Made by a program: the position numbers and the translations under genes. Positions 1-64,000 of a stretch of DNA of 64,000 nucleotides are shown in pieces; the first letter of the stretch is position 1, and the number at the start of each line of letters is the position of its first letter. Location: positions 694,367 through 758,366 of the forward strand of contig OY282459.1 of NCBI GenBank assembly GCA_958296285.1, given 5' to 3'. The notes beneath the pieces were generated by a model. That model saw only the letters and a program-made list of their open reading frames with translations. It ran no database searches and had not been told where the DNA came from. This DNA comes from an uncultured Alphaproteobacteria bacterium (lineage in GTDB: Bacteria; Pseudomonadota; Alphaproteobacteria; JAPOUT01; G958296285).

Positions 1-1304
1 AAACTCTCAACCCCGATCCGCGCCGCCATGCTGCCCGGCGGCGAGGATTGCGAAAGCCGCCGCGCCAGCGCCAAAAGCGCGCTCTCGGCGATGGAAGGAT
101 CCCGCGCCAAGCCCTCGCCATTTTCATTTTGCGAAAGATCGCTGTGGAAAAGAATGAGAGCCGAATGGCCGGCGTCTCCTTTCTTCGCCTTTTCCATCAT
201 GCGCTCGGCGCGATCCAAAAGAAGCGCGCGCCCGGGAAGACCGGTGGTCGGATCATGCAGCGCGTGATCTTCGCGCCATTTGCGCTCGGTCACGTCTTTG
301 AGGAATCCGATGAGCCGTCCCCCGCTGCCCCGTCCCGGCGAGACTCGTCCCGGCGAGACTCCGACATGGAGCTCAAACCATCGGTAATGGCCGGCGGCGT
401 GGCGGATTCGCAGAAGGAGGCACGCCGCCCCTTTTTTTCGCTCCGCCAAACTTTGGAGCGTCCGCGCGTAATTTTGCCGATCTTCCTCATGGATGAGGGC
501 GCGGAAGGCGGCTTCGCTGCCCTTCAGCTCTCCAAGCCTCATGCCGAGAAAGGTCTTTTCCACGATCGGCGAGAGGAAGAGCGCGCCCTCTTTTCTGCGC
601 CAATCCCAGATTCCGTGCCGCGCGGCGGCGGCGGCGAGCGCCGCCGATCGGCCCTCCGCCTCCAGCCTTTGCCGAAAGACGCGCAGATTCGCGATCGTGA
701 TGCCAAGCGCCAAAAGAGCGGCGGCGCTGTTGGCGAGAAGGGTTTCGCTCTGAGGCGCGGCGAAATGCGAGGCCAGAGCCAAAGACGCGGCCAGGGCGAA
801 AGGCGCGAAGACAGGCAGAATGGCGGCGAGCTCTTCGGCGTCCCGATGGCGCGGCGAGGCCAGCGCCGCCGCCGCCGCCATCGTCAGAAGGGCGAGGGCG
901 AGACGCGCCCCCCAAGAGGCGACCGCAGGCGCGAAAAAAAGAAGAAGCGCCGCGATCGCGGCGGGAGTCCAAAGCATATGTTTGTGGCTTTTCGCCGCCG
1001 CGTAAAGAGCGCCGACCTTGGAGAAAGGCGTGGCGGGAAAAATCTGCATCGCGTAATGGAGCGCGGCGGCGGCGAAGAGAATCTCCGAGAGCGCCAGCGC
1101 GCGCGCCGTCAAGGCGGGCGGCGTCTCTTCGGCGAAGGGGAGCGCGGCGGAAAGCGCTGTCAGAAAGAGCGCGGCCAGCGTGAAAAAAGCGAGGGCTTGC
1201 GCTTCCTCGTCTTGGCTTTCGCGCGCGGCGGCGTTAAAAATCAGATTCAGCGCCAAGAGCGCCGAAAGCGCCACCCCGAGAGCCAAATGCGGATTGAGCA
1301 GCAT
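1..1304 (-). CDS. Membrane PAS-GGDEF sensor protein (3' end beyond window)
   Basis: The gene starts with ATG at 1304, just after the stop of the acetyltransferase gene, and stays open to the left edge, so its C-terminus is missing. The first ~220 residues are hydrophobic (MLLNPHLALGVALSALLAL and several later segments) and suggest a 6-7 helix membrane sensor. A PAS-like fold follows (HYRWFELHVGV...GFLKDVTERK), and then the beginning of a GGDEF domain (ALHDPTTGLPGRALLLDRAE). This implies a diguanylate cyclase, but the GG(D/E)EF site lies outside the window, so activity and any EAL domain cannot be judged. The PAS loop carries an in-frame 15-bp tandem duplication (331-360) encoding VSPGRVSPGR. 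The family call rests on motifs; the signal is unknown. Confidence 0.75.
   Translation of the reverse strand, partial: MLLNPHLALGVALSALLALNLIFNAAARESQDEEAQALAFFTLAALFLTALSAALPFAEETPPALTARALALSEILFAAAALHYAMQIFPATPFSKVGALYAAAKSHKHMLWTPAAIAALLLFFAPAVASWGARLALALLTMAAAAALASPRHRDAEELAAILPVFAPFALAASLALASHFAAPQSETLLANSAAALLALGITIANLRVFRQRLEAEGRSAALAAAAARHGIWDWRRKEGALFLSPIVEKTFLGMRLGELKGSEAAFRALIHEEDRQNYARTLQSLAERKKGAACLLLRIRHAAGHYRWFELHVGVSPGRVSPGRGSGGRLIGFLKDVTERKWREDHALHDPTTGLPGRALLLDRAERMMEKAKKGDAGHSALILFHSDLSQNENGEGLARDPSIAESALLALARRLSQSSPPGSMAARIGVES
331..360. repeat. 15-bp perfect tandem duplication inside the PAS-GGDEF gene
   Basis: The unit CGTCCCGGCGAGACT occurs twice back to back (331-345, 346-360) and adds five residues to a surface loop of the PAS domain without breaking the frame. 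Other in-frame tandem units in this window have similar lengths. Confidence 0.9.
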
Positions 1305-1306
1305 GA

Positions 1307-1891
1307 TCAGTCGGAAGGTCTGCGATCGCTTGGCAGAATCGCGAAAAGAAGATGATCTTCGCGTCTTCCGGCGATCTGCATATAGGAGCGGGCATATCCT
1401 TCATAGGAGAAGCCGCATTTTTCCAAAAGTTTCCGCGATGGCGCGTTTCTAGGAAGACAGGCGGCGGTCACGCGCTTCAGTTGAAGATCGTCAAAGGCGA
1501 AGGCGAGAACCGCGCGCAGCGCCGAGAGCGCGTAGCCCCGCCGCGCATAGGGCTTTCCGATCCAATAGCCCAGCGCCGCGCTCATGCTCGCCCCCGCCTG
1601 CAGATCGTAGAGATTGATCGCGCCGACAAGAGTCGGGCTTTCCCGCAGAAAAATGAAGAAATGATATCCGACTCCCTCATCCACATTTCGCCCATAGTGC
1701 CGCAATTGATGATGAAATTGCGCCCGCGAATAATCTTGATCGTGCCAAAAAGGCTCCCATGGCTGAAGGAAATCGCGGCTCGTCTGCCGCAAAGCCGCCC
1801 AAGCCCGATAATCGGCGAGCGCCGGCGCGCGCAGCAGCACCTCTCCATGCTGGAGCTGCGGGGTCGGATCATGTTGAAACCAGAGACTCAT
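1307..1891 (-). CDS. GNAT acetyltransferase, RimJ/RimL type
   Basis: A 194-residue N-acetyltransferase of the RimJ/RimL class, which transfers acetyl from acetyl-CoA to protein N-termini or small amines. The acetyl-CoA site is visible as a degenerate Q/RxxGxG/A loop (GKPYARRGYALSALRAVLAF), followed by the C-terminal LKRVTAACLPRNAPSRKLLEKCGF segment typical of the family. I use ATG 1891; an in-frame TTG at 1906 would add five residues. It lies 23 bases after the M16 peptidase stop on the same strand and is followed at once by the PAS-GGDEF gene, so it may close the oxidase-thrC-protease transcript. The substrate is unknown. Confidence 0.85.
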   Translation of the reverse strand: MSLWFQHDPTPQLQHGEVLLRAPALADYRAWAALRQTSRDFLQPWEPFWHDQDYSRAQFHHQLRHYGRNVDEGVGYHFFIFLRESPTLVGAINLYDLQAGASMSAALGYWIGKPYARRGYALSALRAVLAFAFDDLQLKRVTAACLPRNAPSRKLLEKCGFSYEGYARSYMQIAGRREDHLLFAILPSDRRPSD

Positions 1892-1914
1892 GGCGGAGTT
1901 TGACAAAGGAGGGG

Positions 1915-3207
1915 TCAGGCGAGCCTTGCGGCGAATCTGTCGGGGAGCGCGGGGGGGATCGCGGGGCCGACGACGGCAAGCGCCGGCTTCTCTCTTAAAA
2001 GACGCTCGGCGAAGCGGCGAAGATCGCCGATTTGGACCTTATGAAGGCGGCGGCTTCGCTCTTCCAAGGACGGGACTGTCTGATAAATGCGATGCAGGGC
2101 GGCGATCTGTCCGTTCCGCGCTGTCGCCGATTCCAGCGTCATGACGAGACCGGCGTGAAGCCCCGCTTTCGCGCGCGCCAGCTCCTCTTCCTCCACGCCC
2201 CGCGCCATCTCGCCGATCACCCGCGCGGCTTCCGAAAGCGCCGCCTCCGCCTCTTTGGGCGCGGTCGCCATATGGAAGCCTAGAAGCCCTGTGTCGGTGA
2301 AACTCTCGGCGAAAGACGAGACCGCGTAGCAGAGACCCCGCTTCTCCCTGATCTCTTGGAAAAGACGGGACGACATGCCGTCCCCCAAAATATGGGCGAA
2401 GACGGCTTGGGCGGGAATCTCTTCGTCTCCCTGCGGGAGCGCGCGCCACGCCGCCGCGACATGAGTCTGCGCCGAATCCTTCTGATGAGACCGAAAAATG
2501 GGCGCGCTCTTTGGGGGCGCGGCTTGGGGCGGCTTTCCTTTTTGGAAAGAGCAGGCGCTTTCGGCGAGGCGGAAAAACTCGTCCGATGAGACTTTCCCTG
2601 TCGCCGCCACGATCATCGCGCCGGCTTGGTAATGGTCGGCGATGTGATCTCGCAAATGCCGCCGCGTCAGTTTTTGGACGCTGGAGGGCGTTCCCAAAAT
2701 GCTCCGCCCGAGCGGATTTTTTGGATAGGCGGCTTCCATCAAGAGATCCATGACGATCTCTTCGGGATCGTCATGGCTTCGGGCGATCTCTTGAAGGACG
2801 ACTTGGCGCTCCCGCGCGATCTCCTCTTCGTCAAAGACAGGCTCGCGCAGAATGTCGGAGAGGATGTCCAAAGCCAGCTTCAGATGCCCTTCCGGGCAAT
2901 GAGCCCAATATTGAGTCGTCTCATAGCCTGTCGCCGCGTTGATGACGCCGCCGACATTCTCAATCGCGCGCGCGATGTCTAGGGCGCTTCGGCGCTTTGT
3001 TCCCTTGAACGCCATATGCTCCAAGAAATGCGAGACGCCGTGCCGCGCCTCTCTCTCGTGCCTGGCGCCCGATCCGATCCATAGGCCAAGGCTGAAACTT
3101 TTCAGATGCGGCATCGGCGCGCAGAGGAGCGTCAGACCATTCTCCATCCGCCGCGACAGGACGGAAGGATCGGGCTTAAAATGAAAACTCTGAAGAGGCG
3201 CGCTCAT
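1915..3207 (-). CDS. M16 family zinc protease (processing-peptidase-like)
   Basis: A 430-residue M16 metallopeptidase related to mitochondrial processing peptidase beta. The inverted zinc motif HFLEH is at residues 60-64, and the third ligand, about 76 residues later, is probably E140 (VVLQEIA). The N-terminal half is followed by the inactive C-terminal M16 domain (RGLCYAVSSF region), at normal length for a single-chain homologue. The ATG at 3207 overlaps the thrC stop by 4 bases (ATGA), so the two are probably translationally coupled. thrC next to an M16 gene is a common alphaproteobacterial arrangement. The natural substrates are not known. Confidence 0.93.
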   Translation of the reverse strand: MSAPLQSFHFKPDPSVLSRRMENGLTLLCAPMPHLKSFSLGLWIGSGARHEREARHGVSHFLEHMAFKGTKRRSALDIARAIENVGGVINAATGYETTQYWAHCPEGHLKLALDILSDILREPVFDEEEIARERQVVLQEIARSHDDPEEIVMDLLMEAAYPKNPLGRSILGTPSSVQKLTRRHLRDHIADHYQAGAMIVAATGKVSSDEFFRLAESACSFQKGKPPQAAPPKSAPIFRSHQKDSAQTHVAAAWRALPQGDEEIPAQAVFAHILGDGMSSRLFQEIREKRGLCYAVSSFAESFTDTGLLGFHMATAPKEAEAALSEAARVIGEMARGVEEEELARAKAGLHAGLVMTLESATARNGQIAALHRIYQTVPSLEERSRRLHKVQIGDLRRFAERLLREKPALAVVGPAIPPALPDRFAARLA

Positions 3208-4604
3208 GCCGCGCAGTCCATTTCGCGCAGAAGATAGGCGCGGACGAGCGAGGCGCGGGGCGCGAGAGAGGTCGGAGTCTCTTTCAAGCCCATCTTCTTG
3301 GCGGCGGCGAAGGGAGCGGGGCGTCTTGACGCGGGGAGGGCGAGACTGTCCGCCTCTCTGCCGATGGCGCGTCTGACGGCATCGGGGAATTTCGCCGCGT
3401 GGGCGGTCGCCAAAGCGATGATGGGCTTGCCGTCTCTTTTGCGCCTTTTCGCCGCGGCATATCCGATCGCCGTATGCGGATCCATCATATAGCCCTTTTT
3501 CTGATAAAGAGACGCGATCGCCCTGAGGCTCTCCTCTTCTTTAATTTCTTCGGCGGCGAAATGCCGCCTCAAACAGGCGAGCGCCTCTTTGGGTATCGCC
3601 GCCTGTTTTTTCTCTTCAAGCTCTTTGAAGAAGAGGCGAAGTTTTTCGGAATCTCTCCCCATGGCGTCAAAAAGGGCGCGCTCAAAATTGCTGGGCGCTT
3701 GGATGTCCATGCTGGGCGCGAGGGTGGCGCGCGCGGCCCTCGGCGCGTAAAGACCGGTCTCAAAAGCGCGGGGCAGGACGGCGTTCTCATTGGCGGCGAT
3801 GACGAGCCGCCCTAGAGGCGCGCCCATCCGCTTCGCCGCGTAGCCTGCCAAAATGTCGCCGAAATTGCCGGTCGGGACGGCGAAGTCGGCGTCAGGGACG
3901 ATCCCCGCCGCATAGACGTAATAGGCGATCTGCGCCGCGATCCGCGCCCAATTGATGGAGTTCACGCCAGAGAGATTGAGCCGCTCCGCGAGCGCCTCGT
4001 CCGACATCAGCTGTTTGACGATCGCTTGACAATCGTCAAAATCGCCCTCTATCGCGAGCGCGTGGAGATGGGAGGCCGCCAGACCCGTCATTTGGCGCTC
4101 TTGGACAGGCGAGACGCGCCCTTTCGGATAAAGGACGGCAAGATGAATATGACGGCTCTCGGCGAAGGCGGACATGGCGGCGGCGCCGGTGTCGCCGGAG
4201 GTCGCCGTCAGAATCGTCATGCGCCCTCCGCTCTCCGTCAGGACAAGCTCCATCAGGCGCGAGAGAATCCGCATCGCGTAATCCTTGAACGCGCCGCTCG
4301 GGCCATGAAACAGTTCCAAAAGATAAACCCCCTCCTCCGTCTCCTCCAAAGGCGGCGGATGATGGCGGAACGGGGCGTAGGATTCCCGCGCCAAAGCGGA
4401 GAAATCTTTGTCCCTGCCCCAATCGCCGGCGAAGAGGCGCAGGATTTCCGCCGCGATCTCCTCATAGGGTTTTTGGGCGAGGCTTGTCGGCAGGGCGGGC
4501 AGACGCTCCGGCACATAGAGACCGCCATCGGAAGCCAGCGCTCTTGTCAGGATTGTCTCAAAGGACGCTTTCGGCGCTTCTCCTCGCGTGCTGGCATAGA
4601 TCAT
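3204..4604 (-). CDS. thrC: Threonine synthase
   Basis: Converts O-phospho-L-homoserine to threonine with PLP. The start MIYASTRGEAPKASFETIL at 4604 overlaps the SURF1 stop by 4 bases (ATGA) and gives 466 residues, a usual length. The PLP lysine is K107 in LFHGPSGAFKDYAM, and the cofactor-phosphate and serine-rich loop follows (ILTATSGDTGAAAM). The reading frame is open further upstream, but that extension lies inside SURF1 and looks non-native. One copy of the dispersed 12-mer palindrome (3321-3332) lies near the C-terminus, encoding ASRR. Confidence 0.96.
   Translation of the reverse strand: MIYASTRGEAPKASFETILTRALASDGGLYVPERLPALPTSLAQKPYEEIAAEILRLFAGDWGRDKDFSALARESYAPFRHHPPPLEETEEGVYLLELFHGPSGAFKDYAMRILSRLMELVLTESGGRMTILTATSGDTGAAAMSAFAESRHIHLAVLYPKGRVSPVQERQMTGLAASHLHALAIEGDFDDCQAIVKQLMSDEALAERLNLSGVNSINWARIAAQIAYYVYAAGIVPDADFAVPTGNFGDILAGYAAKRMGAPLGRLVIAANENAVLPRAFETGLYAPRAARATLAPSMDIQAPSNFERALFDAMGRDSEKLRLFFKELEEKKQAAIPKEALACLRRHFAAEEIKEEESLRAIASLYQKKGYMMDPHTAIGYAAAKRRKRDGKPIIALATAHAAKFPDAVRRAIGREADSLALPASRRPAPFAAAKKMGLKETPTSLAPRASLVRAYLLREMDCAA
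3321..3332. repeat. Dispersed 12-mer palindrome GCGTCTTGACGC (thrC)
   Basis: Exact copy of the 5+2+5 palindrome that recurs across the window, here in the thrC coding region near the 3' end. The flanks on the minus strand (CCCC before, CCCCGC after) resemble those of the copies in ispE and the small cox-operon gene. Confidence 0.85.
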
Positions 4605-5266
4605 GTCGGGGGCGGGTCTGGGGGGAGATGGGCGAGACGGATAAGATAAAGAAGCGCCGCCGTGATGGCAAGCGCGAACCAAGTCAGCGCGTAAGAGAAA
4701 TGATTGTTCCGAAGAGGCGGCAGCCTCCCTCCTAGACGGAACAAGCCCGGAGGCGCTCTTTCAAGACCCAGCTCCGCCGCCATCTCATCGGGCGCGATGC
4801 GAAACCACAGCCCCGTCTCCCGATCGGCGTCAGGCGTGAAGAGGTTCGCCTCTTCCGGCGGCAGAAAGAGCGCCGGCGCTTCACGAAGATTTTTGGGAGA
4901 GGCGGAAGAATCCGAGCCTGTCTCCACGAGAATCGCCCCGCCGTCAGAGGTTTGATAAGCCCGAATGAAACCGTAGAGCGTCTTCTCTTTCTCTCTAGGC
5001 GCGAAGAGGCGGAGGGCGCGACCGTCAAGAATCCTTTTGGCGGAGAGGGCGAAGCGCCGATGGTAAAAATCTCGCCAATCGGTCTCTCCCCATGTTTCGG
5101 CATGAGGGAGCGCCGCCGCTTCCGCCGCATAGTGCCGTTCTCGTTTTTCTATCAGCGCCTCCTTCCATGAGAGACGCCGCATCTGCCACGCGCCCAGCGA
5201 CAGAAGCGCCGCGATGGCGAGAAGCGTCAGACAGGCGAAGATCGCCTCGCTCCAACGCCGCCTCAA
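4601..5266 (-). CDS. SURF1-family cytochrome oxidase assembly protein
   Basis: A heme-a insertion/assembly factor for the aa3 oxidase in the inner membrane. It shows the family pattern of one TM segment near each end with a periplasmic domain between: the N-terminal helix is followed by LGAWQMRRLSWKEALI, and the C-terminal helix is NNHFSYALTWFALAITAALL. I choose TTG 5266, which overlaps the ctaE stop in a TTGA junction and gives 221 residues; the frame is open to 5335, so the true start could be upstream inside ctaE. It ends in a 4-base overlap with thrC. The position after ctaE matches the alphaproteobacterial order. Confidence 0.88.
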   Translation of the reverse strand: MRRRWSEAIFACLTLLAIAALLSLGAWQMRRLSWKEALIEKRERHYAAEAAALPHAETWGETDWRDFYHRRFALSAKRILDGRALRLFAPREKEKTLYGFIRAYQTSDGGAILVETGSDSSASPKNLREAPALFLPPEEANLFTPDADRETGLWFRIAPDEMAAELGLERAPPGLFRLGGRLPPLRNNHFSYALTWFALAITAALLYLIRLAHLPPDPPPT

Positions 5267-6081
5267 GCGCCGCCCCAAATATAGACCCAAAAGAAGAGGA
5301 AAATCCAAACGACATCCACGAAATGCCAATACCACGCCGCCGCTTCAAAGCCGAAATGATGCTCGGGCGTGAAGTCGCCCCGAATGGCGCGGAAGAGATT
5401 GACCGCCAAAAAAAGCGTCCCGACAATCACATGGAAGCCGTGAAAGCCTGTCGCCATGAAGAAGACCGCCCCATAGACATGGCCTGCGAAATCAAAGCCG
5501 GCATGGGCGTATTCATAAGCCTGCAGCGCCGTGAAGAGAAGCCCGAGCGCCACGGTGAGCGCCAAGCCTTGAACCAAGCCCTGTCGGTCATTCTGAAGGA
5601 GCGCGTGATGCGCCCAAGTGACCGTCGTCCCTGACGCCAGCAGCACCAGGGTGTTGAGGAACGGAATGTCCCACGGATCAAAGACGGCGATGTCTTTTGG
5701 AGGCCATACGCCGCCCATCAGCTGCGTTCTGGTCTCCATGACGGCGTCCGCCGGGAAGAGGCTGGCGTTGAAATAAGCCCAAAACCAAGCCGCGAAAAAC
5801 ATGACCTCGGAGAGAATGAAGAGAATCATGCCATAGCGCAGATGGAGCTGGACGACAGGGCTGTGATGTCCGGCATGGGCTTCGGCGATGACATCGCGCC
5901 ACCATCCCGCCATCATATAGAGGGTCGCGGCGAGACCGATGGCGAGGAGGAGGTAGCCCTGCCCATGCATCGCCATGATCGCGCCCAAAGCCAGCGCCAA
6001 CAGCGCCGCCGCGCCGATCACCGGCCACGGACTCGGATCCACAAGATGATAATCGTGATGGGGTTTCTCTGATGCCGCCAT
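5263..6081 (-). CDS. ctaE: Cytochrome c oxidase subunit III
   Basis: A 272-residue subunit III of the aa3 oxidase with seven predicted TM helices. Typical motifs are present: HDYHLVDPSPWP at the N-terminus, RYGMILFILSEVMFFAAWFW, the ATGFHGFHVIVGT helix, and the C-terminal WYWHFVDVVWIFLF. It supports proton uptake and the stability of the catalytic subunit I. It follows ctaG by 12 bases and overlaps SURF1 by 4 bases. Confidence 0.97.
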   Translation of the reverse strand: MAASEKPHHDYHLVDPSPWPVIGAAALLALALGAIMAMHGQGYLLLAIGLAATLYMMAGWWRDVIAEAHAGHHSPVVQLHLRYGMILFILSEVMFFAAWFWAYFNASLFPADAVMETRTQLMGGVWPPKDIAVFDPWDIPFLNTLVLLASGTTVTWAHHALLQNDRQGLVQGLALTVALGLLFTALQAYEYAHAGFDFAGHVYGAVFFMATGFHGFHVIVGTLFLAVNLFRAIRGDFTPEHHFGFEAAAWYWHFVDVVWIFLFFWVYIWGGA

Positions 6082-6093
6082 AGCGCTTTCTTC

Positions 6094-6663
6094 TCAAGAG
6101 TCGGAAGGATCGGGATAGAAGGTATAGGAGAAGGTGATGGTTCGCAAATGGCGCGTCTCGGGGTCTTTTTTGATTTCGGGGTCTATCGTGAAGACGACCG
6201 GCATGTCGGCTGTCTCGCCGGCTTGGAGCGTCTGCCGCGTGAAGCAGAAACATTGGATTTTGGAAATATAGACGGCGGCGCGCTGAGGGACGACATTAAA
6301 AACCGCCTGTCCGGAAAGCGCCCGCCCCGACAGATTTTCGGCGACATAAAAGGCTTTCGCGCTCTCGCCGATGATGGTCTGAAAGCGCTCGCTTTTCGGA
6401 TGAAAGCGCCATGGGAGGTCTTTGGAGATGTTGGCGTCCAAGCGGACAGTCATCACGCCCATGACCTCGCCCCCGCCGCCCCCGCCGCCGCCTCCGCCGC
6501 GAGCGCTTGTCTCTATGGCGGCGCGGGAGGGCGTGCCGCCATAGCCGGTGACGCGGCAGAAGATTTCGTAAAGAGGCACGGCGGCGAAGGAGAAGCCCAG
6601 CATCGTCAGCGCGGCGGCGGCGCAATAGAGCGCCGTGCGTATGGATTTTTTTCTCTCTTCCAT
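6094..6663 (-). CDS. ctaG: Cytochrome oxidase copper chaperone CtaG/Cox11
   Basis: Delivers copper to the CuB site of subunit I. It has a single N-terminal TM anchor (ALYCAAAALTMLGFSFAAVP), a periplasmic domain, and the copper-binding CFCF motif in KIQCFCFTRQTLQAGE. ATG 6663 is preferred: it follows the upstream gene's stop by 4 bases and has AGGAG upstream; a further in-frame ATG at 6690 would overlap that gene. Odd feature: about ten consecutive glycines (ARGGGGGGGGGGEVMG) sit in the linker after the TM segment, encoded by GGC/GGG/GGA codons, where homologues usually have a short loop. Confidence 0.95.
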   Translation of the reverse strand: MEERKKSIRTALYCAAAALTMLGFSFAAVPLYEIFCRVTGYGGTPSRAAIETSARGGGGGGGGGGEVMGVMTVRLDANISKDLPWRFHPKSERFQTIIGESAKAFYVAENLSGRALSGQAVFNVVPQRAAVYISKIQCFCFTRQTLQAGETADMPVVFTIDPEIKKDPETRHLRTITFSYTFYPDPSDS

Positions 6664-6667
6664 CGGA

Positions 6668-6831
6668 TCAGAAACTCCTCTCGGCGACATTCCCGCCTAG
6701 TTTGACGATCGTGATGAGAAAGATCAAAAGAACGGCGGCGGCGAGAATCCATGCCAAAGCGATCGCGCGGCGCTTCCGCAGACGCAAACGCTGATCAGAC
6801 CATAAAGGCGGCGGGGCGTCTTGACGCGGAG

Positions 6832-6835
<4 letters not shown>
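6668..6835 (-). CDS. Small single-TM protein of the cox operon (CoxF-like position)
   Basis: A 55-residue protein with a basic N-terminus (RLRLRKRRAIALAWIL) and one TM helix (LAAAVLLIFLITIVKLGG). Its start overlaps the ctaB stop by 4 bases (ATGA) and it ends 4 bases before ctaG. Alphaproteobacterial cox operons commonly carry a poorly conserved small membrane protein in this slot. The N-terminal stretch MTPRQDAPPP is encoded by the 12-mer palindrome at 6816-6827, so the mature conserved part may be shorter. Biochemical role unknown. Confidence 0.75.
6816..6827. repeat. Dispersed 12-mer palindrome GCGTCTTGACGC (cox operon)
   Basis: Exact copy within the first codons of the small cox-operon gene, read on the minus strand as PRQDAP. 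The ispE copy is read in the same frame and with similar flanks. Confidence 0.85.
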
Positions 6836-10204
<3,369 letters not shown>

Positions 10205-10210
10205 GCGATT

Positions 10211-10263
10211 TGTATACTCTGAAGGAGGCTTTTTTGCAAAACTTATCCTTTAACGTTTAGAAT
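10211..10263. promoter_or_regulatory. Divergent promoter pair ctaC / tldD sharing one -35 box
   Basis: The 82-base gap holds TTGCAA (10234-10239), which is its own reverse complement. Rightwards it pairs with TAGAAT (10258-10263) at 18 bases, in front of tldD with its GAGGAG ribosome site. Leftwards it pairs with TATACA (10216-10211) at 17 bases, only 6 bases before the ctaC ATG, which would give a leaderless or nearly leaderless mRNA. Assignment by consensus match only. Confidence 0.45.
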
Positions 10264-10286
10264 GATCTCAAGACGAGGAGACGCTC

Positions 10287-11723
10287 ATGCGAAACGAAAT
10301 TTTGGACAAAATCTTCTTCGCCGATTGCGGTTTGGATCGGGAGAAACTTTCCGCCATTGTCGGCGAGGCGCTCCATGACGCGGATGACGGCGAGCTCTTC
10401 ATGGAGTTCAGGCGCTCCGAAAATCTGACGATGGAGGAGGGGCGCTTGACGGACGCCTCTTTTGACAGCGCGCATGGCTTCGGGCTTCGGCTCGTCTCCA
10501 ACGAGGCGACAGGCTACGCCCATGGGTCGGACATTTCCGAAGACGCTCTTAAAAGCGCGGCGCGGACAGTCCGCGCCGTCATCGGCGGACATAAGGGCGT
10601 CCTCGCCCAGCCGCCGCGCGGCACGAACAGACGCTTCTATGGAGACGCCGATCCCCTTCAGGAGCGCGCCTTCGCCTTTGACGCCAAGACGCGCCTTCTC
10701 TCAGAGATGGAATCCTATGCCCGCTCTCTCTCCCCCCTTGTCCGACAGGCGACATGCTCGCTCGCCGCCTCTTGGCAGGCGGTCTGCGTCATGCGGGGAG
10801 ACGGGCGTCTCGTTCAAGACATGCGCCCGCTCGTCCGATTGAACGCGCGGATCATCGTGGAAAAGAAGGGGCGGCGCGAGGTCGGAGTCTATGGATGTGG
10901 CGGGCGGACGAACTATGCCGAGATTCTCCGCGAAGAGGCGTGGAAGGGCGCGGTGGATGAGGCGCTTCGCCAAGCGCTCGTCAATTTGGAGGCGCTCCCC
11001 GCTCCGGCTGGATCCTGCGATGTGGTCTTGGGGCCGGGCTGGCCCGGAATCCTCCTCCATGAGGCGGTCGGGCATGGGCTGGAGGGCGATTTCCATCGCC
11101 GCGAAAGTTCCGCCTTCACGGGGATGGAGGGCGAGAGAATCGCGGCTGCCGGCGTGACCGTCGTGGATGACGGGACGCTCAAAGGCAGGCGCGGCAGTCT
11201 GACGATAGATGATGAGGGGACGCCGACCGAGCGCACAGTTCTCATTGAGGACGGCATTTTGCGCGCCTGTCTTCAAGACAGACTCAATGCCCGTCTGATG
11301 GGGCGGCGTCCGACAGGCAATGGCAGGCGCGAATCCTACGCCCATAGTCCGATGCCCCGCATGACGAACACGTTTATGCTTTCGGGCTCTTGCGCCCATG
11401 ACGAGATCGTCTCTTCGGTCAAGAAGGGGATTTACGCGCCTTTTTTCGGCGGCGGACAGGTGGATATCACGAGCGGGAAGTTTGTCTTTTCCTGCACCGA
11501 GGCTTATCGGATTGAGAATGGCAGGATCGGACATCCTTTGAAGAACGCGATGCTGATCGGCAATGGGCCGGACGTTCTGAAGCGCGTCAAGATGGTCGGC
11601 GACAATATGGCGTTGGATTCGGGGATTGGGACATGCGGCAAGGACGGGCAGAGCGTTCCTGTCGGCGTTGGGCAGCCGACTTTGCTGATTGAGGGTCTCA
11701 CGGTCGGCGGCACCGAGGCGTGA
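10287..11723 (+). CDS. tldD: Metalloprotease TldD
   Basis: A 478-residue TldD, the zinc-bearing partner of the TldD/TldE(PmbA) peptidase that processes microcins and modified peptides and degrades unfolded peptides. The HExxxH motif is at residues 258-263 (LLHEAVGHGLEGDF); the C-terminal ligand region is FFGGGQVDITSGKFVFSCTEAY. The start is supported by GAGGAG 6 bases upstream. tldD next to the cox operon is a known alphaproteobacterial neighbourhood. No tldE/pmbA is in the window. Confidence 0.97.
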   Translation: MRNEILDKIFFADCGLDREKLSAIVGEALHDADDGELFMEFRRSENLTMEEGRLTDASFDSAHGFGLRLVSNEATGYAHGSDISEDALKSAARTVRAVIGGHKGVLAQPPRGTNRRFYGDADPLQERAFAFDAKTRLLSEMESYARSLSPLVRQATCSLAASWQAVCVMRGDGRLVQDMRPLVRLNARIIVEKKGRREVGVYGCGGRTNYAEILREEAWKGAVDEALRQALVNLEALPAPAGSCDVVLGPGWPGILLHEAVGHGLEGDFHRRESSAFTGMEGERIAAAGVTVVDDGTLKGRRGSLTIDDEGTPTERTVLIEDGILRACLQDRLNARLMGRRPTGNGRRESYAHSPMPRMTNTFMLSGSCAHDEIVSSVKKGIYAPFFGGGQVDITSGKFVFSCTEAYRIENGRIGHPLKNAMLIGNGPDVLKRVKMVGDNMALDSGIGTCGKDGQSVPVGVGQPTLLIEGLTVGGTEA

Positions 11724-11769
11724 TAGATAGACTGTGGAGATTTGCGAATTATTCAGCAGTCCATATTGA

Positions 11770-11835
11770 CACAACGCTTATCCAACTTTTAAAATCGCAA
11801 TGTGCCGCGATTTTAAAAGTTGGATAAGCGTTGTG
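11770..11835. repeat. Perfect 29-bp-arm palindrome with 8-base loop
   Basis: Arms 11770-11798 and 11807-11835 are exact reverse complements; the loop is AATGTGCC. It begins 46 bases after the tldD stop. It is AT-rich in the centre of each arm (ACTTTTAAAA) and has no following T-run, so it is not an ordinary Rho-independent terminator. It could still stop RNA polymerase on both strands, act as a cruciform, or be the footprint of a mobile element. No second copy is seen in the window. Confidence 0.95.
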
Positions 11836-11896
11836 CATGGTATCGTGTGTGTAGTGTGTGAGCAGTGTTTGGAGATTAGATATTTGAGGTTAACGG

Positions 11897-11925
11897 TTGA
11901 CAGTTATTGATCAGAACACTATATA
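11897..11925 (+). promoter_or_regulatory. Strong sigma-70-like promoter for the NYN gene
   Basis: Consensus TTGACA at 11897-11902, 17-base spacer, TATATA at 11920-11925. It lies 109 bases upstream of the NYN-domain gene in an AT-rich stretch unlike the surrounding core DNA, suggesting a self-contained acquired cassette. Confidence 0.6.
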
Positions 11926-11940
11926 CTAACTATCCGTCAT

Positions 11941-12013
11941 GCTCGTAGGCGAGCCAGAATACTCCCCCCCTCGGTCTCCGGGACTTCGGTCTCCGGGTCG
12001 GGCTCTGGGGGGG
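11941..12013. other. Structured leader with C7/G7 stem and 15-bp direct repeat
   Basis: Between the promoter and the NYN gene there is a small hairpin (GCTCG-TAGG-CGAGC, 11941-11954) and then a C7 run (11964-11970) that can pair with a G7 run (12007-12013), followed by TTCTCTTTT. The enclosed segment holds a 12-base direct repeat, TCGGTCTCCGGG (11971-11982, 11986-11997), spaced 15 bases. It may be an attenuator or a relative of the G6/C6 elements found elsewhere in the window. Apart from this, the two features above and a GT-rich run near 11845-11880, I see nothing in 11724-12033. Confidence 0.5.
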
Positions 12014-12033
12014 TTCTCTTTTAATTTTCGCGG

Positions 12034-12675
12034 ATGCGAGCAGAGATGAAAAAAACGGTGTTGTCCATAGATGGCGGTTATTTGAGAGCGATTGCGATTA
12101 AGAATTTCGGGCTTGATCCCAAAAACTATACAGCCGATTTTATAGAGCAATTCGCTTGGGCATGTTTTGACACGAAAAAAGAAGACCCTCTCCGCATTCT
12201 CTATTATGACTGCCTGCCTAGCGATAAACCCCAGCGCTTTCCGATTTCCAGACGAGATTATATTTCTCCGATCAAAGCGCTTTGGAAAGACGATCTGCCG
12301 CGAAAGACGCTTTTCGCCGTCCGCCTTGGGCAGCTGGGCTTTAGAGGCTGGAGTCGCGTCAATTGGAGAAAATTCGATAGGGAGCTCACAGACGCGGATT
12401 TCAAGCCCAATTACGAGCAGAAAGGCGTGGATATGCGGATGGGTTTGGACATAGCCGCCTTCTCTTATGAGAAGATGGCGGAGCGAATCATTTTGGCGAC
12501 AGGAGATATGGATTTCATCCCTGCTTTAAAAATGGCGCGGCGCGCGGGGATTCAAACCGTTCTCATCCGTTTGGTCAAACCCAAAAAAATCAAAAGTCTT
12601 CTCCCCCATGCGGATTTCCTGCGCGAAGTGAATCTGGCGGAAATCACGGCGCGTCAAAATGCGCGTCAATCCTGA
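12034..12675 (+). CDS. NYN-domain (LabA-like) predicted ribonuclease
   Basis: A 213-residue protein with a PIN-like NYN fold. Acidic positions expected for metal binding are D13 (VLSIDGGYL), the strand [21 protein letters not shown], and [20 protein letters not shown], which ends in the typical TVLI strand. NYN proteins are usually RNases; some act in defence or RNA decay. ATG 12046 is an alternative start. The last codons run 10 bases into the 3' end of convergent purA, as if the gene had been inserted against it. Codon use is more AT-rich than the neighbours. Target unknown. Confidence 0.85.
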
Positions 12676-13958
12676 AAAGGATCGCGCATGACGATCGTGT
12701 CATCGCGCTCGGGACTCGTGGAAAGCATGACGACAGGCGCGCCAATCAGCTCCTCAATATAGCGGACATATTTGACCGCCGCCGCAGGCAGATCGCTCCA
12801 TGAGCGCGCGCCCCGCGTGGATGAAGACCAGCCCTCCATCGTCTCGTAAATCGGTCGCGCCGCCTGCTGATCCGCCGCCGCGGCCGGGAGATAATCCAAG
12901 CGCCGCCCCCCAACCTCATAGCCCACGCAGACCGACAAGCGCTCCATGCCGTCCAACACGTCCAATTTCGTCAGCGCGATGCCGTCCAACCCCCCCACCT
13001 CCGCCGCCTGCCGAACCATCACCGCGTCAAACCATCCGCAGCGCCGCTTGCGCCCGGTGACTGTCCCGAACTCGTCCCCCCTCTCGCCGAGCGTCCGACC
13101 TGTGGCGTTTCGCTGCTCGGTCGGGAAGGGACCTTCGCCGACTCTTGTGGCGTAAGATTTCGTGATTCCGAGCGCGTAATCTATCGCGCCCAAGCCGACC
13201 CCGCTCCCCAAAGCCGCCTGCGCCGCCAGCGCGTTGGACGAGGTCACAAAGGGATAGGTTCCGTGATCCACGTCCAGCGCCGCCCCCTGCGCGCCCTCAA
13301 AGAGCAGACGCTTCCCTTCGCGCCGCGCGGCGTTGAGCGTCCGCCATGCCGGGCCGACAAAGGGCAGAATCTCGGGCGCGATTTTTAAAAGCCGCTCCAA
13401 AAGATCGGACGCGCTTGCCTCCTTCTCCTCCAAGCCTCGCCGCAAAGCGTTGTGGTGCAGGAGAAGATCGCCAATCTTGCGCGCCAAAAGATCGGGCGTG
13501 GCCAGATCGGCGGCGCGAATGCCGCGCCGCGCGACCTTGTCCTCATAAGCCGGACCAATGCCGCGTCCTGTCGTGCCGATCTTTGACGCGCCCCGCATCG
13601 CCTCGCGGAGCCTGTCCAGCTCGGCATGGACGGGCAGAATGAGATGCGCGCCCTCAGCAATGCAGAGATTGTCGGGCGCGATGTGAAGGCCGCGCGCCTG
13701 CATCTCTGACACCTCCTGCAGGAAAGCCCAAACATCAATGACGACGCCGTTCCCCAAGATTCCGATCTTGCCGCGCCGAACCACGCTGGACGGCAGAAGG
13801 CTCAGCTTATAAGTCTCGCCGCCAATGACGAGCGTGTGTCCGGCATTATGCCCGCCCTGAAAGCGGACGACGACATCGGCGCGCGCCGAGAGCCAATCCA
13901 CGACCTTCCCCTTCCCCTCGTCCCCCCATTGCGTTCCGACAACGGCGACATTCGCCAT
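12666..13958 (-). CDS. purA: Adenylosuccinate synthetase
   Basis: First committed step of AMP synthesis: IMP + aspartate + GTP to adenylosuccinate. The GTP loop GDEGKGK is at residues 12-18 and the IMP-binding GGHNAGHT at 35-42; [11 protein letters not shown] and [11 protein letters not shown] are further family blocks. The start [18 protein letters not shown] at 13958 gives 430 residues, the family length; upstream open sequence belongs to serA. It lies 19 bases after serA on the same strand, so it is probably co-transcribed with serC-serA. Confidence 0.98.
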
Positions 13959-13977
13959 GTTCCGTGCCTCCGCGCTC

Positions 13978-15606
13978 TTATCTTGCGAAGCGAAGGGCGG
14001 CGGCGGGCGGCGCGAAAGAGAGCGCATGGGCGCGCTCCACGCCTTCCATCGCATGGATTTGGCGAACAGCGCTTTCCGGCACGGCGTCATCCACGGCGAT
14101 GAGGGCGACGGCGCGCCCTTCGGGCTTGTCGCGCCCCAGCGACAGAGAGGCGATATTGACCTTCGCCGCGCCCAAAATCTGTCCCAAAGCGCCGATGAAG
14201 CCGGGCTGATCGCGGCTCTCGCTATAGAGCATGTGGGGGGCGAATTCCGATTCCATATTGACGCCGCCTGTCTGAATGATCCTAGGCTTGCCGTCAGAGA
14301 AGACCGTCCCGCCGACAGAGATTTCGCTATTCTCGGAAATCAATCTCAGACGGATATAGTTCTCATAGGCGCGGCTCGCCGCCGCGCCCATCTCTTCCGA
14401 GACCGAGATGCCGCGCTCTTTGGCGAGCGCCGGCGCGCGCACCATATTGACGCCCGCCAAACTGGGCGACAGCGCCCCTTTGAGCGCCGCCGCCGTCAGA
14501 GAATCGCGGTGGCGCTCCACGCCCTCGCCGGCATATTCTATATGGATTCTTGAGAGAGGGTCTTGCAAAATCTGCCCCATAAAGAGACCCAATCGCTCGG
14601 CGAGCGCCAAAAAAGGCGCGAGGCGCGGCGCTTCCTCCGCCGAGACGGAGGGCATGTTCAGAGCGTGGGAGACGGCGCCGGTTAGAAGATAATCCGCCAT
14701 CTGCTCGGCGATCTGCATCGCCACTTTCTCCTGCGCCTCTGTCGTGGACGCGCCCAAATGCGGCGTGCAGACGACATTCTCCAAGCCGAAAAGAGGATTG
14801 TTCTTCGCAGGCTCTTCGGCGAAGACGTCGAGCGCCGCGGCGGCGATCTTGCCCGATCTCAAAGCCTTTTCCAGATCCGCCTCGCGCACCAGACTCCCCC
14901 GCGCGCAATTGACCAAAAAGACGCCCTCCTTCATCATCTCAATCGTCTCGGCGCGGATGATCTGGCGCGTCTTTTCGGTCAGAGGCGCGTGAAGGCTGAT
15001 AATGTCGGCGCGCCGAAAAAGTTCGGCGAGTTCCATTTTCTCCACGCGCAGTTCCGCCGCCCGCGCCTCCGACAAAAAGGGATCGGCGGCGGCGACCTTC
15101 ATCTTCAAGCCCAGCGCGCGCTCGGCGACAAGCGATCCGATATTCCCGCAGCCGATCAAGCCCAGCAATTTCCCCGCCAGTTCCACGCCCATGAAGCGGC
15201 TTTTCTCCCATTTTCCGGCTTGGGTGGAGCGATCGGCTTGCGGGATTTGCCGCGCCAGCGCCATCATCATCGCGATCGCATGCTCGGCGGTCGTGATGGA
15301 GTTGCCGAGAGGCGCGTTCATGACGATGACGCCGGCGCGGCTCGCCGCATCCAAATCTATATTGTCTATGCCGATCCCGGCGCGCCCGACAATCCGCAGC
15401 CTCTTCGCGGCGGACAGAAGAGACGGCGTGACTTTGGTCGCCGAGCGCACCGCCAAGCCGTCATAAGCGCCGATGACGCGGCTCAGCTCCTCTTTGGAAA
15501 GATCGGTTTTCTGATCGGCTTTGACGCCTCGCGCGCGGAAAATTTTTAACGCGGCGGGGCTCAATTTGTCCGAAATCAGAATCCTCGGCTTCTCCCTTGA
15601 GACCAT
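13978..15606 (-). CDS. serA: D-3-phosphoglycerate dehydrogenase
   Basis: NAD-dependent oxidation of 3-phosphoglycerate, the first step of serine synthesis. At 542 residues it is the long form: a split substrate-binding domain, a Rossmann domain with GCGNIG at 152-157, the catalytic His in [13 protein letters not shown], an intervening regulatory (ASB) domain, and a C-terminal ACT domain ([20 protein letters not shown]) that probably binds serine for feedback control. It starts 3 bases after the serC stop, indicating a serC-serA operon. Confidence 0.97.
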
Positions 15607-15609
15607 CGG

Positions 15610-16764
15610 TCAGACTCCTTCCTTCGCGGTTTCGCGGTAAGCCCATTCCAGCCATGGGAAGAGCGCCTCCAAAGAGGCGCGCTCCACAGTCGCCCCTGCC
15701 CAAATCCGAATGCCGGGCGGCGCTTTGCGATAGCCGCCAATATCCAAGGCGGCATTCTCCTCTTCCAGCCGCGCGGCGAGGCGCTTGACGAAAGCCCTTC
15801 GCTCTTCTTCCGAGCGCTTGAGAAAATCCTCGGCGACAATGGAAAGACAGACCGACGTATTAGAGCGATAGGCGGGATCGGGACAGAGGAAATCTATCCA
15901 ATCGGTCTTCTCCACCCACGCGGCGATGGCGGCGAGATTGCCGTTGGCGCGCCGAATGAGCGCCGAGAGACCTCCCGCCTCGCGCGCCCATCGGAGCGCG
16001 TCCAAATAATCTTCCAGACAGAGGAGCGAGGGCGTGTTGATGACCTCGCCTTCAAAAAACCCTTCATGGATTTTGCCGTCCTTCGCCATGCGAAAGATTT
16101 TCGGCATCGGACGGGGCGGCCGAAAACTCTCAAGACGCCGCGCCGCGCCGGGCGAGAGCGCGATCATGCCGTGCGCCGCTTCGCCGCCCAAGACTTTCTG
16201 CCAAGAGAAGGTGATGACGTCCAATGCGCGCCATGGAATCTCCTGCGCGAAAAGGGCGGAGGTGGCGTCGCAAAAAACCAAACCTTCGCGCTCATCCGGA
16301 ATCCAATCGCCGTCAGGCGCGCGGACGCCGGAGGTCGTCCCGTTCCACAGAAAGATCAGATCGCGCGAGAAATCGGCGCGGCTCAGATCGGGGATTTCGC
16401 CATAGGGAGTCTTAAAGACGCGGGAATCTTTAATGCCGAGCTCCCGCGTCACGTCATGCGCCCAATCGCTGGCGAAGGAGTCCCAATCCAGCACATCCGC
16501 GCCGCGCTCGCCCAAGAGAGACCAAAGCGCCATTTCCATCGCGCCCGTGTCGGAGGCGGGGGTGATGGCGAGACGATAATCGTCAGGCAGGCTCAGAATG
16601 TCGCGCGTCTCTTGAAGCGCTTGGCGCAGTTTGGCGCGCGCCTCTTTGGAGCGATGGCTTCTGCCTAGAAGCGCGCCCTCCAGCTTCTCCAAAGACCAGC
16701 CCGGACGCTTCGCGCAGGGGCCGGAAGAAAAGCGGGGGTTGTCAGGACGCTCGCGCGGCTTCAT
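15610..16764 (-). CDS. serC: Phosphoserine aminotransferase
   Basis: PLP-dependent transamination of 3-phosphohydroxypyruvate with glutamate, the second step of serine synthesis. The N-terminus NPRFSSGPCAKRPGWSLEKL is characteristic of the alphaproteobacterial/archaeal SerC subgroup. The PLP lysine is in VITFSWQKVLGGEAAHGM. 384 residues, normal length. First gene of serC-serA(-purA), divergent from the oligopeptidase gene across a 77-base gap. Confidence 0.96.
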   Translation of the reverse strand: MKPRERPDNPRFSSGPCAKRPGWSLEKLEGALLGRSHRSKEARAKLRQALQETRDILSLPDDYRLAITPASDTGAMEMALWSLLGERGADVLDWDSFASDWAHDVTRELGIKDSRVFKTPYGEIPDLSRADFSRDLIFLWNGTTSGVRAPDGDWIPDEREGLVFCDATSALFAQEIPWRALDVITFSWQKVLGGEAAHGMIALSPGAARRLESFRPPRPMPKIFRMAKDGKIHEGFFEGEVINTPSLLCLEDYLDALRWAREAGGLSALIRRANGNLAAIAAWVEKTDWIDFLCPDPAYRSNTSVCLSIVAEDFLKRSEEERRAFVKRLAARLEEENAALDIGGYRKAPPGIRIWAGATVERASLEALFPWLEWAYRETAKEGV

Positions 16765-16841
16765 GCTGTCGCCTTTCTACCCTTCCAGATAGACGCCCCT
16801 CGGCGGGGAGGGGTTTCCCGTCTCGTGCTATAGGGGAAGAG

Positions 16842-18923
16842 ATGAGAGAGGTCAAGACGCCCAGCCCCCCTCGCGCGAAACGCTGCATGCGACAGTCTCG
16901 CCATCACGGCATTCCGCGCCAAGACCCTTATGGGTGGCTGCGAGACGACAATTGGGCGGAGGTGTTAAAAAATCCCAAAAAACTGTCCGCGCCGATCCGC
17001 GCCCATTTGGAAGAGGAGAATCTTTACGCCGCCTCGTCTTTGGCGCATCTCAAACCTCTGCGCGCGCGTCTCTCGCGGGAGATGCGCCGCCGCGTCCCGA
17101 AAAGGGATCGCTCCGTTCCCGAACAGCACGGCGCGTGGCTTTATTATCGCCGCTATGCCGAGAATGCCGAGCATCCTCTTTGCTGCCGCAAACTGGCGAA
17201 GGGCGGCAGGGAGCGCGTCCTCCTCAGCGCCGCCGCCCGCGCCAAGACAAGCGCCTTCTATCGCTTGGGAGAGGCGCGCCACGCCCCGACCCATGACCTC
17301 TTCGCTTGGAGCGAAGACAGGACGGGCGGCGAGCGCTATGAGATTCTCTTCCGCGATCTGACGGCAAACGCTCTTCTCCCCGACAGCCTCCAAGACGCCA
17401 ACGGAAGTTTCGCCTTCGCGGCGGACGGGCGGACAATCTTCTATATTCTCGTCAATGAGGAGCAGCGCCCGTTCCGCGTCATGCGCCACAGAATAGGCGC
17501 GGCGCAGAAGGAGGACGCTCTCGTCTATGAGGAGAAGGATAAGGGCTTTTTCCTCTCTTTGTCGGCCAGTTTGAGCGGCGACTATCTGATGATCGCCTCT
17601 TACGATCACGACTCTTCCGAGACGCGCCTCATCAAAGCGCATGAGCCTGACGGCGAGCCGAAACTGGTTCAGCCCCGACAGAAAGGCGTGGAATATTGGC
17701 TCTCCCACGATAAAGAGAATGCCCGCTTTCTGATACGAACCAATCGGGGGGGCGCGGTGGATTTCAAAATCGCCGCCGCGCCGGAAAAGACGCCCGCCGC
17801 CGACCATTGGCGGGACATCGTTCCGGCGCGAGACGGCGTCTATCTGGCGGCGCATCATGTCTGCCGCAGCCATTTGGTTTGGCTGGAGCGCGAGGAGGCG
17901 CAGCCCCGCATCATGATCCGAGACCATCAAAGAGGCGAGACGGCGAGCCTCGCTTTTGAGAAGACGCCCTGCGATCTTTCTTTTTCGGAGGGCTTGGCTT
18001 ATGACGCCCGCCATCTGCGCGTCTTTCACGCCTCGCCCGCCTCGCCTGAGCGCGTCTATGATTTTGACTTGGCGAGCGGCGCGCGCGAACTTCGCAAAAA
18101 ACAGATCCTTCCGTCAGGACATGATTCGCGCCGCTATGCCGTCAAGCGCCTCTTCGCGCCCGCTAGGGACGGGGAGAGCGTTCCGATCACCCTCCTTTAT
18201 CGCCGAGACAAGCCGCCCTCGCCCAAGCGCCCCCTCCTTCTTTACGGCTATGGCGCGTATGGAATCGCGATTCCCGCCTCTTTTTCGGCGGCGCGTCTTT
18301 CTCTCGCCGACAGGGGCATGGCGTGCGCCATCGCCCATATCCGAGGCGGATCGGAAAAAGGACGGCGCTGGCATTTGGACGGGCGCGGCGAGAAGAAAAT
18401 CCAAACTTTTAACGATTTCATAGACGCGGCGGAGCATTTGGCGGCGGAGGGCTTGGCGGCGCGCGGGCGAATCGCCGCCCATGGCGGCAGCGCCGGCGGA
18501 TTGCTGATGGGCGCGGTCGCCAATATGGCGCCGTCCCTCTTCTCCTGCGTCATCGCCGAAGTGCCTTTCGTGGACGCCCTCGCCACGATGCTGGACGCCT
18601 CGCTCCCTCTGACGCCGCCGGAATGGCCGGAATGGGGAAATCCGATTAAATCCAAACTCGCCTATCAGACCATCGCCGCCTATTCGCCGTGCGACAATGT
18701 GGCGAAGCGGGATTATCCGCCGATTTTGGCGACAGCCGGTCTTTCCGATCCGCGGGTCGGCTATTGGGAGCCGGCGAAGTGGATCGCGCGTCTAAGAGAC
18801 GAAAACCCTGAGGCGCGACTCTTCCTCAAAACCAATATGGAGGCGGGGCATGGCGGCGCGTCAGGACGTCTCGCCCGCTTGGACGAGACGGCTTTTATTT
18901 ACGCCTTCGCCCTTTCCTGCTAA
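16842..18923 (+). CDS. Oligopeptidase B-like serine peptidase (S9)
   Basis: A 693-residue prolyl-oligopeptidase-family enzyme, probably oligopeptidase B (cleavage after Arg/Lys in short peptides). The N-terminal segment RQDPYGWLRDDNW and the beta-propeller precede a C-terminal alpha/beta hydrolase domain. The nucleophile elbow is GGSAGG (RIAAHGGSAGGLLM), followed by PFVDALATMLD and the C-terminal His in ...MEAGHGG. No signal peptide is seen, so cytoplasmic. It lies 12 bases upstream of glyQ on the same strand. Confidence 0.92.
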   Translation: MREVKTPSPPRAKRCMRQSRHHGIPRQDPYGWLRDDNWAEVLKNPKKLSAPIRAHLEEENLYAASSLAHLKPLRARLSREMRRRVPKRDRSVPEQHGAWLYYRRYAENAEHPLCCRKLAKGGRERVLLSAAARAKTSAFYRLGEARHAPTHDLFAWSEDRTGGERYEILFRDLTANALLPDSLQDANGSFAFAADGRTIFYILVNEEQRPFRVMRHRIGAAQKEDALVYEEKDKGFFLSLSASLSGDYLMIASYDHDSSETRLIKAHEPDGEPKLVQPRQKGVEYWLSHDKENARFLIRTNRGGAVDFKIAAAPEKTPAADHWRDIVPARDGVYLAAHHVCRSHLVWLEREEAQPRIMIRDHQRGETASLAFEKTPCDLSFSEGLAYDARHLRVFHASPASPERVYDFDLASGARELRKKQILPSGHDSRRYAVKRLFAPARDGESVPITLLYRRDKPPSPKRPLLLYGYGAYGIAIPASFSAARLSLADRGMACAIAHIRGGSEKGRRWHLDGRGEKKIQTFNDFIDAAEHLAAEGLAARGRIAAHGGSAGGLLMGAVANMAPSLFSCVIAEVPFVDALATMLDASLPLTPPEWPEWGNPIKSKLAYQTIAAYSPCDNVAKRDYPPILATAGLSDPRVGYWEPAKWIARLRDENPEARLFLKTNMEAGHGGASGRLARLDETAFIYAFALSC

Positions 18924-18935
18924 TGAGACGAGACG

Positions 18936-19832
18936 ATGGCGAAAAAAACCCAAAAGGCAAAGACGGCAAAGACAAGGAAAGGGCGCGGCTTGAGCTTTCA
19001 AGCCCTCATTCTGACTCTGGAGCGCTATTGGATCGCGCAGGGCTGCGCGCGCGTCCAGCCCTATGACATGGAGATCGGCGCTGGCACGTTCCATCCCGCC
19101 ACCGCGCTCCGCGCTTTGGGGAAAGAGCCTTGGCGCGCCGTCTATGTCCAGCCCAGCCGCCGTCCTGCCGATGGGCGCTATGGACAGAATCCGAACCGTC
19201 TGCAGCATTATTATCAGCTGCAGGTCATTCTAAAACCCGCCCCCGCCAATATCCAAGCGCTCTATATGGCGAGCCTCGCCGCCATCGGCTTGGAGGCGGA
19301 GGAGCATGACATTCGCTTCTTGGAAGATGATTGGGCGGGACCGACATTGGGCGCGAAGGGCTTGGGATGGGAAGTCCGCTGCGATGGGCTGGAAGTCTCG
19401 CAATTCACCTATTTTCAGCAACTTTGCGGACGCGAATGCGATCCGGTCAGCGGCGAGATCACCTATGGCTTGGAGCGTCTCGCCATGTATGTTCAGGGAG
19501 TCGCCAATGTCTATGATTTGGTCTTTTCCGAAGACCCGCCTCTTTCCTATGGCGATCTTTATCGGAGGGGGGAGCGGGAGTTCTCGCATTACAATTTCTC
19601 TGTCGCCAATATAGAGAAACTTCTCTCCCATTTCGCCGACGCCGAGCGGGAAGCCGAAGCGCTGTTGGAGAGACGTTTGGCGCTGCCGGCTTACGATCAA
19701 TGTCTGAAGGCGAGTCATTTTTTTAATTTGCTGGACGCGCGCGGGGCCGTTGGCGCGTCCGCGCGCCCCGATTACATCAAGCGGGTGCGCCACCTCGCCA
19801 TGCGCTGCGCCGACATTTGGCTCGCCAAGTGA
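18936..19832 (+). CDS. glyQ: Glycyl-tRNA synthetase alpha subunit
   Basis: The class II catalytic subunit of the alpha2beta2 glycyl-tRNA synthetase. 298 residues; [38 protein letters not shown] and [14 protein letters not shown] are diagnostic blocks. A short Lys-rich extension ([17 protein letters not shown]) precedes the conserved start. glyS begins one base after the stop, indicating tight coupling. Confidence 0.98.
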
Positions 19833-19833
19833 G

Positions 19834-22050
19834 ATGGCGGAACTGCTGATAGAGCTGATGTCGGAAGAGATTCCGCCTTCCATGCAGCGCGCCGCCGCGC
19901 GGCGCTTGCTGGAGGCGCTGGATCGCCATTTGGCGAAGCGGGGCTTTGAGACGCCGACAGTTTCAGGCAGAGCCAAAGACGGAATCGCCTTCTCCACGCC
20001 GCGCCGAATCGGCGCGGCGATGACTCTGCCCCAAAAAATCGTCAAAGGCAGGACGGCGGAGCGCCGCGGTCCCTCCGTCAAAGCGGGGCAGAGAGCGCTC
20101 AAAGGCTTCGTCAAGAGCCTTGAGAAAAAGGCGCGGGTCGTCAAGCGCGAGACGGAGAAGGGCGTCTATTATTACGCGATTTCTAAAATGCCGCCTCTTA
20201 AACTGGAAACCGCGCTGGCGGAGATTCTGCCGTCCATTGTGGAAAATTTCTCATGGCCCTCTTCCATGAGATGGCCGCAAAGTTCGCTGTCATGGGTTCG
20301 CCCATTGCGCGGGATTCTGTGCCTCGTGGATGGGAAGCCCGTCTCGCTGGAAGTCGGAGGCTTGCGCTCGGATATTTTCGCGCAGGGACATGCCGTCATG
20401 GCGCAAAAACCTTTCCGCCCCGACAGTTTCTCCGATTATAAAAGAAAAATGCGGCAGGCTTTCGTCATCATCGCCCATGAGGAGCGCGAGGCGCGAATCC
20501 TCAAAGAGGCGGGGAAACTCACCGACAAGCATCAGCTCCAAGAAATAGACGATCCCGAATTGCTCCAAGAGAGCGCCGGACTCGCCGAATGGCCGACTGT
20601 CCTTCTGGGCGAATTGGACAAGAGTTTCATGGCGCTCGGAGAGGCGATCGTGTCGGAGGTTCTGAAAACCCACCAAAAATGCTTCGCCCTTCGCGGCAGA
20701 CAGGGCAAGCCCGCCCCCTATTTCCTGATTGTCGCCGATGGCAGGGTCAGGCAGGGCGGAAAGGCGATCATCGCCGGCAATGAGCGAGTCGCCAAGGCGC
20801 GTCTTGAGGACGCCCTCTTTTTCATCAAGCGCGACCGCCAAAAAGGCTTGAAGACGCTGGCGGGCGGGCTGGAAAAAATCGCCTTCCATGACAGGCTGGG
20901 CAGCATGAAGGACAAGGCGAGACGGCTGGAGAAATTAACCCAAAGCGAAACGCTCCAAAAAGCGGCAAGCGGCGAATATCCGCGCTCCGTCCTCGCCCTG
21001 TCCGCGCGCTACGCCAAAGCCGATCTGGCGAGCGAGATGGTCGCCGATCAGCCCCGCCTGCAGGGCGTGATGGGCGGAATCTATTGGGAGAGCGGCAAAA
21101 AAAGCGGCGGCGCGGGCGGCGGCGGCGACAGGGAGGTCGGCCGCGCCATCGCCGAGCATTATCGCCCGACCGCCGCGGAAGGAATCCTGCCGCGCAGCCA
21201 AGCCGGCGCTCTCCTCGCCCTCTGCGACAGAATGGACGCTTTGGCGGGCTTCTTCTCCATCGGCGAAATGCCGACAGGCTCCAAAGACCCTTACGCGCTG
21301 CGCCGCGCGGCGCGCGCCATTCTGCGCCTCGCGCTGGAGAGTCGCGCCATGGTGAAACTCTTCCCCTATGGCATTCATCTGCGCGATCTCTTCGCCGAGG
21401 CGCTGGAGCCTTTTCGCGGCAGCGAGGAGCTGCTGCGCCAAGATTTTCCGATCTTCATGGCGGCGCGGCTTCAGGAATATCTGACTCATCACGGCATGCC
21501 GCAGGACATCGTCTCGGCGGTGATGGAGACCGCCATCGCCAGGACGACTTTGAATCCCGTTCCGATCAGGGCGCATGTCTCGGCGCTGGAATCCTTCGTC
21601 AAGACGAAGAAGGGGAAGGATCTTCTTGTGGCTTATAAGCGGGTCGCCGGCATTTTGGCGGAGGAGAGAAAGGGCGCTGAGGGGGGGGCGCGCCATTCCG
21701 AATCGGATCTTTCTCATCTGCCGCGGGACGTGCGGAAACTGATCGCGCTTCCTTACGCGCAGTCGGGTTTTAAGGCGGCGCTGTTGGAGCGTCCGGAAGA
21801 GCGGGAGCTGGCGAAATATCTGATCAAGCCGCGCGTCAAACTTCTTCAAGAGCGCCTCGCCCGCCATGAGATCGGCGAAGCGCTGGAGTTTTTAGGAAGC
21901 CTCCGCGCGCCGGTGGATGATTTTTTCAACCATGTTTTGGTTCACGATCCCGATCCGCGAATTCGGGAGAATCGGATCAGACTCCTCGCCAATCTGCGGG
22001 ACGCGATGAATGAGATCGCCGATTTCTCCATGATTCAAGAGCGGGAATAG
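19834..22050 (+). CDS. glyS: Glycyl-tRNA synthetase beta subunit
   Basis: The tRNA-binding partner of GlyQ. The start MAELLIELMSEEIPPSMQ at 19834 is the conserved N-terminus; the open frame before it lies inside glyQ. 738 residues; family blocks include HQKCFALRGRQGKPAPYFL, ALCDRMDALAGFFSIG and KDPYALRRAARAILR, with the DALR-like C-terminal region (VDDFFNHVLVHDPDPRIREN). A glycine-rich insertion, SGGAGGGGDREVG, sits in a loop. It is 7 bases upstream of ppdK. Confidence 0.97.
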   Translation: MAELLIELMSEEIPPSMQRAAARRLLEALDRHLAKRGFETPTVSGRAKDGIAFSTPRRIGAAMTLPQKIVKGRTAERRGPSVKAGQRALKGFVKSLEKKARVVKRETEKGVYYYAISKMPPLKLETALAEILPSIVENFSWPSSMRWPQSSLSWVRPLRGILCLVDGKPVSLEVGGLRSDIFAQGHAVMAQKPFRPDSFSDYKRKMRQAFVIIAHEEREARILKEAGKLTDKHQLQEIDDPELLQESAGLAEWPTVLLGELDKSFMALGEAIVSEVLKTHQKCFALRGRQGKPAPYFLIVADGRVRQGGKAIIAGNERVAKARLEDALFFIKRDRQKGLKTLAGGLEKIAFHDRLGSMKDKARRLEKLTQSETLQKAASGEYPRSVLALSARYAKADLASEMVADQPRLQGVMGGIYWESGKKSGGAGGGGDREVGRAIAEHYRPTAAEGILPRSQAGALLALCDRMDALAGFFSIGEMPTGSKDPYALRRAARAILRLALESRAMVKLFPYGIHLRDLFAEALEPFRGSEELLRQDFPIFMAARLQEYLTHHGMPQDIVSAVMETAIARTTLNPVPIRAHVSALESFVKTKKGKDLLVAYKRVAGILAEERKGAEGGARHSESDLSHLPRDVRKLIALPYAQSGFKAALLERPEERELAKYLIKPRVKLLQERLARHEIGEALEFLGSLRAPVDDFFNHVLVHDPDPRIRENRIRLLANLRDAMNEIADFSMIQERE

Positions 22051-22057
22051 CCTTTCC

Positions 22058-24745
22058 ATGCCGCGCAAAGTGAAATGGGTCTATCGCTTCGGCGGACGCC
22101 GCACCGAAGGGGGCGCTAAAATGCGCGATCTGTTGGGCGGCAAGGGCGCCAATCTCGCCGAAATGTGCCGCTTAAAACTCCCCGTCCCCCCCGGCTTCAC
22201 GATCACGACCGAGGCTTGCGCCGAGTTCTACAAACGGGACGCCGCCTATCCCCCCGATCTCCAAAAACAGGTGCGGGAGGCTCTGCGCAAATTGGAGAAG
22301 CGCGCCAAGCGCCGCTTCGGCGATCGGAAAAATCCGCTTCTGCTCTCGGTGCGCTCCGGCGCGCGCGTCTCCATGCCCGGCATGATGGACACGATTCTCA
22401 ATCTGGGCTTGAATGACGAAACGACAGGCGCTTTGGCAGAGCGCGTCCAAGACAAAAGATTCGCCTATGATTCCTATCGGCGCTTCATCCAACTCTATGC
22501 CGATGTCGTCTTGGGCATGGATCGCGATCTCTTTGAGGCGATGATAGAGACCCATAAGGCGAAGCGCGGCATTCGCTTGGATACCGAAATGTCCGGCGAG
22601 GATTGGGAGGAACTGAGCGCCCTCTTCAAAGAGAAACTCCGCGCCGAGATCGGCGAGGCTTTCCCGCAGCAAGCCGAGGCGCAATTGTGGGGCGCGATCG
22701 GCGCTGTCTTCCAATCGTGGAACAATCGGCGCGCGCGCGACTATCGGCGTCTCCACGCCATCTCTGACGATTGGGGGACGGCGGTCAATGTTCAAGCGAT
22801 GGTCTTCGGCAATATGGGAGAGAGGAGCGCCACCGGAGTCGCCTTCACGCGCGATCCCTCCACCGGCGAAAAGATTTTTTTCGGCGAGTATTTAATGAAC
22901 GCCCAGGGCGAGGACATTGTCGCCGGCTTGCGAACCCCCCATCCTCTGACCGAAGAGGCGCGCGCCAAGTCCGGCGCGAAGGCGGAAGAGGAAGCGCTCT
23001 CTTTGGAAGAACTCATGCCGGAGATTTTCGGCGAGCTTCTTTCTTTCAGCGCCTTTTTGGAGAAACATTATCGGGACATGCAGGATTTGGAGTTCACGAT
23101 AGAGGAGGGGAAACTCTGGCTTCTCCAAACCCGATCCGGCAAAAGGAGCGCGGCGGCGGCTGTCCGAATCGCGATTGAAATGGCGTCCGAAGGCTTGATA
23201 AGCCAGCGCGAGGCGGTGCTGCGCGTGGAGCCCAACGGCTTGGATCAGCTGCTTCACGCGAGGCTGGATCCGAAAGCCAAGCGCGATCTGCTGACGAAAG
23301 GCTTGCCGGCTTCGCCGGGAGCTGCGTCCGGCGAGGCGGTCTTCTCGCCGGACAAGGCGCAGGCTCTGAAAGAGCAGGGCAGGCGCGTCATTTTGGTTCG
23401 CGCCGAGACGAACCCCGAAGACATTCACGGCATGCACGCCGCGCAAGGCGTGGCGACGGCGCGGGGCGGCATGACCAGCCATGCGGCGGTTGTCGCGCGC
23501 GGCATGGGCAAGCCCTGCGTCTCAGGCGCCGCCGCGATGCGGATTGACAGAGAAGGCGGCCTCCTGCGCGTGGGGGCGAGACTGGTGCGCGAAGGCGATC
23601 TCATCACGATTGACGGCGGGACGGGCGAGATCATGCTGGGCGCGGTGCCTGAGATCAAGCCTGAAATTTCCGGCGATTTCGGCGCGCTGATGTCGTGGGC
23701 GGACAAATATCGCCGCCTTGGGGTCCGCGCCAACGCCGAGACCGCCGCCGATGTGGAGATGGCGCTCAGTTTCGGCGCGGAAGGGATCGGCTTGTGCCGC
23801 ACCGAGCATATGTTTTTCAATGAGGAGCGAATCGCCGTGATGCGCGAGATGATTCTCGCCGCCGACAGCGAAGCGCGGCAGCAGGCGCTGGAGAAACTCC
23901 TCCCCTATCAGCGCGAGGATTTCGTTCAGATTCTCCAAAAGATGGAGGGGCGTCCGGTCACGATACGGCTCTTGGATCCGCCTTTGCATGAGTTTCTGCC
24001 GCGCGGCGCGGAAATCGCGCCTTTGGCGAGACGGCTTCGCGTCAGCGAGGAGGCTCTGAAGCGCCGCATGGCGAGAATGGCGGAGGCGAATCCGATGCTC
24101 GGACATAGAGGCTGCCGCCTCGGCATCACCTATCCCGAAATCTATGAAATGCAGGCGCGCGCGATTTTTGAAGCCGCGCACCGCGTCAAAAGAAAAGGCG
24201 GGACGGATTGCGCCGTGGAGATTATGATTCCGCTCATTATGATGGAAGCGGAACTGTCTTTTCTCAAATCGCGCATAGAGACGGTGGCGGCGTCTGTGGC
24301 GGAGAGTTTGGGCCAGCCGCCCCGCTTTCGCATCGGCACGATGATTGAACTCCCCCGCGCCGCGCTGGAAGCCGAAAAGATCGCGCTCAGCGCCGATTTT
24401 TTCAGTTTCGGCACGAACGATCTCACCCAGACCGTCTTCGGCATCAGCCGCGATGACGCCGGCGCCTTTATGAAATTTTACGAGGAGCAGGGCTTGTGGG
24501 ATCGCGATCCCTTCATCACGCTGGACGCGTCCGGCGTGGGAGCGCTCATCGGCATGGCGGCGGAAAAGGCGCGCCGCGCCCGCCCCGCCATGACGCTGGG
24601 CTTATGCGGCGAGCATGGCGGCGATCCGGATTCCATCGCCCTTTGCGAGAGACTGTCGCTGGATTATGTCTCCTGCTCGCCCTACCGCATTCCGATCGCG
24701 CGGCTGGCGGCGGCGCAGGCGGCGCTGCGCGAGGGCAGAAGATGA
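22058..24745 (+). CDS. ppdK: Pyruvate, phosphate dikinase
   Basis: Interconverts pyruvate + ATP + Pi and PEP + AMP + PPi. 895 residues with the three expected domains: N-terminal ATP-grasp (LLGGKGANLAEM, VRSGARVSMPGMMDTILN), a central swivelling phosphohistidine domain (ARGGMTSHAAVVARGMGKPC), and a C-terminal TIM barrel (IGLCRTEHMFF; catalytic Cys in LGLCGEHGGDP). The SARVSMPGMMDT pattern distinguishes PPDK from PEP synthase. It follows glyS, as in many alphaproteobacteria, and overlaps the next gene by 4 bases. Confidence 0.98.
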   Translation: MPRKVKWVYRFGGRRTEGGAKMRDLLGGKGANLAEMCRLKLPVPPGFTITTEACAEFYKRDAAYPPDLQKQVREALRKLEKRAKRRFGDRKNPLLLSVRSGARVSMPGMMDTILNLGLNDETTGALAERVQDKRFAYDSYRRFIQLYADVVLGMDRDLFEAMIETHKAKRGIRLDTEMSGEDWEELSALFKEKLRAEIGEAFPQQAEAQLWGAIGAVFQSWNNRRARDYRRLHAISDDWGTAVNVQAMVFGNMGERSATGVAFTRDPSTGEKIFFGEYLMNAQGEDIVAGLRTPHPLTEEARAKSGAKAEEEALSLEELMPEIFGELLSFSAFLEKHYRDMQDLEFTIEEGKLWLLQTRSGKRSAAAAVRIAIEMASEGLISQREAVLRVEPNGLDQLLHARLDPKAKRDLLTKGLPASPGAASGEAVFSPDKAQALKEQGRRVILVRAETNPEDIHGMHAAQGVATARGGMTSHAAVVARGMGKPCVSGAAAMRIDREGGLLRVGARLVREGDLITIDGGTGEIMLGAVPEIKPEISGDFGALMSWADKYRRLGVRANAETAADVEMALSFGAEGIGLCRTEHMFFNEERIAVMREMILAADSEARQQALEKLLPYQREDFVQILQKMEGRPVTIRLLDPPLHEFLPRGAEIAPLARRLRVSEEALKRRMARMAEANPMLGHRGCRLGITYPEIYEMQARAIFEAAHRVKRKGGTDCAVEIMIPLIMMEAELSFLKSRIETVAASVAESLGQPPRFRIGTMIELPRAALEAEKIALSADFFSFGTNDLTQTVFGISRDDAGAFMKFYEEQGLWDRDPFITLDASGVGALIGMAAEKARRARPAMTLGLCGEHGGDPDSIALCERLSLDYVSCSPYRIPIARLAAAQAALREGRR

Positions 24746-25761
24746 GCGCGTCTCTTGACTCCCCGCCCCGCGCCGCCTCGCCTCGCGCCCTCTCAGCCAA
24801 GAGCGCCGCCGCCCTTCTCAAAGAGGATATGCGCCGCGTGGATGATCGCCTCCTCGCGGCGCTGGAGGGGAAGCGCGATCTCATTCCGGAAGTCGCGCGG
24901 CATTTGATCGCCTCCGGCGGCAAGCGCCTGCGCCCGATGGTCGCGCTCGCCTCCGCCAGACTCTGCGGCTATCAGGGAGACGCCCATATTGATCTCGCCG
25001 CCGCCGTGGAGATGATGCACAGCGCCACCCTCCTCCATGACGATGTCGTGGATGAAGGCGCGCTGAGGCGCGGACGCCAAGCCGCGCGACTCATTTGGGG
25101 CAATAAGGCCAGCATTTTGGTCGGCGATTTTCTCTTGGGCAAAGCCTTTGATCTGATGGTCGGAACCCAATCGCTCCACGCTTTGCGGATTCTCTCCGCC
25201 GCCGCCTGCCGAATCGCCGAGGGCGAGGTCATGCAGCTCGCCTGCCAGCGCCGCTTGGAGACCGACGAAGCCGCCTGTTTGGAAATCGCCGCCGCCAAGA
25301 CCGGCGCGCTCTTCGCCGCCGCCGCGCAGACAGGCTCCGCCCTCGTCAAGAGCGCCCGCGCCCATGGCGCGAGGCTGGAAACTTACGGGCATCAGCTGGG
25401 CATGGCGTTCCAACTCTCCGATGACGTCTTGGATTATGCCGGCGGCTCAAAGAAAATGGGCAAAGCCTTGGGCAACGATCTCCGCGAAGGCAAGATGACC
25501 CTCCCTGTCGTTCTGACCTATGCGCGGGGATCGGAAAAGGAAAGGCGCTTTTGGCAGGAGATTTTCGCCAATGGGCTCAAAAAAGGCTTTTGGGACGAAG
25601 CGCGCGCGCTGATGGAGCGCCACGGCGCGCTGGACGAAACCCGCGATCGCGCCAAGCGCTTTTCTCAAAAAGCCGTCAAGGCGCTTGCCACTCTTCCGCA
25701 GGGGGCGGGGCGCGACAGTCTGGAAGAGATCGCCCTTTTCAGCGCGGCGCGGCTGCACTAA
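24742..25761 (+). CDS. ispB: Long-chain polyprenyl diphosphate synthase
   Basis: Head-to-tail condensation of IPP onto allylic diphosphates, probably giving the octa- or decaprenyl side chain of ubiquinone. 339 residues; first Asp-rich motif DDVVDEG at 100-106, second DDVLD at 227-231. The start overlaps the ppdK stop by 4 bases (ATGA); the frame is open well upstream but that part is ppdK sequence. Product length cannot be told reliably by eye. Its stop overlaps convergent ispE by 4 bases. Confidence 0.95.
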   Translation: MSASLDSPPRAASPRALSAKSAAALLKEDMRRVDDRLLAALEGKRDLIPEVARHLIASGGKRLRPMVALASARLCGYQGDAHIDLAAAVEMMHSATLLHDDVVDEGALRRGRQAARLIWGNKASILVGDFLLGKAFDLMVGTQSLHALRILSAAACRIAEGEVMQLACQRRLETDEAACLEIAAAKTGALFAAAAQTGSALVKSARAHGARLETYGHQLGMAFQLSDDVLDYAGGSKKMGKALGNDLREGKMTLPVVLTYARGSEKERRFWQEIFANGLKKGFWDEARALMERHGALDETRDRAKRFSQKAVKALATLPQGAGRDSLEEIALFSAARLH

Positions 25762-26693
25762 ACCCCCGCGCCCCCCGCTCCCCCCGCTCCCCCCGCCCCC
25801 TCCGATCCGCCAAGACGGGTCGCGCAGAGCCACCATCGCCGATGCCGTTTGGCGATCGCCGCCGCCGCCGCCGCCGCCAAGCCCGCCTCCGCGTAAAGAC
25901 CAAAACAAACGGGACCGCTGCCGCTCATCCGCGCGATCAAAGGGCGCGTCTCTCTGATCGCCGTCAAGACGGCGCTCAGTTCCGGAAAGAGAGACCGCGC
26001 CGTCTCTTGAAGAAAGTTCGGGCGCTTGGCGATCCATGCGGTCAGATCCGAAACATTGGAGAAGCGCGGCGGCGGGCTTGGCGGCGGCGCTTGGCGGCAG
26101 GCTTCCGCCCCGAAAGATTGATAAACCCGCCCCGTGGAAAGAGAGCCGTCAGGCTTGACGAGAACGGCGAAAAGGGGAGGGATGTCGGATAGGGGCTTGA
26201 TCTTCTCCCCCCTTCCCCAAGCCAAAAGAGGCTTGGAGAGTAGAGAGGCGGGGATGTCGCTCCCCAAAGAGACGGCATGTTCCAAAGAGAGCGGCGGGGC
26301 GTCTTGACGCGGCGCGGGCGGAGGGCGGCTCTTCATCTCCGACAGAGCGCGGAGAATGGCGGCGGCGTCCGCCGAGCCGCCGCCCAGCCCGGCGGCGACA
26401 GGAATATGTTTCTCAAGATGGACGTCCAGCTTAGCGTCAAAAAATGCCGCCGCGCGAAAAATGAGATTGTCCGAGAGGCGGGGAAGTTTTTCCGCGAAAG
26501 CGCCCCGCGCCCGCAAACGATTCCGCGAAGCGGGGCGAATAAGAAGAAAATCGGAAAGCCCGGCGAAGAGAATAAGACTCTCTATCGCGTGATAGCCGTC
26601 AGAGAGCCGCCCATGGACGGCGAGGGTGAGATTGACTTTCGCCGCCGCCCGCGCCGCCGCGCCTGTCGCGCCGAGAGGATAAGCGCCGCCCAT
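25758..26693 (-). CDS. ispE: 4-diphosphocytidyl-2-C-methyl-D-erythritol kinase
   Basis: GHMP kinase of the MEP isoprenoid pathway. AKVNLTLAVHGRLSDGYHAIESL at the start, the ATP loop PVAAGLGGGSADAAAILRAL, and the C-terminal MSGSGPVCFGLY are diagnostic. I use ATG 26693 (311 residues). Two insertions look recent: the 12-mer palindrome at 26299-26310 (PRQDAPP) and a GAGGAGGAGGAG tail from a C-rich repeat at the 3' end. It is convergent with ispB, which supplies a longer prenyl chain from the same pathway. Confidence 0.94.
   Translation of the reverse strand: MGGAYPLGATGAAARAAAKVNLTLAVHGRLSDGYHAIESLILFAGLSDFLLIRPASRNRLRARGAFAEKLPRLSDNLIFRAAAFFDAKLDVHLEKHIPVAAGLGGGSADAAAILRALSEMKSRPPPAPRQDAPPLSLEHAVSLGSDIPASLLSKPLLAWGRGEKIKPLSDIPPLFAVLVKPDGSLSTGRVYQSFGAEACRQAPPPSPPPRFSNVSDLTAWIAKRPNFLQETARSLFPELSAVLTAIRETRPLIARMSGSGPVCFGLYAEAGLAAAAAAAIAKRHRRWWLCATRLGGSEGAGGAGGAGGAGV
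26299..26310. repeat. Dispersed 12-mer palindrome GCGTCTTGACGC (ispE)
   Basis: Exact copy inside ispE, read as PRQDAPP on the minus strand, in a loop between the ATP-binding motif and the following helix. A related variant, GCCGTCAAGACGGC, occurs further along the same gene near 25970. Confidence 0.85.
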
Positions 26694-26730
26694 CTTTCGC
26701 GCGCCCCTCGCGCCTCTTCCTATCGTCTCG

Positions 26731-28470
26731 TCAAAGCCCCGCGCCTCGCTTGGGGCTTCGCTTGAGTCCGAAGGCGATTTTGTCGCGGATTTCGGCAAGG
26801 CGCTTTTTGGTGACGTCCTTATTGCCATCGGAGACTTCCAGCGCGCGCTGCCATTGGAATCGCGCTTCTATGCGCCGCCCCATATGCCAGAGAACATCGC
26901 CCAGATGGTCGTTGATCTCGGTCTCGGCGGGCTCTATCTTGACGGCGCGCTCCAAATGTCGCAGCGCTTCGTCATAATTGCCCAGCCGATAATAAGCCCA
27001 GCCCAGACTGTCAATGATGAAGCCGTTATTCGGCTTTTTCTCCACCGCGCTTTGCAGCATGGCGAGCGCCTGTCGGAGATTGCGATTGCGATCGGCCCAG
27101 GAATAGGCGAGATAATTGAGAACGAAAGGATCGTCTTTGGAGAGACGGCGCGCGCGCTTGAGATCGCGCTCGGCGTCCTTCCAGAGATCGCGGCGCTCAT
27201 AGCTCATGCCGCGCGAGAAGAAGAGCTGCCAGCGCCTCGGCGATTTCTCGCCTGACGCGCTCTCGGCGGCGGCGCGCTTGGCGTCCAGCGCGATGGCGCG
27301 GCTATAGGCGCGTCCGGCGTTCTGAAAATCGCGCCGCGCGATATAGATGTCGCCCAGCGCCGCGGCGATCTCCACATTGTCCGCCTTCCTTCGCGCCAGA
27401 TTCTTGAGAAGCGCGACCGCCGCCTCCGTCTCGCCCATCGCTTCCCGCGCCTGCGCGATCGCGATCGCGGCGGCGGCGGCGAAAGGCGAGGAGGACGGAA
27501 TCTTTTCATAAAAGCCGATCGCGTCTTGGAAGCGCTTCTCAAGATGAAGCTGCGCGCCCATCAGCATCCAAGCGCTCTCAAAACGCGGACGCAGATAGAG
27601 CGACATTCTGGAATAGAAGATCGCGTCTCGCGCCGCGCCCATCCGCCGCGCGAGGAGGGCCAGATGGAAAAGACCCTCCGCCGCGCCCTCCGCCGAAGAT
27701 CGGATCAGAGGCGGCGGCGCCTTTCGCCCCTCGCGCGTCAGACGCGCCCGCGCCGCCGCCGCCGCCAGACTCTCCCGCGCCGCCAGCGTTTTATAGATTT
27801 GCCGCGCCTCGTCTTTCGCGCCCAGACGCTCCAAAAAATTCGCGCGGATAAGAGAGAAGCGCGGGAAGGCTCTCGGACGATCCTGCGCTCCGTTCCGGCC
27901 GGTCTGGCGGAAGAGCGCTTCGGCTTCCTCGCTTTCGCCCTCCAAATCGTGAAGCATCGCGCGATGCATAAAGGGCAGAGGGCGCGGCAGAGGGCGCGTT
28001 TTTAGAATCTTATGCGCCGCCTCCGTCTCGCCCGCCCCGTAATGCGCCCAAGCCGCCAAAAGAGGCGCGGCAGGCCAGGAAGAGAGCGCGCTCCCTTTGC
28101 GCGAGAGTTTCGCCAAAGCGGCGGCATAGTTTTTCTCCTTGATGAGTCCGATCGTCAAGATGAGCTGCGCGAATTGATCGCGGGGATTCTTCTCAACCAA
28201 GCGCTTCGCGTCAGGGATCGCGCTCGCCACATAGCCCGCCGAGACTTTCAGAGGCAGAAGCCGCTCCAACAGATCGGGGCTGTCGGGATGTCTTTTGCGA
28301 ATCTTGTTCAGAAAAGCGATGGCGATCTCCAAATCGCCCCGCGCCCCGGCGACCCGCGCCGAGAGATAGTCGCCGGCGTCTTTCGCGAAAGCCTCTTTGC
28401 CATGCGCCTGTGAAGACGCGAAACAAGAGGCGAGGAACAGCGCCAATCCCAAAAAGACAAAAACTCTCAT
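26731..28470 (-). CDS. TPR-repeat lipoprotein
   Basis: A 579-residue protein with a lipoprotein signal (MRVFVFLGLALFLASC, lipid-acceptor Cys16), followed by tetratricopeptide repeats over most of its length, clearest at the C-terminus (NNGFIIDSLGWAYYRLGNYD and the following repeat EALRHLERAVKIEPAETEI). Such proteins scaffold envelope complexes; the partner is unknown. The ATG at 28470 follows the ETF-QO stop by 2 bases and the downstream gene is ispE. The frame extends upstream into ETF-QO but lacks a signal peptide there. Confidence 0.88.
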   Translation of the reverse strand: MRVFVFLGLALFLASCFASSQAHGKEAFAKDAGDYLSARVAGARGDLEIAIAFLNKIRKRHPDSPDLLERLLPLKVSAGYVASAIPDAKRLVEKNPRDQFAQLILTIGLIKEKNYAAALAKLSRKGSALSSWPAAPLLAAWAHYGAGETEAAHKILKTRPLPRPLPFMHRAMLHDLEGESEEAEALFRQTGRNGAQDRPRAFPRFSLIRANFLERLGAKDEARQIYKTLAARESLAAAAARARLTREGRKAPPPLIRSSAEGAAEGLFHLALLARRMGAARDAIFYSRMSLYLRPRFESAWMLMGAQLHLEKRFQDAIGFYEKIPSSSPFAAAAAIAIAQAREAMGETEAAVALLKNLARRKADNVEIAAALGDIYIARRDFQNAGRAYSRAIALDAKRAAAESASGEKSPRRWQLFFSRGMSYERRDLWKDAERDLKRARRLSKDDPFVLNYLAYSWADRNRNLRQALAMLQSAVEKKPNNGFIIDSLGWAYYRLGNYDEALRHLERAVKIEPAETEINDHLGDVLWHMGRRIEARFQWQRALEVSDGNKDVTKKRLAEIRDKIAFGLKRSPKRGAGL

Positions 28471-28472
28471 CT

Positions 28473-30206
28473 TCACATATTGGAATAATTCGGGCCGCCG
28501 CCGCCTTCCGGCGCGACCCAATTGATATTTCGCGCGGGGTCTTTGATGTCGCAGCTTTTGCAATGGACGCAATTTTGCGCGTTGATCTGAAAGCGCCGCC
28601 CGCCCCCGCCGCCTCCGCCGCCTGTCTCCTCCAGAACCTCATAAACCCCCGCCGGACAATAACGCTGGGCAGGCTCGGCGAAGCGCGGCAGATTCTCTTT
28701 GAGAGGCACAGTCGGATCTTTGAGCGTCAGATGGACGGGCTGATCCTCCTCGTGATTGGTCGCCGAGAGATGGACAGAGGACTCCTTGTCAAAAGAGACG
28801 ATTCCGTCAGGCTTCGGATAAAGGATAGGCTCGCAATCTTTCGCCTCGCGGAGCGAATCGCAATCGGGTTTCCCGTGCTTCAGCGTGAAGGGAAGACCGA
28901 TTTTGAGCGTCCGCATCCACATCTCAAGACCCATCAGCGGCAGCGCCAAAATAAGAGGCAGGCGCGAGAGGAGAGGTTTGACATTGCGAACCATCAGAAG
29001 TTCGCGCCGCGCCGCGCTGGCGCGATAGGCTTGGGCGTAAGATTCCAGCGCGTCATGCTCTCGCTGCCGCGCGAGGGCCTCCGCCGCCGCCTCCGCCGCC
29101 ATGATTCCGGACTCCACCGCATTATGACTCCCCTTGATGCGCGGCAGATTGACAAAGCCCGCCGCGCAGCCGATCAGCGCGCCCCCCGGGAAAATCAGGC
29201 GCGGCACCGATTGGAAGCCCCCTTCCGTGATCGCCCGCGCGCCGTAAGCGAGGCGCTCGCCTCCTTCAAGAATCGCGCGAATCGCCGGATGAGTCTTAAA
29301 ACGCTGAAACTCGTCAAAGGGCGAGAGATAGGGATTCTCGTAATTCAGATGGACGACAAAGCCGACAGAAACGAGACAATCTCCGAAATGATAGAGGAAA
29401 CTGCCGCCGCCCGTTTTCTGATCCAGCGGCCAGCCCAGCGTGTGCTGAACATGCCCCAAGCGATGACGCTCTTTCGGCACGCGCCACAATTCTTTGAGGC
29501 CTATGCCGAATTTCTGCGGATCGGAATCCTTCTCCAAATCAAAATGCCGAATGAGAAACTTGGAAAGCGAGCCGCGCGCGCCTTCGGCGAAAAGCGTGTA
29601 TTTGCCCAAGATTTCCATCCCCGGCTCGTGATTGGGCTTCTTCTCTCCGCTCTTGGAGATTCCCATATCGCCGGTGGCGACCCCCCTGACCGCGCCCGTC
29701 TCGTTCAAGAGGACTTCCGCCGCCGCGAAGCCCGGATAGATTTCCACGCCCCGCGCCTCCGCCTCTTTGGCGAGCCATCGGCAGAGATTCCCCAAAGAGG
29801 CGATATGGCATCCGTGATTCTTCATCAAAGGCGGAAGAAGAAAGTTCGGAAAAGGGAAGGCGCGCTTCTCGGTCATAAGAGAATAGCGCTCGGAGGAGAC
29901 CGGCGTCTCCAAAGGCGCGCCTTTCTCCTTCCAATCGGGAATGAGTTCCGTCAGAGGCTTAGGGTCAATGACGGCGCCGGAAAGAATATGCGCGCCGACT
30001 TCCGATCCCTTTTCCAAAAGACAGACCGAAATTTCCCGACCGCTCGCTTTCGCCTTCTCTTTGAGGCGTATCGCCGCGGCAAGCCCGGCGGGGCCCGCCC
30101 CGACAATCACGACATCATAGGACATGGATTCGCGCGCCTCCGGCGCCAGCGCGAAGCCCTGACGCGCATTAATCTCTTCCGGGGGGAGCGATGGACTCTC
30201 TTTCAC
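28473..30206 (-). CDS. Electron transfer flavoprotein-ubiquinone oxidoreductase
   Basis: Passes electrons from ETF (acyl-CoA and amino-acid dehydrogenases) to ubiquinone at the inner membrane. 577 residues; FAD loop VVIVGAGPAGLAAAIRL (GAGPAG at 36-41), membrane/ubiquinone region GCAAGFVNLPRIKGSHNA, and a C-terminal 4Fe-4S site (YCPAGVYE ... CVHCKSCDIKDP). Odd feature: nine consecutive glycines (ETGGGGGGGGGRRF) between the first cluster cysteine and the CxxCxxC group, in a loop normally two to four residues long. No etfAB in the window. Confidence 0.97.
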   Translation of the reverse strand: MKESPSLPPEEINARQGFALAPEARESMSYDVVIVGAGPAGLAAAIRLKEKAKASGREISVCLLEKGSEVGAHILSGAVIDPKPLTELIPDWKEKGAPLETPVSSERYSLMTEKRAFPFPNFLLPPLMKNHGCHIASLGNLCRWLAKEAEARGVEIYPGFAAAEVLLNETGAVRGVATGDMGISKSGEKKPNHEPGMEILGKYTLFAEGARGSLSKFLIRHFDLEKDSDPQKFGIGLKELWRVPKERHRLGHVQHTLGWPLDQKTGGGSFLYHFGDCLVSVGFVVHLNYENPYLSPFDEFQRFKTHPAIRAILEGGERLAYGARAITEGGFQSVPRLIFPGGALIGCAAGFVNLPRIKGSHNAVESGIMAAEAAAEALARQREHDALESYAQAYRASAARRELLMVRNVKPLLSRLPLILALPLMGLEMWMRTLKIGLPFTLKHGKPDCDSLREAKDCEPILYPKPDGIVSFDKESSVHLSATNHEEDQPVHLTLKDPTVPLKENLPRFAEPAQRYCPAGVYEVLEETGGGGGGGGRRFQINAQNCVHCKSCDIKDPARNINWVAPEGGGGPNYSNM

Positions 30207-30242
30207 GAAAAACCCTCATGGCGAATGATTAAAGAGACAAGA

Positions 30243-30262
30243 GATGATAATCTTTTATCATC
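30243..30262. promoter_or_regulatory. 8-bp dyad in the ETF-QO / UDG divergent spacer
   Basis: GATGATAA (30243-30250) and TTATCATC (30255-30262) around TCTT form a perfect dyad in an AT-rich island within a 102-base divergent intergenic region. Plausible as an operator or as a hairpin; no regulator is assigned. Confidence 0.4.
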
Positions 30263-30308
30263 CTTTCTCCTATGTTTTTCTGAAAGGGCGGCGGGCGGAG
30301 GCGCGATC

Positions 30309-31253
30309 ATGGAAGAGAATCCGAAAAAACGCGCCGCGCGAAGCCTCCTCTTCTCCTATGCGATGGCGGGCTTGTGGGACATGACCGGCGAGAGCGCCGT
30401 CCGCTATTATCAAGAGAGCGGCAGGGAGGAGGCGAAGCCCGCCCCGCCTCAAGAGGCGCCGCGTCAAGACGCCCCTCTGCCGCCGCCGCGTCAAGAGGCG
30501 CCGCGTCAAGACGCGCCGCCTGCGCGTCAAGACGCTGCGCGTCAAGACGCTGCGCGTCAAGACGCCGCGCCGACAGAGATCGCCCCAATCATCGCAAGCG
30601 CGCCGATGGAAGAGAAGAGCGCGAAGATTGACGAAGCCGAAAGCCTCGCCGCCGCGGCGCAGAATCTTCAATCTCTGAGGATCGCGCTGGAAACCTATGA
30701 GGGCTGCCGCTTGAAAGATACGGCGCGCAATTTGGTCTTCGCGGACGGCGTGGCGGAAGCGCGGATCATGCTGATCGGCGAGGGTCCGGGCGCGGAAGAA
30801 GACGCGCAGGGGCTTCCCTTTGTCGGGCGCAGCGGACGGCTCTTGGATCAGATGCTCGCCGCTGTCGGCTTGTCGCGCCGCGAGAATGTCTATATCGCCA
30901 ATGTCGTGCCGTGGCGTCCGCCCGGCAACCGCGCCCCTTCGGAGGAGGAGAAGGCGCAATGCCGTCCTTTTTTGGAGAGGCATGCGGCGCTCTCCGGCGC
31001 GGAGATTCTCCTCGCTCTCGGCGGAGTCGCGGCGAAGGAGATTCTGGGTTTGAGCGAAGGCATTATGCGGACGCGCGGGCGATGGCATCAGAGGGAGATC
31101 GGCGGGCGGCGCTTTCACGTCATGGCGACCTTCCATCCCGCTTTTCTGCTGCGGCAGCCCAGACAGAAATCTTTGGTTTGGCGCGATTTGCTCGCCCTTC
31201 GCGCGCGGTTGGACGGGGAGGCGGCGGGGGAGGCGGGCGATGGCATTGGGTGA
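30309..31253 (+). CDS. Family 4 (Fe-S) uracil-DNA glycosylase
   Basis: Removes uracil arising from cytosine deamination. A 314-residue protein in which the catalytic domain starts near residue 110: the CRLKDTARNLVFADG segment with an early cluster Cys, motif 1 GEGPGAEEDAQGLPFVGRSG, NVVPWRPPGNRAP, and motif 3 TFHPAFLL. The N-terminal 100 residues contain a repetitive linker (five exact RQDA units plus two RQEA/QEA variants, 30446-30565) made from the dispersed 12-mer palindrome. ATG 30309 is the first start outside the divergent ETF-QO promoter region. It overlaps moaB by 14 bases. Confidence 0.93.
   Translation: MEENPKKRAARSLLFSYAMAGLWDMTGESAVRYYQESGREEAKPAPPQEAPRQDAPLPPPRQEAPRQDAPPARQDAARQDAARQDAAPTEIAPIIASAPMEEKSAKIDEAESLAAAAQNLQSLRIALETYEGCRLKDTARNLVFADGVAEARIMLIGEGPGAEEDAQGLPFVGRSGRLLDQMLAAVGLSRRENVYIANVVPWRPPGNRAPSEEEKAQCRPFLERHAALSGAEILLALGGVAAKEILGLSEGIMRTRGRWHQREIGGRRFHVMATFHPAFLLRQPRQKSLVWRDLLALRARLDGEAAGEAGDGIG
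30446..30565. repeat. Cluster of 12-mer palindromes within the UDG gene
   Basis: Exact GCGTCAAGACGC copies start at 30461, 30503, 30524, 30539 and 30554; the last three are spaced 15 bases. A compensated variant, GCCTCAAGAGGC (30446), and a half-variant, GCGTCAAGAGGC (30489), flank them. All are read in the same frame, as an Ala/Pro/Gln/Asp-rich linker. Confidence 0.92.
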
Positions 31254-31761
31254 AGCGTCAAAAGATTTCGCGCCGCTCGCCATCGCGCTCCTGACAGTCT
31301 CCGATTCGCGGGAAGCCGAGACCGACAAATCCGGCGATCTCCTCGCCCAGAGAATCGCCGCCGCCGGCCATCGCCTGGCGGCGCGGGCGATTGTGGCGGA
31401 CGAGAAAGAGGCGATCGCGCGGCAGGTATCGTCATGGATCGCGGATCAAGAGATTCAGATCGTCATCACGACAGGCGGGACGGGGCTGACCGCCCGAGAC
31501 GTCACGCCGGACGCTTTAAAACCTCTTTTTGAGAAAGAGATGGAGGGCTTCGCCTTTTTGTTTCATCGGGCGAGTTTTGAGACGATTGGCGTCTCCACGC
31601 TGCTCTCCCGCGCCTGCGCCGGCGTTTCGGGAAGCACCTGCATTTTCGCGCTGCCCGGATCCCCCGGCGCGTGCCAAGACGGATGGGATCGCATTCTGCG
31701 AGACATTTTGGATTCGCGTCATGCGCCGTGCAATTTGGCGGCGCTTTTCCATCGTCTGTAA
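31240..31761 (+). CDS. moaB: Molybdenum cofactor biosynthesis protein MoaB/MogA
   Basis: Adenylylates molybdopterin before molybdate insertion (MoaB/MogA/CnxG fold). 173 residues; the MPT-binding loop TTGGTGLTARDVTPDAL and the later FALPGSPGACQDGWD are characteristic. The start lies inside the 3' end of the UDG gene, a coupled pair. Its 3' end overlaps the convergent DUF2064 gene by 43 bases. No other moa or moe gene is present. Confidence 0.95.
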   Translation: MALGEASKDFAPLAIALLTVSDSREAETDKSGDLLAQRIAAAGHRLAARAIVADEKEAIARQVSSWIADQEIQIVITTGGTGLTARDVTPDALKPLFEKEMEGFAFLFHRASFETIGVSTLLSRACAGVSGSTCIFALPGSPGACQDGWDRILRDILDSRHAPCNLAALFHRL

Positions 31762-32315
31762 TCCGCGCCGCTGTCTATGTCGGCGAGGGGCTGCAGGAGC
31801 GTGATCTTCGCCCTCCCCAAAGAGCGCCGCGCATCTTGAAGCGCGTGGCGGGACGACCATCGGACATTCTGAAAAAGCGCCGGACGCCGAAAAAGCGCCC
31901 GCAAGCCGATCAGCGCGAAGCCGCCATCGGGCGCGGGCGAGAAAACCGCATCGCATCTCTTCAATGCGCGGAAGGCTGCCGCGATATGGCGCGCCGTGAG
32001 ATCGGGCGAGTCGCTTCCGACAATCAGGCGCGGACGCGCGCGGAAGCGCTCCATCAGACGCGCCATCCGCGCCCCCAAATCGCCGGACCCCTGTCCGACA
32101 ATGCGGATCGCTCCGAAACTTCTGTCGCTTTGGCAGGGCGTCAGCGCCAGACAAACCTCCCAGCGCGGATCGGAACTTTCGCGAAGGAGTTTTTGGAGCG
32201 TTCTTCGGTAGAAGAGCAGCGCCTCCGCCGCGCCGATCTCTCGCGCGAGGCGCGTTTTGACCGTCCCCATTCGCGGCAGACGCGCCATGATAATCACGAT
32301 CGGTCTAGCGCTCAT
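31719..32315 (-). CDS. DUF2064 / TIGR04282-type glycosyltransferase-like protein
   Basis: A 198-residue protein of a nucleotidyl/glycosyl-transferase-like family: MSARPIVIIMARLPRMGTVKTRLA at the start (phosphate-binding KTRLA), VGSDSPDLTARHI (SD.P acidic motif) and FSPAPDGGFALIGL. This family is usually paired with a TIGR04283 glycosyltransferase, as here; the two overlap by 11 bases. ATG 32315 is the conserved start. The biological product is not established. Confidence 0.85.
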   Translation of the reverse strand: MSARPIVIIMARLPRMGTVKTRLAREIGAAEALLFYRRTLQKLLRESSDPRWEVCLALTPCQSDRSFGAIRIVGQGSGDLGARMARLMERFRARPRLIVGSDSPDLTARHIAAAFRALKRCDAVFSPAPDGGFALIGLRALFRRPALFQNVRWSSRHALQDARRSLGRAKITLLQPLADIDSGADYRRWKSAAKLHGA

Positions 32316-33006
32316 AAAGGTCGGCGATGCGCTTTGGCGGCACGCCCAAAAAATAAAGCGCGAGGCAGAGTTGATTCTTAAAAATCCGAGCGAAAAAACC
32401 CCCCTCATAGCGCCGCGCCGAAGAGAGAAGGGCGGTCTTCAAAAGACAGAGCCGATGGCGCGGGATTTTTCGGACGAGCGCCACATCCTCCATCAGCGGA
32501 ATGTCGGCGAAGCCTCCGATCTCGTCATAGAAGCGCTTTTCTATCAAGAGTCCCTGATCGCCATAGGGCAGTTTGAGAAGGCGGCAGCGCAGAGCCACCA
32601 GCGCTTCCAACAGTCTGGCTTTTCTTCGCGGACTTTCCAAAGCGAAGCGGAAGACGGCGGCGGCGCGATCGCGGTCTTTATTCTCGCGGTCTCTCTTAAT
32701 GAACGCCGCCGCCTCCTCCGCCCAGCCCTTTTGCGGGAGACTGTCGGCATGGAGGAAAAAGAGCCACGGCGTCTTGGCGCTTTGGGCGGCTTGGCGCATT
32801 TGCGTCCCGCGCCCTTTTTTCGTGATGATGATTCGCGCGCCCATCTTTTTGGCGATGAGGCGCGTTTGGTCGCGGGATCTGGCGTCCGCGACAATGATCT
32901 CGGCGATCAGCCTTTTCGCCTCTGTCGGCGCGCGAAGCGTTTTGAGCGCAAGAGGAAGCCTCTGGGCTTCGTTCAGCGTGGGAATGATGACGGTGAGAGG
33001 GTTCAC
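32305..33006 (-). CDS. TIGR04283-type family 2 glycosyltransferase
   Basis: A GT-A enzyme of about 233 residues. VNPLTVIIPTLNEAQRLPLA is the canonical start, IIVADARSRDQTR carries the nucleotide-sugar region, LFFLHADSLPQKGW the DxD-like motif, and YGDQGLLIEKRFYDEIGGF the acceptor-side block. I assign GTG 33006; an ATG at 33108 would add 34 non-conserved residues and abut livH. It forms a pair with the DUF2064 gene. Confidence 0.85.
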   Translation of the reverse strand: MNPLTVIIPTLNEAQRLPLALKTLRAPTEAKRLIAEIIVADARSRDQTRLIAKKMGARIIITKKGRGTQMRQAAQSAKTPWLFFLHADSLPQKGWAEEAAAFIKRDRENKDRDRAAAVFRFALESPRRKARLLEALVALRCRLLKLPYGDQGLLIEKRFYDEIGGFADIPLMEDVALVRKIPRHRLCLLKTALLSSARRYEGGFFARIFKNQLCLALYFLGVPPKRIADLYER

Positions 33007-33113
33007 GAGATAGGAGCTCGGCGAAAAGCGCGGACACGCATTGCGCCAAGCATAGCACACGATTAGATTAACGCCCAAATGGGCATCGGGGGACGGGGGA
33101 AGATTCACAAATT

Positions 33114-34112
33114 ATGACCTCTTGGACAGACAGACTCTTCGCGGCGATTTGGCGAGGATTGATCCTTTTCGCCGCGCTGGGCGTCCTGGCGCCCTTCCTT
33201 CTCTACGCCACAGGCGCGATGGACGCGATGAGGCTGGGCTTCTATATCCAGCAGCTCGTCTCCGGCGCGGCGATCGGATGCGTCTATGCGATGGTCGCGC
33301 TGGGGATCGTCCTCATTTACAAGGCGACAGAAACGATCAATTTCGCGCAGGGCGATCTCTTGATGGTCGGCGCTTTCCTGTCCTTCACGACAATCGGAAT
33401 CTTCGGGCTGCCCTACGCGCTGGGCGCTCTCCTCGCCGTCGCCGCGGCGTTCCTCTTTGGAATCCTTTGCGAGCGCGCCGTCATCCGCCCCCTTGTCGGC
33501 GAGCCCGCCTTCTCCATCGTCATGGTCACAATCGGGCTGGGCTTTTTCCTCCGCGCCCTTGTCGGGCTGACCCCCGGATGGGGAACCGACACTTTCACGA
33601 TCCCAACGCCTTTCACCGATCACACCGTCCAGCTGGGCCCGGCGATCATCAGCCAAAACCACGCCGCGATCATCCTTCTGACGATGGCTCTTTGCGGCGC
33701 GCTCTATCTCTTCTTCGCCAAGACAAAGATAGGCGTCGCCATGCAAGCCGTCAGCGAGAATCAGCTCGCCGCTCATTATATGGGGATACCTGTTAAAAAT
33801 CTCTTCACGCTGATTTGGGGATTGTCGGCGGCGGTCGCCGGAGTCGCCGGACTTCTCTTGGCGCCGATCGCCTTCGTCCATTCGCAAATGGGCTTCATCG
33901 TCTTTAAGGCGCTTCCGGCGGCGGTTTTGGGAGGATTCGCGTCTCTGCCCGGCGCGATTGTCGGCGGATTGATTGTCGGAATCGCCGAAGCGCTGGCGGG
34001 CTTCTATCTCCCGCAAGGGTTTAAGGATGTCGCCGCCTATGCTCTTCTTTTGATCGTTCTCATTGTCAAGCCTGAGGGAATTTTCGGCGAGAGCGGCATG
34101 AAGAAAGTCTGA
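33114..34112 (+). CDS. Branched-chain-type ABC transporter permease, LivH family
   Basis: Inner-membrane permease of the HAAT (Liv) class, 332 residues with about eight TM helices. GAAIGCVYAMVALGIVLIYKATETINFAQG is split across the first conserved helix-loop, with NFAQGDLLMVGAF the signature; LGGFASLPGAIVGGLIVGIAE is the C-terminal block. First gene of a livH-livM-livG-livF-ligase-livK operon; livM follows after 4 bases. Confidence 0.95.
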   Translation: MTSWTDRLFAAIWRGLILFAALGVLAPFLLYATGAMDAMRLGFYIQQLVSGAAIGCVYAMVALGIVLIYKATETINFAQGDLLMVGAFLSFTTIGIFGLPYALGALLAVAAAFLFGILCERAVIRPLVGEPAFSIVMVTIGLGFFLRALVGLTPGWGTDTFTIPTPFTDHTVQLGPAIISQNHAAIILLTMALCGALYLFFAKTKIGVAMQAVSENQLAAHYMGIPVKNLFTLIWGLSAAVAGVAGLLLAPIAFVHSQMGFIVFKALPAAVLGGFASLPGAIVGGLIVGIAEALAGFYLPQGFKDVAAYALLLIVLIVKPEGIFGESGMKKV

Positions 34113-34116
34113 CCCG

Positions 34117-35355
34117 ATGCGCGCCCTTCTCAAAACCGCCTACGCCCAAGATATTCGCCTGTTTCGCTATGGCGGAACGGGGAGGCTCGTCTGCGGGCTT
34201 CTCTTTTACGCGGCGCTTCTTGTGATAGCGCCGCGCGGCTTTCTGACGGCGTGGGGGGCGTGTCTTTACGCGCTCGCCTTCGGAATCATTCTCCTCCGCC
34301 GCGACAGCCAAGATGAGGGCGGAAGCGCCGCCTTTTGGTATGGTCTCTTGGGCGTGGCGCTTTTGTCCGCGCCTCTCCTCGCCGATGATTACGCGGTGAG
34401 CCAGCTCTCTTTCGTCCTGACTTACGCCATCGCCGGGATCGGTCTCGTTCTTTTGTCCGGGCAGGCGGGGCAGATTTCTCTGGGACACGCCGCCTTCATG
34501 GCGGCGGGCGCTTACACCGAAGCCATTCTCCATAATGCCGGCGCCGGGCTTTTGGTCTCTTTGCCGGCGGCTTGTCTTGTCGCGGCGGCGCTGGGCGTCT
34601 TGGTCGGACTGCCGGCGCTGAGGATGCGCGGAATCTATCTGGCGCTCGCCACCTACGCCTTCGCTTTCATCGTGGAAGAAATCCTCGCCCGATGGGAAAC
34701 GGTGACCGGCGGCAATCAAGGGCTGACGATGGATTGGCCCCGCCTCGTCCTCCCCGGCGTCTCTTACGGGTTTGAGAGCGAGAGAGAGTTTTATTATCTC
34801 GTTTTGGGAGTTTTCGCGGCGGCGCTCTTGGCGGCGCTGAACCTCATGCGCTCGGCGACAGGACGCGCCTTCCAAGCGGTGCGCGATTCCGAAATCGCCG
34901 CCAAGAGCATGGGCGTCAATGTCGCCGCCGTCAAGACGACCGCCTTCACCATCTCCGCCGGCCTCACCGGCATCGCCGGCGCGCTCTACGGACATCTCCT
35001 CTTCACGATCACGCCGGAGGGCTTTACGATTTTTCTCTCCATCAATCTGCTCTTGATGATTGTCGTTGGCGGGATGGGATCGCTGCATGGCGCTGTGTTC
35101 GGCGCGATCTTTCTGGTCGTTCTGCCGCAGCTGATCGCCTCGTTCCGCGATCTTCTGCCGCCCGCCCTCGCCTCGCAATCGGGGATAGAGTCCGGCATTT
35201 TCGGTCTGATCATCATTCTCTTCGTCCTCTTTGAGCCTGACGGAATCTATGGGCGCTGGGTGAAAATCCGCGCCTATTTTGACCTCTTCCCGCTCTATCG
35301 CAAGGGCAGTTTTAGAAGACAGCGCCGCACGATGGCGTCGGAGCGCGACCGATGA
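34117..35355 (+). CDS. Branched-chain-type ABC transporter permease, LivM family
   Basis: Second permease, 412 residues. Signature GQISLGHAAFMAAGAYTEAIL and the C-terminal VVGGMGSLHGAVFGAIFLVVLP. The ~90 N-terminal residues hold extra hydrophobic helices, as in many LivM proteins. Its stop overlaps livG by 4 bases. Confidence 0.95.
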   Translation: MRALLKTAYAQDIRLFRYGGTGRLVCGLLFYAALLVIAPRGFLTAWGACLYALAFGIILLRRDSQDEGGSAAFWYGLLGVALLSAPLLADDYAVSQLSFVLTYAIAGIGLVLLSGQAGQISLGHAAFMAAGAYTEAILHNAGAGLLVSLPAACLVAAALGVLVGLPALRMRGIYLALATYAFAFIVEEILARWETVTGGNQGLTMDWPRLVLPGVSYGFESEREFYYLVLGVFAAALLAALNLMRSATGRAFQAVRDSEIAAKSMGVNVAAVKTTAFTISAGLTGIAGALYGHLLFTITPEGFTIFLSINLLLMIVVGGMGSLHGAVFGAIFLVVLPQLIASFRDLLPPALASQSGIESGIFGLIIILFVLFEPDGIYGRWVKIRAYFDLFPLYRKGSFRRQRRTMASERDR

Positions 35356-36116
35356 GCCTCCTTGAGATAGAGAAACTGGAGATGCGCTTCGGCGGCTTGA
35401 TCGCGCTCAAAGAGCTGGATTGCTCTGTGGAGGAGGGCGAGATTTTCACGATCATCGGCCCGAACGGCGCGGGAAAATCCACGCTCTTTAACATTATCAG
35501 CCGCTTTTACGATCCCTTTGGAGGCGCGATTTTTTATCGGGGCGAGAATCTTCTCCGCCGTCCCTCCCACGCGATCCCGCGTTTGGGCATCGCGCGGACT
35601 TTTCAGAATATAGAACTTTTTGAGGGCGCGACCGTCTTGGAGAATATGCTGTTGGGACGCCACATTCGCCGACAGACAGGATTTCTCTCAGAACTCCTCT
35701 TCCTGCCCTCGGCGCGGCGCGAGGAGGAGGCGCATCGGCATAAGGCGGAAGAGATTATGGATTTCTTGAAACTGGAAGCCTATCGGGATCAGCGCATCGC
35801 CAATCTGCCCTACGGGGTTCGCAAAATCGTGGAGCTTGGGCGCGCGCTGGCGTCAGAGCCGAAACTGCTTCTGCTGGACGAGCCCTCCTCAGGCTTGAAC
35901 GCCGAAGAGACGCGCGACATGGCGTTTTGGATTCACGACATAAGAGACCTTTTGGGCGCGACAATCCTCTTGGTGGAGCATGATATGACGCTCGTCCGAG
36001 CGGTGTCGGATCGCGTGCTGGCGCTCAATCAGGGGCGGGCGCTGGCGCTGGGATCGCCGGCCGAGGTCAGCGCCGACAAAGCGGTCGCCCGCGCCTATCT
36101 GGGAGAAGACGCATGA
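35352..36116 (+). CDS. ABC transporter ATP-binding protein, LivG family
   Basis: 254-residue ATPase. Walker A GPNGAGKST; ARTFQNIELFEGATVLENM contains the Q-loop; the signature is the Liv-type LPYGVRKIVELGRAL; Walker B LLLLDEPSSGLN; switch His in LVEHDM. It overlaps both livM and livF by 4 bases. Confidence 0.96.
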   Translation: MSLLEIEKLEMRFGGLIALKELDCSVEEGEIFTIIGPNGAGKSTLFNIISRFYDPFGGAIFYRGENLLRRPSHAIPRLGIARTFQNIELFEGATVLENMLLGRHIRRQTGFLSELLFLPSARREEEAHRHKAEEIMDFLKLEAYRDQRIANLPYGVRKIVELGRALASEPKLLLLDEPSSGLNAEETRDMAFWIHDIRDLLGATILLVEHDMTLVRAVSDRVLALNQGRALALGSPAEVSADKAVARAYLGEDA

Positions 36117-36907
36117 GCGCCAAGAAGAGCGCCCAAAAAGAATCGCTTCTCGCCCTCGCCAATGTGGAGAGTTTCTATGGGCCGATCATGGCGATACGAG
36201 GCGTCAGCCTCTCCGTTCCGCCTCACGGAATGACGGCGGTGCTGGGCGCGAACGGCGCGGGCAAAACGACAATCTTGAAAACGATCTCAGGCATTATGGA
36301 GCCCGCCAAAGGACAGATCCTCTTTCAAGGCGAAGCGATCGGGGGCGCGGATCCGTCTTTTGTCGCGCGACAGGGCATCGCCCATGTGCCGGAAGGGCGG
36401 GAGGTTTTCCCCTTTCTCTCGGTGCGCGACAATCTGCGGATGGGCGCTTACATTCGCCGCGACAAAGAGGCGATCGGCGGCGATTTGGAGCGCGTCCATG
36501 CCTATTTTCCGATTCTCAAGAGGCGGGCGGATCAGCCCGCCGGCCATCTCTCCGGCGGCGAGCAGCAGATGCTCGCCATCGCGCGGGGTCTGATGGCGCG
36601 ACCGAAACTGCTTCTGTTGGACGAGCCGTCTCTCGGACTCTCGCCCCTTCTGATGAAAGAGATTTTTGACATTATCCGCCGCGTCAATGGCGAGGAAGGC
36701 GTGGCGATTTTGCTGGTGGAGCAGAACGCGCCGATGGCGCTGAGGACGGCGCGCTATGGCTATGTGCTGGAAAATGGGCGAATCGTCCTGGACGATTCTT
36801 GCGAGAGGCTGTCGCGCCACGCCGACATACGCGATTTCTATTTGGGCGGCGGCGAAGTCGGAGAGCGCGGCGAGAGGCGCTGGAAAAGGCGCAAGTCTTG
36901 GGGGTAG
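36113..36907 (+). CDS. ABC transporter ATP-binding protein, LivF family
   Basis: 264-residue ATPase that pairs with LivG. Walker A GANGAGKTTI; signature LSGGEQQMLAIARGLM; Walker B LLLLDEPSLGLSP; LVEQNA switch region typical of LivF. The C-terminus (GERGERRWKRRKSWG) is an unusual basic tail. The ligase gene starts 9 bases later. Confidence 0.96.
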   Translation: MSAKKSAQKESLLALANVESFYGPIMAIRGVSLSVPPHGMTAVLGANGAGKTTILKTISGIMEPAKGQILFQGEAIGGADPSFVARQGIAHVPEGREVFPFLSVRDNLRMGAYIRRDKEAIGGDLERVHAYFPILKRRADQPAGHLSGGEQQMLAIARGLMARPKLLLLDEPSLGLSPLLMKEIFDIIRRVNGEEGVAILLVEQNAPMALRTARYGYVLENGRIVLDDSCERLSRHADIRDFYLGGGEVGERGERRWKRRKSWG

Positions 36908-36916
36908 AATGCGACC

Positions 36917-38758
36917 ATGACAGAACGCGCCATCAAACCGCCTCCGATTCCCAAATCCTGCGACACTGTGCCGAAACTCTTTCTAGAGAGGGTCAAGCGC
37001 TTCGGCGATCGCGTGGCGATGCGCGACAAAGATTTGGGAATCTGGAAGCCCATCAGTTGGAGCGACTATGGCGGACGCGCCGAGGAAGTCGGCGCGGCCT
37101 GTTTGGCGCTCGGTCTCAGGAAACAGGCGCGCGCCGCGATTGTCTCCGAAGTTTGTCCGGAATGGCTCTTCGCCGATCTGGGAATCATGCTCGCCGGCGG
37201 CGTCTCCTTCGGAATCTATCCGACCGACACGCCTCCGCAGATTGAATACATCATGAATGACTGCGCCGCCGAAATCTATTTCGCCGAAGATGACGAGCAG
37301 CTGGATAAAATCTTGGAGGTCCGCGACAGGATTCCGTCTTTGAGAAAGATTGTCGTCTTTGACTGGGAGGGGCTTCACGCGCTCAAAGACGAGATGGCGG
37401 TCTCTTTTGACGAGTTTTTGGCGCTGGGGCGGCGTCATTTGAAAAGCCATGCCGCCGAACTCCGACAGAGAACCGAAGAGACGAAGCCCGAAGAGACGGC
37501 GATCCTCGTCTATACGTCCGGGACGACCGGCCCGCCGAAAGGCGCGATGCTCTCGCATAAAAACATTCTCTTTCAGATGAGCGCCATTCGCTCTCTCATT
37601 CCTTTTCACGGAGACGAGAAGACGCTTGCCTTCCTGCCGCTCTGCCATATTGCTGAGCGCACTTTCACGACCTTTTCGCAGCTGATGAGCGGGCAGCTCG
37701 TCCATTTCGCCGAGAGCGCGGACGCCGCGATGAGCAATCTGCGCGAGGCGCGTCCGACAAGTTTTTTCGCCGTCCCGCGAATCTGGGAGAAATTCTACGC
37801 CCAAATCTCGGTGATGATGAAGGAGGCGACATTGTTAGAGCGCGTCTTTTATGATTGGGCGATGGCGATCGGTCTCAAGCGGGCGGATCTTATCGCCGAG
37901 GGCGAGCGCGTCCCGCCCTTATTGGAGGCGGCGTTTGGTCTTGCCGATTTCCTCGTCCTCGCCAACATCAGACGCGCTTTGGGCATAGATCGCTGCCGCT
38001 ATATTTTGTCCGGCGCCGCGCCGATCTCGCCCGATCTGATACGGTGGTTCAGCGCGCTCGGACTTTACATGGCGGAAGGCTACGGACAGACCGAAAACGC
38101 CGGAATCGCGACCCTTCCCCTCCCATGGGGGTCTTACAAGCGCGGCTCCATCGGCAGAGCGCTCCCCGAGACGGAGGCGCGAATCAGCGCGGAGGGCGAG
38201 ATTCTCATCAAGGGCGATCATGTCTTTCAGGGCTATTGGCGCAAGGAGGAGAAGACGAAGGACGCCCTCAAAGAGGGATGGCTTCACACAGGCGATTTGG
38301 GCGCGATGGACAATGAGGGATGGCTCAAAATCACCGGGCGCATCAAGGACATCATCATCACGGCGGGGGGCAAGAACATCACGCCGGCCGAGATTGAGAA
38401 CGCTCTCAAATTCAGCCCCTATATCGCCGACGCCGTCGTCATTGGCGACAGGCGGAAATATCTGACAGCGCTGTTGATGGTGGATCACGACAATGTCGCC
38501 AAATTCGCGCAAGATCACAGCGTTCCCTTCTCGGATTTCGCGTCTCTCTGCCGCGCCGCGCCCATTTTAGACCTCATTGGCGGGGAGGTGGAGAAGGTCA
38601 ATCGGGGTTTCGCCCGCGTGGAGCAGATCAAGAGATTCCGCCTCATTGATCGCCTCATTCTGCCGGAAGATGACGAGATCACCGCGACTGGAAAATTGAA
38701 GCGATCTTTCGTTTCCGAGAAATACCAGACGCTGATAGAATCCATGTATCATCAATGA
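36917..38758 (+). CDS. Long-chain acyl-CoA synthetase (AMP-forming), FadD15-like
   Basis: A 613-residue ANL-family ligase that activates a carboxylic acid as acyl-AMP and then acyl-CoA. The P-loop-like YTSGTTGPPKGAMLSHKN, GYGQTENAG (A5), HTGDLG (A7) and the A8 hinge GRIKDIIITAGGKNITP are present; the catalytic Lys is in TGKLKRSF. It sits between the ABC genes and the binding-protein gene, so the imported substrate is probably a carboxylic acid that is thioesterified on entry. Long-chain specificity is by family only. Confidence 0.93.
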   Translation: MTERAIKPPPIPKSCDTVPKLFLERVKRFGDRVAMRDKDLGIWKPISWSDYGGRAEEVGAACLALGLRKQARAAIVSEVCPEWLFADLGIMLAGGVSFGIYPTDTPPQIEYIMNDCAAEIYFAEDDEQLDKILEVRDRIPSLRKIVVFDWEGLHALKDEMAVSFDEFLALGRRHLKSHAAELRQRTEETKPEETAILVYTSGTTGPPKGAMLSHKNILFQMSAIRSLIPFHGDEKTLAFLPLCHIAERTFTTFSQLMSGQLVHFAESADAAMSNLREARPTSFFAVPRIWEKFYAQISVMMKEATLLERVFYDWAMAIGLKRADLIAEGERVPPLLEAAFGLADFLVLANIRRALGIDRCRYILSGAAPISPDLIRWFSALGLYMAEGYGQTENAGIATLPLPWGSYKRGSIGRALPETEARISAEGEILIKGDHVFQGYWRKEEKTKDALKEGWLHTGDLGAMDNEGWLKITGRIKDIIITAGGKNITPAEIENALKFSPYIADAVVIGDRRKYLTALLMVDHDNVAKFAQDHSVPFSDFASLCRAAPILDLIGGEVEKVNRGFARVEQIKRFRLIDRLILPEDDEITATGKLKRSFVSEKYQTLIESMYHQ

Positions 38759-38789
38759 TGAGAAGGATCAGAATGATGGAAGGAGAAGC

Positions 38790-40010
38790 ATGATGAGACG
38801 GAGAAACTGGCATCGCGCGGCGCGCGCGCTGGGCTTGATGGGCGTCCTTTTGGCGATGGGCTGCTCGGAAGAGGAGAGCGCCGCGCCTCTTGCCGCGCAG
38901 GGCGTTTATGAGAAAGAGATCGTCATTGGGACGCATCAGGATTTGTCGGGGCCTATTGTTTCGTGGGGCGAGCCTATTCGCAATGGTCTTGTCATGGCGC
39001 TGGACGACATCAACGCGGCGGGCGGCGTTCATGGACGGCGCTTGCGGTTGATTGTGGAGGATACGGGCTATGAGCCGCGCCGCGCTGTTTTGGCGGTTCG
39101 CAAATTGATTGACAGGGATCGGGTTTTCGCGGTGGTCGCGCCGTTGGGATCGCCGACTGTTCTTGCTTCCATGCCGTTGGTTTTGCGGAAGGGGATTCTT
39201 CATCTTTTTCCTTTCACGGGCGCGGAGGGGACGTATCGGCCTTTGCATCCTTTGAAATTTTCGGGCATCACGCCTTACACGAGTTCCATGCGGGCTGCCA
39301 CGCGTTATTTCGTTGACAAATTTGGCGTGAAGCGCGCTGGCATTCTTTATCAGGATGATGATTTTGGTTTGGATGTTCGCAGGGGCGCGGAGCAGGGGCT
39401 TGCTGATCTGGGATTGAAGCCTGTGGCGATCACGACTTACAAGCGGGGCGCGACTGATTTTTCCACGCAGGTGGCGCGGCTTCGCGCGGCGGGCGCGGAT
39501 TTTTTGATTTTGGGGACGGTGATACGCGAGACGATTGGGGCGGCGCAGGCGGCTCGGGATTTGGGCTGGGATGTTCCGATTTTATGTTCGCTTGCCTGTT
39601 ATGCGCCTGAGGTTGCGCGGTTGGGGGGCGCGGCGGTTCAGGGCATTCATGCGGGGGGACAGTTTGCGATTCCTTATGATGATGATCCGAATCCTGGGGT
39701 TCGGGCGTGGATTGGTCGTTATCGTGAGAAGTTTGGGGTTGAGCCGAATTTGCAGGCGATTTCGGCTTATCAGTTGATGCGGTTTTTTGGGGCGGCGTTG
39801 GAGCGGGCGGGTCCTGATCCGACTCAGGAGGGTTATGCTCGGGCGTTAGAGGCGATGCCGCCGTGGCGTAATGAGGAGTTGTCTGGGGTTGCGTTAGATT
39901 TCACGGAGACGGATCATTTGGGTTCTACGAGCGTGTTCATTTCGCGGATTGTTGGGGATCGTTGGGAGGCTGTGACGGATTACATTCCGTTGGACGGGCC
40001 TGAGCGCTGA
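38790..40010 (+). CDS. Liv-type ABC transporter substrate-binding lipoprotein
   Basis: A 406-residue periplasmic type I binding protein with a lipobox (VLLAMGC, Cys25). Family blocks: GTHQDLSGPIVSWGEPIRNG, DDINAAGGVHGRRL and VARLRAAGADFLILG. The start has GGAGAAGC upstream. Last gene of the transporter operon. Base composition drifts strongly along the gene: it is near-balanced at the start and strongly G/T-rich on the coding strand at the end (the 60 bases from 39841 hold 26 G, 9 C, 16 T, 9 A by hand count). Confidence 0.94.
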   Translation: MMRRRNWHRAARALGLMGVLLAMGCSEEESAAPLAAQGVYEKEIVIGTHQDLSGPIVSWGEPIRNGLVMALDDINAAGGVHGRRLRLIVEDTGYEPRRAVLAVRKLIDRDRVFAVVAPLGSPTVLASMPLVLRKGILHLFPFTGAEGTYRPLHPLKFSGITPYTSSMRAATRYFVDKFGVKRAGILYQDDDFGLDVRRGAEQGLADLGLKPVAITTYKRGATDFSTQVARLRAAGADFLILGTVIRETIGAAQAARDLGWDVPILCSLACYAPEVARLGGAAVQGIHAGGQFAIPYDDDPNPGVRAWIGRYREKFGVEPNLQAISAYQLMRFFGAALERAGPDPTQEGYARALEAMPPWRNEELSGVALDFTETDHLGSTSVFISRIVGDRWEAVTDYIPLDGPER

Positions 40011-40022
40011 TTGAAGCTCCTG

Positions 40023-40330
40023 TTAAGGGGGGTGTGGGGGGTCGAAGACCCCCCGCGAAAACCAAGGCTGCCGAAGGCAGCCTATCGGTTGGGGGGTGGG
40101 GTGGGAAAAAAGCTTTTCCGAGCGAAGCGCGAAGCGCAAGCGAGGAAAAGCGACCCACCCCCCAACCGCCCCTGCTCGCAAGAGCTCTTCTAGCTGGGGG
40201 GTCGGCGGGCTTTCTCGCGGGCTTGCCTACGGCTTCGCCCGCTTCGTTTCGCCACGCCCGCCGACTTTTCGGGGGTTTCCCCCGAACCCCCTTTTTTCAA
40301 GGGGGGCAAGCCCCCCTTGACCCCCCTTCT
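40023..40330. repeat. G6/C6 modular palindromic element, copy 1
   Basis: Nested perfect hairpins fill most of the 358-base gap. GGGGGGTC-GAA-GACCCCCC is at 40036-40054 and AGGCTGCC-GAA-GGCAGCCT at 40065-40083. A 14-bp stem (40087-40100 with 40154-40167) encloses GCTTTTCC/GGAAAAGC. GTCGGCGGGC...GCCCGCCGAC spans 40201-40265. TTCGGGGG-TTT-CCCCCGAA is at 40268-40286, and a 10-bp-arm GGGGGGCAAGCCCCCC hairpin at 40298-40319. The ends are AAGGGGGG and CCCCCCTT, so the whole unit is an imperfect inverted repeat. No convincing gene lies inside; an open frame across it is incidental. Confidence 0.9.
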
Positions 40331-40368
40331 TTGCTAGAGTCAAGAACCGATTCGCCACGGAAACCTCC

Positions 40369-40932
40369 ATGCTCGCCCCCGCAAACCCGCTACCCCCCGG
40401 CCCCTTCGCCATCCTCTACGCCGACCCCCCCTGGGACTATAAAGGCCAACTCCAACATAACGGCGCAGGCGGACAAGATACAGGCGGCGCAATCCGACAC
40501 TATCCCACCATCACAACGCAAAATATGGCAGCATGGAATATCGCCGACATCGCCGCGCCCGACAGCCTCCTCTTCCTCTGGGCAACCTCCCCGCATCTGG
40601 ATCAAGCGATTGATCTGGGCAAAGCATGGGGCTTCTCTTGGGCGACCATCGGCTTCGTCTGGAACAAAATGAAGACAAATCCCGGCTTCTATACTCTGTC
40701 GCAATGCGAACTGTGTTTGGTCTTCAAGAAGGGCAAGATTCCGCGCCCCCGCGGCGCGCGCAATGTTAGGCAGCTCGTGGAAGCGAAACGCGGCCCCCAC
40801 AGCGCTAAGCCCGATGAAGTGAGGCGGCGCATAGAAGCGATGTTCCCGCGTCAAAAAAAAATAGAACTTTTCGCGCGAAGCCAACATAAAGGCTGGCACG
40901 CTTGGGGGCTTGACCTATGCCAAAAGACATGA
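40369..40932 (+). CDS. MT-A70-family adenine methyltransferase
   Basis: 187 residues; ILYADPPWDY (DPPW at 19-22) is the catalytic motif of MT-A70-type N6-adenine methylases, followed by SLLFLWATSPHLDQAIDL and VWNKMKTNPGFYTLSQCELCLVF, and the C-terminal KIELFARSQHKGWHAWG typical of prophage/orphan members. It is strongly C-rich at its 5' end (32 C, 10 G in the 60 bases from 40381). It overlaps the next methylase by 16 bases. No restriction enzyme is adjacent, so it is probably an orphan modification gene. Confidence 0.9.
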   Translation: MLAPANPLPPGPFAILYADPPWDYKGQLQHNGAGGQDTGGAIRHYPTITTQNMAAWNIADIAAPDSLLFLWATSPHLDQAIDLGKAWGFSWATIGFVWNKMKTNPGFYTLSQCELCLVFKKGKIPRPRGARNVRQLVEAKRGPHSAKPDEVRRRIEAMFPRQKKIELFARSQHKGWHAWGLDLCQKT

Positions 40933-41807
40933 AGAAAAACCTCATCCATCACGCCGATTGCATGAAAGGCATGAAAACCATGCCCGAATCATGCATTGAC
41001 CTCATCATCACAGACCCCCCCTTCGCCATAGACTTCCGAGCCCAACGCTCCAACTACAACCGAACCCAATCCCGAGTCCTCAAAGGCTACGGCGAAATCG
41101 CCAAAAGCGACTATCCCAACTTCTCCCGCCAATGGATGAAAGAAGCCCATCGCCTCCTCAAACCAACAGGCAGCGCCTTCATCTTCTCAGGATGGAACAA
41201 TCTGAAAGACATCCTCATCGCCGCAGACGAAACAGGATGGATCACCATCAACCATGTCATTTGGAAATACCAATTCGGCGTCTTCACGAAGCGCCGCTTC
41301 GTCTCATCCCATTACCACTGCCTCTTCCTCTGCAAAGACGAAAAACGCAGACGCTTCTACGCCAACGCCCGCTTCCCCCAAACCGCCCGCGATCCCGACA
41401 ATGGCGGAAGCCTCCGCTATCGCGACATGGAAGATGTCTGGACAATCAAACGCGAATACTGGACAGGCAAGGAAAAAACGCCGACCAAACTCCCCTCCGA
41501 ACTGATCCGCAAATGCCTCGCCTATGGGAGCGCGGCGGGCGATCTCATCCTAGACCCCTTCATCGGATCAGGACAGGTCGCCCTTGTGGCGCGACAAGAG
41601 CGCCGCGACTTCATCGGCTTTGAGATCGTCAAAGACTATGCCGATTTCGCGCGGGCGCGTCTTACGGATCCGGCGTCAGATAGGCGCGGTAGAGAGCCGG
41701 CGCCGAAAAAATCACAACGCCCAGCCCATACCACCACCAATCCAAAACCAACAAAGGAGGCCAAAGTTTCGCCACCATCAGAGCAAAGAGAAAAGCTGCC
41801 CATTTGA
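40917..41807 (+). CDS. Beta-class DNA methyltransferase (N6A/N4C)
   Basis: Motif IV TDPPF (32-36) precedes motif I DPFIGSG (213-219), the beta-class order; ATG 40929 is an alternative start. The conserved domain ends near residue 248 ([10 protein letters not shown]). The remaining 48 residues are Pro/Lys-rich and lie antisense over the last two-thirds of the small membrane-protein gene (41662-41904), whose stop begins exactly there. The original 3' end was therefore probably lost on insertion. Recognition site unknown. Confidence 0.9.
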   Translation: MPKDMKKNLIHHADCMKGMKTMPESCIDLIITDPPFAIDFRAQRSNYNRTQSRVLKGYGEIAKSDYPNFSRQWMKEAHRLLKPTGSAFIFSGWNNLKDILIAADETGWITINHVIWKYQFGVFTKRRFVSSHYHCLFLCKDEKRRRFYANARFPQTARDPDNGGSLRYRDMEDVWTIKREYWTGKEKTPTKLPSELIRKCLAYGSAAGDLILDPFIGSGQVALVARQERRDFIGFEIVKDYADFARARLTDPASDRRGREPAPKKSQRPAHTTTNPKPTKEAKVSPPSEQREKLPI

Positions 41808-41904
41808 TCGCGCCAATGTCATACCAGCGCATTTTTTGAACTTTCACATCCAGCCAATCGGTGAAGCGCGTCCAAGGATTCATACCCGCTTTCTTCATCG
41901 TCAT
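41662..41904 (-). CDS. Small conserved-looking membrane protein downstream of carA
   Basis: 80 residues: a short amphipathic N-terminus ([28 protein letters not shown]), then two hydrophobic segments ([29 protein letters not shown]). Its ATG overlaps the carA stop by 4 bases (ATGA), which supports translation. The overlapping plus-strand reading frame is only the odd tail of the methylase. Function unknown. Confidence 0.75.
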
Positions 41905-43094
41905 AAGGAAACTCCTTTCTTCTCCGCCATCATCGCCGCGAAACGCCTAAAGAGACCGTGACTGTCCAACGGGCCGGGCGATGATTCGGGATGATATTGT
42001 ACCGAAAAAACGGGCTTGTCGCGCGATTTTATCCCGCAGACCGTCCCGTCAAAGAGACTCTTATGCGTCTCTTCTACATTTTTGGGGAGCGATTCCCGCG
42101 CCACCGTGAAGCCGTGATTCATAGAGACGATCTCCACTTTGCCTGTCGCCAAATCCTGCACCGGATGATTCGCGCCGTGATGACCTTGCCGCATCTTCTC
42201 GCATTTCGCGCCCAAAGCCAGCGCCAACAGCTGATGCCCCAAACATATGCCGAAAAGAGGAACGCCGCGCGCCACAAGCGTCTTGATCTCGCCCGCCGCC
42301 CATGAGGCGCTCGCGGCGGGATCGCCCGGCCCATTGGCGAGAAGAACCCCATCGGGCGACAGCGCCAAGACCTCTTCGGCGGAACTCTCGCCGCGCAGGA
42401 CAGTCGCGCGGCAGCCTTGGCGGGCGAGCAGGCGCAGAATCGTGTTTTTCACGCCGTAATCCAAAACAACGACAGAAAAACGCGCCTCGCCCTTCTCTTT
42501 GTCATAGCCTTCGGGCCATCGCCAATCCGTCTCGCGCCAGACGCGCTTTTCTCCCGAAGCGCCGCGCGCCAAATCCCGCCCCTCCATTTTCGGATGGGCG
42601 CGCGCCATGGCGAGAAGCGCCTCCTTATCGGGCGCGCCGTCTCGCCGATGGGCGAGCGCGCCGCGAATCATGCCTTTCTCTCTGATGAGAGAGGTCAGCG
42701 CCCGCGTATCCACGCCGGCAATGCCGACAATGCCGCGCCGATGAAGCCATGCGTTGAGATCGCCTTCGGCGCGCCAGTTGGAGGGGGGCGTGATCGGGGC
42801 GCGGAGAACGATCCCCGCCGCGCCTGCCGCGCCCGCGTCAAGACGCGCCCCCGCGCTTGCGCTTTCATAGTCTTCGGCATTGACGCCGACATTCCCGATA
42901 TGGGGGAAGGTGAAGGTGAGAATCTGTCCTTGATAGGAGGGATCGGTCAGGATTTCCTGATAGCCTGTCATGGCGGTGTTGAAGCAGACTTCGCCGACAG
43001 TGATGCCTGTCGCGCCTTCGCCTGCGCCGTGAAACTCTGTCCCGTCTTCCAAGATCAGAAGCGCTGAGGGCGCGGCATTTTGGGTTTTCCGCAT
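41901..43094 (-). CDS. carA: Carbamoyl-phosphate synthase small subunit
   Basis: Glutamine amidotransferase subunit supplying ammonia to CarB for arginine and pyrimidine synthesis. [21 protein letters not shown] is the natural start (43094, 397 residues). The N-terminal domain has [17 protein letters not shown]; the class I GATase domain has [10 protein letters not shown], the nucleophile in [11 protein letters not shown], and the His/Glu pair in [10 protein letters not shown] 12-mer palindrome copy (42835-42846) encodes ARLDAG in a loop. carB is not in the window. Divergent from YqeY. Confidence 0.97.
42835..42846. repeat. Dispersed 12-mer palindrome GCGTCAAGACGC (carA)
   Basis: Exact copy in the loop after DYESASAG of carA, a region that varies among homologues. 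Confidence 0.85.
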
Positions 43095-43166
43095 GTTTGA
43101 GTCTCCGGCTTCGCTTGGCGCTTTTATAGGGATAGGGAGGGCGGGCGCGGGGGTCAAGGCTCTTGC

Positions 43167-43196
43167 TTCTTGGCTCTTTGGCTCTTGGCTCTTTGG
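43167..43196. repeat. 15-bp tandem repeat in the carA-YqeY spacer
   Basis: TTCTTGGCTCTTTGG (43167-43181) is followed by CTCTTGGCTCTTTGG (43182-43196) with one mismatch, with further degenerate units on both sides. It lies in the 173-base divergent region that should hold both promoters. Confidence 0.8.
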
Positions 43197-43267
43197 TTCT
43201 TGTCTCTTGAAGTTGGCTGTCTCTGTGGGCTAGTCTGCCTCGCCACGGGTCTTATGGGAGGGAGCGG

Positions 43268-43723
43268 ATGCGGCGGAGGATAGAGGCGGCGTTCAAAGAG
43301 GCGATGAAAGCGCGCGACAAGCGTCGCGTTGGGACGTTGCGTTTGATGCGGGCTGCGATTAAGGATCGGGACATTGCTCTTCGCGGCGAGGGTGATGCGG
43401 AGGGGATTTCGGATGAGGCGATTATAGCTCTTCTTGTTAAGATGATTTCGCAGCGTGAGGAGTCCATTCGTGATTATCGGGTTGCGGGGCGGTTGGATTT
43501 GGTGAAGCAGGAGGAGGAGGAGCGAGAGATCATTCGGGGTTTTTTGCCTGAGCCTTTGAGTGATGAGGCGATGGAGGCTGCGTGTTTGAAGGCTCTTGAG
43601 GAGACGGGGGCGCGGAGTTTGAAGGATATGGGTGTTGTGATGTCGGCGTTGCGGGTTGAGTTTGCGGGTCGGATAGATTTTGGGAAGGCGGGGCGATTTT
43701 TACGGGGTCGTCTTTCGCAGTAA
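43268..43723 (+). CDS. YqeY / GatB-Yqey-domain protein
   Basis: 151-residue YqeY-like protein, related to the tRNA-binding tail of GatB; found near carA in many alphaproteobacteria. Blocks: MKARDKRRVGTLRLMRAAIKD, EEERGIIR-like EEEEREIIRGFLPEPLSDE, and DMGVVMSALRVEFAGRIDFG. A GGGAGGGAGC ribosome site precedes the start. The coding strand is extremely G/T-rich at the end (26 G, 5 C, 20 T, 9 A in the 60 bases from 43621). The exact role is unsettled; amidation-linked tRNA binding is inferred. Confidence 0.93.
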   Translation: MRRRIEAAFKEAMKARDKRRVGTLRLMRAAIKDRDIALRGEGDAEGISDEAIIALLVKMISQREESIRDYRVAGRLDLVKQEEEEREIIRGFLPEPLSDEAMEAACLKALEETGARSLKDMGVVMSALRVEFAGRIDFGKAGRFLRGRLSQ

Positions 43724-44045
43724 GAAGGGGGGTGTGGGCGTTCTGACGCGCTCCCGTTAAGGGGGGTCAAGGGGGGCTTGCCCCCCTTGAAAAACCAAGC
43801 GGGCGAAGCCCGCTATGGTCGGCGGGCGTGGCGCAACGAAGCCGAGCGTAGCGAGGCGAGGAAGCCCGCCGACCCCCCTCCAAGAGCTCTTCTAGCAGGG
43901 GGCGCGTGGGTGGGTCGCATTTGCTCGCTCGTTTCACTCGCTCCGCAAATGCTCTTTTCCCACCCACCCACGCGCATTCGGGGGGATTCCCCCCGATCCC
44001 CCCTTTCTCAAGGGGGGCAAGCCCCCCTTGACCCCCCTTCACTTT
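43724..44045. repeat. G6/C6 modular palindromic element, copy 2
   Basis: Same modules as copy 1 in a different order: GGGGGGCTTGCCCCCC hairpin (43768-43789); AGCGGGC-GAA-GCCCGCT (43798-43814); GTCGGCGGGC...GCCCGCCGAC (43818-43873) around GCAACGAAGCCGAGCGTAGC; a 13-bp stem (43902-43914 with 43963-43975) enclosing GCATTTGC/GCAAATGC; CGGGGGG-ATT-CCCCCCG (43979-43995); GGGGGGCAAGCCCCCC hairpin (44009-44030). It begins directly after the YqeY stop. The rest of the 482-base gap (44046-44205) is C/A-rich and holds only a ribosome site, GGGGAG, before the next gene. Confidence 0.9.
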
Positions 44046-44205
44046 CAGCTTCCATGCTTTAGTTCCCCTGCGGCAAAAACAAACCCCTATCCATGAAAAA
44101 GATGCCCGCGGCGGCTCGCCGCCGACCCTTGCACCCTGTGGAAAACACAACTACAATCCATCTATCCCCCAAAATGCAAAAAAGAACGGGGACAAGGGGA
44201 GCATA

Positions 44206-45798
44206 ATGAAACAACTCTCGCCACTAGACGCAGCCTTCGTCTATCAAGAAACCGGCAACCAATATATGCATGTCGCCGGACTCTATATCTACGACCCCTC
44301 CACCGTCCCCGCCGCCATGCGAAGCAAAGACGTGCTCGGCTATAAAGACATCATGAAAGTCACCCAGCGAAGCCTCCACCACGCCCCAAACCTCCGCCGC
44401 CGACTGATCCGCGTGCCAGGCGATCTAGACCACCCCTATTGGGTGGAAGACGAACACTTTGACATAGAATTCCATATGAGACACATCGCGCTCCCCAAAC
44501 CCGGCGATTGGAAACAACTCTGCATCCTCGCTGCCCGCCTCCACGCCCGACCACTGGATATGTCGCGCCCGCTCTGGGAAACCTACATCATAGAAAATCT
44601 GGACAATATCCCAGGACTCCCCCCAGGCTGCTTCGCAACCCTCAATAAAGTCCATCACGCCGCCATAGACGGCGCGACAGGCATGGCGCAAATGGCAGCC
44701 ATGCACACCCTCGCCCCAAACGAAAACCTCCTAGACCGCGAAGCCCAAGAAGATCTATGGCAGCCCGAAACCGAACCCCTGCCAGGCGAACTGATGCTCC
44801 GATCCTACGCATCCTTCGCAAGCTTCCCCTTCCGAGCCGCCGAAGCCATGCTCCGAGTCGCCATCGGCGCGGAACGAGCCTTCTCGCGCGGCGAAATGGC
44901 AGGCGCGACAAGCCTCCCGCCCCACAGCATCTTCTCAAAACGAGTCTCGCCCCATCGCGTCTTTGACGCCCGCCTCTTTGATCTCAACGAAATCAAGAAA
45001 ATCAAAAACGCCGTCCCAGGCGCGACCATCAACGATGTCGTGCTGACAATCTGCGGCGGCGCGCTCAGAACCTATCTTGAGAATCGCGGCAACCTGCCGG
45101 AAGAAAGCCTCGTCGCCCTGATCCCCATCAATGTGCGATCAGAAGAGGAAAGAGATACGGGCGGGAATGTCGTCAGTTCCATGACAGCGCGGATTCATAC
45201 CGATATCGCCCATCCGAAAAGCCGCCTCCGCGCCGTGATGGAAAGCACGAAACACGCCAAATCCTTCATCAAAGCCATCGGCGCGCGCGAAATCGTGAAT
45301 CTGGCAGGCGTCGCCCCCGCCGCGACCGCCGCGCTCGGCGCCAAGGTCGCCGCCTCCTTCAACTGGACAGAGCGCGCGCCCCTCCCCTTCAATCTGACGA
45401 TCACCAATGTGCCGGGCCCGCAAATTCCTCTTTACTCGGTCGGCTCGCGGCTCGTGACGACCTTCGGGCTTGGGCCTAATATGCACGGACAGGGCTTGTT
45501 CATCGCCGTTCAAAGCTACGCCGGGATTCTGACGATCGCCTTCAACGCCTGCCGCGTCATCATGCCGGATCCGGAGAGTCTCGCCGAAGCGATACAGAAA
45601 TCCTTTGACGAGCTGCGCGAGGCGGCGCTGGGCGAGACTCTCCGCGCCCCGAGCCTCGCCATCGGAGGAATGACCCAAGCCAGAGACGCGCCAAAATCTC
45701 AGCGCAAAGCCGTCAAATCAAAAAAGCGCAAAGCCGCGCCTGCCGTGTCGTCAAACGCCGCGCCCGCGCCCGCTCACAGAGGCTCAGGAGTCGGATAA
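44206..45798 (+). CDS. Wax ester synthase / diacylglycerol acyltransferase
   Basis: WS/DGAT family: esterifies acyl-CoA to long-chain alcohols or diacylglycerol, implying neutral-lipid storage. 530 residues, starting MKQLSPLDAAFVYQET; the catalytic HHxxxDG is H150-H151-D155-G156 (NKVHHAAIDGATG). The conserved PLFxG-like block appears as RAPLPFNLTITNVPGPQIPLYSVG. A Lys/Ala-rich tail ends the protein. It is C/A-rich at the 5' end (25 C, 9 G, 19 A, 7 T in the 60 bases from 44341) and near-balanced by the 3' end. It overlaps the convergent hydrolase gene by 25 bases. Confidence 0.95.
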   Translation: MKQLSPLDAAFVYQETGNQYMHVAGLYIYDPSTVPAAMRSKDVLGYKDIMKVTQRSLHHAPNLRRRLIRVPGDLDHPYWVEDEHFDIEFHMRHIALPKPGDWKQLCILAARLHARPLDMSRPLWETYIIENLDNIPGLPPGCFATLNKVHHAAIDGATGMAQMAAMHTLAPNENLLDREAQEDLWQPETEPLPGELMLRSYASFASFPFRAAEAMLRVAIGAERAFSRGEMAGATSLPPHSIFSKRVSPHRVFDARLFDLNEIKKIKNAVPGATINDVVLTICGGALRTYLENRGNLPEESLVALIPINVRSEEERDTGGNVVSSMTARIHTDIAHPKSRLRAVMESTKHAKSFIKAIGAREIVNLAGVAPAATAALGAKVAASFNWTERAPLPFNLTITNVPGPQIPLYSVGSRLVTTFGLGPNMHGQGLFIAVQSYAGILTIAFNACRVIMPDPESLAEAIQKSFDELREAALGETLRAPSLAIGGMTQARDAPKSQRKAVKSKKRKAAPAVSSNAAPAPAHRGSGVG

Positions 45799-46607
45799 AG
45801 CGCCGGCGCGCGCAGACGCCCCGCCGAAGAGACGAAGGGCGTCCATGAGTCCGCCGGCTGCGCCAGCCTGTCGGCGATCGCGTAAAGAACGGACGGATGA
45901 TAGCCCATCCCCATATGGCTGCAGAGAACCTCTAGATTTTCGGCGCGAGTGTTGATGTCGGCGCTCTCGCTTTTCTCGCTTTTGTCGCTTTTGTCGCGCT
46001 TCTGCACGCAGCTCTGCCAATGGGCGATGCCGTCCATTTTGGAATAGATCGCCGTGCAGGGAACCTTCGGGAGAATCCGCGCCATCGCGTCCCTGTCCAT
46101 GCGCCGTTTAACCTCTTCCGGCGAGATTCCTGTCGTCCATTGGAAGATTCGGCGGACATTGGAACGGGTCCCTTCCACATCGCGGAAGGGACTGCCCAGC
46201 GTGATCACTTGGCGGATATGTTCGGGCAGCTGGCGCGCGATCTCGCGGGCATAAATGCCGCCCAAACTCTGTCCGATGACGCTGATCGGCTCTCGGCGCT
46301 CGGCGAGGATTTGGCGCGTCCGATCTTCCAGACGCTCCGCCACGCCGGCTTTGGGCCCCATATTGACGCCCAGCCCCCATCCATAAGCCCGGTAGCCCTT
46401 GTCGCGCAGAAAGCGCCGCAGGATTCGCGTAGACCAATCGCCGACCGTGAAGCCCGGAATCACCAAAACCGAATGCTTGTCGCCTTCAGGCGCGTCAGAG
46501 AGGAGGGATCTGTGATTCGCCAGCGCCGTCATATCCATAACGGCGCGCGCGCCTTCCGTCCAAAAGAGAAGCCAGGAGGGGGATCGCGCGGGGGCGGGTT
46601 TTTCCAT
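45774..46607 (-). CDS. Alpha/beta hydrolase (lipase/esterase-like)
   Basis: 277-residue alpha/beta hydrolase: VLVIPGFTVGDWSTRILRR (oxyanion region) and the nucleophile elbow GQSLGG (Ser114). After the cap region a Lys/Ser/Asp repeat (KRDKSDKSEKSES) is encoded by four ~9-bp TCGCTTTTG-like units (45967-45999), another in-frame expansion. Convergent with the wax ester synthase and 4 bases after the TetR gene, so it may act in lipid turnover under that regulator. Substrate unknown. Confidence 0.85.
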   Translation of the reverse strand: MEKPAPARSPSWLLFWTEGARAVMDMTALANHRSLLSDAPEGDKHSVLVIPGFTVGDWSTRILRRFLRDKGYRAYGWGLGVNMGPKAGVAERLEDRTRQILAERREPISVIGQSLGGIYAREIARQLPEHIRQVITLGSPFRDVEGTRSNVRRIFQWTTGISPEEVKRRMDRDAMARILPKVPCTAIYSKMDGIAHWQSCVQKRDKSDKSEKSESADINTRAENLEVLCSHMGMGYHPSVLYAIADRLAQPADSWTPFVSSAGRLRAPALYPTPEPL

Positions 46608-46611
46608 CGGG

Positions 46612-47301
46612 TCAGCCCCCCATGCCGCCCGCGCCGCCTGCGCCGAAGGGGCTGCCTTGCGCGAGGCTGCGCGTGATGAACTTCGCCGCTTCTTCGCCCA
46701 GTTTCTCCGACGTCAAGCCTCCGATTTGCGAGAAGGGCATCCAGCTCCGCACGACAAAAATCGCGCCCATAAGAAGCATGGCCGTCGTGATCGGCTCGCA
46801 GAAATGAACGCTTTTGTCGCGCATTCCTTCGCGGAGGAAATCGGCGAGACGTTTGACCGCCTCTTCGCCGCCTTGCCGTATGGCGGATTGGCGCATGGCG
46901 TCCAGCCAATAGGGTTCGGCGGAGGGGAACCATATTTCTTCCGCCGCGATGGCGCTCGTGATTCGGCGGATGAAGATTTCTATTTTCTCCAATCCCGATC
47001 CGCCGGTCTCTTCGGCTTCGCTGAGATATTTTTGGGCTTTGGCTTGACTCGCCAAGATGCAGGCTTCGGCGAGATCCGATTTGTTTCTAAAATAGTAATA
47101 GAGCGCGGCGTCCGTCATTCCGAGCTGCCCCGCCACTTCGGCCAGCGAGACGCCCTGATAGTTCCGCTCATGGAAGAGTTTGATGGCGGTTTTCAAGATG
47201 GCTTCGCGTTTGAGTCGTTTTTGCTCTTCTTTGGCGTGGGCGAATTCGGGCGAGGCGGCGCGCTTCTGCCGCGCGGGTTTTTTCTTCGGCGATGAGGGCA
47301 T
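46612..47301 (-). CDS. TetR-family transcriptional regulator
   Basis: 229 residues. A Lys-rich N-terminus precedes a typical TetR helix-turn-helix (REAILKTAIKLFHERNYQGV, SLAEVAGQLGMTDAALYYYF, RNKSDLAEA). The C-terminal ligand domain is of the type seen in fatty-acid and acyl-CoA regulators, ending in a GAGGAGG tail. ATG 47301 is preferred over upstream open sequence that overlaps the divergent gene's leader. It probably controls the hydrolase and perhaps the divergent amidohydrolase. Confidence 0.9.
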   Translation of the reverse strand: MPSSPKKKPARQKRAASPEFAHAKEEQKRLKREAILKTAIKLFHERNYQGVSLAEVAGQLGMTDAALYYYFRNKSDLAEACILASQAKAQKYLSEAEETGGSGLEKIEIFIRRITSAIAAEEIWFPSAEPYWLDAMRQSAIRQGGEEAVKRLADFLREGMRDKSVHFCEPITTAMLLMGAIFVVRSWMPFSQIGGLTSEKLGEEAAKFITRSLAQGSPFGAGGAGGMGG

Positions 47302-47480
47302 GAGGATTCTCGCTTGAGGCTTATTTGAAGCTTGGGTTAAATGCAATTTAGCGCGGGTTAGAAAAAAATCAACCCCTACCACCCCCCCCCGCCCAAGAAG
47401 CGAGCTTGACCGCGAGATGGGAGAGCCATAGAATTCCCGCCGCGTCAAAAATCAAGGATTTAAGGATAGGAGGATCAGCC

Positions 47481-49280
47481 ATGCGAGATCACGATCTTGT
47501 CATTCGGAACGGAACAGTCGTGGATGGAACCGGCGCGCCGCCGAAAATCGCCGATCTCGCCATCAATGGCGAGACCATCACCCAAGTCGGAGACGTCTCT
47601 GGAAAGGGTGTTCGCGAGATTGACGCCGAGGGCAAGATTGTCGCCCCCGGATGGGTGGATATCCATACCCATTATGACGGACAGGCAACATGGGATCCGT
47701 ATTTGACGCCCTCCTCTTGGCATGGCGTCACGACTGTCGTGATGGGGAATTGCGGCGTCGGCTTCGCGCCCGCCAAAACAGACAAGCATGATTGGCTGAT
47801 CGGCTTGATGGAGGGGGTGGAAGATATTCCGGGCGCGGCGCTCGCCGAAGGAATCACATGGGAGTGGGAAAGTTTCCCGGAATATCTGACCGCGCTGGAA
47901 AAAATGCCGCGCGCGATAGATGTCGGCGCGCAAGTGCCGCATGGGGCGGTGCGCGCCTATGTCATGGAAGAGCGCGGCGCGAAGAACGAAGCCGCCAAAA
48001 AGGACGACATTGAAGCGATGGCGGAGATTGTCCGCGAAGGGATTGAAGCGGGGGCGCTCGGCTTCTCAACCTCGCGGACGATGCTGCATCTCTCCAAAGA
48101 CGGCGAGCCTGTCCCCGGCACGTTCGCCAATCATGACGAGCTGATCGGGTTGGGACGGGCGCTCGCCAAAGCCGGACACGGCGTCTTTGAGATGGCGTCC
48201 GATCTCACGCCGGAGCAGGACGAATTCACTTGGATGAAAGCGCTCTCCAAAGAGACAGGACTCCCGGTCTCTTACGCTCTTTTGCAAAGCCCCGTCTCGC
48301 CCCATTCATGGCGGGAACTCCTCAAACGCACCGAAGAGGCCGTCCGCGAAGGCGCGAACATTAAAGCGCAGGTCGCCGTCCGCCCCGCCGGACTCATCTT
48401 GGGATGGCAAAGCACCGCGCATCCTTTCGGGATTCATCCGACCTATATGGAAATCGCCGATCTCCCTTTTCAGGAAAGGCTCAAGAGACTGAAAGACCCG
48501 AAGATTCGCGCGAAGATTCTTGCCGAAGAGCCGGATTACTCCCTCGCCCGAAGCACGAGCGGCAATGGAGAATCCTCCGAACTCAGCACGCAAGCCGGAC
48601 TCCTCCATATTCTCACCAAAGGCTTCGGCATGATGTTCCGACTGCGGACGAAAGAGGGAGCGCTGGATTACGAACCGAAAAAAGAGGACAGCATCGGCGC
48701 TCTCGCCAAAGCGAAAGGGGTCAATCCTTATCAGATTCTCTACGACGCCTTCATGGAAAATGACGGGACGGGATATATCTATCTGCCTCTGTTGAACTAT
48801 GCCGAGATGAATCTGGATCATCTCTATGAAATGGTGAGGCATCCGAATACGGTGTTGAGTCTGTCGGATGGCGGGGCGCATTGCGGCGTCATTTGCGATG
48901 CGAGCTATCCGACCTTTTTGCTGACCCATTGGGTGCGCGACAGGTCTCGCGGGGCGCGGCTGTCTTTGGAGGAGGCGGTTCGGCTGCAGACTTCGGAGAC
49001 GGCGGATTTTTACGGGCTTCGGGATCGGGGCCGGCTCGCGGCAGGGATGAAGGCGGACGTCAATGTCATTGATTTGGAGGCTCTGCGAATCGCCGCGCCT
49101 GAAATGGTCTATGATTTGCCGGCGGGCGGGCGGCGTCTGATTCAGAAGGCGGAAGGCTATTGCTGGACGGTCAAAAGCGGCGCGGTGATCTATGAGAACG
49201 GCAAGGCGACTGGCGCGCTTCCGGGGCGCTTGATTCGGGGTCCGCAGGCGGCGCCCGTCATGAAGGCGGCGGCGGAGTAG
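47481..49280 (+). CDS. N-acyl-D-amino-acid deacylase-type amidohydrolase
   Basis: A metal-dependent amidohydrolase of the D-aminoacylase family, 599 residues. [15 protein letters not shown] (metal ligands H62, H64), [23 protein letters not shown] and [24 protein letters not shown] are conserved blocks; the C-terminal [12 protein letters not shown] closes the small beta domain. ATG 47481 has AGGAGG upstream. No signal peptide. The real substrate may be another N-acyl or cyclic amide. Confidence 0.92.
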
Positions 49281-49300
49281 CGGAGCGGATTGAAGATGGG

Positions 49301-49711
49301 ATGGATGATAATGTCGTGAAACATATGGAGATCACGCTTGACGTGATTTCTCGGTTGGCGGGGCAATCTTTTGCCGTTAAGCGTCTTTCGGTTTTGGTTG
49401 TGGCGGGGGGTCTTGGGCTTGCCGCTGTTCTGGAGGCGAGGGGCGTTTTGTTGTTTGGGGTTTCGTTTTTGATTGTCGTGTTTTGGTTTTTGGATGGCTA
49501 TTATTTTTGGCGGGAGCGGCTTTTTCGGGGATTGTATGATCGGCTTCGGATTCAGACGGCAACGGATTATTCCATGGAGACGGTGAAGTATCGGAAGGGG
49601 ATTTGGTATCGTCATGCGGTTTTTTCGGGTCAGTTGGTTTTGTTTTATGGGTCTCTTTTGGGCTTGACGGGTTTGTTGGGGTTGATTGTTTGGCTGGGAA
49701 TCTCTATGTGA
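49301..49711 (+). CDS. Uncharacterised three-TM protein
   Basis: 136 residues. A short cytosolic start (MEITLDVISRLAGQSFAVKR) is followed by hydrophobic stretches at about 28-43, 47-64 and 105-135, with a conserved-looking linker WFLDGYYFWRERLFRGLYD. ATG 49325 is an alternative start. The LDGYY...ER.FR.LYD pattern resembles small membrane proteins I have seen near mobile or conflict genes, but I cannot name a family. The coding strand is extremely G/T-rich (21 G, 4 C, 32 T, 3 A in the 60 bases from 49441). Confidence 0.8.
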   Translation: MDDNVVKHMEITLDVISRLAGQSFAVKRLSVLVVAGGLGLAAVLEARGVLLFGVSFLIVVFWFLDGYYFWRERLFRGLYDRLRIQTATDYSMETVKYRKGIWYRHAVFSGQLVLFYGSLLGLTGLLGLIVWLGISM

Positions 49712-49785
49712 GGGAGGGTGGGGCGATCTTGAAAGATTGCCGAGAAGAGAGAGACATGCTGCACTCTCTCGCAAGGAGAAAAGAT

Positions 49786-50178
49786 ATGAGTCTTGTCGCG
49801 GTTTATGACGCGCTGAAAGAGGCGAAGGTGAGCGATCACAAAGCTGCCGCTGCGGTGGAGGCTTTGGAGTCGAGTCAGGAGCGCTATGGAGAGCTTCGCG
49901 CCGATATGATTCGGATGCAGGGCGAGACCAATGAGCGCATGACGGCTCTGCAGGCTGATACGAATGAGCGCATTGCGGATTTGCGCGGCGAGATGGCTCG
50001 GATGCAGGCTGATACGAATGAGCGCATTGCGGATTTGCGCGGCGAGATGGACAAGCGTTTTGCTGGGGTTGATGTTGAGATAGCGAATTTGAAAGCGGAT
50101 GTAAGATTGCTGAAGTGGATGAATGGCGTCATTTTGGCGGCGGTGGTCGGGATATTGATTAACGGGATTTTTGGCTGA
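49786..50178 (+). CDS. Coiled-coil membrane-anchored protein (CCDC90/DUF1640-like)
   Basis: 130 residues: an N-terminal helical module (MSLVAVYDALKEAKVSDHKA, AAAVEAL), a coiled coil with a 54-bp tandem repeat (units 49951-50004 and 50005-50058, encoding QADTNERIADLRGEM), then DVRLLKWMNGVILAAVVGIL as the C-terminal TM helix. The start has AGGAGA upstream. Two relatives lie at 54092 and 54334. Function unknown; the family resembles the CCDC90/DUF1640 architecture. Confidence 0.85.
   Translation: MSLVAVYDALKEAKVSDHKAAAAVEALESSQERYGELRADMIRMQGETNERMTALQADTNERIADLRGEMARMQADTNERIADLRGEMDKRFAGVDVEIANLKADVRLLKWMNGVILAAVVGILINGIFG
49951..50058. repeat. 54-bp tandem duplication in the coiled-coil gene
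   Basis: The first 45 bases of each unit (49951-49995, 50005-50049) are identical. The units encode 18 residues each, keeping the heptad-like register of the coiled coil. Confidence 0.9.
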
Positions 50179-50218
50179 TTGGCGTTGGAGGTTTGGGCGG
50201 TCTGACTTTCTCCCGTGA

Positions 50219-50356
50219 AGGGGGGTTTGGGGGGCTAGCCCCCCAAAAAAGAAGGGGGGATCGGGGGGAATCCCCCCGAATAGTCGGCGGGCGTGGCGCA
50301 ACGAAGCCGAGCGTAGCCACTCGTGGCGTAGCGAGGCGAGAAGCCCGCCGACATCC
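50219..50356. repeat. G6/C6 modular palindromic element, copy 3
   Basis: Palindromic GGGGGGCTAGCCCCCC (50229-50244, flanked by TTT/AAA), TCGGGGGG-AAT-CCCCCCGA (50261-50279), then GTCGGCGGGC...GCCCGCCGAC (50283-50352) enclosing GCAACGAAGCCGAGCGTAGC as in copy 2. The right-hand long-stem module is missing. The remaining gap to 50502 is A/C-rich with no gene that I can support. Confidence 0.9.
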
Positions 50357-50502
50357 CCTACTTGTTAGCAATATGAAAAACTTATGCCCCCTCCTGTGCC
50401 ACGGGCTTAAAAATAGAACATAAAGGGAACATGATTCATATCATAGTCCCTTGACTAATGAACCACATACGATAAAATCCCCACAGGGAACCGCTCATCA
50501 TC

Positions 50503-51015
50503 ATGCCTCGCCAACACCCATACACGCCTTTAGCTGTCGCCAACACCTTCATCAAGAAAAAGGAGTGGGGGCAAAGTGTGGCTGTTGAGCATCTAAAGCT
50601 TCAGAAGCTCGTTTACTTTTCTCATGGCTACTCGCTCGCGCTATGGGACAAGAGCATTGTGAGTGAAAGACCGCAGGTCTGGCGTTATGGTCCTGTTTTT
50701 GAAACTCTTTATGATGTTCTTCGGGATTTTGGGAGAGGGAGAATTGAATCTCCGCAACCTTACTTCTATCCACAGGAGCAGCTGGAAATGGTTGATGAGA
50801 ATGATAAAAAAGCCAACGACATTCTCTTTAAAGTGTGGGAGAGGTATGGTCATGAGCATTCTTTTCGTCTTTCGGCGATGACGCATAAGCCAGGGTCTCC
50901 GTGGCATAAATGCGCGGAAGCTCATAATTTCCGTGTTCCCCGTCATCTTGAGATTCCTGACTCCTTCATAAAGGAGGAGTTTGAACGTATTTTGCAACGT
51001 AAGAGCAATCTTTAG
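50503..51015 (+). CDS. Panacea-domain (DUF4065) putative antitoxin
   Basis: 170 residues. The Panacea/SocA-like fold is seen in LAVANTFIKK, VEHLKLQKLVYFSHGYSLAL, QVWRYGPVFETLYDVLRDFG and the C-terminal SAMTHKPGSPWHKCAE. Panacea proteins are the antitoxins of PanAT systems and of several phage-linked modules, with very diverse toxins. The gene is followed after 5 bases by a small membrane protein. Codon use and base composition differ from the core genes, suggesting transfer. Confidence 0.88.
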   Translation: MPRQHPYTPLAVANTFIKKKEWGQSVAVEHLKLQKLVYFSHGYSLALWDKSIVSERPQVWRYGPVFETLYDVLRDFGRGRIESPQPYFYPQEQLEMVDENDKKANDILFKVWERYGHEHSFRLSAMTHKPGSPWHKCAEAHNFRVPRHLEIPDSFIKEEFERILQRKSNL

Positions 51016-51020
51016 GATCC

Positions 51021-51353
51021 GTGGTGAACGACACGCAACAGAACGATAAAATACAAATCGCCAAAATACCGACTGGGGAAAAGGAGGCAGAAGCTCTCGA
51101 ACCCGGTGGGAAATATTCCAAAACTATTCTGGAGGGTAAAGTTGATGATGCTGAAAAGAAGATCGGTTTCATCATAAAGGATATTGAGTTTATTCGAAAA
51201 GAAAATGAAAGGGTTTGGGCTTTGGTGTCTTTTACTGTGATCGGCATTGTGGCAGGCACGGTTGTTGTTATTCTGACTGCTACTCTAGGCGTTGTCATTG
51301 ATTTTATTGCGAGAATAGTTGATTATTTCTTCGGCCCTTCTTTAATCTTCTAA
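51021..51353 (+). CDS. Small single-TM protein, candidate Panacea-paired toxin
   Basis: 110 residues starting with GTG (51021 or 51024), 5 bases after the Panacea gene. A charged N-terminal half with a helical segment (AEKKIGFIIKDIEFIRKENE) leads into a long TM helix at ~66-93 and an amphipathic end (IARIVDYFFGPSLIF). No family recognised. Membrane-active toxins are known partners of Panacea antitoxins, so a toxin role is inferred from context only. It overlaps the convergent pseudogene by 12 bases. Confidence 0.65.
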   Translation: MVNDTQQNDKIQIAKIPTGEKEAEALEPGGKYSKTILEGKVDDAEKKIGFIIKDIEFIRKENERVWALVSFTVIGIVAGTVVVILTATLGVVIDFIARIVDYFFGPSLIF

Positions 51354-51805
51354 ACGCTTCGTGGTGGAATTTATGAACTCCGCGAGAAAAGATTTGCGGG
51401 CGTAGAAGGCTCTTGAGGTAGAGCCGTGTCCGCGTCCCTTCGTGCGAGGCTGGATATAAACGCCCATCTCGCTTTTTAGAGCATCAAAACCCCGCTTCGG
51501 ATCAAGAAGCGTCTCGCGGACAAGATCATAATCCGCCTTAACCGCATCATAGATTTCGCCGTCAAGCTCCACAGTCTCTACAGAATGCAGGTAAGTCGGC
51601 TCTTTGACATTCGCCCCGACAGTCCGCGCGACAAGAATGATCCTGCGTAATTTCGTGAAGAGGTGGCTATCCTCAAACGGCTTTTGGCTGACCTCTACGG
51701 GATCAATCATCGTGATCGCCATCGTTTCTTTGATAACCAAATTGCCGTTTTTCAGATATTTTAACGGAAAGCTCTTGAGTTCCCAAGAGCCAAGATTGGG
51801 AGATG
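51342..51805 (-). pseudogene. 5'-truncated MutH/Sau3AI-type nuclease
   Basis: The frame reads, from upstream, LGSWELKSFPLKYLKNGN, then TMAITMIDPVEVSQKPFEDS, LFTKLRRIILVAR and, at the end, QPRTKGRGHGSTSRAFYARK. The WELK (ExK of the PD-(D/E)XK core), the S-LFTKL segment and the RxFYxRKSF ending match the MutH/Sau3AI family. The upstream half, with the catalytic Asp, and any start codon are missing: the frame runs without ATG into element remnant DNA (51810-51846). A TTG at 51740 would start after ELK. It is therefore probably a dead fragment cut at the remnant. Confidence 0.75.
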
Positions 51806-51809
51806 AGAG

Positions 51810-51846
51810 GTGCGAAGCCCGCCGGCCTCCCCTGCTCGCATGAGCT
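51810..51846. repeat. Remnant of the G6/C6 modular element
   Basis: GCGAAGCCCGCCGG and then CCCCTGCTCGCATGAGCT; the latter matches CCCCTGCTCGCAAGAGCT of copy 1 at 17 of 18 positions, and the former the right arm of the shared stem. It marks the breakpoint of the MutH-like gene. Confidence 0.7.
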
Positions 51847-51931
51847 TAAAAAGTTGACACGGACTAGATTTTATTAGGGAATCTTAACAGAACGAATCAC
51901 TAACCTACGCTCTTAAGGAGAAACAAGAACC

Positions 51932-52666
51932 GTGTCTGCAAAGATAAACAAATCTTTTTGGACTCCAATATCCATGAATCAAAATCATCTAGAGAACCTG
52001 GTTCGGATTGTTGAGAGAAAAACTAAAGTTAAGGCCGAAGTGAGTTTTTCTACCAAAGGAGGATTGACATCTGACAGTGCTTCTCCTTCTGATCTATTCA
52101 AGGAAAAAAACCTCTATCACGATTTAGTGGAAACGATTGAAATCAGACGCTGGGGTAAGAATGACTCTGGTTGGGATGTTGATCTTTCTTTTACTCGAGA
52201 TGGTTCAGGTTACGACAATATATCTTTACGTATTGAAGCAGATTCGAGGGAAAAAATCAGAATCATAGAAACCGAGATCATGGAAGAAATCCAATCTATG
52301 AATCCTCCTCTATATTCGTGGGTCTATTCTTATTCTAAGGTTCTGAAGTGGTTTTATTATACCATCACACTTGGCGGTGGTTTCATGGTTCTCCGTTTTT
52401 GGGTTGCTCCACTCGTGAAGGCAGGGGAAATTTCTGAAGATGTATTTCTCTCGTTGCTTCTACTCTGGTTTCCTTCACCTTGGTTGCTCTTTCTTTCTTT
52501 AAGTGCACTGTTTAATCGTTTTGTTTATGAAACGGGTGTGTTTCAGATTGGAAGGGTATGGGAACTGCATAAAATAGCTATGCGGTTTTTGAGTGTGCTT
52601 ATTTTAATGGCAGCATCTTCTATTATAGGCTTATTGTTCTTATTGTTAAGGGCTTGGCTTTTATAA
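51932..52666 (+). CDS. Hypothetical membrane protein of the accessory island
   Basis: 244 residues from a GTG start with AAGGAG 11 bases upstream. A soluble N-terminal ~140 residues (WDVDLSFTRDGSGYDNISLR) is followed by about three TM helices (WFYYTITLGGGFMVLRFW, FLSLLLLWFPSPWLLFLSLS, LSVLILMAASSIIGLLFLLL). Not recognised. It is distinctly AT-rich compared with the core chromosome, so probably acquired. Confidence 0.75.
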   Translation: MSAKINKSFWTPISMNQNHLENLVRIVERKTKVKAEVSFSTKGGLTSDSASPSDLFKEKNLYHDLVETIEIRRWGKNDSGWDVDLSFTRDGSGYDNISLRIEADSREKIRIIETEIMEEIQSMNPPLYSWVYSYSKVLKWFYYTITLGGGFMVLRFWVAPLVKAGEISEDVFLSLLLLWFPSPWLLFLSLSALFNRFVYETGVFQIGRVWELHKIAMRFLSVLILMAASSIIGLLFLLLRAWLL

Positions 52667-52715
52667 GTCGCCTGTTAGATATAGCCCTTGCTAGCAAGGC
52701 GCTGGAGCTCTCACC

Positions 52716-53006
52716 ATGAATAACCCGCAGGATAGACTCAAGGAAATTCTTGCTCGCGCACGGATGGAAAATGAAGTCCGGCGGTTGCTTTTGGATTACC
52801 AAGAGAAAAAAGAGTTGAGCTCAGAGGACATGCTTAATGTGATTGCGTCTAGCCTCGCGTCGCAGATTTTTAAAATTATCGCGGAAGAACATGGCGAAGA
52901 TGCATGGAAAAAGGTCTCTCAATTTAGAAAACGGCTGAATGATGAAGTCCAGTGTTGGACAGATGAAACCCTCATCAACTTCAGCAAAGGACCCATAGAC
53001 GATTAA
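52716..53006 (+). CDS. Hypothetical 96-residue soluble protein
   Basis: Acidic and helical, no TM or signal; RLKEILARARMENEVRRLLL, SSEDMLNVIASSLASQIFKI. Follows the membrane protein gene by 49 bases on the same strand. Family unknown. No strong ribosome site is visible, though the composition and position suggest a real small gene. Confidence 0.6.
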   Translation: MNNPQDRLKEILARARMENEVRRLLLDYQEKKELSSEDMLNVIASSLASQIFKIIAEEHGEDAWKKVSQFRKRLNDEVQCWTDETLINFSKGPIDD

Positions 53007-53032
53007 AGCTCCCTCCCAAAAGGGACGACCCG

Positions 53033-53245
53033 TCAAGGTTCGAGCGGCTCAAAGTAATCCGTCTCTATGATTCCCGTGCCGATCATCTTACGGCATAAAT
53101 CAGGGCGCTCGGCAAGCGCTTCTTCCAAGCACTCCCGCATAAGCTCTGCATCTTCGGGCCACTCGCTCTTGCCGTTCCATTCATCGGATATGCGAAGGGC
53201 AATCGCGCTCGCCCAATCTTTTATTGTTGGTTCTGAATTCGCCAT
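53033..53245 (-). CDS. Hypothetical 70-residue protein after the HNH gene
   Basis: MANSEPTIKDWASAIALRIS... is helical and acidic with no recognisable domain. Its first 25 bases overlap the end of the HNH nuclease gene on the same strand, so the two could form an operon in which this is an accessory or immunity partner (inference). Confidence 0.6.
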   Translation of the reverse strand: MANSEPTIKDWASAIALRISDEWNGKSEWPEDAELMRECLEEALAERPDLCRKMIGTGIIETDYFEPLEP

Positions 53246-53838
53246 GATGTCTCCTTCTCAAGATATTGTTTGACGGAAAGGCGCGTTTCCGCGTCTGCAA
53301 AATGCGCCATGCGGTGATGGTGGGCGCACAGAACGGATAAATTCCAAAGGGCATTCTCTCCTCCATCGCACATAGGGAGAATGTGATGAACCTCTATGTA
53401 GGGTGTCCCATCTTGCTTGAGAAAACCGTTATCGCACTTTTTGAACATGCAATCATGCCCAAAAGCCTCTCTCGCCCTTTTCGCCCACCCGGTGCTTCTG
53501 ACATAGGTTTCAATAAGATGCTCCCGCCTTTGCGGCGTCTCCCTCGTTAAATCAATGGTTTTCGTTTCTTCTATTTCAGAAGCAAGCATTTCAATGCCTC
53601 TGAGCGTGTAATTCCCCCGATTGCCCAAGAAGGTGATAAATCCTTCATCTCTCAATATCTGCAATTGCTGTCGGACTTTCTCTCGCCTGTGCTTGTTGTC
53701 GGGATTGAAATCGTGAATTGGCTGCTCCTTGCTACTATAGAAATCATCCATGCTAAAGGTGCGAGAGCCTTGCTCGTTGCAAAAATCAACGACCTGCTGG
53801 CGAACGAACTCCTTCCAAGTTGTTTCGTCTGATGTCAT
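53221..53838 (-). CDS. HNH endonuclease with Dam-replacing-type winged helix
   Basis: 205 residues from ATG 53838 (AGAGGAAA upstream). Residues ~5-80 match the winged-helix of Dam-replacing/DpnI-type enzymes (REKVRQQLQILRDEGFITFL, GNRGNYTLRG). Residues 130-180 are an HNH fold: Cys pair C130/C135, H151-H152 (YIEVHHILP), N166, C171 and H174-H175. Predicted to cut DNA, possibly methylated or modified DNA, given the reader-like winged helix. No methylase is adjacent. An open frame continues to 53928. Confidence 0.82.
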   Translation of the reverse strand: MTSDETTWKEFVRQQVVDFCNEQGSRTFSMDDFYSSKEQPIHDFNPDNKHRREKVRQQLQILRDEGFITFLGNRGNYTLRGIEMLASEIEETKTIDLTRETPQRREHLIETYVRSTGWAKRAREAFGHDCMFKKCDNGFLKQDGTPYIEVHHILPMCDGGENALWNLSVLCAHHHRMAHFADAETRLSVKQYLEKETSWRIQNQQ

Positions 53839-54091
53839 AGGGGTATTTCCTCTGTCATCGTGATATACCACATTTGACGCATCGCCGTTATAAAGCCTGA
53901 TGTTTCTCGCCGCGAAGCGCGACTTCACCTACGCCTGCCTGACATGCTCGCCCCAAAAGACTGATTCGGAGCGATCCTATGATCAGATCCGCCAAAACAT
54001 CAAACGATCATTTCGCGTTAGGGGATGACAAGATTCGCGGAAGCGTGTAGAATCCCGCGAAATAAACATAAAAGAGACACGGAGACAAACG

Positions 54092-54304
54092 ATGAGCTTC
54101 GCGCGAGTCTATCACGCCCTAGTGGAAGCAGGCGCCTCGCCCCAAGCCGCCACAGACGCTATGGAAGCTCTTGAAGAAAGCCAAGACGAGCCTTGGAAGC
54201 GCCGCGTAGAAGCGGATATCAAACTTCTGAAATGGATGCTCGGCGCGAATATCGCTCTCACATCCGGAATCGGATTGGCGCTCTTACGTATCCTCGCTGC
54301 GTGA
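54092..54304 (+). CDS. Short CCDC90/DUF1640-like protein
   Basis: 70 residues: MSFARVYHALVEAGASPQAA and TDAMEALEESQDEPW match the N-terminal helical module of the 49786 gene, and IKLLKWMLGANIALTSGIGL matches its TM tail, with the coiled coil nearly deleted. ACGGAGAC lies upstream. Confidence 0.75.
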   Translation: MSFARVYHALVEAGASPQAATDAMEALEESQDEPWKRRVEADIKLLKWMLGANIALTSGIGLALLRILAA

Positions 54305-54333
54305 AACCTCGCGCGGCGGGAAGTCGTCTAGAC

Positions 54334-54546
54334 TCACCCCGACAAGGTGGAGAGAATCCGCAGAATCGCAAAAATCCCCCAAACCGTAAACGCCGCCAAC
54401 GCCGCCGTGAGAGCCATATGCGCCCCAACCATCCATTTGAGAATCTGGATGTCCGCATGCAAGTCCTTGAGGCTCAAACTCATGCGTTTAATATCAGACT
54501 CCACGCGCCGCTTTTCCTCTCGCCAATTTTTTAAAGACACGCCCAT
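54334..54546 (-). CDS. CCDC90/DUF1640-like C-terminal protein or fragment
   Basis: 70 residues; SLKDLHADIQILKWMVGAHM and a following TM helix (ALTAALAAFTVWGIFAIL) match the tails of the 54092 and 49786 products. The usual N-terminal module is missing and no good ribosome site precedes ATG 54546, so it may be a truncated copy. Convergent with the 54092 gene, 29 bases apart. Confidence 0.55.
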   Translation of the reverse strand: MGVSLKNWREEKRRVESDIKRMSLSLKDLHADIQILKWMVGAHMALTAALAAFTVWGIFAILRILSTLSG

Positions 54547-54673
54547 TCTAATCCATCGCCAATGAAAAGGATCGCCCCCTCGCCCCCAAACCTTGCCTCT
54601 TCACAAGCACGTGATACAATCCGCTCTGCCATAAAACCCCAAACCCCCAAACCCCAAACGCCGAGACGAAACC

Positions 54674-55972
54674 ATGTCCAATCGTAAATCCCAACATCCC
54701 GAAACCATCCTCCTCCACGAAGGATGGCGCGCCGACCCCAATACCACATCCGTCGCGCCTCCCATCCATCAAACCACCAGCTACCTCTTCCACAACACCA
54801 AACACGCCGCCTCGCTCTTCGCCCTCCAAGAACTCGGAAACATCTACACAAGAATCATGAACCCCACTTGCGACGTGCTGGAAAAACGCATCGCCGCGAT
54901 GGAAGGCGGCTCCGCCGCGCTGGCGCTCGCCTCAGGGCAGGCGGCGTCCGCCTTCGCGCTCCAAAACCTCGCCCGCGCAGGCGAGAATGTCGTCTCATCC
55001 ACAGACCTCTATGGCGGAACCTGGAACCTCTTCAACAACACCCTCCGAGACCAAGCCATAGACGTCCGATTCGTCAGCCCCGAAAACCCCGAAAACTTCG
55101 CCAACGCCTCAGACGATAAAACCCGAGCCTTCTACGCCGAAACCCTCCCCAATCCGAAACTGGAAGTCTTCCCCATCAAAGAGGTCGCCGAAATAGGACG
55201 CGCTCGCGGAATCCCCCTCATCATGGACAACACCGCCGCCCCAATCCTCTGCAAGCCCTTTGAGCATGGCGCCGCCATCATCGTCTATTCCACGACCAAA
55301 TATATCGGCGGACATGGGACATCCATCGGCGGCGTCCTCGTGGATGGCGGGAACTTCCCATGGGAGCGATTCAAAGAGCAGCAGCCCGCCATGCATCGCC
55401 CCGAGCCTTCCTATCACGGCGCGGTTTGGGTGGAAGCGGCGAAGCCTTTGGGGCCAATCGCCTATATTCTCAAGGCGCGGACGACTCTGCTGCGCGATTT
55501 GGGATCGGCGATGAGTCCCTTCAACGCCTTTCTTTTTCTGCAGGGCTTGGAGACGCTGCCCCTTCGCATGGAGCGTCATTGCGAGAATGCGGCGAAGGTC
55601 GCCGATTACCTCGCCGGGCATAAGAAGGTCTCGCGCGTCATTTTCCCGGGCGCGATGGAGGGCGAGGCTCGCGCCCGCGCCGACAGATATCTCAAGGGCG
55701 GCTATGGGGCGCTTGTCGGGTTTAATGTGGAGGGCGGCGCGGCGGCGGGTCGCGCTTTCATAGACGCGTTAGAGATGCATTATCATGTGGCGAATATCGG
55801 AGACGCTCGCTCTTTGGCGATTCATCCCGCCAGCACGACTCATAGCCAGCTATCGGCGGAGGAGCAGAAGCAGACGGGCGTGGATCCGGACTATGTTCGC
55901 TTGTCGGTGGGCTTGGAGCATATTGACGATATCATCGCCGATTTGGATCAGGCGTTGGCGAAGGCGAAATAA
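54674..55972 (+). CDS. metY: O-acetylhomoserine (thiol)-lyase / sulfhydrylase
   Basis: Cys/Met-metabolism PLP enzyme, 432 residues, probably making homocysteine from O-acetylhomoserine and sulfide. YTRIMNPTCDVLEKRIAAMEGG, the PLP lysine K209 in VYSTTKYIGGHG, and SLAIHPASTTHSQL fit the MetY subgroup. It is C/A-rich at the 5' end (27 C, 11 G, 15 A, 7 T in the 60 bases from 54721), fading along the gene. Threonine synthase at 3.2 kb is the other homoserine-derived step in the window. Confidence 0.93.
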   Translation: MSNRKSQHPETILLHEGWRADPNTTSVAPPIHQTTSYLFHNTKHAASLFALQELGNIYTRIMNPTCDVLEKRIAAMEGGSAALALASGQAASAFALQNLARAGENVVSSTDLYGGTWNLFNNTLRDQAIDVRFVSPENPENFANASDDKTRAFYAETLPNPKLEVFPIKEVAEIGRARGIPLIMDNTAAPILCKPFEHGAAIIVYSTTKYIGGHGTSIGGVLVDGGNFPWERFKEQQPAMHRPEPSYHGAVWVEAAKPLGPIAYILKARTTLLRDLGSAMSPFNAFLFLQGLETLPLRMERHCENAAKVADYLAGHKKVSRVIFPGAMEGEARARADRYLKGGYGALVGFNVEGGAAAGRAFIDALEMHYHVANIGDARSLAIHPASTTHSQLSAEEQKQTGVDPDYVRLSVGLEHIDDIIADLDQALAKAK

Positions 55973-55990
55973 GAGATGGGAGGGATCATC

Positions 55991-57049
55991 ATGTTTGAGA
56001 CCATGTGTCGCAATATCCTCATCGCCCTTCAGGGGCTGGCTTTTGTGTCGCTGTTCGCGATCTCTGCCCATGCCGAGGAGATTTCCCCCGGGGTCTTGCG
56101 AACGCCGGACTCGCGCTTTGAAAATTTGGCGGATTTTCCGTTTGAGCCCAACTACATGACGATTCAAGGAATGCGCGTGCATTACTTGGATGAAGGCCCG
56201 CGAGACGGCGCGCCGATATTTCTGCTGCACGGCGAGCCGACTTGGAGTTTCCTATTTCGGAAAATGATACCTGTTTTGACGCAGGCGGGTCATCGCGTCA
56301 TCGTTCCCGACATGGTCGGCTTCGGACGCTCCGACAAACATGCATCCAAAGACGCCTACAGTTATCAATATCATGTTGATGTGATGGGCGAATTGGTGAG
56401 CCGTCTTGATCTGAAGGAGGCGACATTTTTCGGTCAGGACTGGGGCGGGTTGATAGGGCTCAGAGTTGTCGCGGCTCAGCCGGATCGCTTCGCGCGGGTT
56501 GTGGTCTCCAACACGGGTTTGGTTTCGGCGTCGGGCATTCGCGCATGGCTGTCTTATCCGATTTTGAAACTCGTGGTTTGGTGGCACGGCGCGATGACGT
56601 TTGAGGAATTTCGCGCCGATCCGTCCTTTCCGCGCTGGATAGCCTATTCTTATTACGGCGAAGATCTGGCGGTCGGCGGGATCATGGAGGCTGTGGGAGG
56701 CATTTCGGACAAGCGTGTCATTGAGGCTTACGAGGCGCCCTTTCCTGATGCGCGATACAAGGCTGCGGCGCAGATTTTCCCTTATCTGATTCCTTCGCAG
56801 CTCAGTGAGAATGAGCGGGCTTGGCGCGAGGTTTTCGAGAAATGGGAGAAGCCTTTTCTTGTGGCTTTCACGGATGAGGATCCTGTTACGAGCGAGACCG
56901 ATCTTGCGCAACAATTTCGAGATCGCGTTCCCGGCGCTGTGAGCGTGACTATTAAGGGGGTTGGACATTTTGTCCAAGAGGAAGTTGGCGCTGATCTTGC
57001 GGCATTGATCAATGACTTTATCGCGGGGAGGCCGGTTGAAGGTTTCTGA
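55991..57049 (+). CDS. Exported haloalkane dehalogenase (HLD-I type)
   Basis: Hydrolyses carbon-halogen bonds. 352 residues from ATG 55991 (GGAGGG upstream). An N-terminal signal peptide (NILIALQGLAFVSLFAISAHAEE, predicted cut after AHA) is unusual for this mostly cytoplasmic family. Active site: oxyanion/acid region HGEPTWSFLFR, nucleophile D150 with halide-binding W151 (FGQDWGG), and His in GVGHFVQEE. An epoxide hydrolase is the main alternative. The 3' part is G/T-rich on the coding strand. Confidence 0.85.
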   Translation: MFETMCRNILIALQGLAFVSLFAISAHAEEISPGVLRTPDSRFENLADFPFEPNYMTIQGMRVHYLDEGPRDGAPIFLLHGEPTWSFLFRKMIPVLTQAGHRVIVPDMVGFGRSDKHASKDAYSYQYHVDVMGELVSRLDLKEATFFGQDWGGLIGLRVVAAQPDRFARVVVSNTGLVSASGIRAWLSYPILKLVVWWHGAMTFEEFRADPSFPRWIAYSYYGEDLAVGGIMEAVGGISDKRVIEAYEAPFPDARYKAAAQIFPYLIPSQLSENERAWREVFEKWEKPFLVAFTDEDPVTSETDLAQQFRDRVPGAVSVTIKGVGHFVQEEVGADLAALINDFIAGRPVEGF

Positions 57050-57186
57050 GCGATATGGACGAGGTTTTTGCCGATTGGGATCGGGCGTCAAAGTTAAAGA
57101 AGGCGAAATAGTCGCCCAAGAAAGTCGCGCCCTCGCCGCTTCTGCTATAATGTTGCGCAACGTAATAATGATTCGGAAAGCGGACC

Positions 57187-58581
57187 ATGGTTGCCAAAGA
57201 CTCAATCTTCGCCCTGAAGCCGAATGGCAAATCTCCGCCCTTCGCGCCAAAGCGCAAGAAAAAAAGAGACGGGAAGGAAATCCTCGCCCTCCTGCGAAAT
57301 CTGGGACGCATATCGGGAGATTTTGACGCGGCATGGGTCGTGGATTGCCTCTCCAGCGAGAGCAAGAATATCCGCTTGTGGTCGGCGAAAACGCTGGGCA
57401 AGCTGGAATCCCCCGAATATCTGGACATATTGCGGCAAACCGCCCGCCTTGACCCCTCCTCCGAAGTCAGACGAGAAGCCGTCTCCGCCATAGGCAGAAT
57501 GCGAAGCCCTCTTGCCATCGGCGTTTTGGGAGAGGCGCTCAAGGACGAAGACCCCAAAATCGTCTGTCAGGCGATAAGAGGGCTTCTTGTTTTCAAGAGC
57601 GATCCGCGCGTGAGGAAATCTCTCGTCTCGTTGGCGCGCCATGAAAATGAGATGGTCAAGGAGATCATCCAAAAGGAATATGCAGCGCCAAGCGCTGCTG
57701 TCCCAAAACAGCCGCACCCCGCCTCTGATGACGATCTCAAAAATGTCGTCGTCCTCGGCGATGTCCTTCGCGTCTTGGAGCATGTGCCGGAGGAGAGTTT
57801 TCATCTCACCTTCACCTCCCCTCCCTATTACAACGCCAGGGATTATTCCGTCTATTCCAGCTATCAAGCCTATCTCGGCTTTTTGGAGAAGGTTTTTCAG
57901 AGCGTCCATCAAAAAACGAAAGAGGGTCGCTTTTTGATCCTCAATACGTCTCCCGTCATCGTTCCGCGGATCAGCAGACAGCATTCCAGCCGCCGCTATC
58001 CGATCCCTTTTGACATCCATCCTCTCCTCGTCAAGATGGGCTGGGACTTCATAGACGACATCGTTTGGGCGAAGCCCGAATCCAGCGTCAAGAACAGAAA
58101 CGCCGGCTTCCTTCAGCACCGCAAGCCTTTGGGATACAAGCCCAACCCCCGAACCGAATATCTGATGGTCTATCGCAAGCGCACCGAGAAACTGATTGAT
58201 TGGAACATCAGGCAGTATGATTGGCGGACGATAAAGGACAGCAAAGTCGCGGACGGCTATGAGACCTCCAATGTTTGGGAGATTGATCCCACCCATGATC
58301 GCGTGCATTCGGCGGTTTTCCCTGCGGCTTTATGCAGGAGGGTCGTGGAATATTATTCTTATAAGGGCGATTTGCTCTTTGATCCCTTTGGCGGAAGCGG
58401 GACGTTCGGCAGGACGGCGAAAAGCTTGGACAGATATTTTTTCCTGACCGAGAAAAACGAGTCTTACTTTGACTATATGCAGAGTTTCTTGAGGAAGGGT
58501 CTGCCTTTTTCGGAAAGGGAGACGCGGTTTCTCTCGCTCAAAGAATTCGCGGCGCGGAAGAAAGGGCATGGCAAAACATGA
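57187..58581 (+). CDS. Type II DNA methyltransferase with HEAT-repeat N-terminus
   Basis: 464 residues. Residues ~30-165 are HEAT/Armadillo repeats (SKNIRLWSAKTLGKL, SEVRREAVSAIGRM, DPKIVCQAIRGLLV), followed by an N4-cytosine/N6-adenine methylase core: TSPPYYNARDY (210-220) and, later, DPFGGSGTFGRTA. The order is beta-class. TATAAT at 57147-57152 and GTTGCGCAAC lie in the short leader. It overlaps the restriction gene by 4 bases. The HEAT part may aid target binding or bridge the two enzymes. Confidence 0.9.
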   Translation: MVAKDSIFALKPNGKSPPFAPKRKKKRDGKEILALLRNLGRISGDFDAAWVVDCLSSESKNIRLWSAKTLGKLESPEYLDILRQTARLDPSSEVRREAVSAIGRMRSPLAIGVLGEALKDEDPKIVCQAIRGLLVFKSDPRVRKSLVSLARHENEMVKEIIQKEYAAPSAAVPKQPHPASDDDLKNVVVLGDVLRVLEHVPEESFHLTFTSPPYYNARDYSVYSSYQAYLGFLEKVFQSVHQKTKEGRFLILNTSPVIVPRISRQHSSRRYPIPFDIHPLLVKMGWDFIDDIVWAKPESSVKNRNAGFLQHRKPLGYKPNPRTEYLMVYRKRTEKLIDWNIRQYDWRTIKDSKVADGYETSNVWEIDPTHDRVHSAVFPAALCRRVVEYYSYKGDLLFDPFGGSGTFGRTAKSLDRYFFLTEKNESYFDYMQSFLRKGLPFSERETRFLSLKEFAARKKGHGKT

Positions 58582-59498
58582 CAATCACCAATGACATCAT
58601 TAAGGCGGTTCTTAGGAAATTGTTCCGCGGAGAAGATTATCGGATAGAAATCGTCAATTGTCTCAACGATGAATTTCTGCGCGTCGCGATCTCGTTCTTT
58701 AAGGATGTCATCAATGCGAAGCTGGAAAACCAAGCCATCAACGAAGATTGGTACAAAAAGGCTTTTCTTGACGACACCCAACCCAAAGAAGATATAGCTC
58801 TGGTGGCAGGGCTAAACATGAAAACCATTCACGACATGCGCAATACGACGAGAAAGGAAATCGTCATAGAAGAATCTCTCAAACATTACGAATCTCTCTT
58901 GGAAACGATTCGGCAATTGACGAATCGGGATGATGAGATGGATATAACATTGACCGTCAAATTGAAGGACGTAAGCGTGGATTTGAATCTCAATGAGAGT
59001 TTGCTTGTCATAAACACGCTCGCGGTCAAGCGATCCGCGCTAAGGGGCGGGGTGTGGAGCTCTGTCGGAAAGAGGGCGGAGACGCCTTTAATGCTGGCGC
59101 TCTGTGATCTTTATTCGCTGCGCGAGGAGTCTTACGAAACCAAACCCTCTCTAGCCAAAAAGAAAAAACCCTCCGCCGCGCCCGAAAGAGAAGGAGATTT
59201 CTACCTTGTCAAGGACGGCAAACGTCTCAAATGCGAGGTCAAATTGATGGGCAAGGGGAATCCAGAGAGCATGGACGCCGTGATCGCGAGGGACGCCCAA
59301 ATTTTCATCGCCGACAAACTGTCCGACAGCAACAAAAGACAGTTGGATGCCAAAGAAATCCAATGGGTTGAATTGAGAAGCAAAACAGGGTTTAGAAGAT
59401 TTAAGACAGTGTTGGATAATCTTGGAATCCCTTGCGAGCCGCTTGATGAAGAGGGGTTGGAAGCGAATCTAGAGAAAGCGCTGAAAAAACTGATATGA
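58578..59498 (+). CDS. Type II restriction endonuclease (possibly CfrBI family)
   Basis: 306 residues, coupled to the methylase by ATGA. The catalytic PD-(D/E)XK strand is probably DGKRLKCEVKLMGKGNPESMD, split as KCEVKLMGKG (E-x-K) and NPESMD. Residues 1-120 (VNCLNDEFLRVAISFF, WYKKAFLDD) form the presumed recognition part. Assignment to the CfrBI family is from memory of conserved motifs and is tentative; the pairing with a methylase is firm. Composition is plainer than in the flanking core genes. Confidence 0.82.
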   Translation: MTITNDIIKAVLRKLFRGEDYRIEIVNCLNDEFLRVAISFFKDVINAKLENQAINEDWYKKAFLDDTQPKEDIALVAGLNMKTIHDMRNTTRKEIVIEESLKHYESLLETIRQLTNRDDEMDITLTVKLKDVSVDLNLNESLLVINTLAVKRSALRGGVWSSVGKRAETPLMLALCDLYSLREESYETKPSLAKKKKPSAAPEREGDFYLVKDGKRLKCEVKLMGKGNPESMDAVIARDAQIFIADKLSDSNKRQLDAKEIQWVELRSKTGFRRFKTVLDNLGIPCEPLDEEGLEANLEKALKKLI

Positions 59499-59504
59499 CC
59501 CCGT

Positions 59505-59703
59505 TGAGGGGGGTTTGGGGGGCTAGCCCCCCAAAAAAACCAAGCGGGCGTTAGCCCGCTATGGTCGGCGGGCTTCCTCGCCTCGCTACGCCACGAGTGG
59601 CTTCGCTCGGCTTCGGGAAAGCCACGCCCGCCGACTATTCGGGGGGATTCCCCCCGATCCCCCCTTTTTTCGCGGGGGGCTTCGCCCCCCACACCCCCCT
59701 TTC
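59505..59703. repeat. G6/C6 modular palindromic element, copy 4
   Basis: GGGGGGCTAGCCCCCC palindrome (59517-59532, in the same TTT/AAA frame as copy 3); AGCGGGC-GTTA-GCCCGCT (59543-59560); GTCGGCGGGC...GCCCGCCGAC (59564-59635), whose inner part is the reverse complement of that in copies 2-3; CGGGGGG-ATT-CCCCCCG and then a GGGGGGC-TTC-GCCCCCC hairpin (59675-59690), ending ACCCCCCTT. It begins 6 bases after the restriction enzyme's stop. Confidence 0.9.
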
Positions 59704-59749
59704 TGCTTAAGAGATGGACGAAAAGACCCGAATCAGTCATGCTTAAACT

Positions 59750-60112
59750 ATGCCAAATAACCAAATCACAACGCTTCGCGCCTCCGCTCTCCTCCTAATC
59801 ACAAGCCTCGCAGGCTGCGCGACCACCGAAGCCCTCCTCCTCAACACAGACCGCCGAGACAAAGGCGAAACAGGATACCTCATCAAAACCAAAACCAGCA
59901 TCGCCCAAATCACAAGCGGAACAAGAGACCGACTCTACGCCGCCCAATATTGTAAAGGCGCGAGAAATATCGCCAGAGTGGATTTCATCACCCGATTCTA
60001 TCTGCTCGTCGCCGAATATGAAGCCAAAATCTACTGCTTCCCACAAGAACCCCGCAAAACCCAAAGCCAGCGCCGTAAAGAATATCTGCGGAAAAAAAGA
60101 CAAAAACAATGA
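59750..60112 (+). CDS. Small hypothetical lipoprotein
   Basis: 120 residues with a lipobox (LITSLAGC, Cys23). The mature part has no recognised domain and ends in a basic tail (SQRRKEYLRKKRQKQ). Strongly C/A-rich (23 C, 12 G, 20 A, 5 T in the 60 bases from 59821). Overlaps the next gene by 4 bases (ATGA). Confidence 0.75.
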   Translation: MPNNQITTLRASALLLITSLAGCATTEALLLNTDRRDKGETGYLIKTKTSIAQITSGTRDRLYAAQYCKGARNIARVDFITRFYLLVAEYEAKIYCFPQEPRKTQSQRRKEYLRKKRQKQ

Positions 60113-60519
60113 TCTCCCCTCTCACACGCCACGCGTCAAGACGCCACGCATCAAGATGCTCCGCCGCGCTCGCGCTCCTGCTTCTTTCAGGATGCGCGTC
60201 CCATATCGTCATTCTCTCCAATAAAGACTTTGACCCCGACAGCGCCCCACCCTATTACACAGAGCGCAACGCCCAAAGAATCTTCTCGCCCAACAGTTTC
60301 AACCTCGGAGCCTTCCCCCTCTATCGCGCCGAGGAAATCTGCGGAAGCCTCGAAAACCAGCCCCTCGCCTACGAAGCCACAATCGGCTTCACCGATATAT
60401 TGTTGAGTTTCCTCACCGTCGGCATGATCACCTCATCCACGACCTATCTCTATTGCGAGGGCGAGTCGCCATGGCTCGCGCCTCCGCCTCCGCCAATCCC
60501 GCCTGCGCCTCCGCGATAA
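60109..60519 (+). CDS. Bor-like hypothetical lipoprotein
   Basis: 136 residues with lipobox LLLSGC (Cys29). FPLYRAEEICGSLENQPLAY, a hydrophobic ILLSFLTVGMIT segment and the late YLYCEG resemble phage lambda Bor/Iss lipoproteins (C-G...LTxGIYTP...YC); this is a remote, by-eye match. The tail is poly-Pro. The signal peptide contains the 12-mer palindrome duplicated (60133-60159). Ends 24 bases from convergent groEL. Confidence 0.7.
   Translation: MISPLTRHASRRHASRCSAALALLLLSGCASHIVILSNKDFDPDSAPPYYTERNAQRIFSPNSFNLGAFPLYRAEEICGSLENQPLAYEATIGFTDILLSFLTVGMITSSTTYLYCEGESPWLAPPPPPIPPAPPR
60133..60159. repeat. 12-mer palindrome with compensated second copy
   Basis: GCGTCAAGACGC (60133-60144) followed by GCATCAAGATGC (60148-60159), period 15. 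The second copy carries G-to-A and C-to-T changes at paired positions, so the palindrome is kept. Confidence 0.85.
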
Positions 60520-60543
60520 AGGCGGCGCGAGCCTCTTACATCA

Positions 60544-62542
<1,999 letters not shown>

Positions 62543-62636
62543 AGGGTCTTCTCCTCTCCTCCGAAGTCTGGATTTCGCGGCGGCGGGTAGCCTTCTTGTT
62601 AGTCTTCTCCCAAGAGCGCTAATAGCCGACAGACTT

Positions 62637-62666
62637 TAGATAGGAAGGGCGCGTGATTTTGTCAAG
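62637..62666 (-). promoter_or_regulatory. RpoH-type heat-shock promoter of groESL
   Basis: Read on the minus strand: CTTGAC (62666-62661), 16 bases, CCTATCT (62644-62638). This fits the alphaproteobacterial sigma-32 pattern CTTGAC-N16/17-CYTATNT. Transcription would begin near 62630, with a leader of about 90 bases. That leader contains a dyad resembling a degenerate CIRCE (TTAGCGCTC...GAAGACTAA, 62622-62599), but the spacing is 6 rather than 9. Confidence 0.7.
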
Positions 62667-62714
62667 GTTTTTTTGAACTATTGAACTTTTCCCGCCCCAA
62701 CCATTCCCGCCCGT

Positions 62715-63569
62715 CTAATAGCGCAGCACCAGAGCCGCGCGCCCTTCATGGAACTCCTCGCCGACAAAACGCGCTCTGCCTCTATTGTCGCTCGTCTCCA
62801 CCCTTCCATAGCGATAGCCGATATCTAGGGCGAGGATGGAGGCGAGCTCCACGCGCGTTCCAGCGAGGAAGTTAAACCCGTAAGCGAACTCCGCGTCGCC
62901 TTTGAGCGTATCCACCACCGCAGTGTCTATGTCATCAAAGGGATTGGCGGAAACGGACTCGCTTTGGTCGGCAAGAGACGGCAAGTCCAAATTGATCCCC
63001 ATCAGCATGACGCCGACGCCAATATAGGGCGTCAGACGACCGGCGAGGAAAGGCGGCGAGTCGTAAAAAAAACTGATCTCAGCGCCGTAAAAATCAGCGC
63101 TCCCGCGCCCCGAGACAGTCTGGCGCGTCACGGTCAGATCGCCCTCGCCGTAAAAGAGTCCCAGCTCATAGCGGAAGCGCAGCAGCTGCGCGACAAAAGC
63201 CGAACCCACAGTCGCGCTGAAAACCCCGACATCGTCATATTCCACGCGGTAATTCTGCCCGCTCAGAGAGGTGGTGAAATCGTCCCATCGCGCGTAAGAG
63301 CCGCCGGCGGAAAGATAGGTTCCGCGCGTATCCAGACTGTGCAGCGTCCACCATGAATCCTCCTGCGCCAGAGAGGCGCGGGGCAGGACGCAAAAAAACG
63401 CCGCGAGAAGGACTGTCAGCCCTCGGACTGCGAGCCCTCGGGCAGTTAGCCCTCGGGCGGCGAGCCGTTTCGCCGCGAGTGGCTCCACGGCAAGCCGTTT
63501 CGCCGCGAGTGGTTCCGCGGCGAGCCGTTTCGGTTGGAAGCGCGGCTCTTTCTTTTTTCGGCTGTTCAT
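62715..63569 (-). CDS. Outer-membrane beta-barrel protein
   Basis: About 284 residues. A long N-terminal extension made of tandem LAAKRLA(V/A)-type repeats runs into the signal peptide (LTVLLAAFFCVLPRASLAQE). The mature part has alternating beta strands (GTYLSAGGSYARWDDFTT, FRYELGLFYGEGDLTV, TPYIGVGVMLMGINL, LALDIGYRYGRVET) and ends in aromatic VLRY, as expected for an outer-membrane barrel of about 8-10 strands. The start is uncertain: ATG 63569, 63584 and 63596 are in frame; GGGA favours 63569. The DNA repeat is at 63419-63539. Confidence 0.78.
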   Translation of the reverse strand: MNSRKKKEPRFQPKRLAAEPLAAKRLAVEPLAAKRLAARGLTARGLAVRGLTVLLAAFFCVLPRASLAQEDSWWTLHSLDTRGTYLSAGGSYARWDDFTTSLSGQNYRVEYDDVGVFSATVGSAFVAQLLRFRYELGLFYGEGDLTVTRQTVSGRGSADFYGAEISFFYDSPPFLAGRLTPYIGVGVMLMGINLDLPSLADQSESVSANPFDDIDTAVVDTLKGDAEFAYGFNFLAGTRVELASILALDIGYRYGRVETSDNRGRARFVGEEFHEGRAALVLRY

Positions 63570-63841
63570 GATCGTTCCCGTCATTTCTCCCGCCATTTCA
63601 TCTATCGTAAAGCCTATCGCCCATTAAAAAAACAAGAAAATCCTCATCGTCTGACGAGAAAGAATTGTCAAGCTTTTGTGTGGTAAAGATTGATTTACAA
63701 ATCAAATATAGAATATGCAGATATTTTTTATTGATATAATCAAACTATGATTGTATAGTTCATTTATCTCATCGGATACAATTTCTGTCCTAATGTTCCT
63801 TTCTCCCCTCCCCCACTCATGGACAGGGATTCCGATGAAGA

Positions 63842-63873
63842 GAGACCCCTCGCTCTCCCCGGCGAGGGGTCTC
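63842..63873. terminator. 12-bp-stem hairpin after the last partial gene
   Basis: GAGACCCCTCGC (63842-63853) pairs perfectly with GCGAGGGGTCTC (63862-63873), loop TCTCCCCG. On the minus strand it begins inside the stop codon of the partial gene and is followed by a pyrimidine-rich tract (TCTTC), so it may end that transcript. 63597-63841 is AT-rich and holds only a possible TTGACA (63671-63666, minus) for the barrel gene. Confidence 0.6.
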
Positions 63874-64000
63874 ATTTCGCGCTTCTGTCGGAATGGTTCG
63901 GGCGGAGGGCTTGAAGCAGAAGGCGCTCCAATCTTCGCGCGAGGCGGCGCGTCTCGTCCGACCAGCCTCGCCCTTGCGGCGCGGCCAGGATCGCCGCGCT
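63872..64000 (-). CDS. C-terminal 42 residues of an unidentified protein
   Basis: The frame enters from the right edge as SAAILAAPQGRGWSDETRRL, continues ARRLERLLLQALRPNHSDRS and ends AK-stop at 63872. Helical and Arg-rich. Too short to identify. The terminator-like hairpin directly after its stop supports a real gene end. Confidence 0.6.
   Translation of the reverse strand, partial: SAAILAAPQGRGWSDETRRLARRLERLLLQALRPNHSDRSAK

Follow-up and report, generated by a model that had tools for sequence, protein, structure and literature searches.

A single-copy perfect 29-bp-arm hairpin downstream of tldD in an uncultured alphaproteobacterium, possibly left by replication template switching

When a palindrome whose arms pair without a single fault is found shortly past a stop codon, the question arises whether such a structure is kept by a function or was left there by mutation. 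This question is raised by the tldD locus of an uncultured Alphaproteobacteria bacterium, within a 64,000-nucleotide stretch of DNA, which is called here the window. At positions 11770-11835, an earlier note had pointed out a perfect hairpin of 66 bases with 29-bp arms and no arm mismatch, and the description is borne out, the two 29-nt arms being complementary at 29/29 positions, free of G-U pairs as well as mismatches, and separated by an 8-nt loop, AATGTGCC (Table 1).

Structure and setting of the hairpin

Such a structure is far beyond chance. The inverted-repeat search of the window (distance of up to 100) found 33 pairs; among the 25 of them listed, no other perfect pair is as long, those that come next having arms of 14-15 nt. 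Over 464 kb of the same genome (the window plus 20 further stretches), 63 perfect pairs with arms of at least 10 nt and loops of 3-20 nt were recovered, that is 54 with 10-nt arms, four with 11, four with 12 and a single one with 29, namely the hairpin; in first-order Markov replicates of those stretches (n=5), the longest arm reached 15 nt. A calculation by hand puts the probability of finding one in the window at about 1e6 x 4^-29, which is negligible. Regarding stability, the 66 nt are predicted to fold as RNA at -45.7 kcal/mol on the + strand (z -14) and -46.2 kcal/mol on the - strand (z -13), and 86 nt spanning the hairpin to fold as DNA at -35.6 kcal/mol (z -12.6). When near-perfect hairpins (loops 3-40, score of at least 14) were sought over 864 kb of the genome, 842 kb of them readable, six were returned, two of which have 29-nt perfect arms, i.e. 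the present hairpin and one copy of a G-rich palindromic repeat (L041 16292-16387); in the 842 readable kb, the hairpin next to tldD is the only short-loop perfect one of such size. For comparison, one perfect pair with arms above 17 nt was present in 395 kb taken from four relatives; it has 31-nt arms and a 22-nt loop (G015), and a similar sequence occurs again in another stretch.

The hairpin starts 46 nt past the tldD stop codon, spans +47 to +112, and lies on the tldD side of the 310-base gap preceding a gene for a NYN-domain protein, a gap whose GC content is below that of the genome. The earlier note had placed it at a skew switch and an accessory-gene boundary of the kind seen for the G6/C6 elements. 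The first part does not hold: the GC skew is positive or near zero over 11400-12599 and negative only from 12600 (12600-12999), so that the switch, some 0.8-1 kb past the hairpin, is assigned to the convergent NYN/purA junction. The second part stands to some extent, as the NYN gene is present in just 6/58 relatives. Of the 29 relative loci, 19 have coxB beside tldD, whereas none has NYN or purA there (0/29, about 1.5 kb considered on each side); the side of tldD bearing the hairpin is therefore not conserved.

Table 1. Coordinates of the hairpin and of surrounding features in the window
Feature	Position	Strand	Remark
tldD (PmbA/TldD metallopeptidase)	10287..11723	+	stop codon ends at 11723
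Promoter-like site TTGACA-18-TAAAAT (11/12)	11766..11795	+	near-consensus sigma-70; -35 starts four bases before the left arm
Left arm, 29 nt	11770..11798	+	inverted-repeat search; presumed original sequence
Loop, 8 nt, AATGTGCC	11799..11806	.	TGTG at 11801-11804 also ends the right arm on its outer side (11832-11835), the match being TGTGC with the next flanking base
Right arm, 29 nt	11807..11835	+	presumed inverted copy of the left arm, including the direction of copying
Partial mirror of the promoter, TAAAAT kept, -35 only TGCACA (9/12 in all)	11810..11837	-	pattern scan
Second promoter-like stretch, TTGACA + TATATA (spacer 17) or TATACT (spacer 19)	11897..11927	+	read by eye, upstream of the NYN gene
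C7...G7 stem-loop with U-rich tail (TTCTCTTTTAATTTT)	11964..12028	+	terminator- or attenuator-like
NYN-domain protein, 213 aa	12034..12675	+	

The left arm thus overlaps a promoter-like site, the match being full on the left only, since the right arm mirrors the -10 and just part of the -35. Sites of such quality number 10 in 842 kb, both strands included, and 0 in one Markov replicate; since seven of the 10 lie within open frames of 100 aa or more, some may not be promoters. The second promoter-like stretch, which is absent from the output of the promoter pattern scan, forms together with the C7/G7 stem-loop a region (11897-12046) that is possibly a candidate attenuator leader, or a small RNA or the terminator of one; when this downstream leader was sought elsewhere in the genome, its own exact copy was the only mismatch-free fit. 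At gathering thresholds, Rfam returned a single match in the window, none being at the hairpin, namely a serC leader RNA (RF00517, 56.8 bits, 16772-16823, - strand). At a permissive threshold, only microRNA families came up for the hairpin, far under their gathering scores (33.7 vs. 90 bits at best), and a perfect hairpin may well yield such matches by itself.

Copy number and relation to other palindromes

A genome-wide search for the arm, which the earlier note had called for, led to this single site, no second copy turning up across the 1.733 Mb of the genome with as many as three mismatches allowed. Besides itself and its own reverse, the 325-base gap submitted to BLAST against the genome matched only two 21-base pieces (E 0.49), which have nothing but the exact GTGCCGCGATTTT in common, in two similar stretches devoid of hairpin, and appear chance-like. 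The plasmid collection gave no match, and the phage collection one weak match of 35 bases (E 0.7). In the genome collection, a 20-mer of the arm has one match, in an Anaerocolumna record, where it sits without hairpin in an apparent uppS; this match, as well as that of an 18-mer of the arm in the viral collection (L066), likewise without surrounding hairpin, is taken as chance. When the tldD loci of the organism and of 29 relatives were compared, the hairpin was present in its own locus alone, and the longest perfect arm (loop 3-20) in the 29 others was 16 nt, in one locus only; these relatives belong to the same order or class, none of them to the same genus or family.

The genome is otherwise rich in palindromes, as both C6/G6 and G-rich palindromic repeats are numerous. 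The hairpin belongs to neither: it has no sequence in common with them, and the earlier note was right in setting it apart from the G6/C6 elements. The G-rich repeats (GCGCGTGGGTGGGT...ACCCACCCACGCGC and CGGTTGGGGGGTGGG...) are palindromes too, one copy even having the 29-nt perfect arms mentioned above, but they differ from the hairpin by their many copies, long loops and sequence, and are unrelated to it. They constitute a dense genome-wide family in their own right (e.g. window 40086-40168 and 43902-43975, or L038 15377-15561), with inner stems that vary yet keep pairing and are sometimes interlocked. As for the C6/G6 repeats, they include stems GGGGGTT-TCCCCCG-AACCCCC directly followed by T-runs (window 40290 and 59663, and many stretches), which look like intrinsic terminators spread as repeats. 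The loose pattern CCCCCC-N15-45-GGGGGG occurs at 177 places and its backwards control at 244, so that the pattern itself is unspecific.

Several known classes of elements were also considered and rejected for the hairpin. The Y1 transposase (PF01797) of REP elements with a RAYT is found in 0/1 genome (5/14 positive in the control set), which leaves the G-rich palindromes without a possible RAYT as well, and PF16684, sought for a telomere-resolvase site, in 0/1 genome (1/14 positive in the control set). An integron attC site has imperfect arms plus R'/R'' boxes (GTTRRRY); the arms are perfect here and, by inspection, GTTGTGC misfits. A retron ncRNA was dismissed, as no reverse transcriptase is adjacent and the sole one found lies some 64 kb away and matches Drt2. 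This 448-aa protein (L146 1189-2535; G000:C1, about 641-643 kb), which resembles the antiviral Drt2, scores 418 bits with PADLOC and 368.8 with NCBIfam, against a cut-off of 390 for the latter.

Proposed template switching and its alternatives

Most likely, the hairpin is either an unremarkable product of mutation or a plain hairpin at a 3' end. The reading favoured here, with a probability of about 0.5, is the former, that is a single-copy and probably recent inverted duplication generated by a template switch during replication (fold-back copying). The left arm would be a portion of the intergenic, promoter-bearing sequence past tldD, onto which a replicating strand would have switched to copy 29 nt backwards before regaining its own template by means of the four bases TGTG, which the copied end shares with the loop. 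Perfect arms would then follow from a single copying event and selection would not be needed. The full promoter match found only on the left, together with the TGTG in the loop, suggests the left arm as the source of the right one and TGTG as the place where the strand returned. Among random loops, 1.9% would contain the four terminal bases of the right arm, and 0.4% these four plus the adjoining base. This evidence is modest, as the match is short and was noticed post hoc, and the choice between left and right doubles the chance to about 4%.

A perfect inverted copy beside its presumed source is what template switching would leave, as this process can reportedly yield a perfect stem all at once (PMC8794818) and has been named as one source of small inverted repeats in prokaryotes (PMC4060949, citing Ladoukakis and Eyre-Walker). 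The hairpin shares with the products described in these reports a perfect reverse-complement copy adjoining its source, a short spacer and a single copy, but its 29-nt arms are long for the class. Some details argue against the scenario: one C of the loop is left over, the first switch point lacks pairing, and the position of the hairpin overlaps the peak of functional inverted repeats past stop codons. The earlier note had proposed that the palindrome is either very recent or maintained by function; of these two, recent origin appears the better one.

The position past tldD leads to the second explanation, which is possible but ranks below the mutational origin: the tldD message would carry a functional RNA hairpin at its 3' end, one that blocks 3' exonucleases, is a target of RNase III or aids Rho-dependent termination. 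This explanation accords with the location on the tldD strand, 46 nt past the stop, and with the very stable predicted RNA. Perfect inverted repeats in bacteria are reported to peak at +50 to +80 past the stop codon, with an enrichment of about 13-fold and for functional reasons (PMC13155455), and a part in Rho-dependent termination has been suggested for inverted repeats at E. coli gene ends other than intrinsic terminators (PMC6060812). With the repeats described in these two reports, the hairpin shares the post-stop position, the 8-nt spacer and the perfect arms; it differs from those of E. coli, mostly parts of intrinsic terminators, by its far longer stem and the lack of a U-tract. An intrinsic (Rho-independent) terminator can itself be set aside: the stem-loop is stable indeed, but no U-tract follows the stem on either strand, the + strand running on with CATGGTATCG and the - strand with TCAATATGGA, and the hairpin is not among the terminator-like sites of the pattern scan. 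The 70 matches to that pattern in 41 stretches of the genome, some sites being counted twice, have arms of only 7-10 bp; with at most the 16-nt arm found in one of the 29 relative tldD loci, and with 29 wobble-free perfect pairs exceeding what the role needs, selection for such a function is less convincing than mutation. Both explanations are nonetheless compatible, as a hairpin arisen by chance can be kept. A dedicated function is probably absent; under the template-switch reading, if tldD transcripts reach the hairpin, it would be an inert 29-bp stem in their 3' UTR, which may happen to slow down exonucleases or serve as a substrate of RNase III.

The remaining explanations fare worse. A DNA operator, with a symmetrical regulator bound on the dyad, or a face-to-face pair of promoters, with mirrored -10 sites firing towards each other inside the palindrome, is unlikely: the facing sites do match at 11/12 (+) and 9/12 (-), but the mirrored -35 is poor, the second promoter-like stretch lies nearer the NYN gene, the arm lacks a second copy in the genome, and its 29 nt of perfect match exceed the usual length of operators. 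Little more can be said for the remnant of a mobile element, in which a tiny MITE or an excised insertion sequence would have left its terminal inverted repeats almost abutting; this is quite unlikely. Perfect inverted ends in an intergenic gap of low GC would suit it, but neither further copies of the ends nor a target-site duplication were found, 3-nt matches occurring at shifted positions only, and the plasmid and phage searches brought nothing beyond the weak 35-base match. Since the hairpin is known here from the assembled sequence alone, an assembly or amplification artefact, such as a fold-back read, has to be weighed and seems very doubtful, as 29 nt are mirrored and the original direction then resumes into an intact downstream gene, whereas fold-back artefacts normally join long inverted stretches. 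It is highly improbable that the palindrome acts as a switch, in which the extrusion of a cruciform or hairpin would hide the -10, or mirrored promoters would fire into each other, with supercoiling or replication toggling both the NYN gene and an RNA antisense to the tldD end.

Probable tolerance of the palindrome and significance

The earlier note had also held that such long perfect palindromes are unstable in vivo, which is overstated in the present case. The E. coli study on palindrome breakage deals with a palindrome of 460 bp, far longer than the hairpin (PMC4245961). Some instability is still possible: a review has the risk rising with the length and identity of the arms (PMC7999016), and in yeast nuclease attack is reported at spacers of up to 8 bp, albeit with far longer Alu arms (PMC8053094), a limit at which the 8-nt spacer of the hairpin stands. 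The hairpin nuclease subunit SbcD was sought in the genome and not detected (0/1); as a match was obtained in 9/41 genomes of the relative set and exceeded the cut-off in just 1/41, its absence is common in the group. The hairpin is thus probably tolerated, SbcD being undetected.

If the template-switch reading is true, the locus would offer a clear natural case in which a single step gave rise to a long perfect hairpin on the 3' side of a gene, and this in a genome without detectable SbcD. It would illustrate how the mirroring of a promoter in situ can come about and would serve as a warning that function is not shown by the strength of a hairpin alone.
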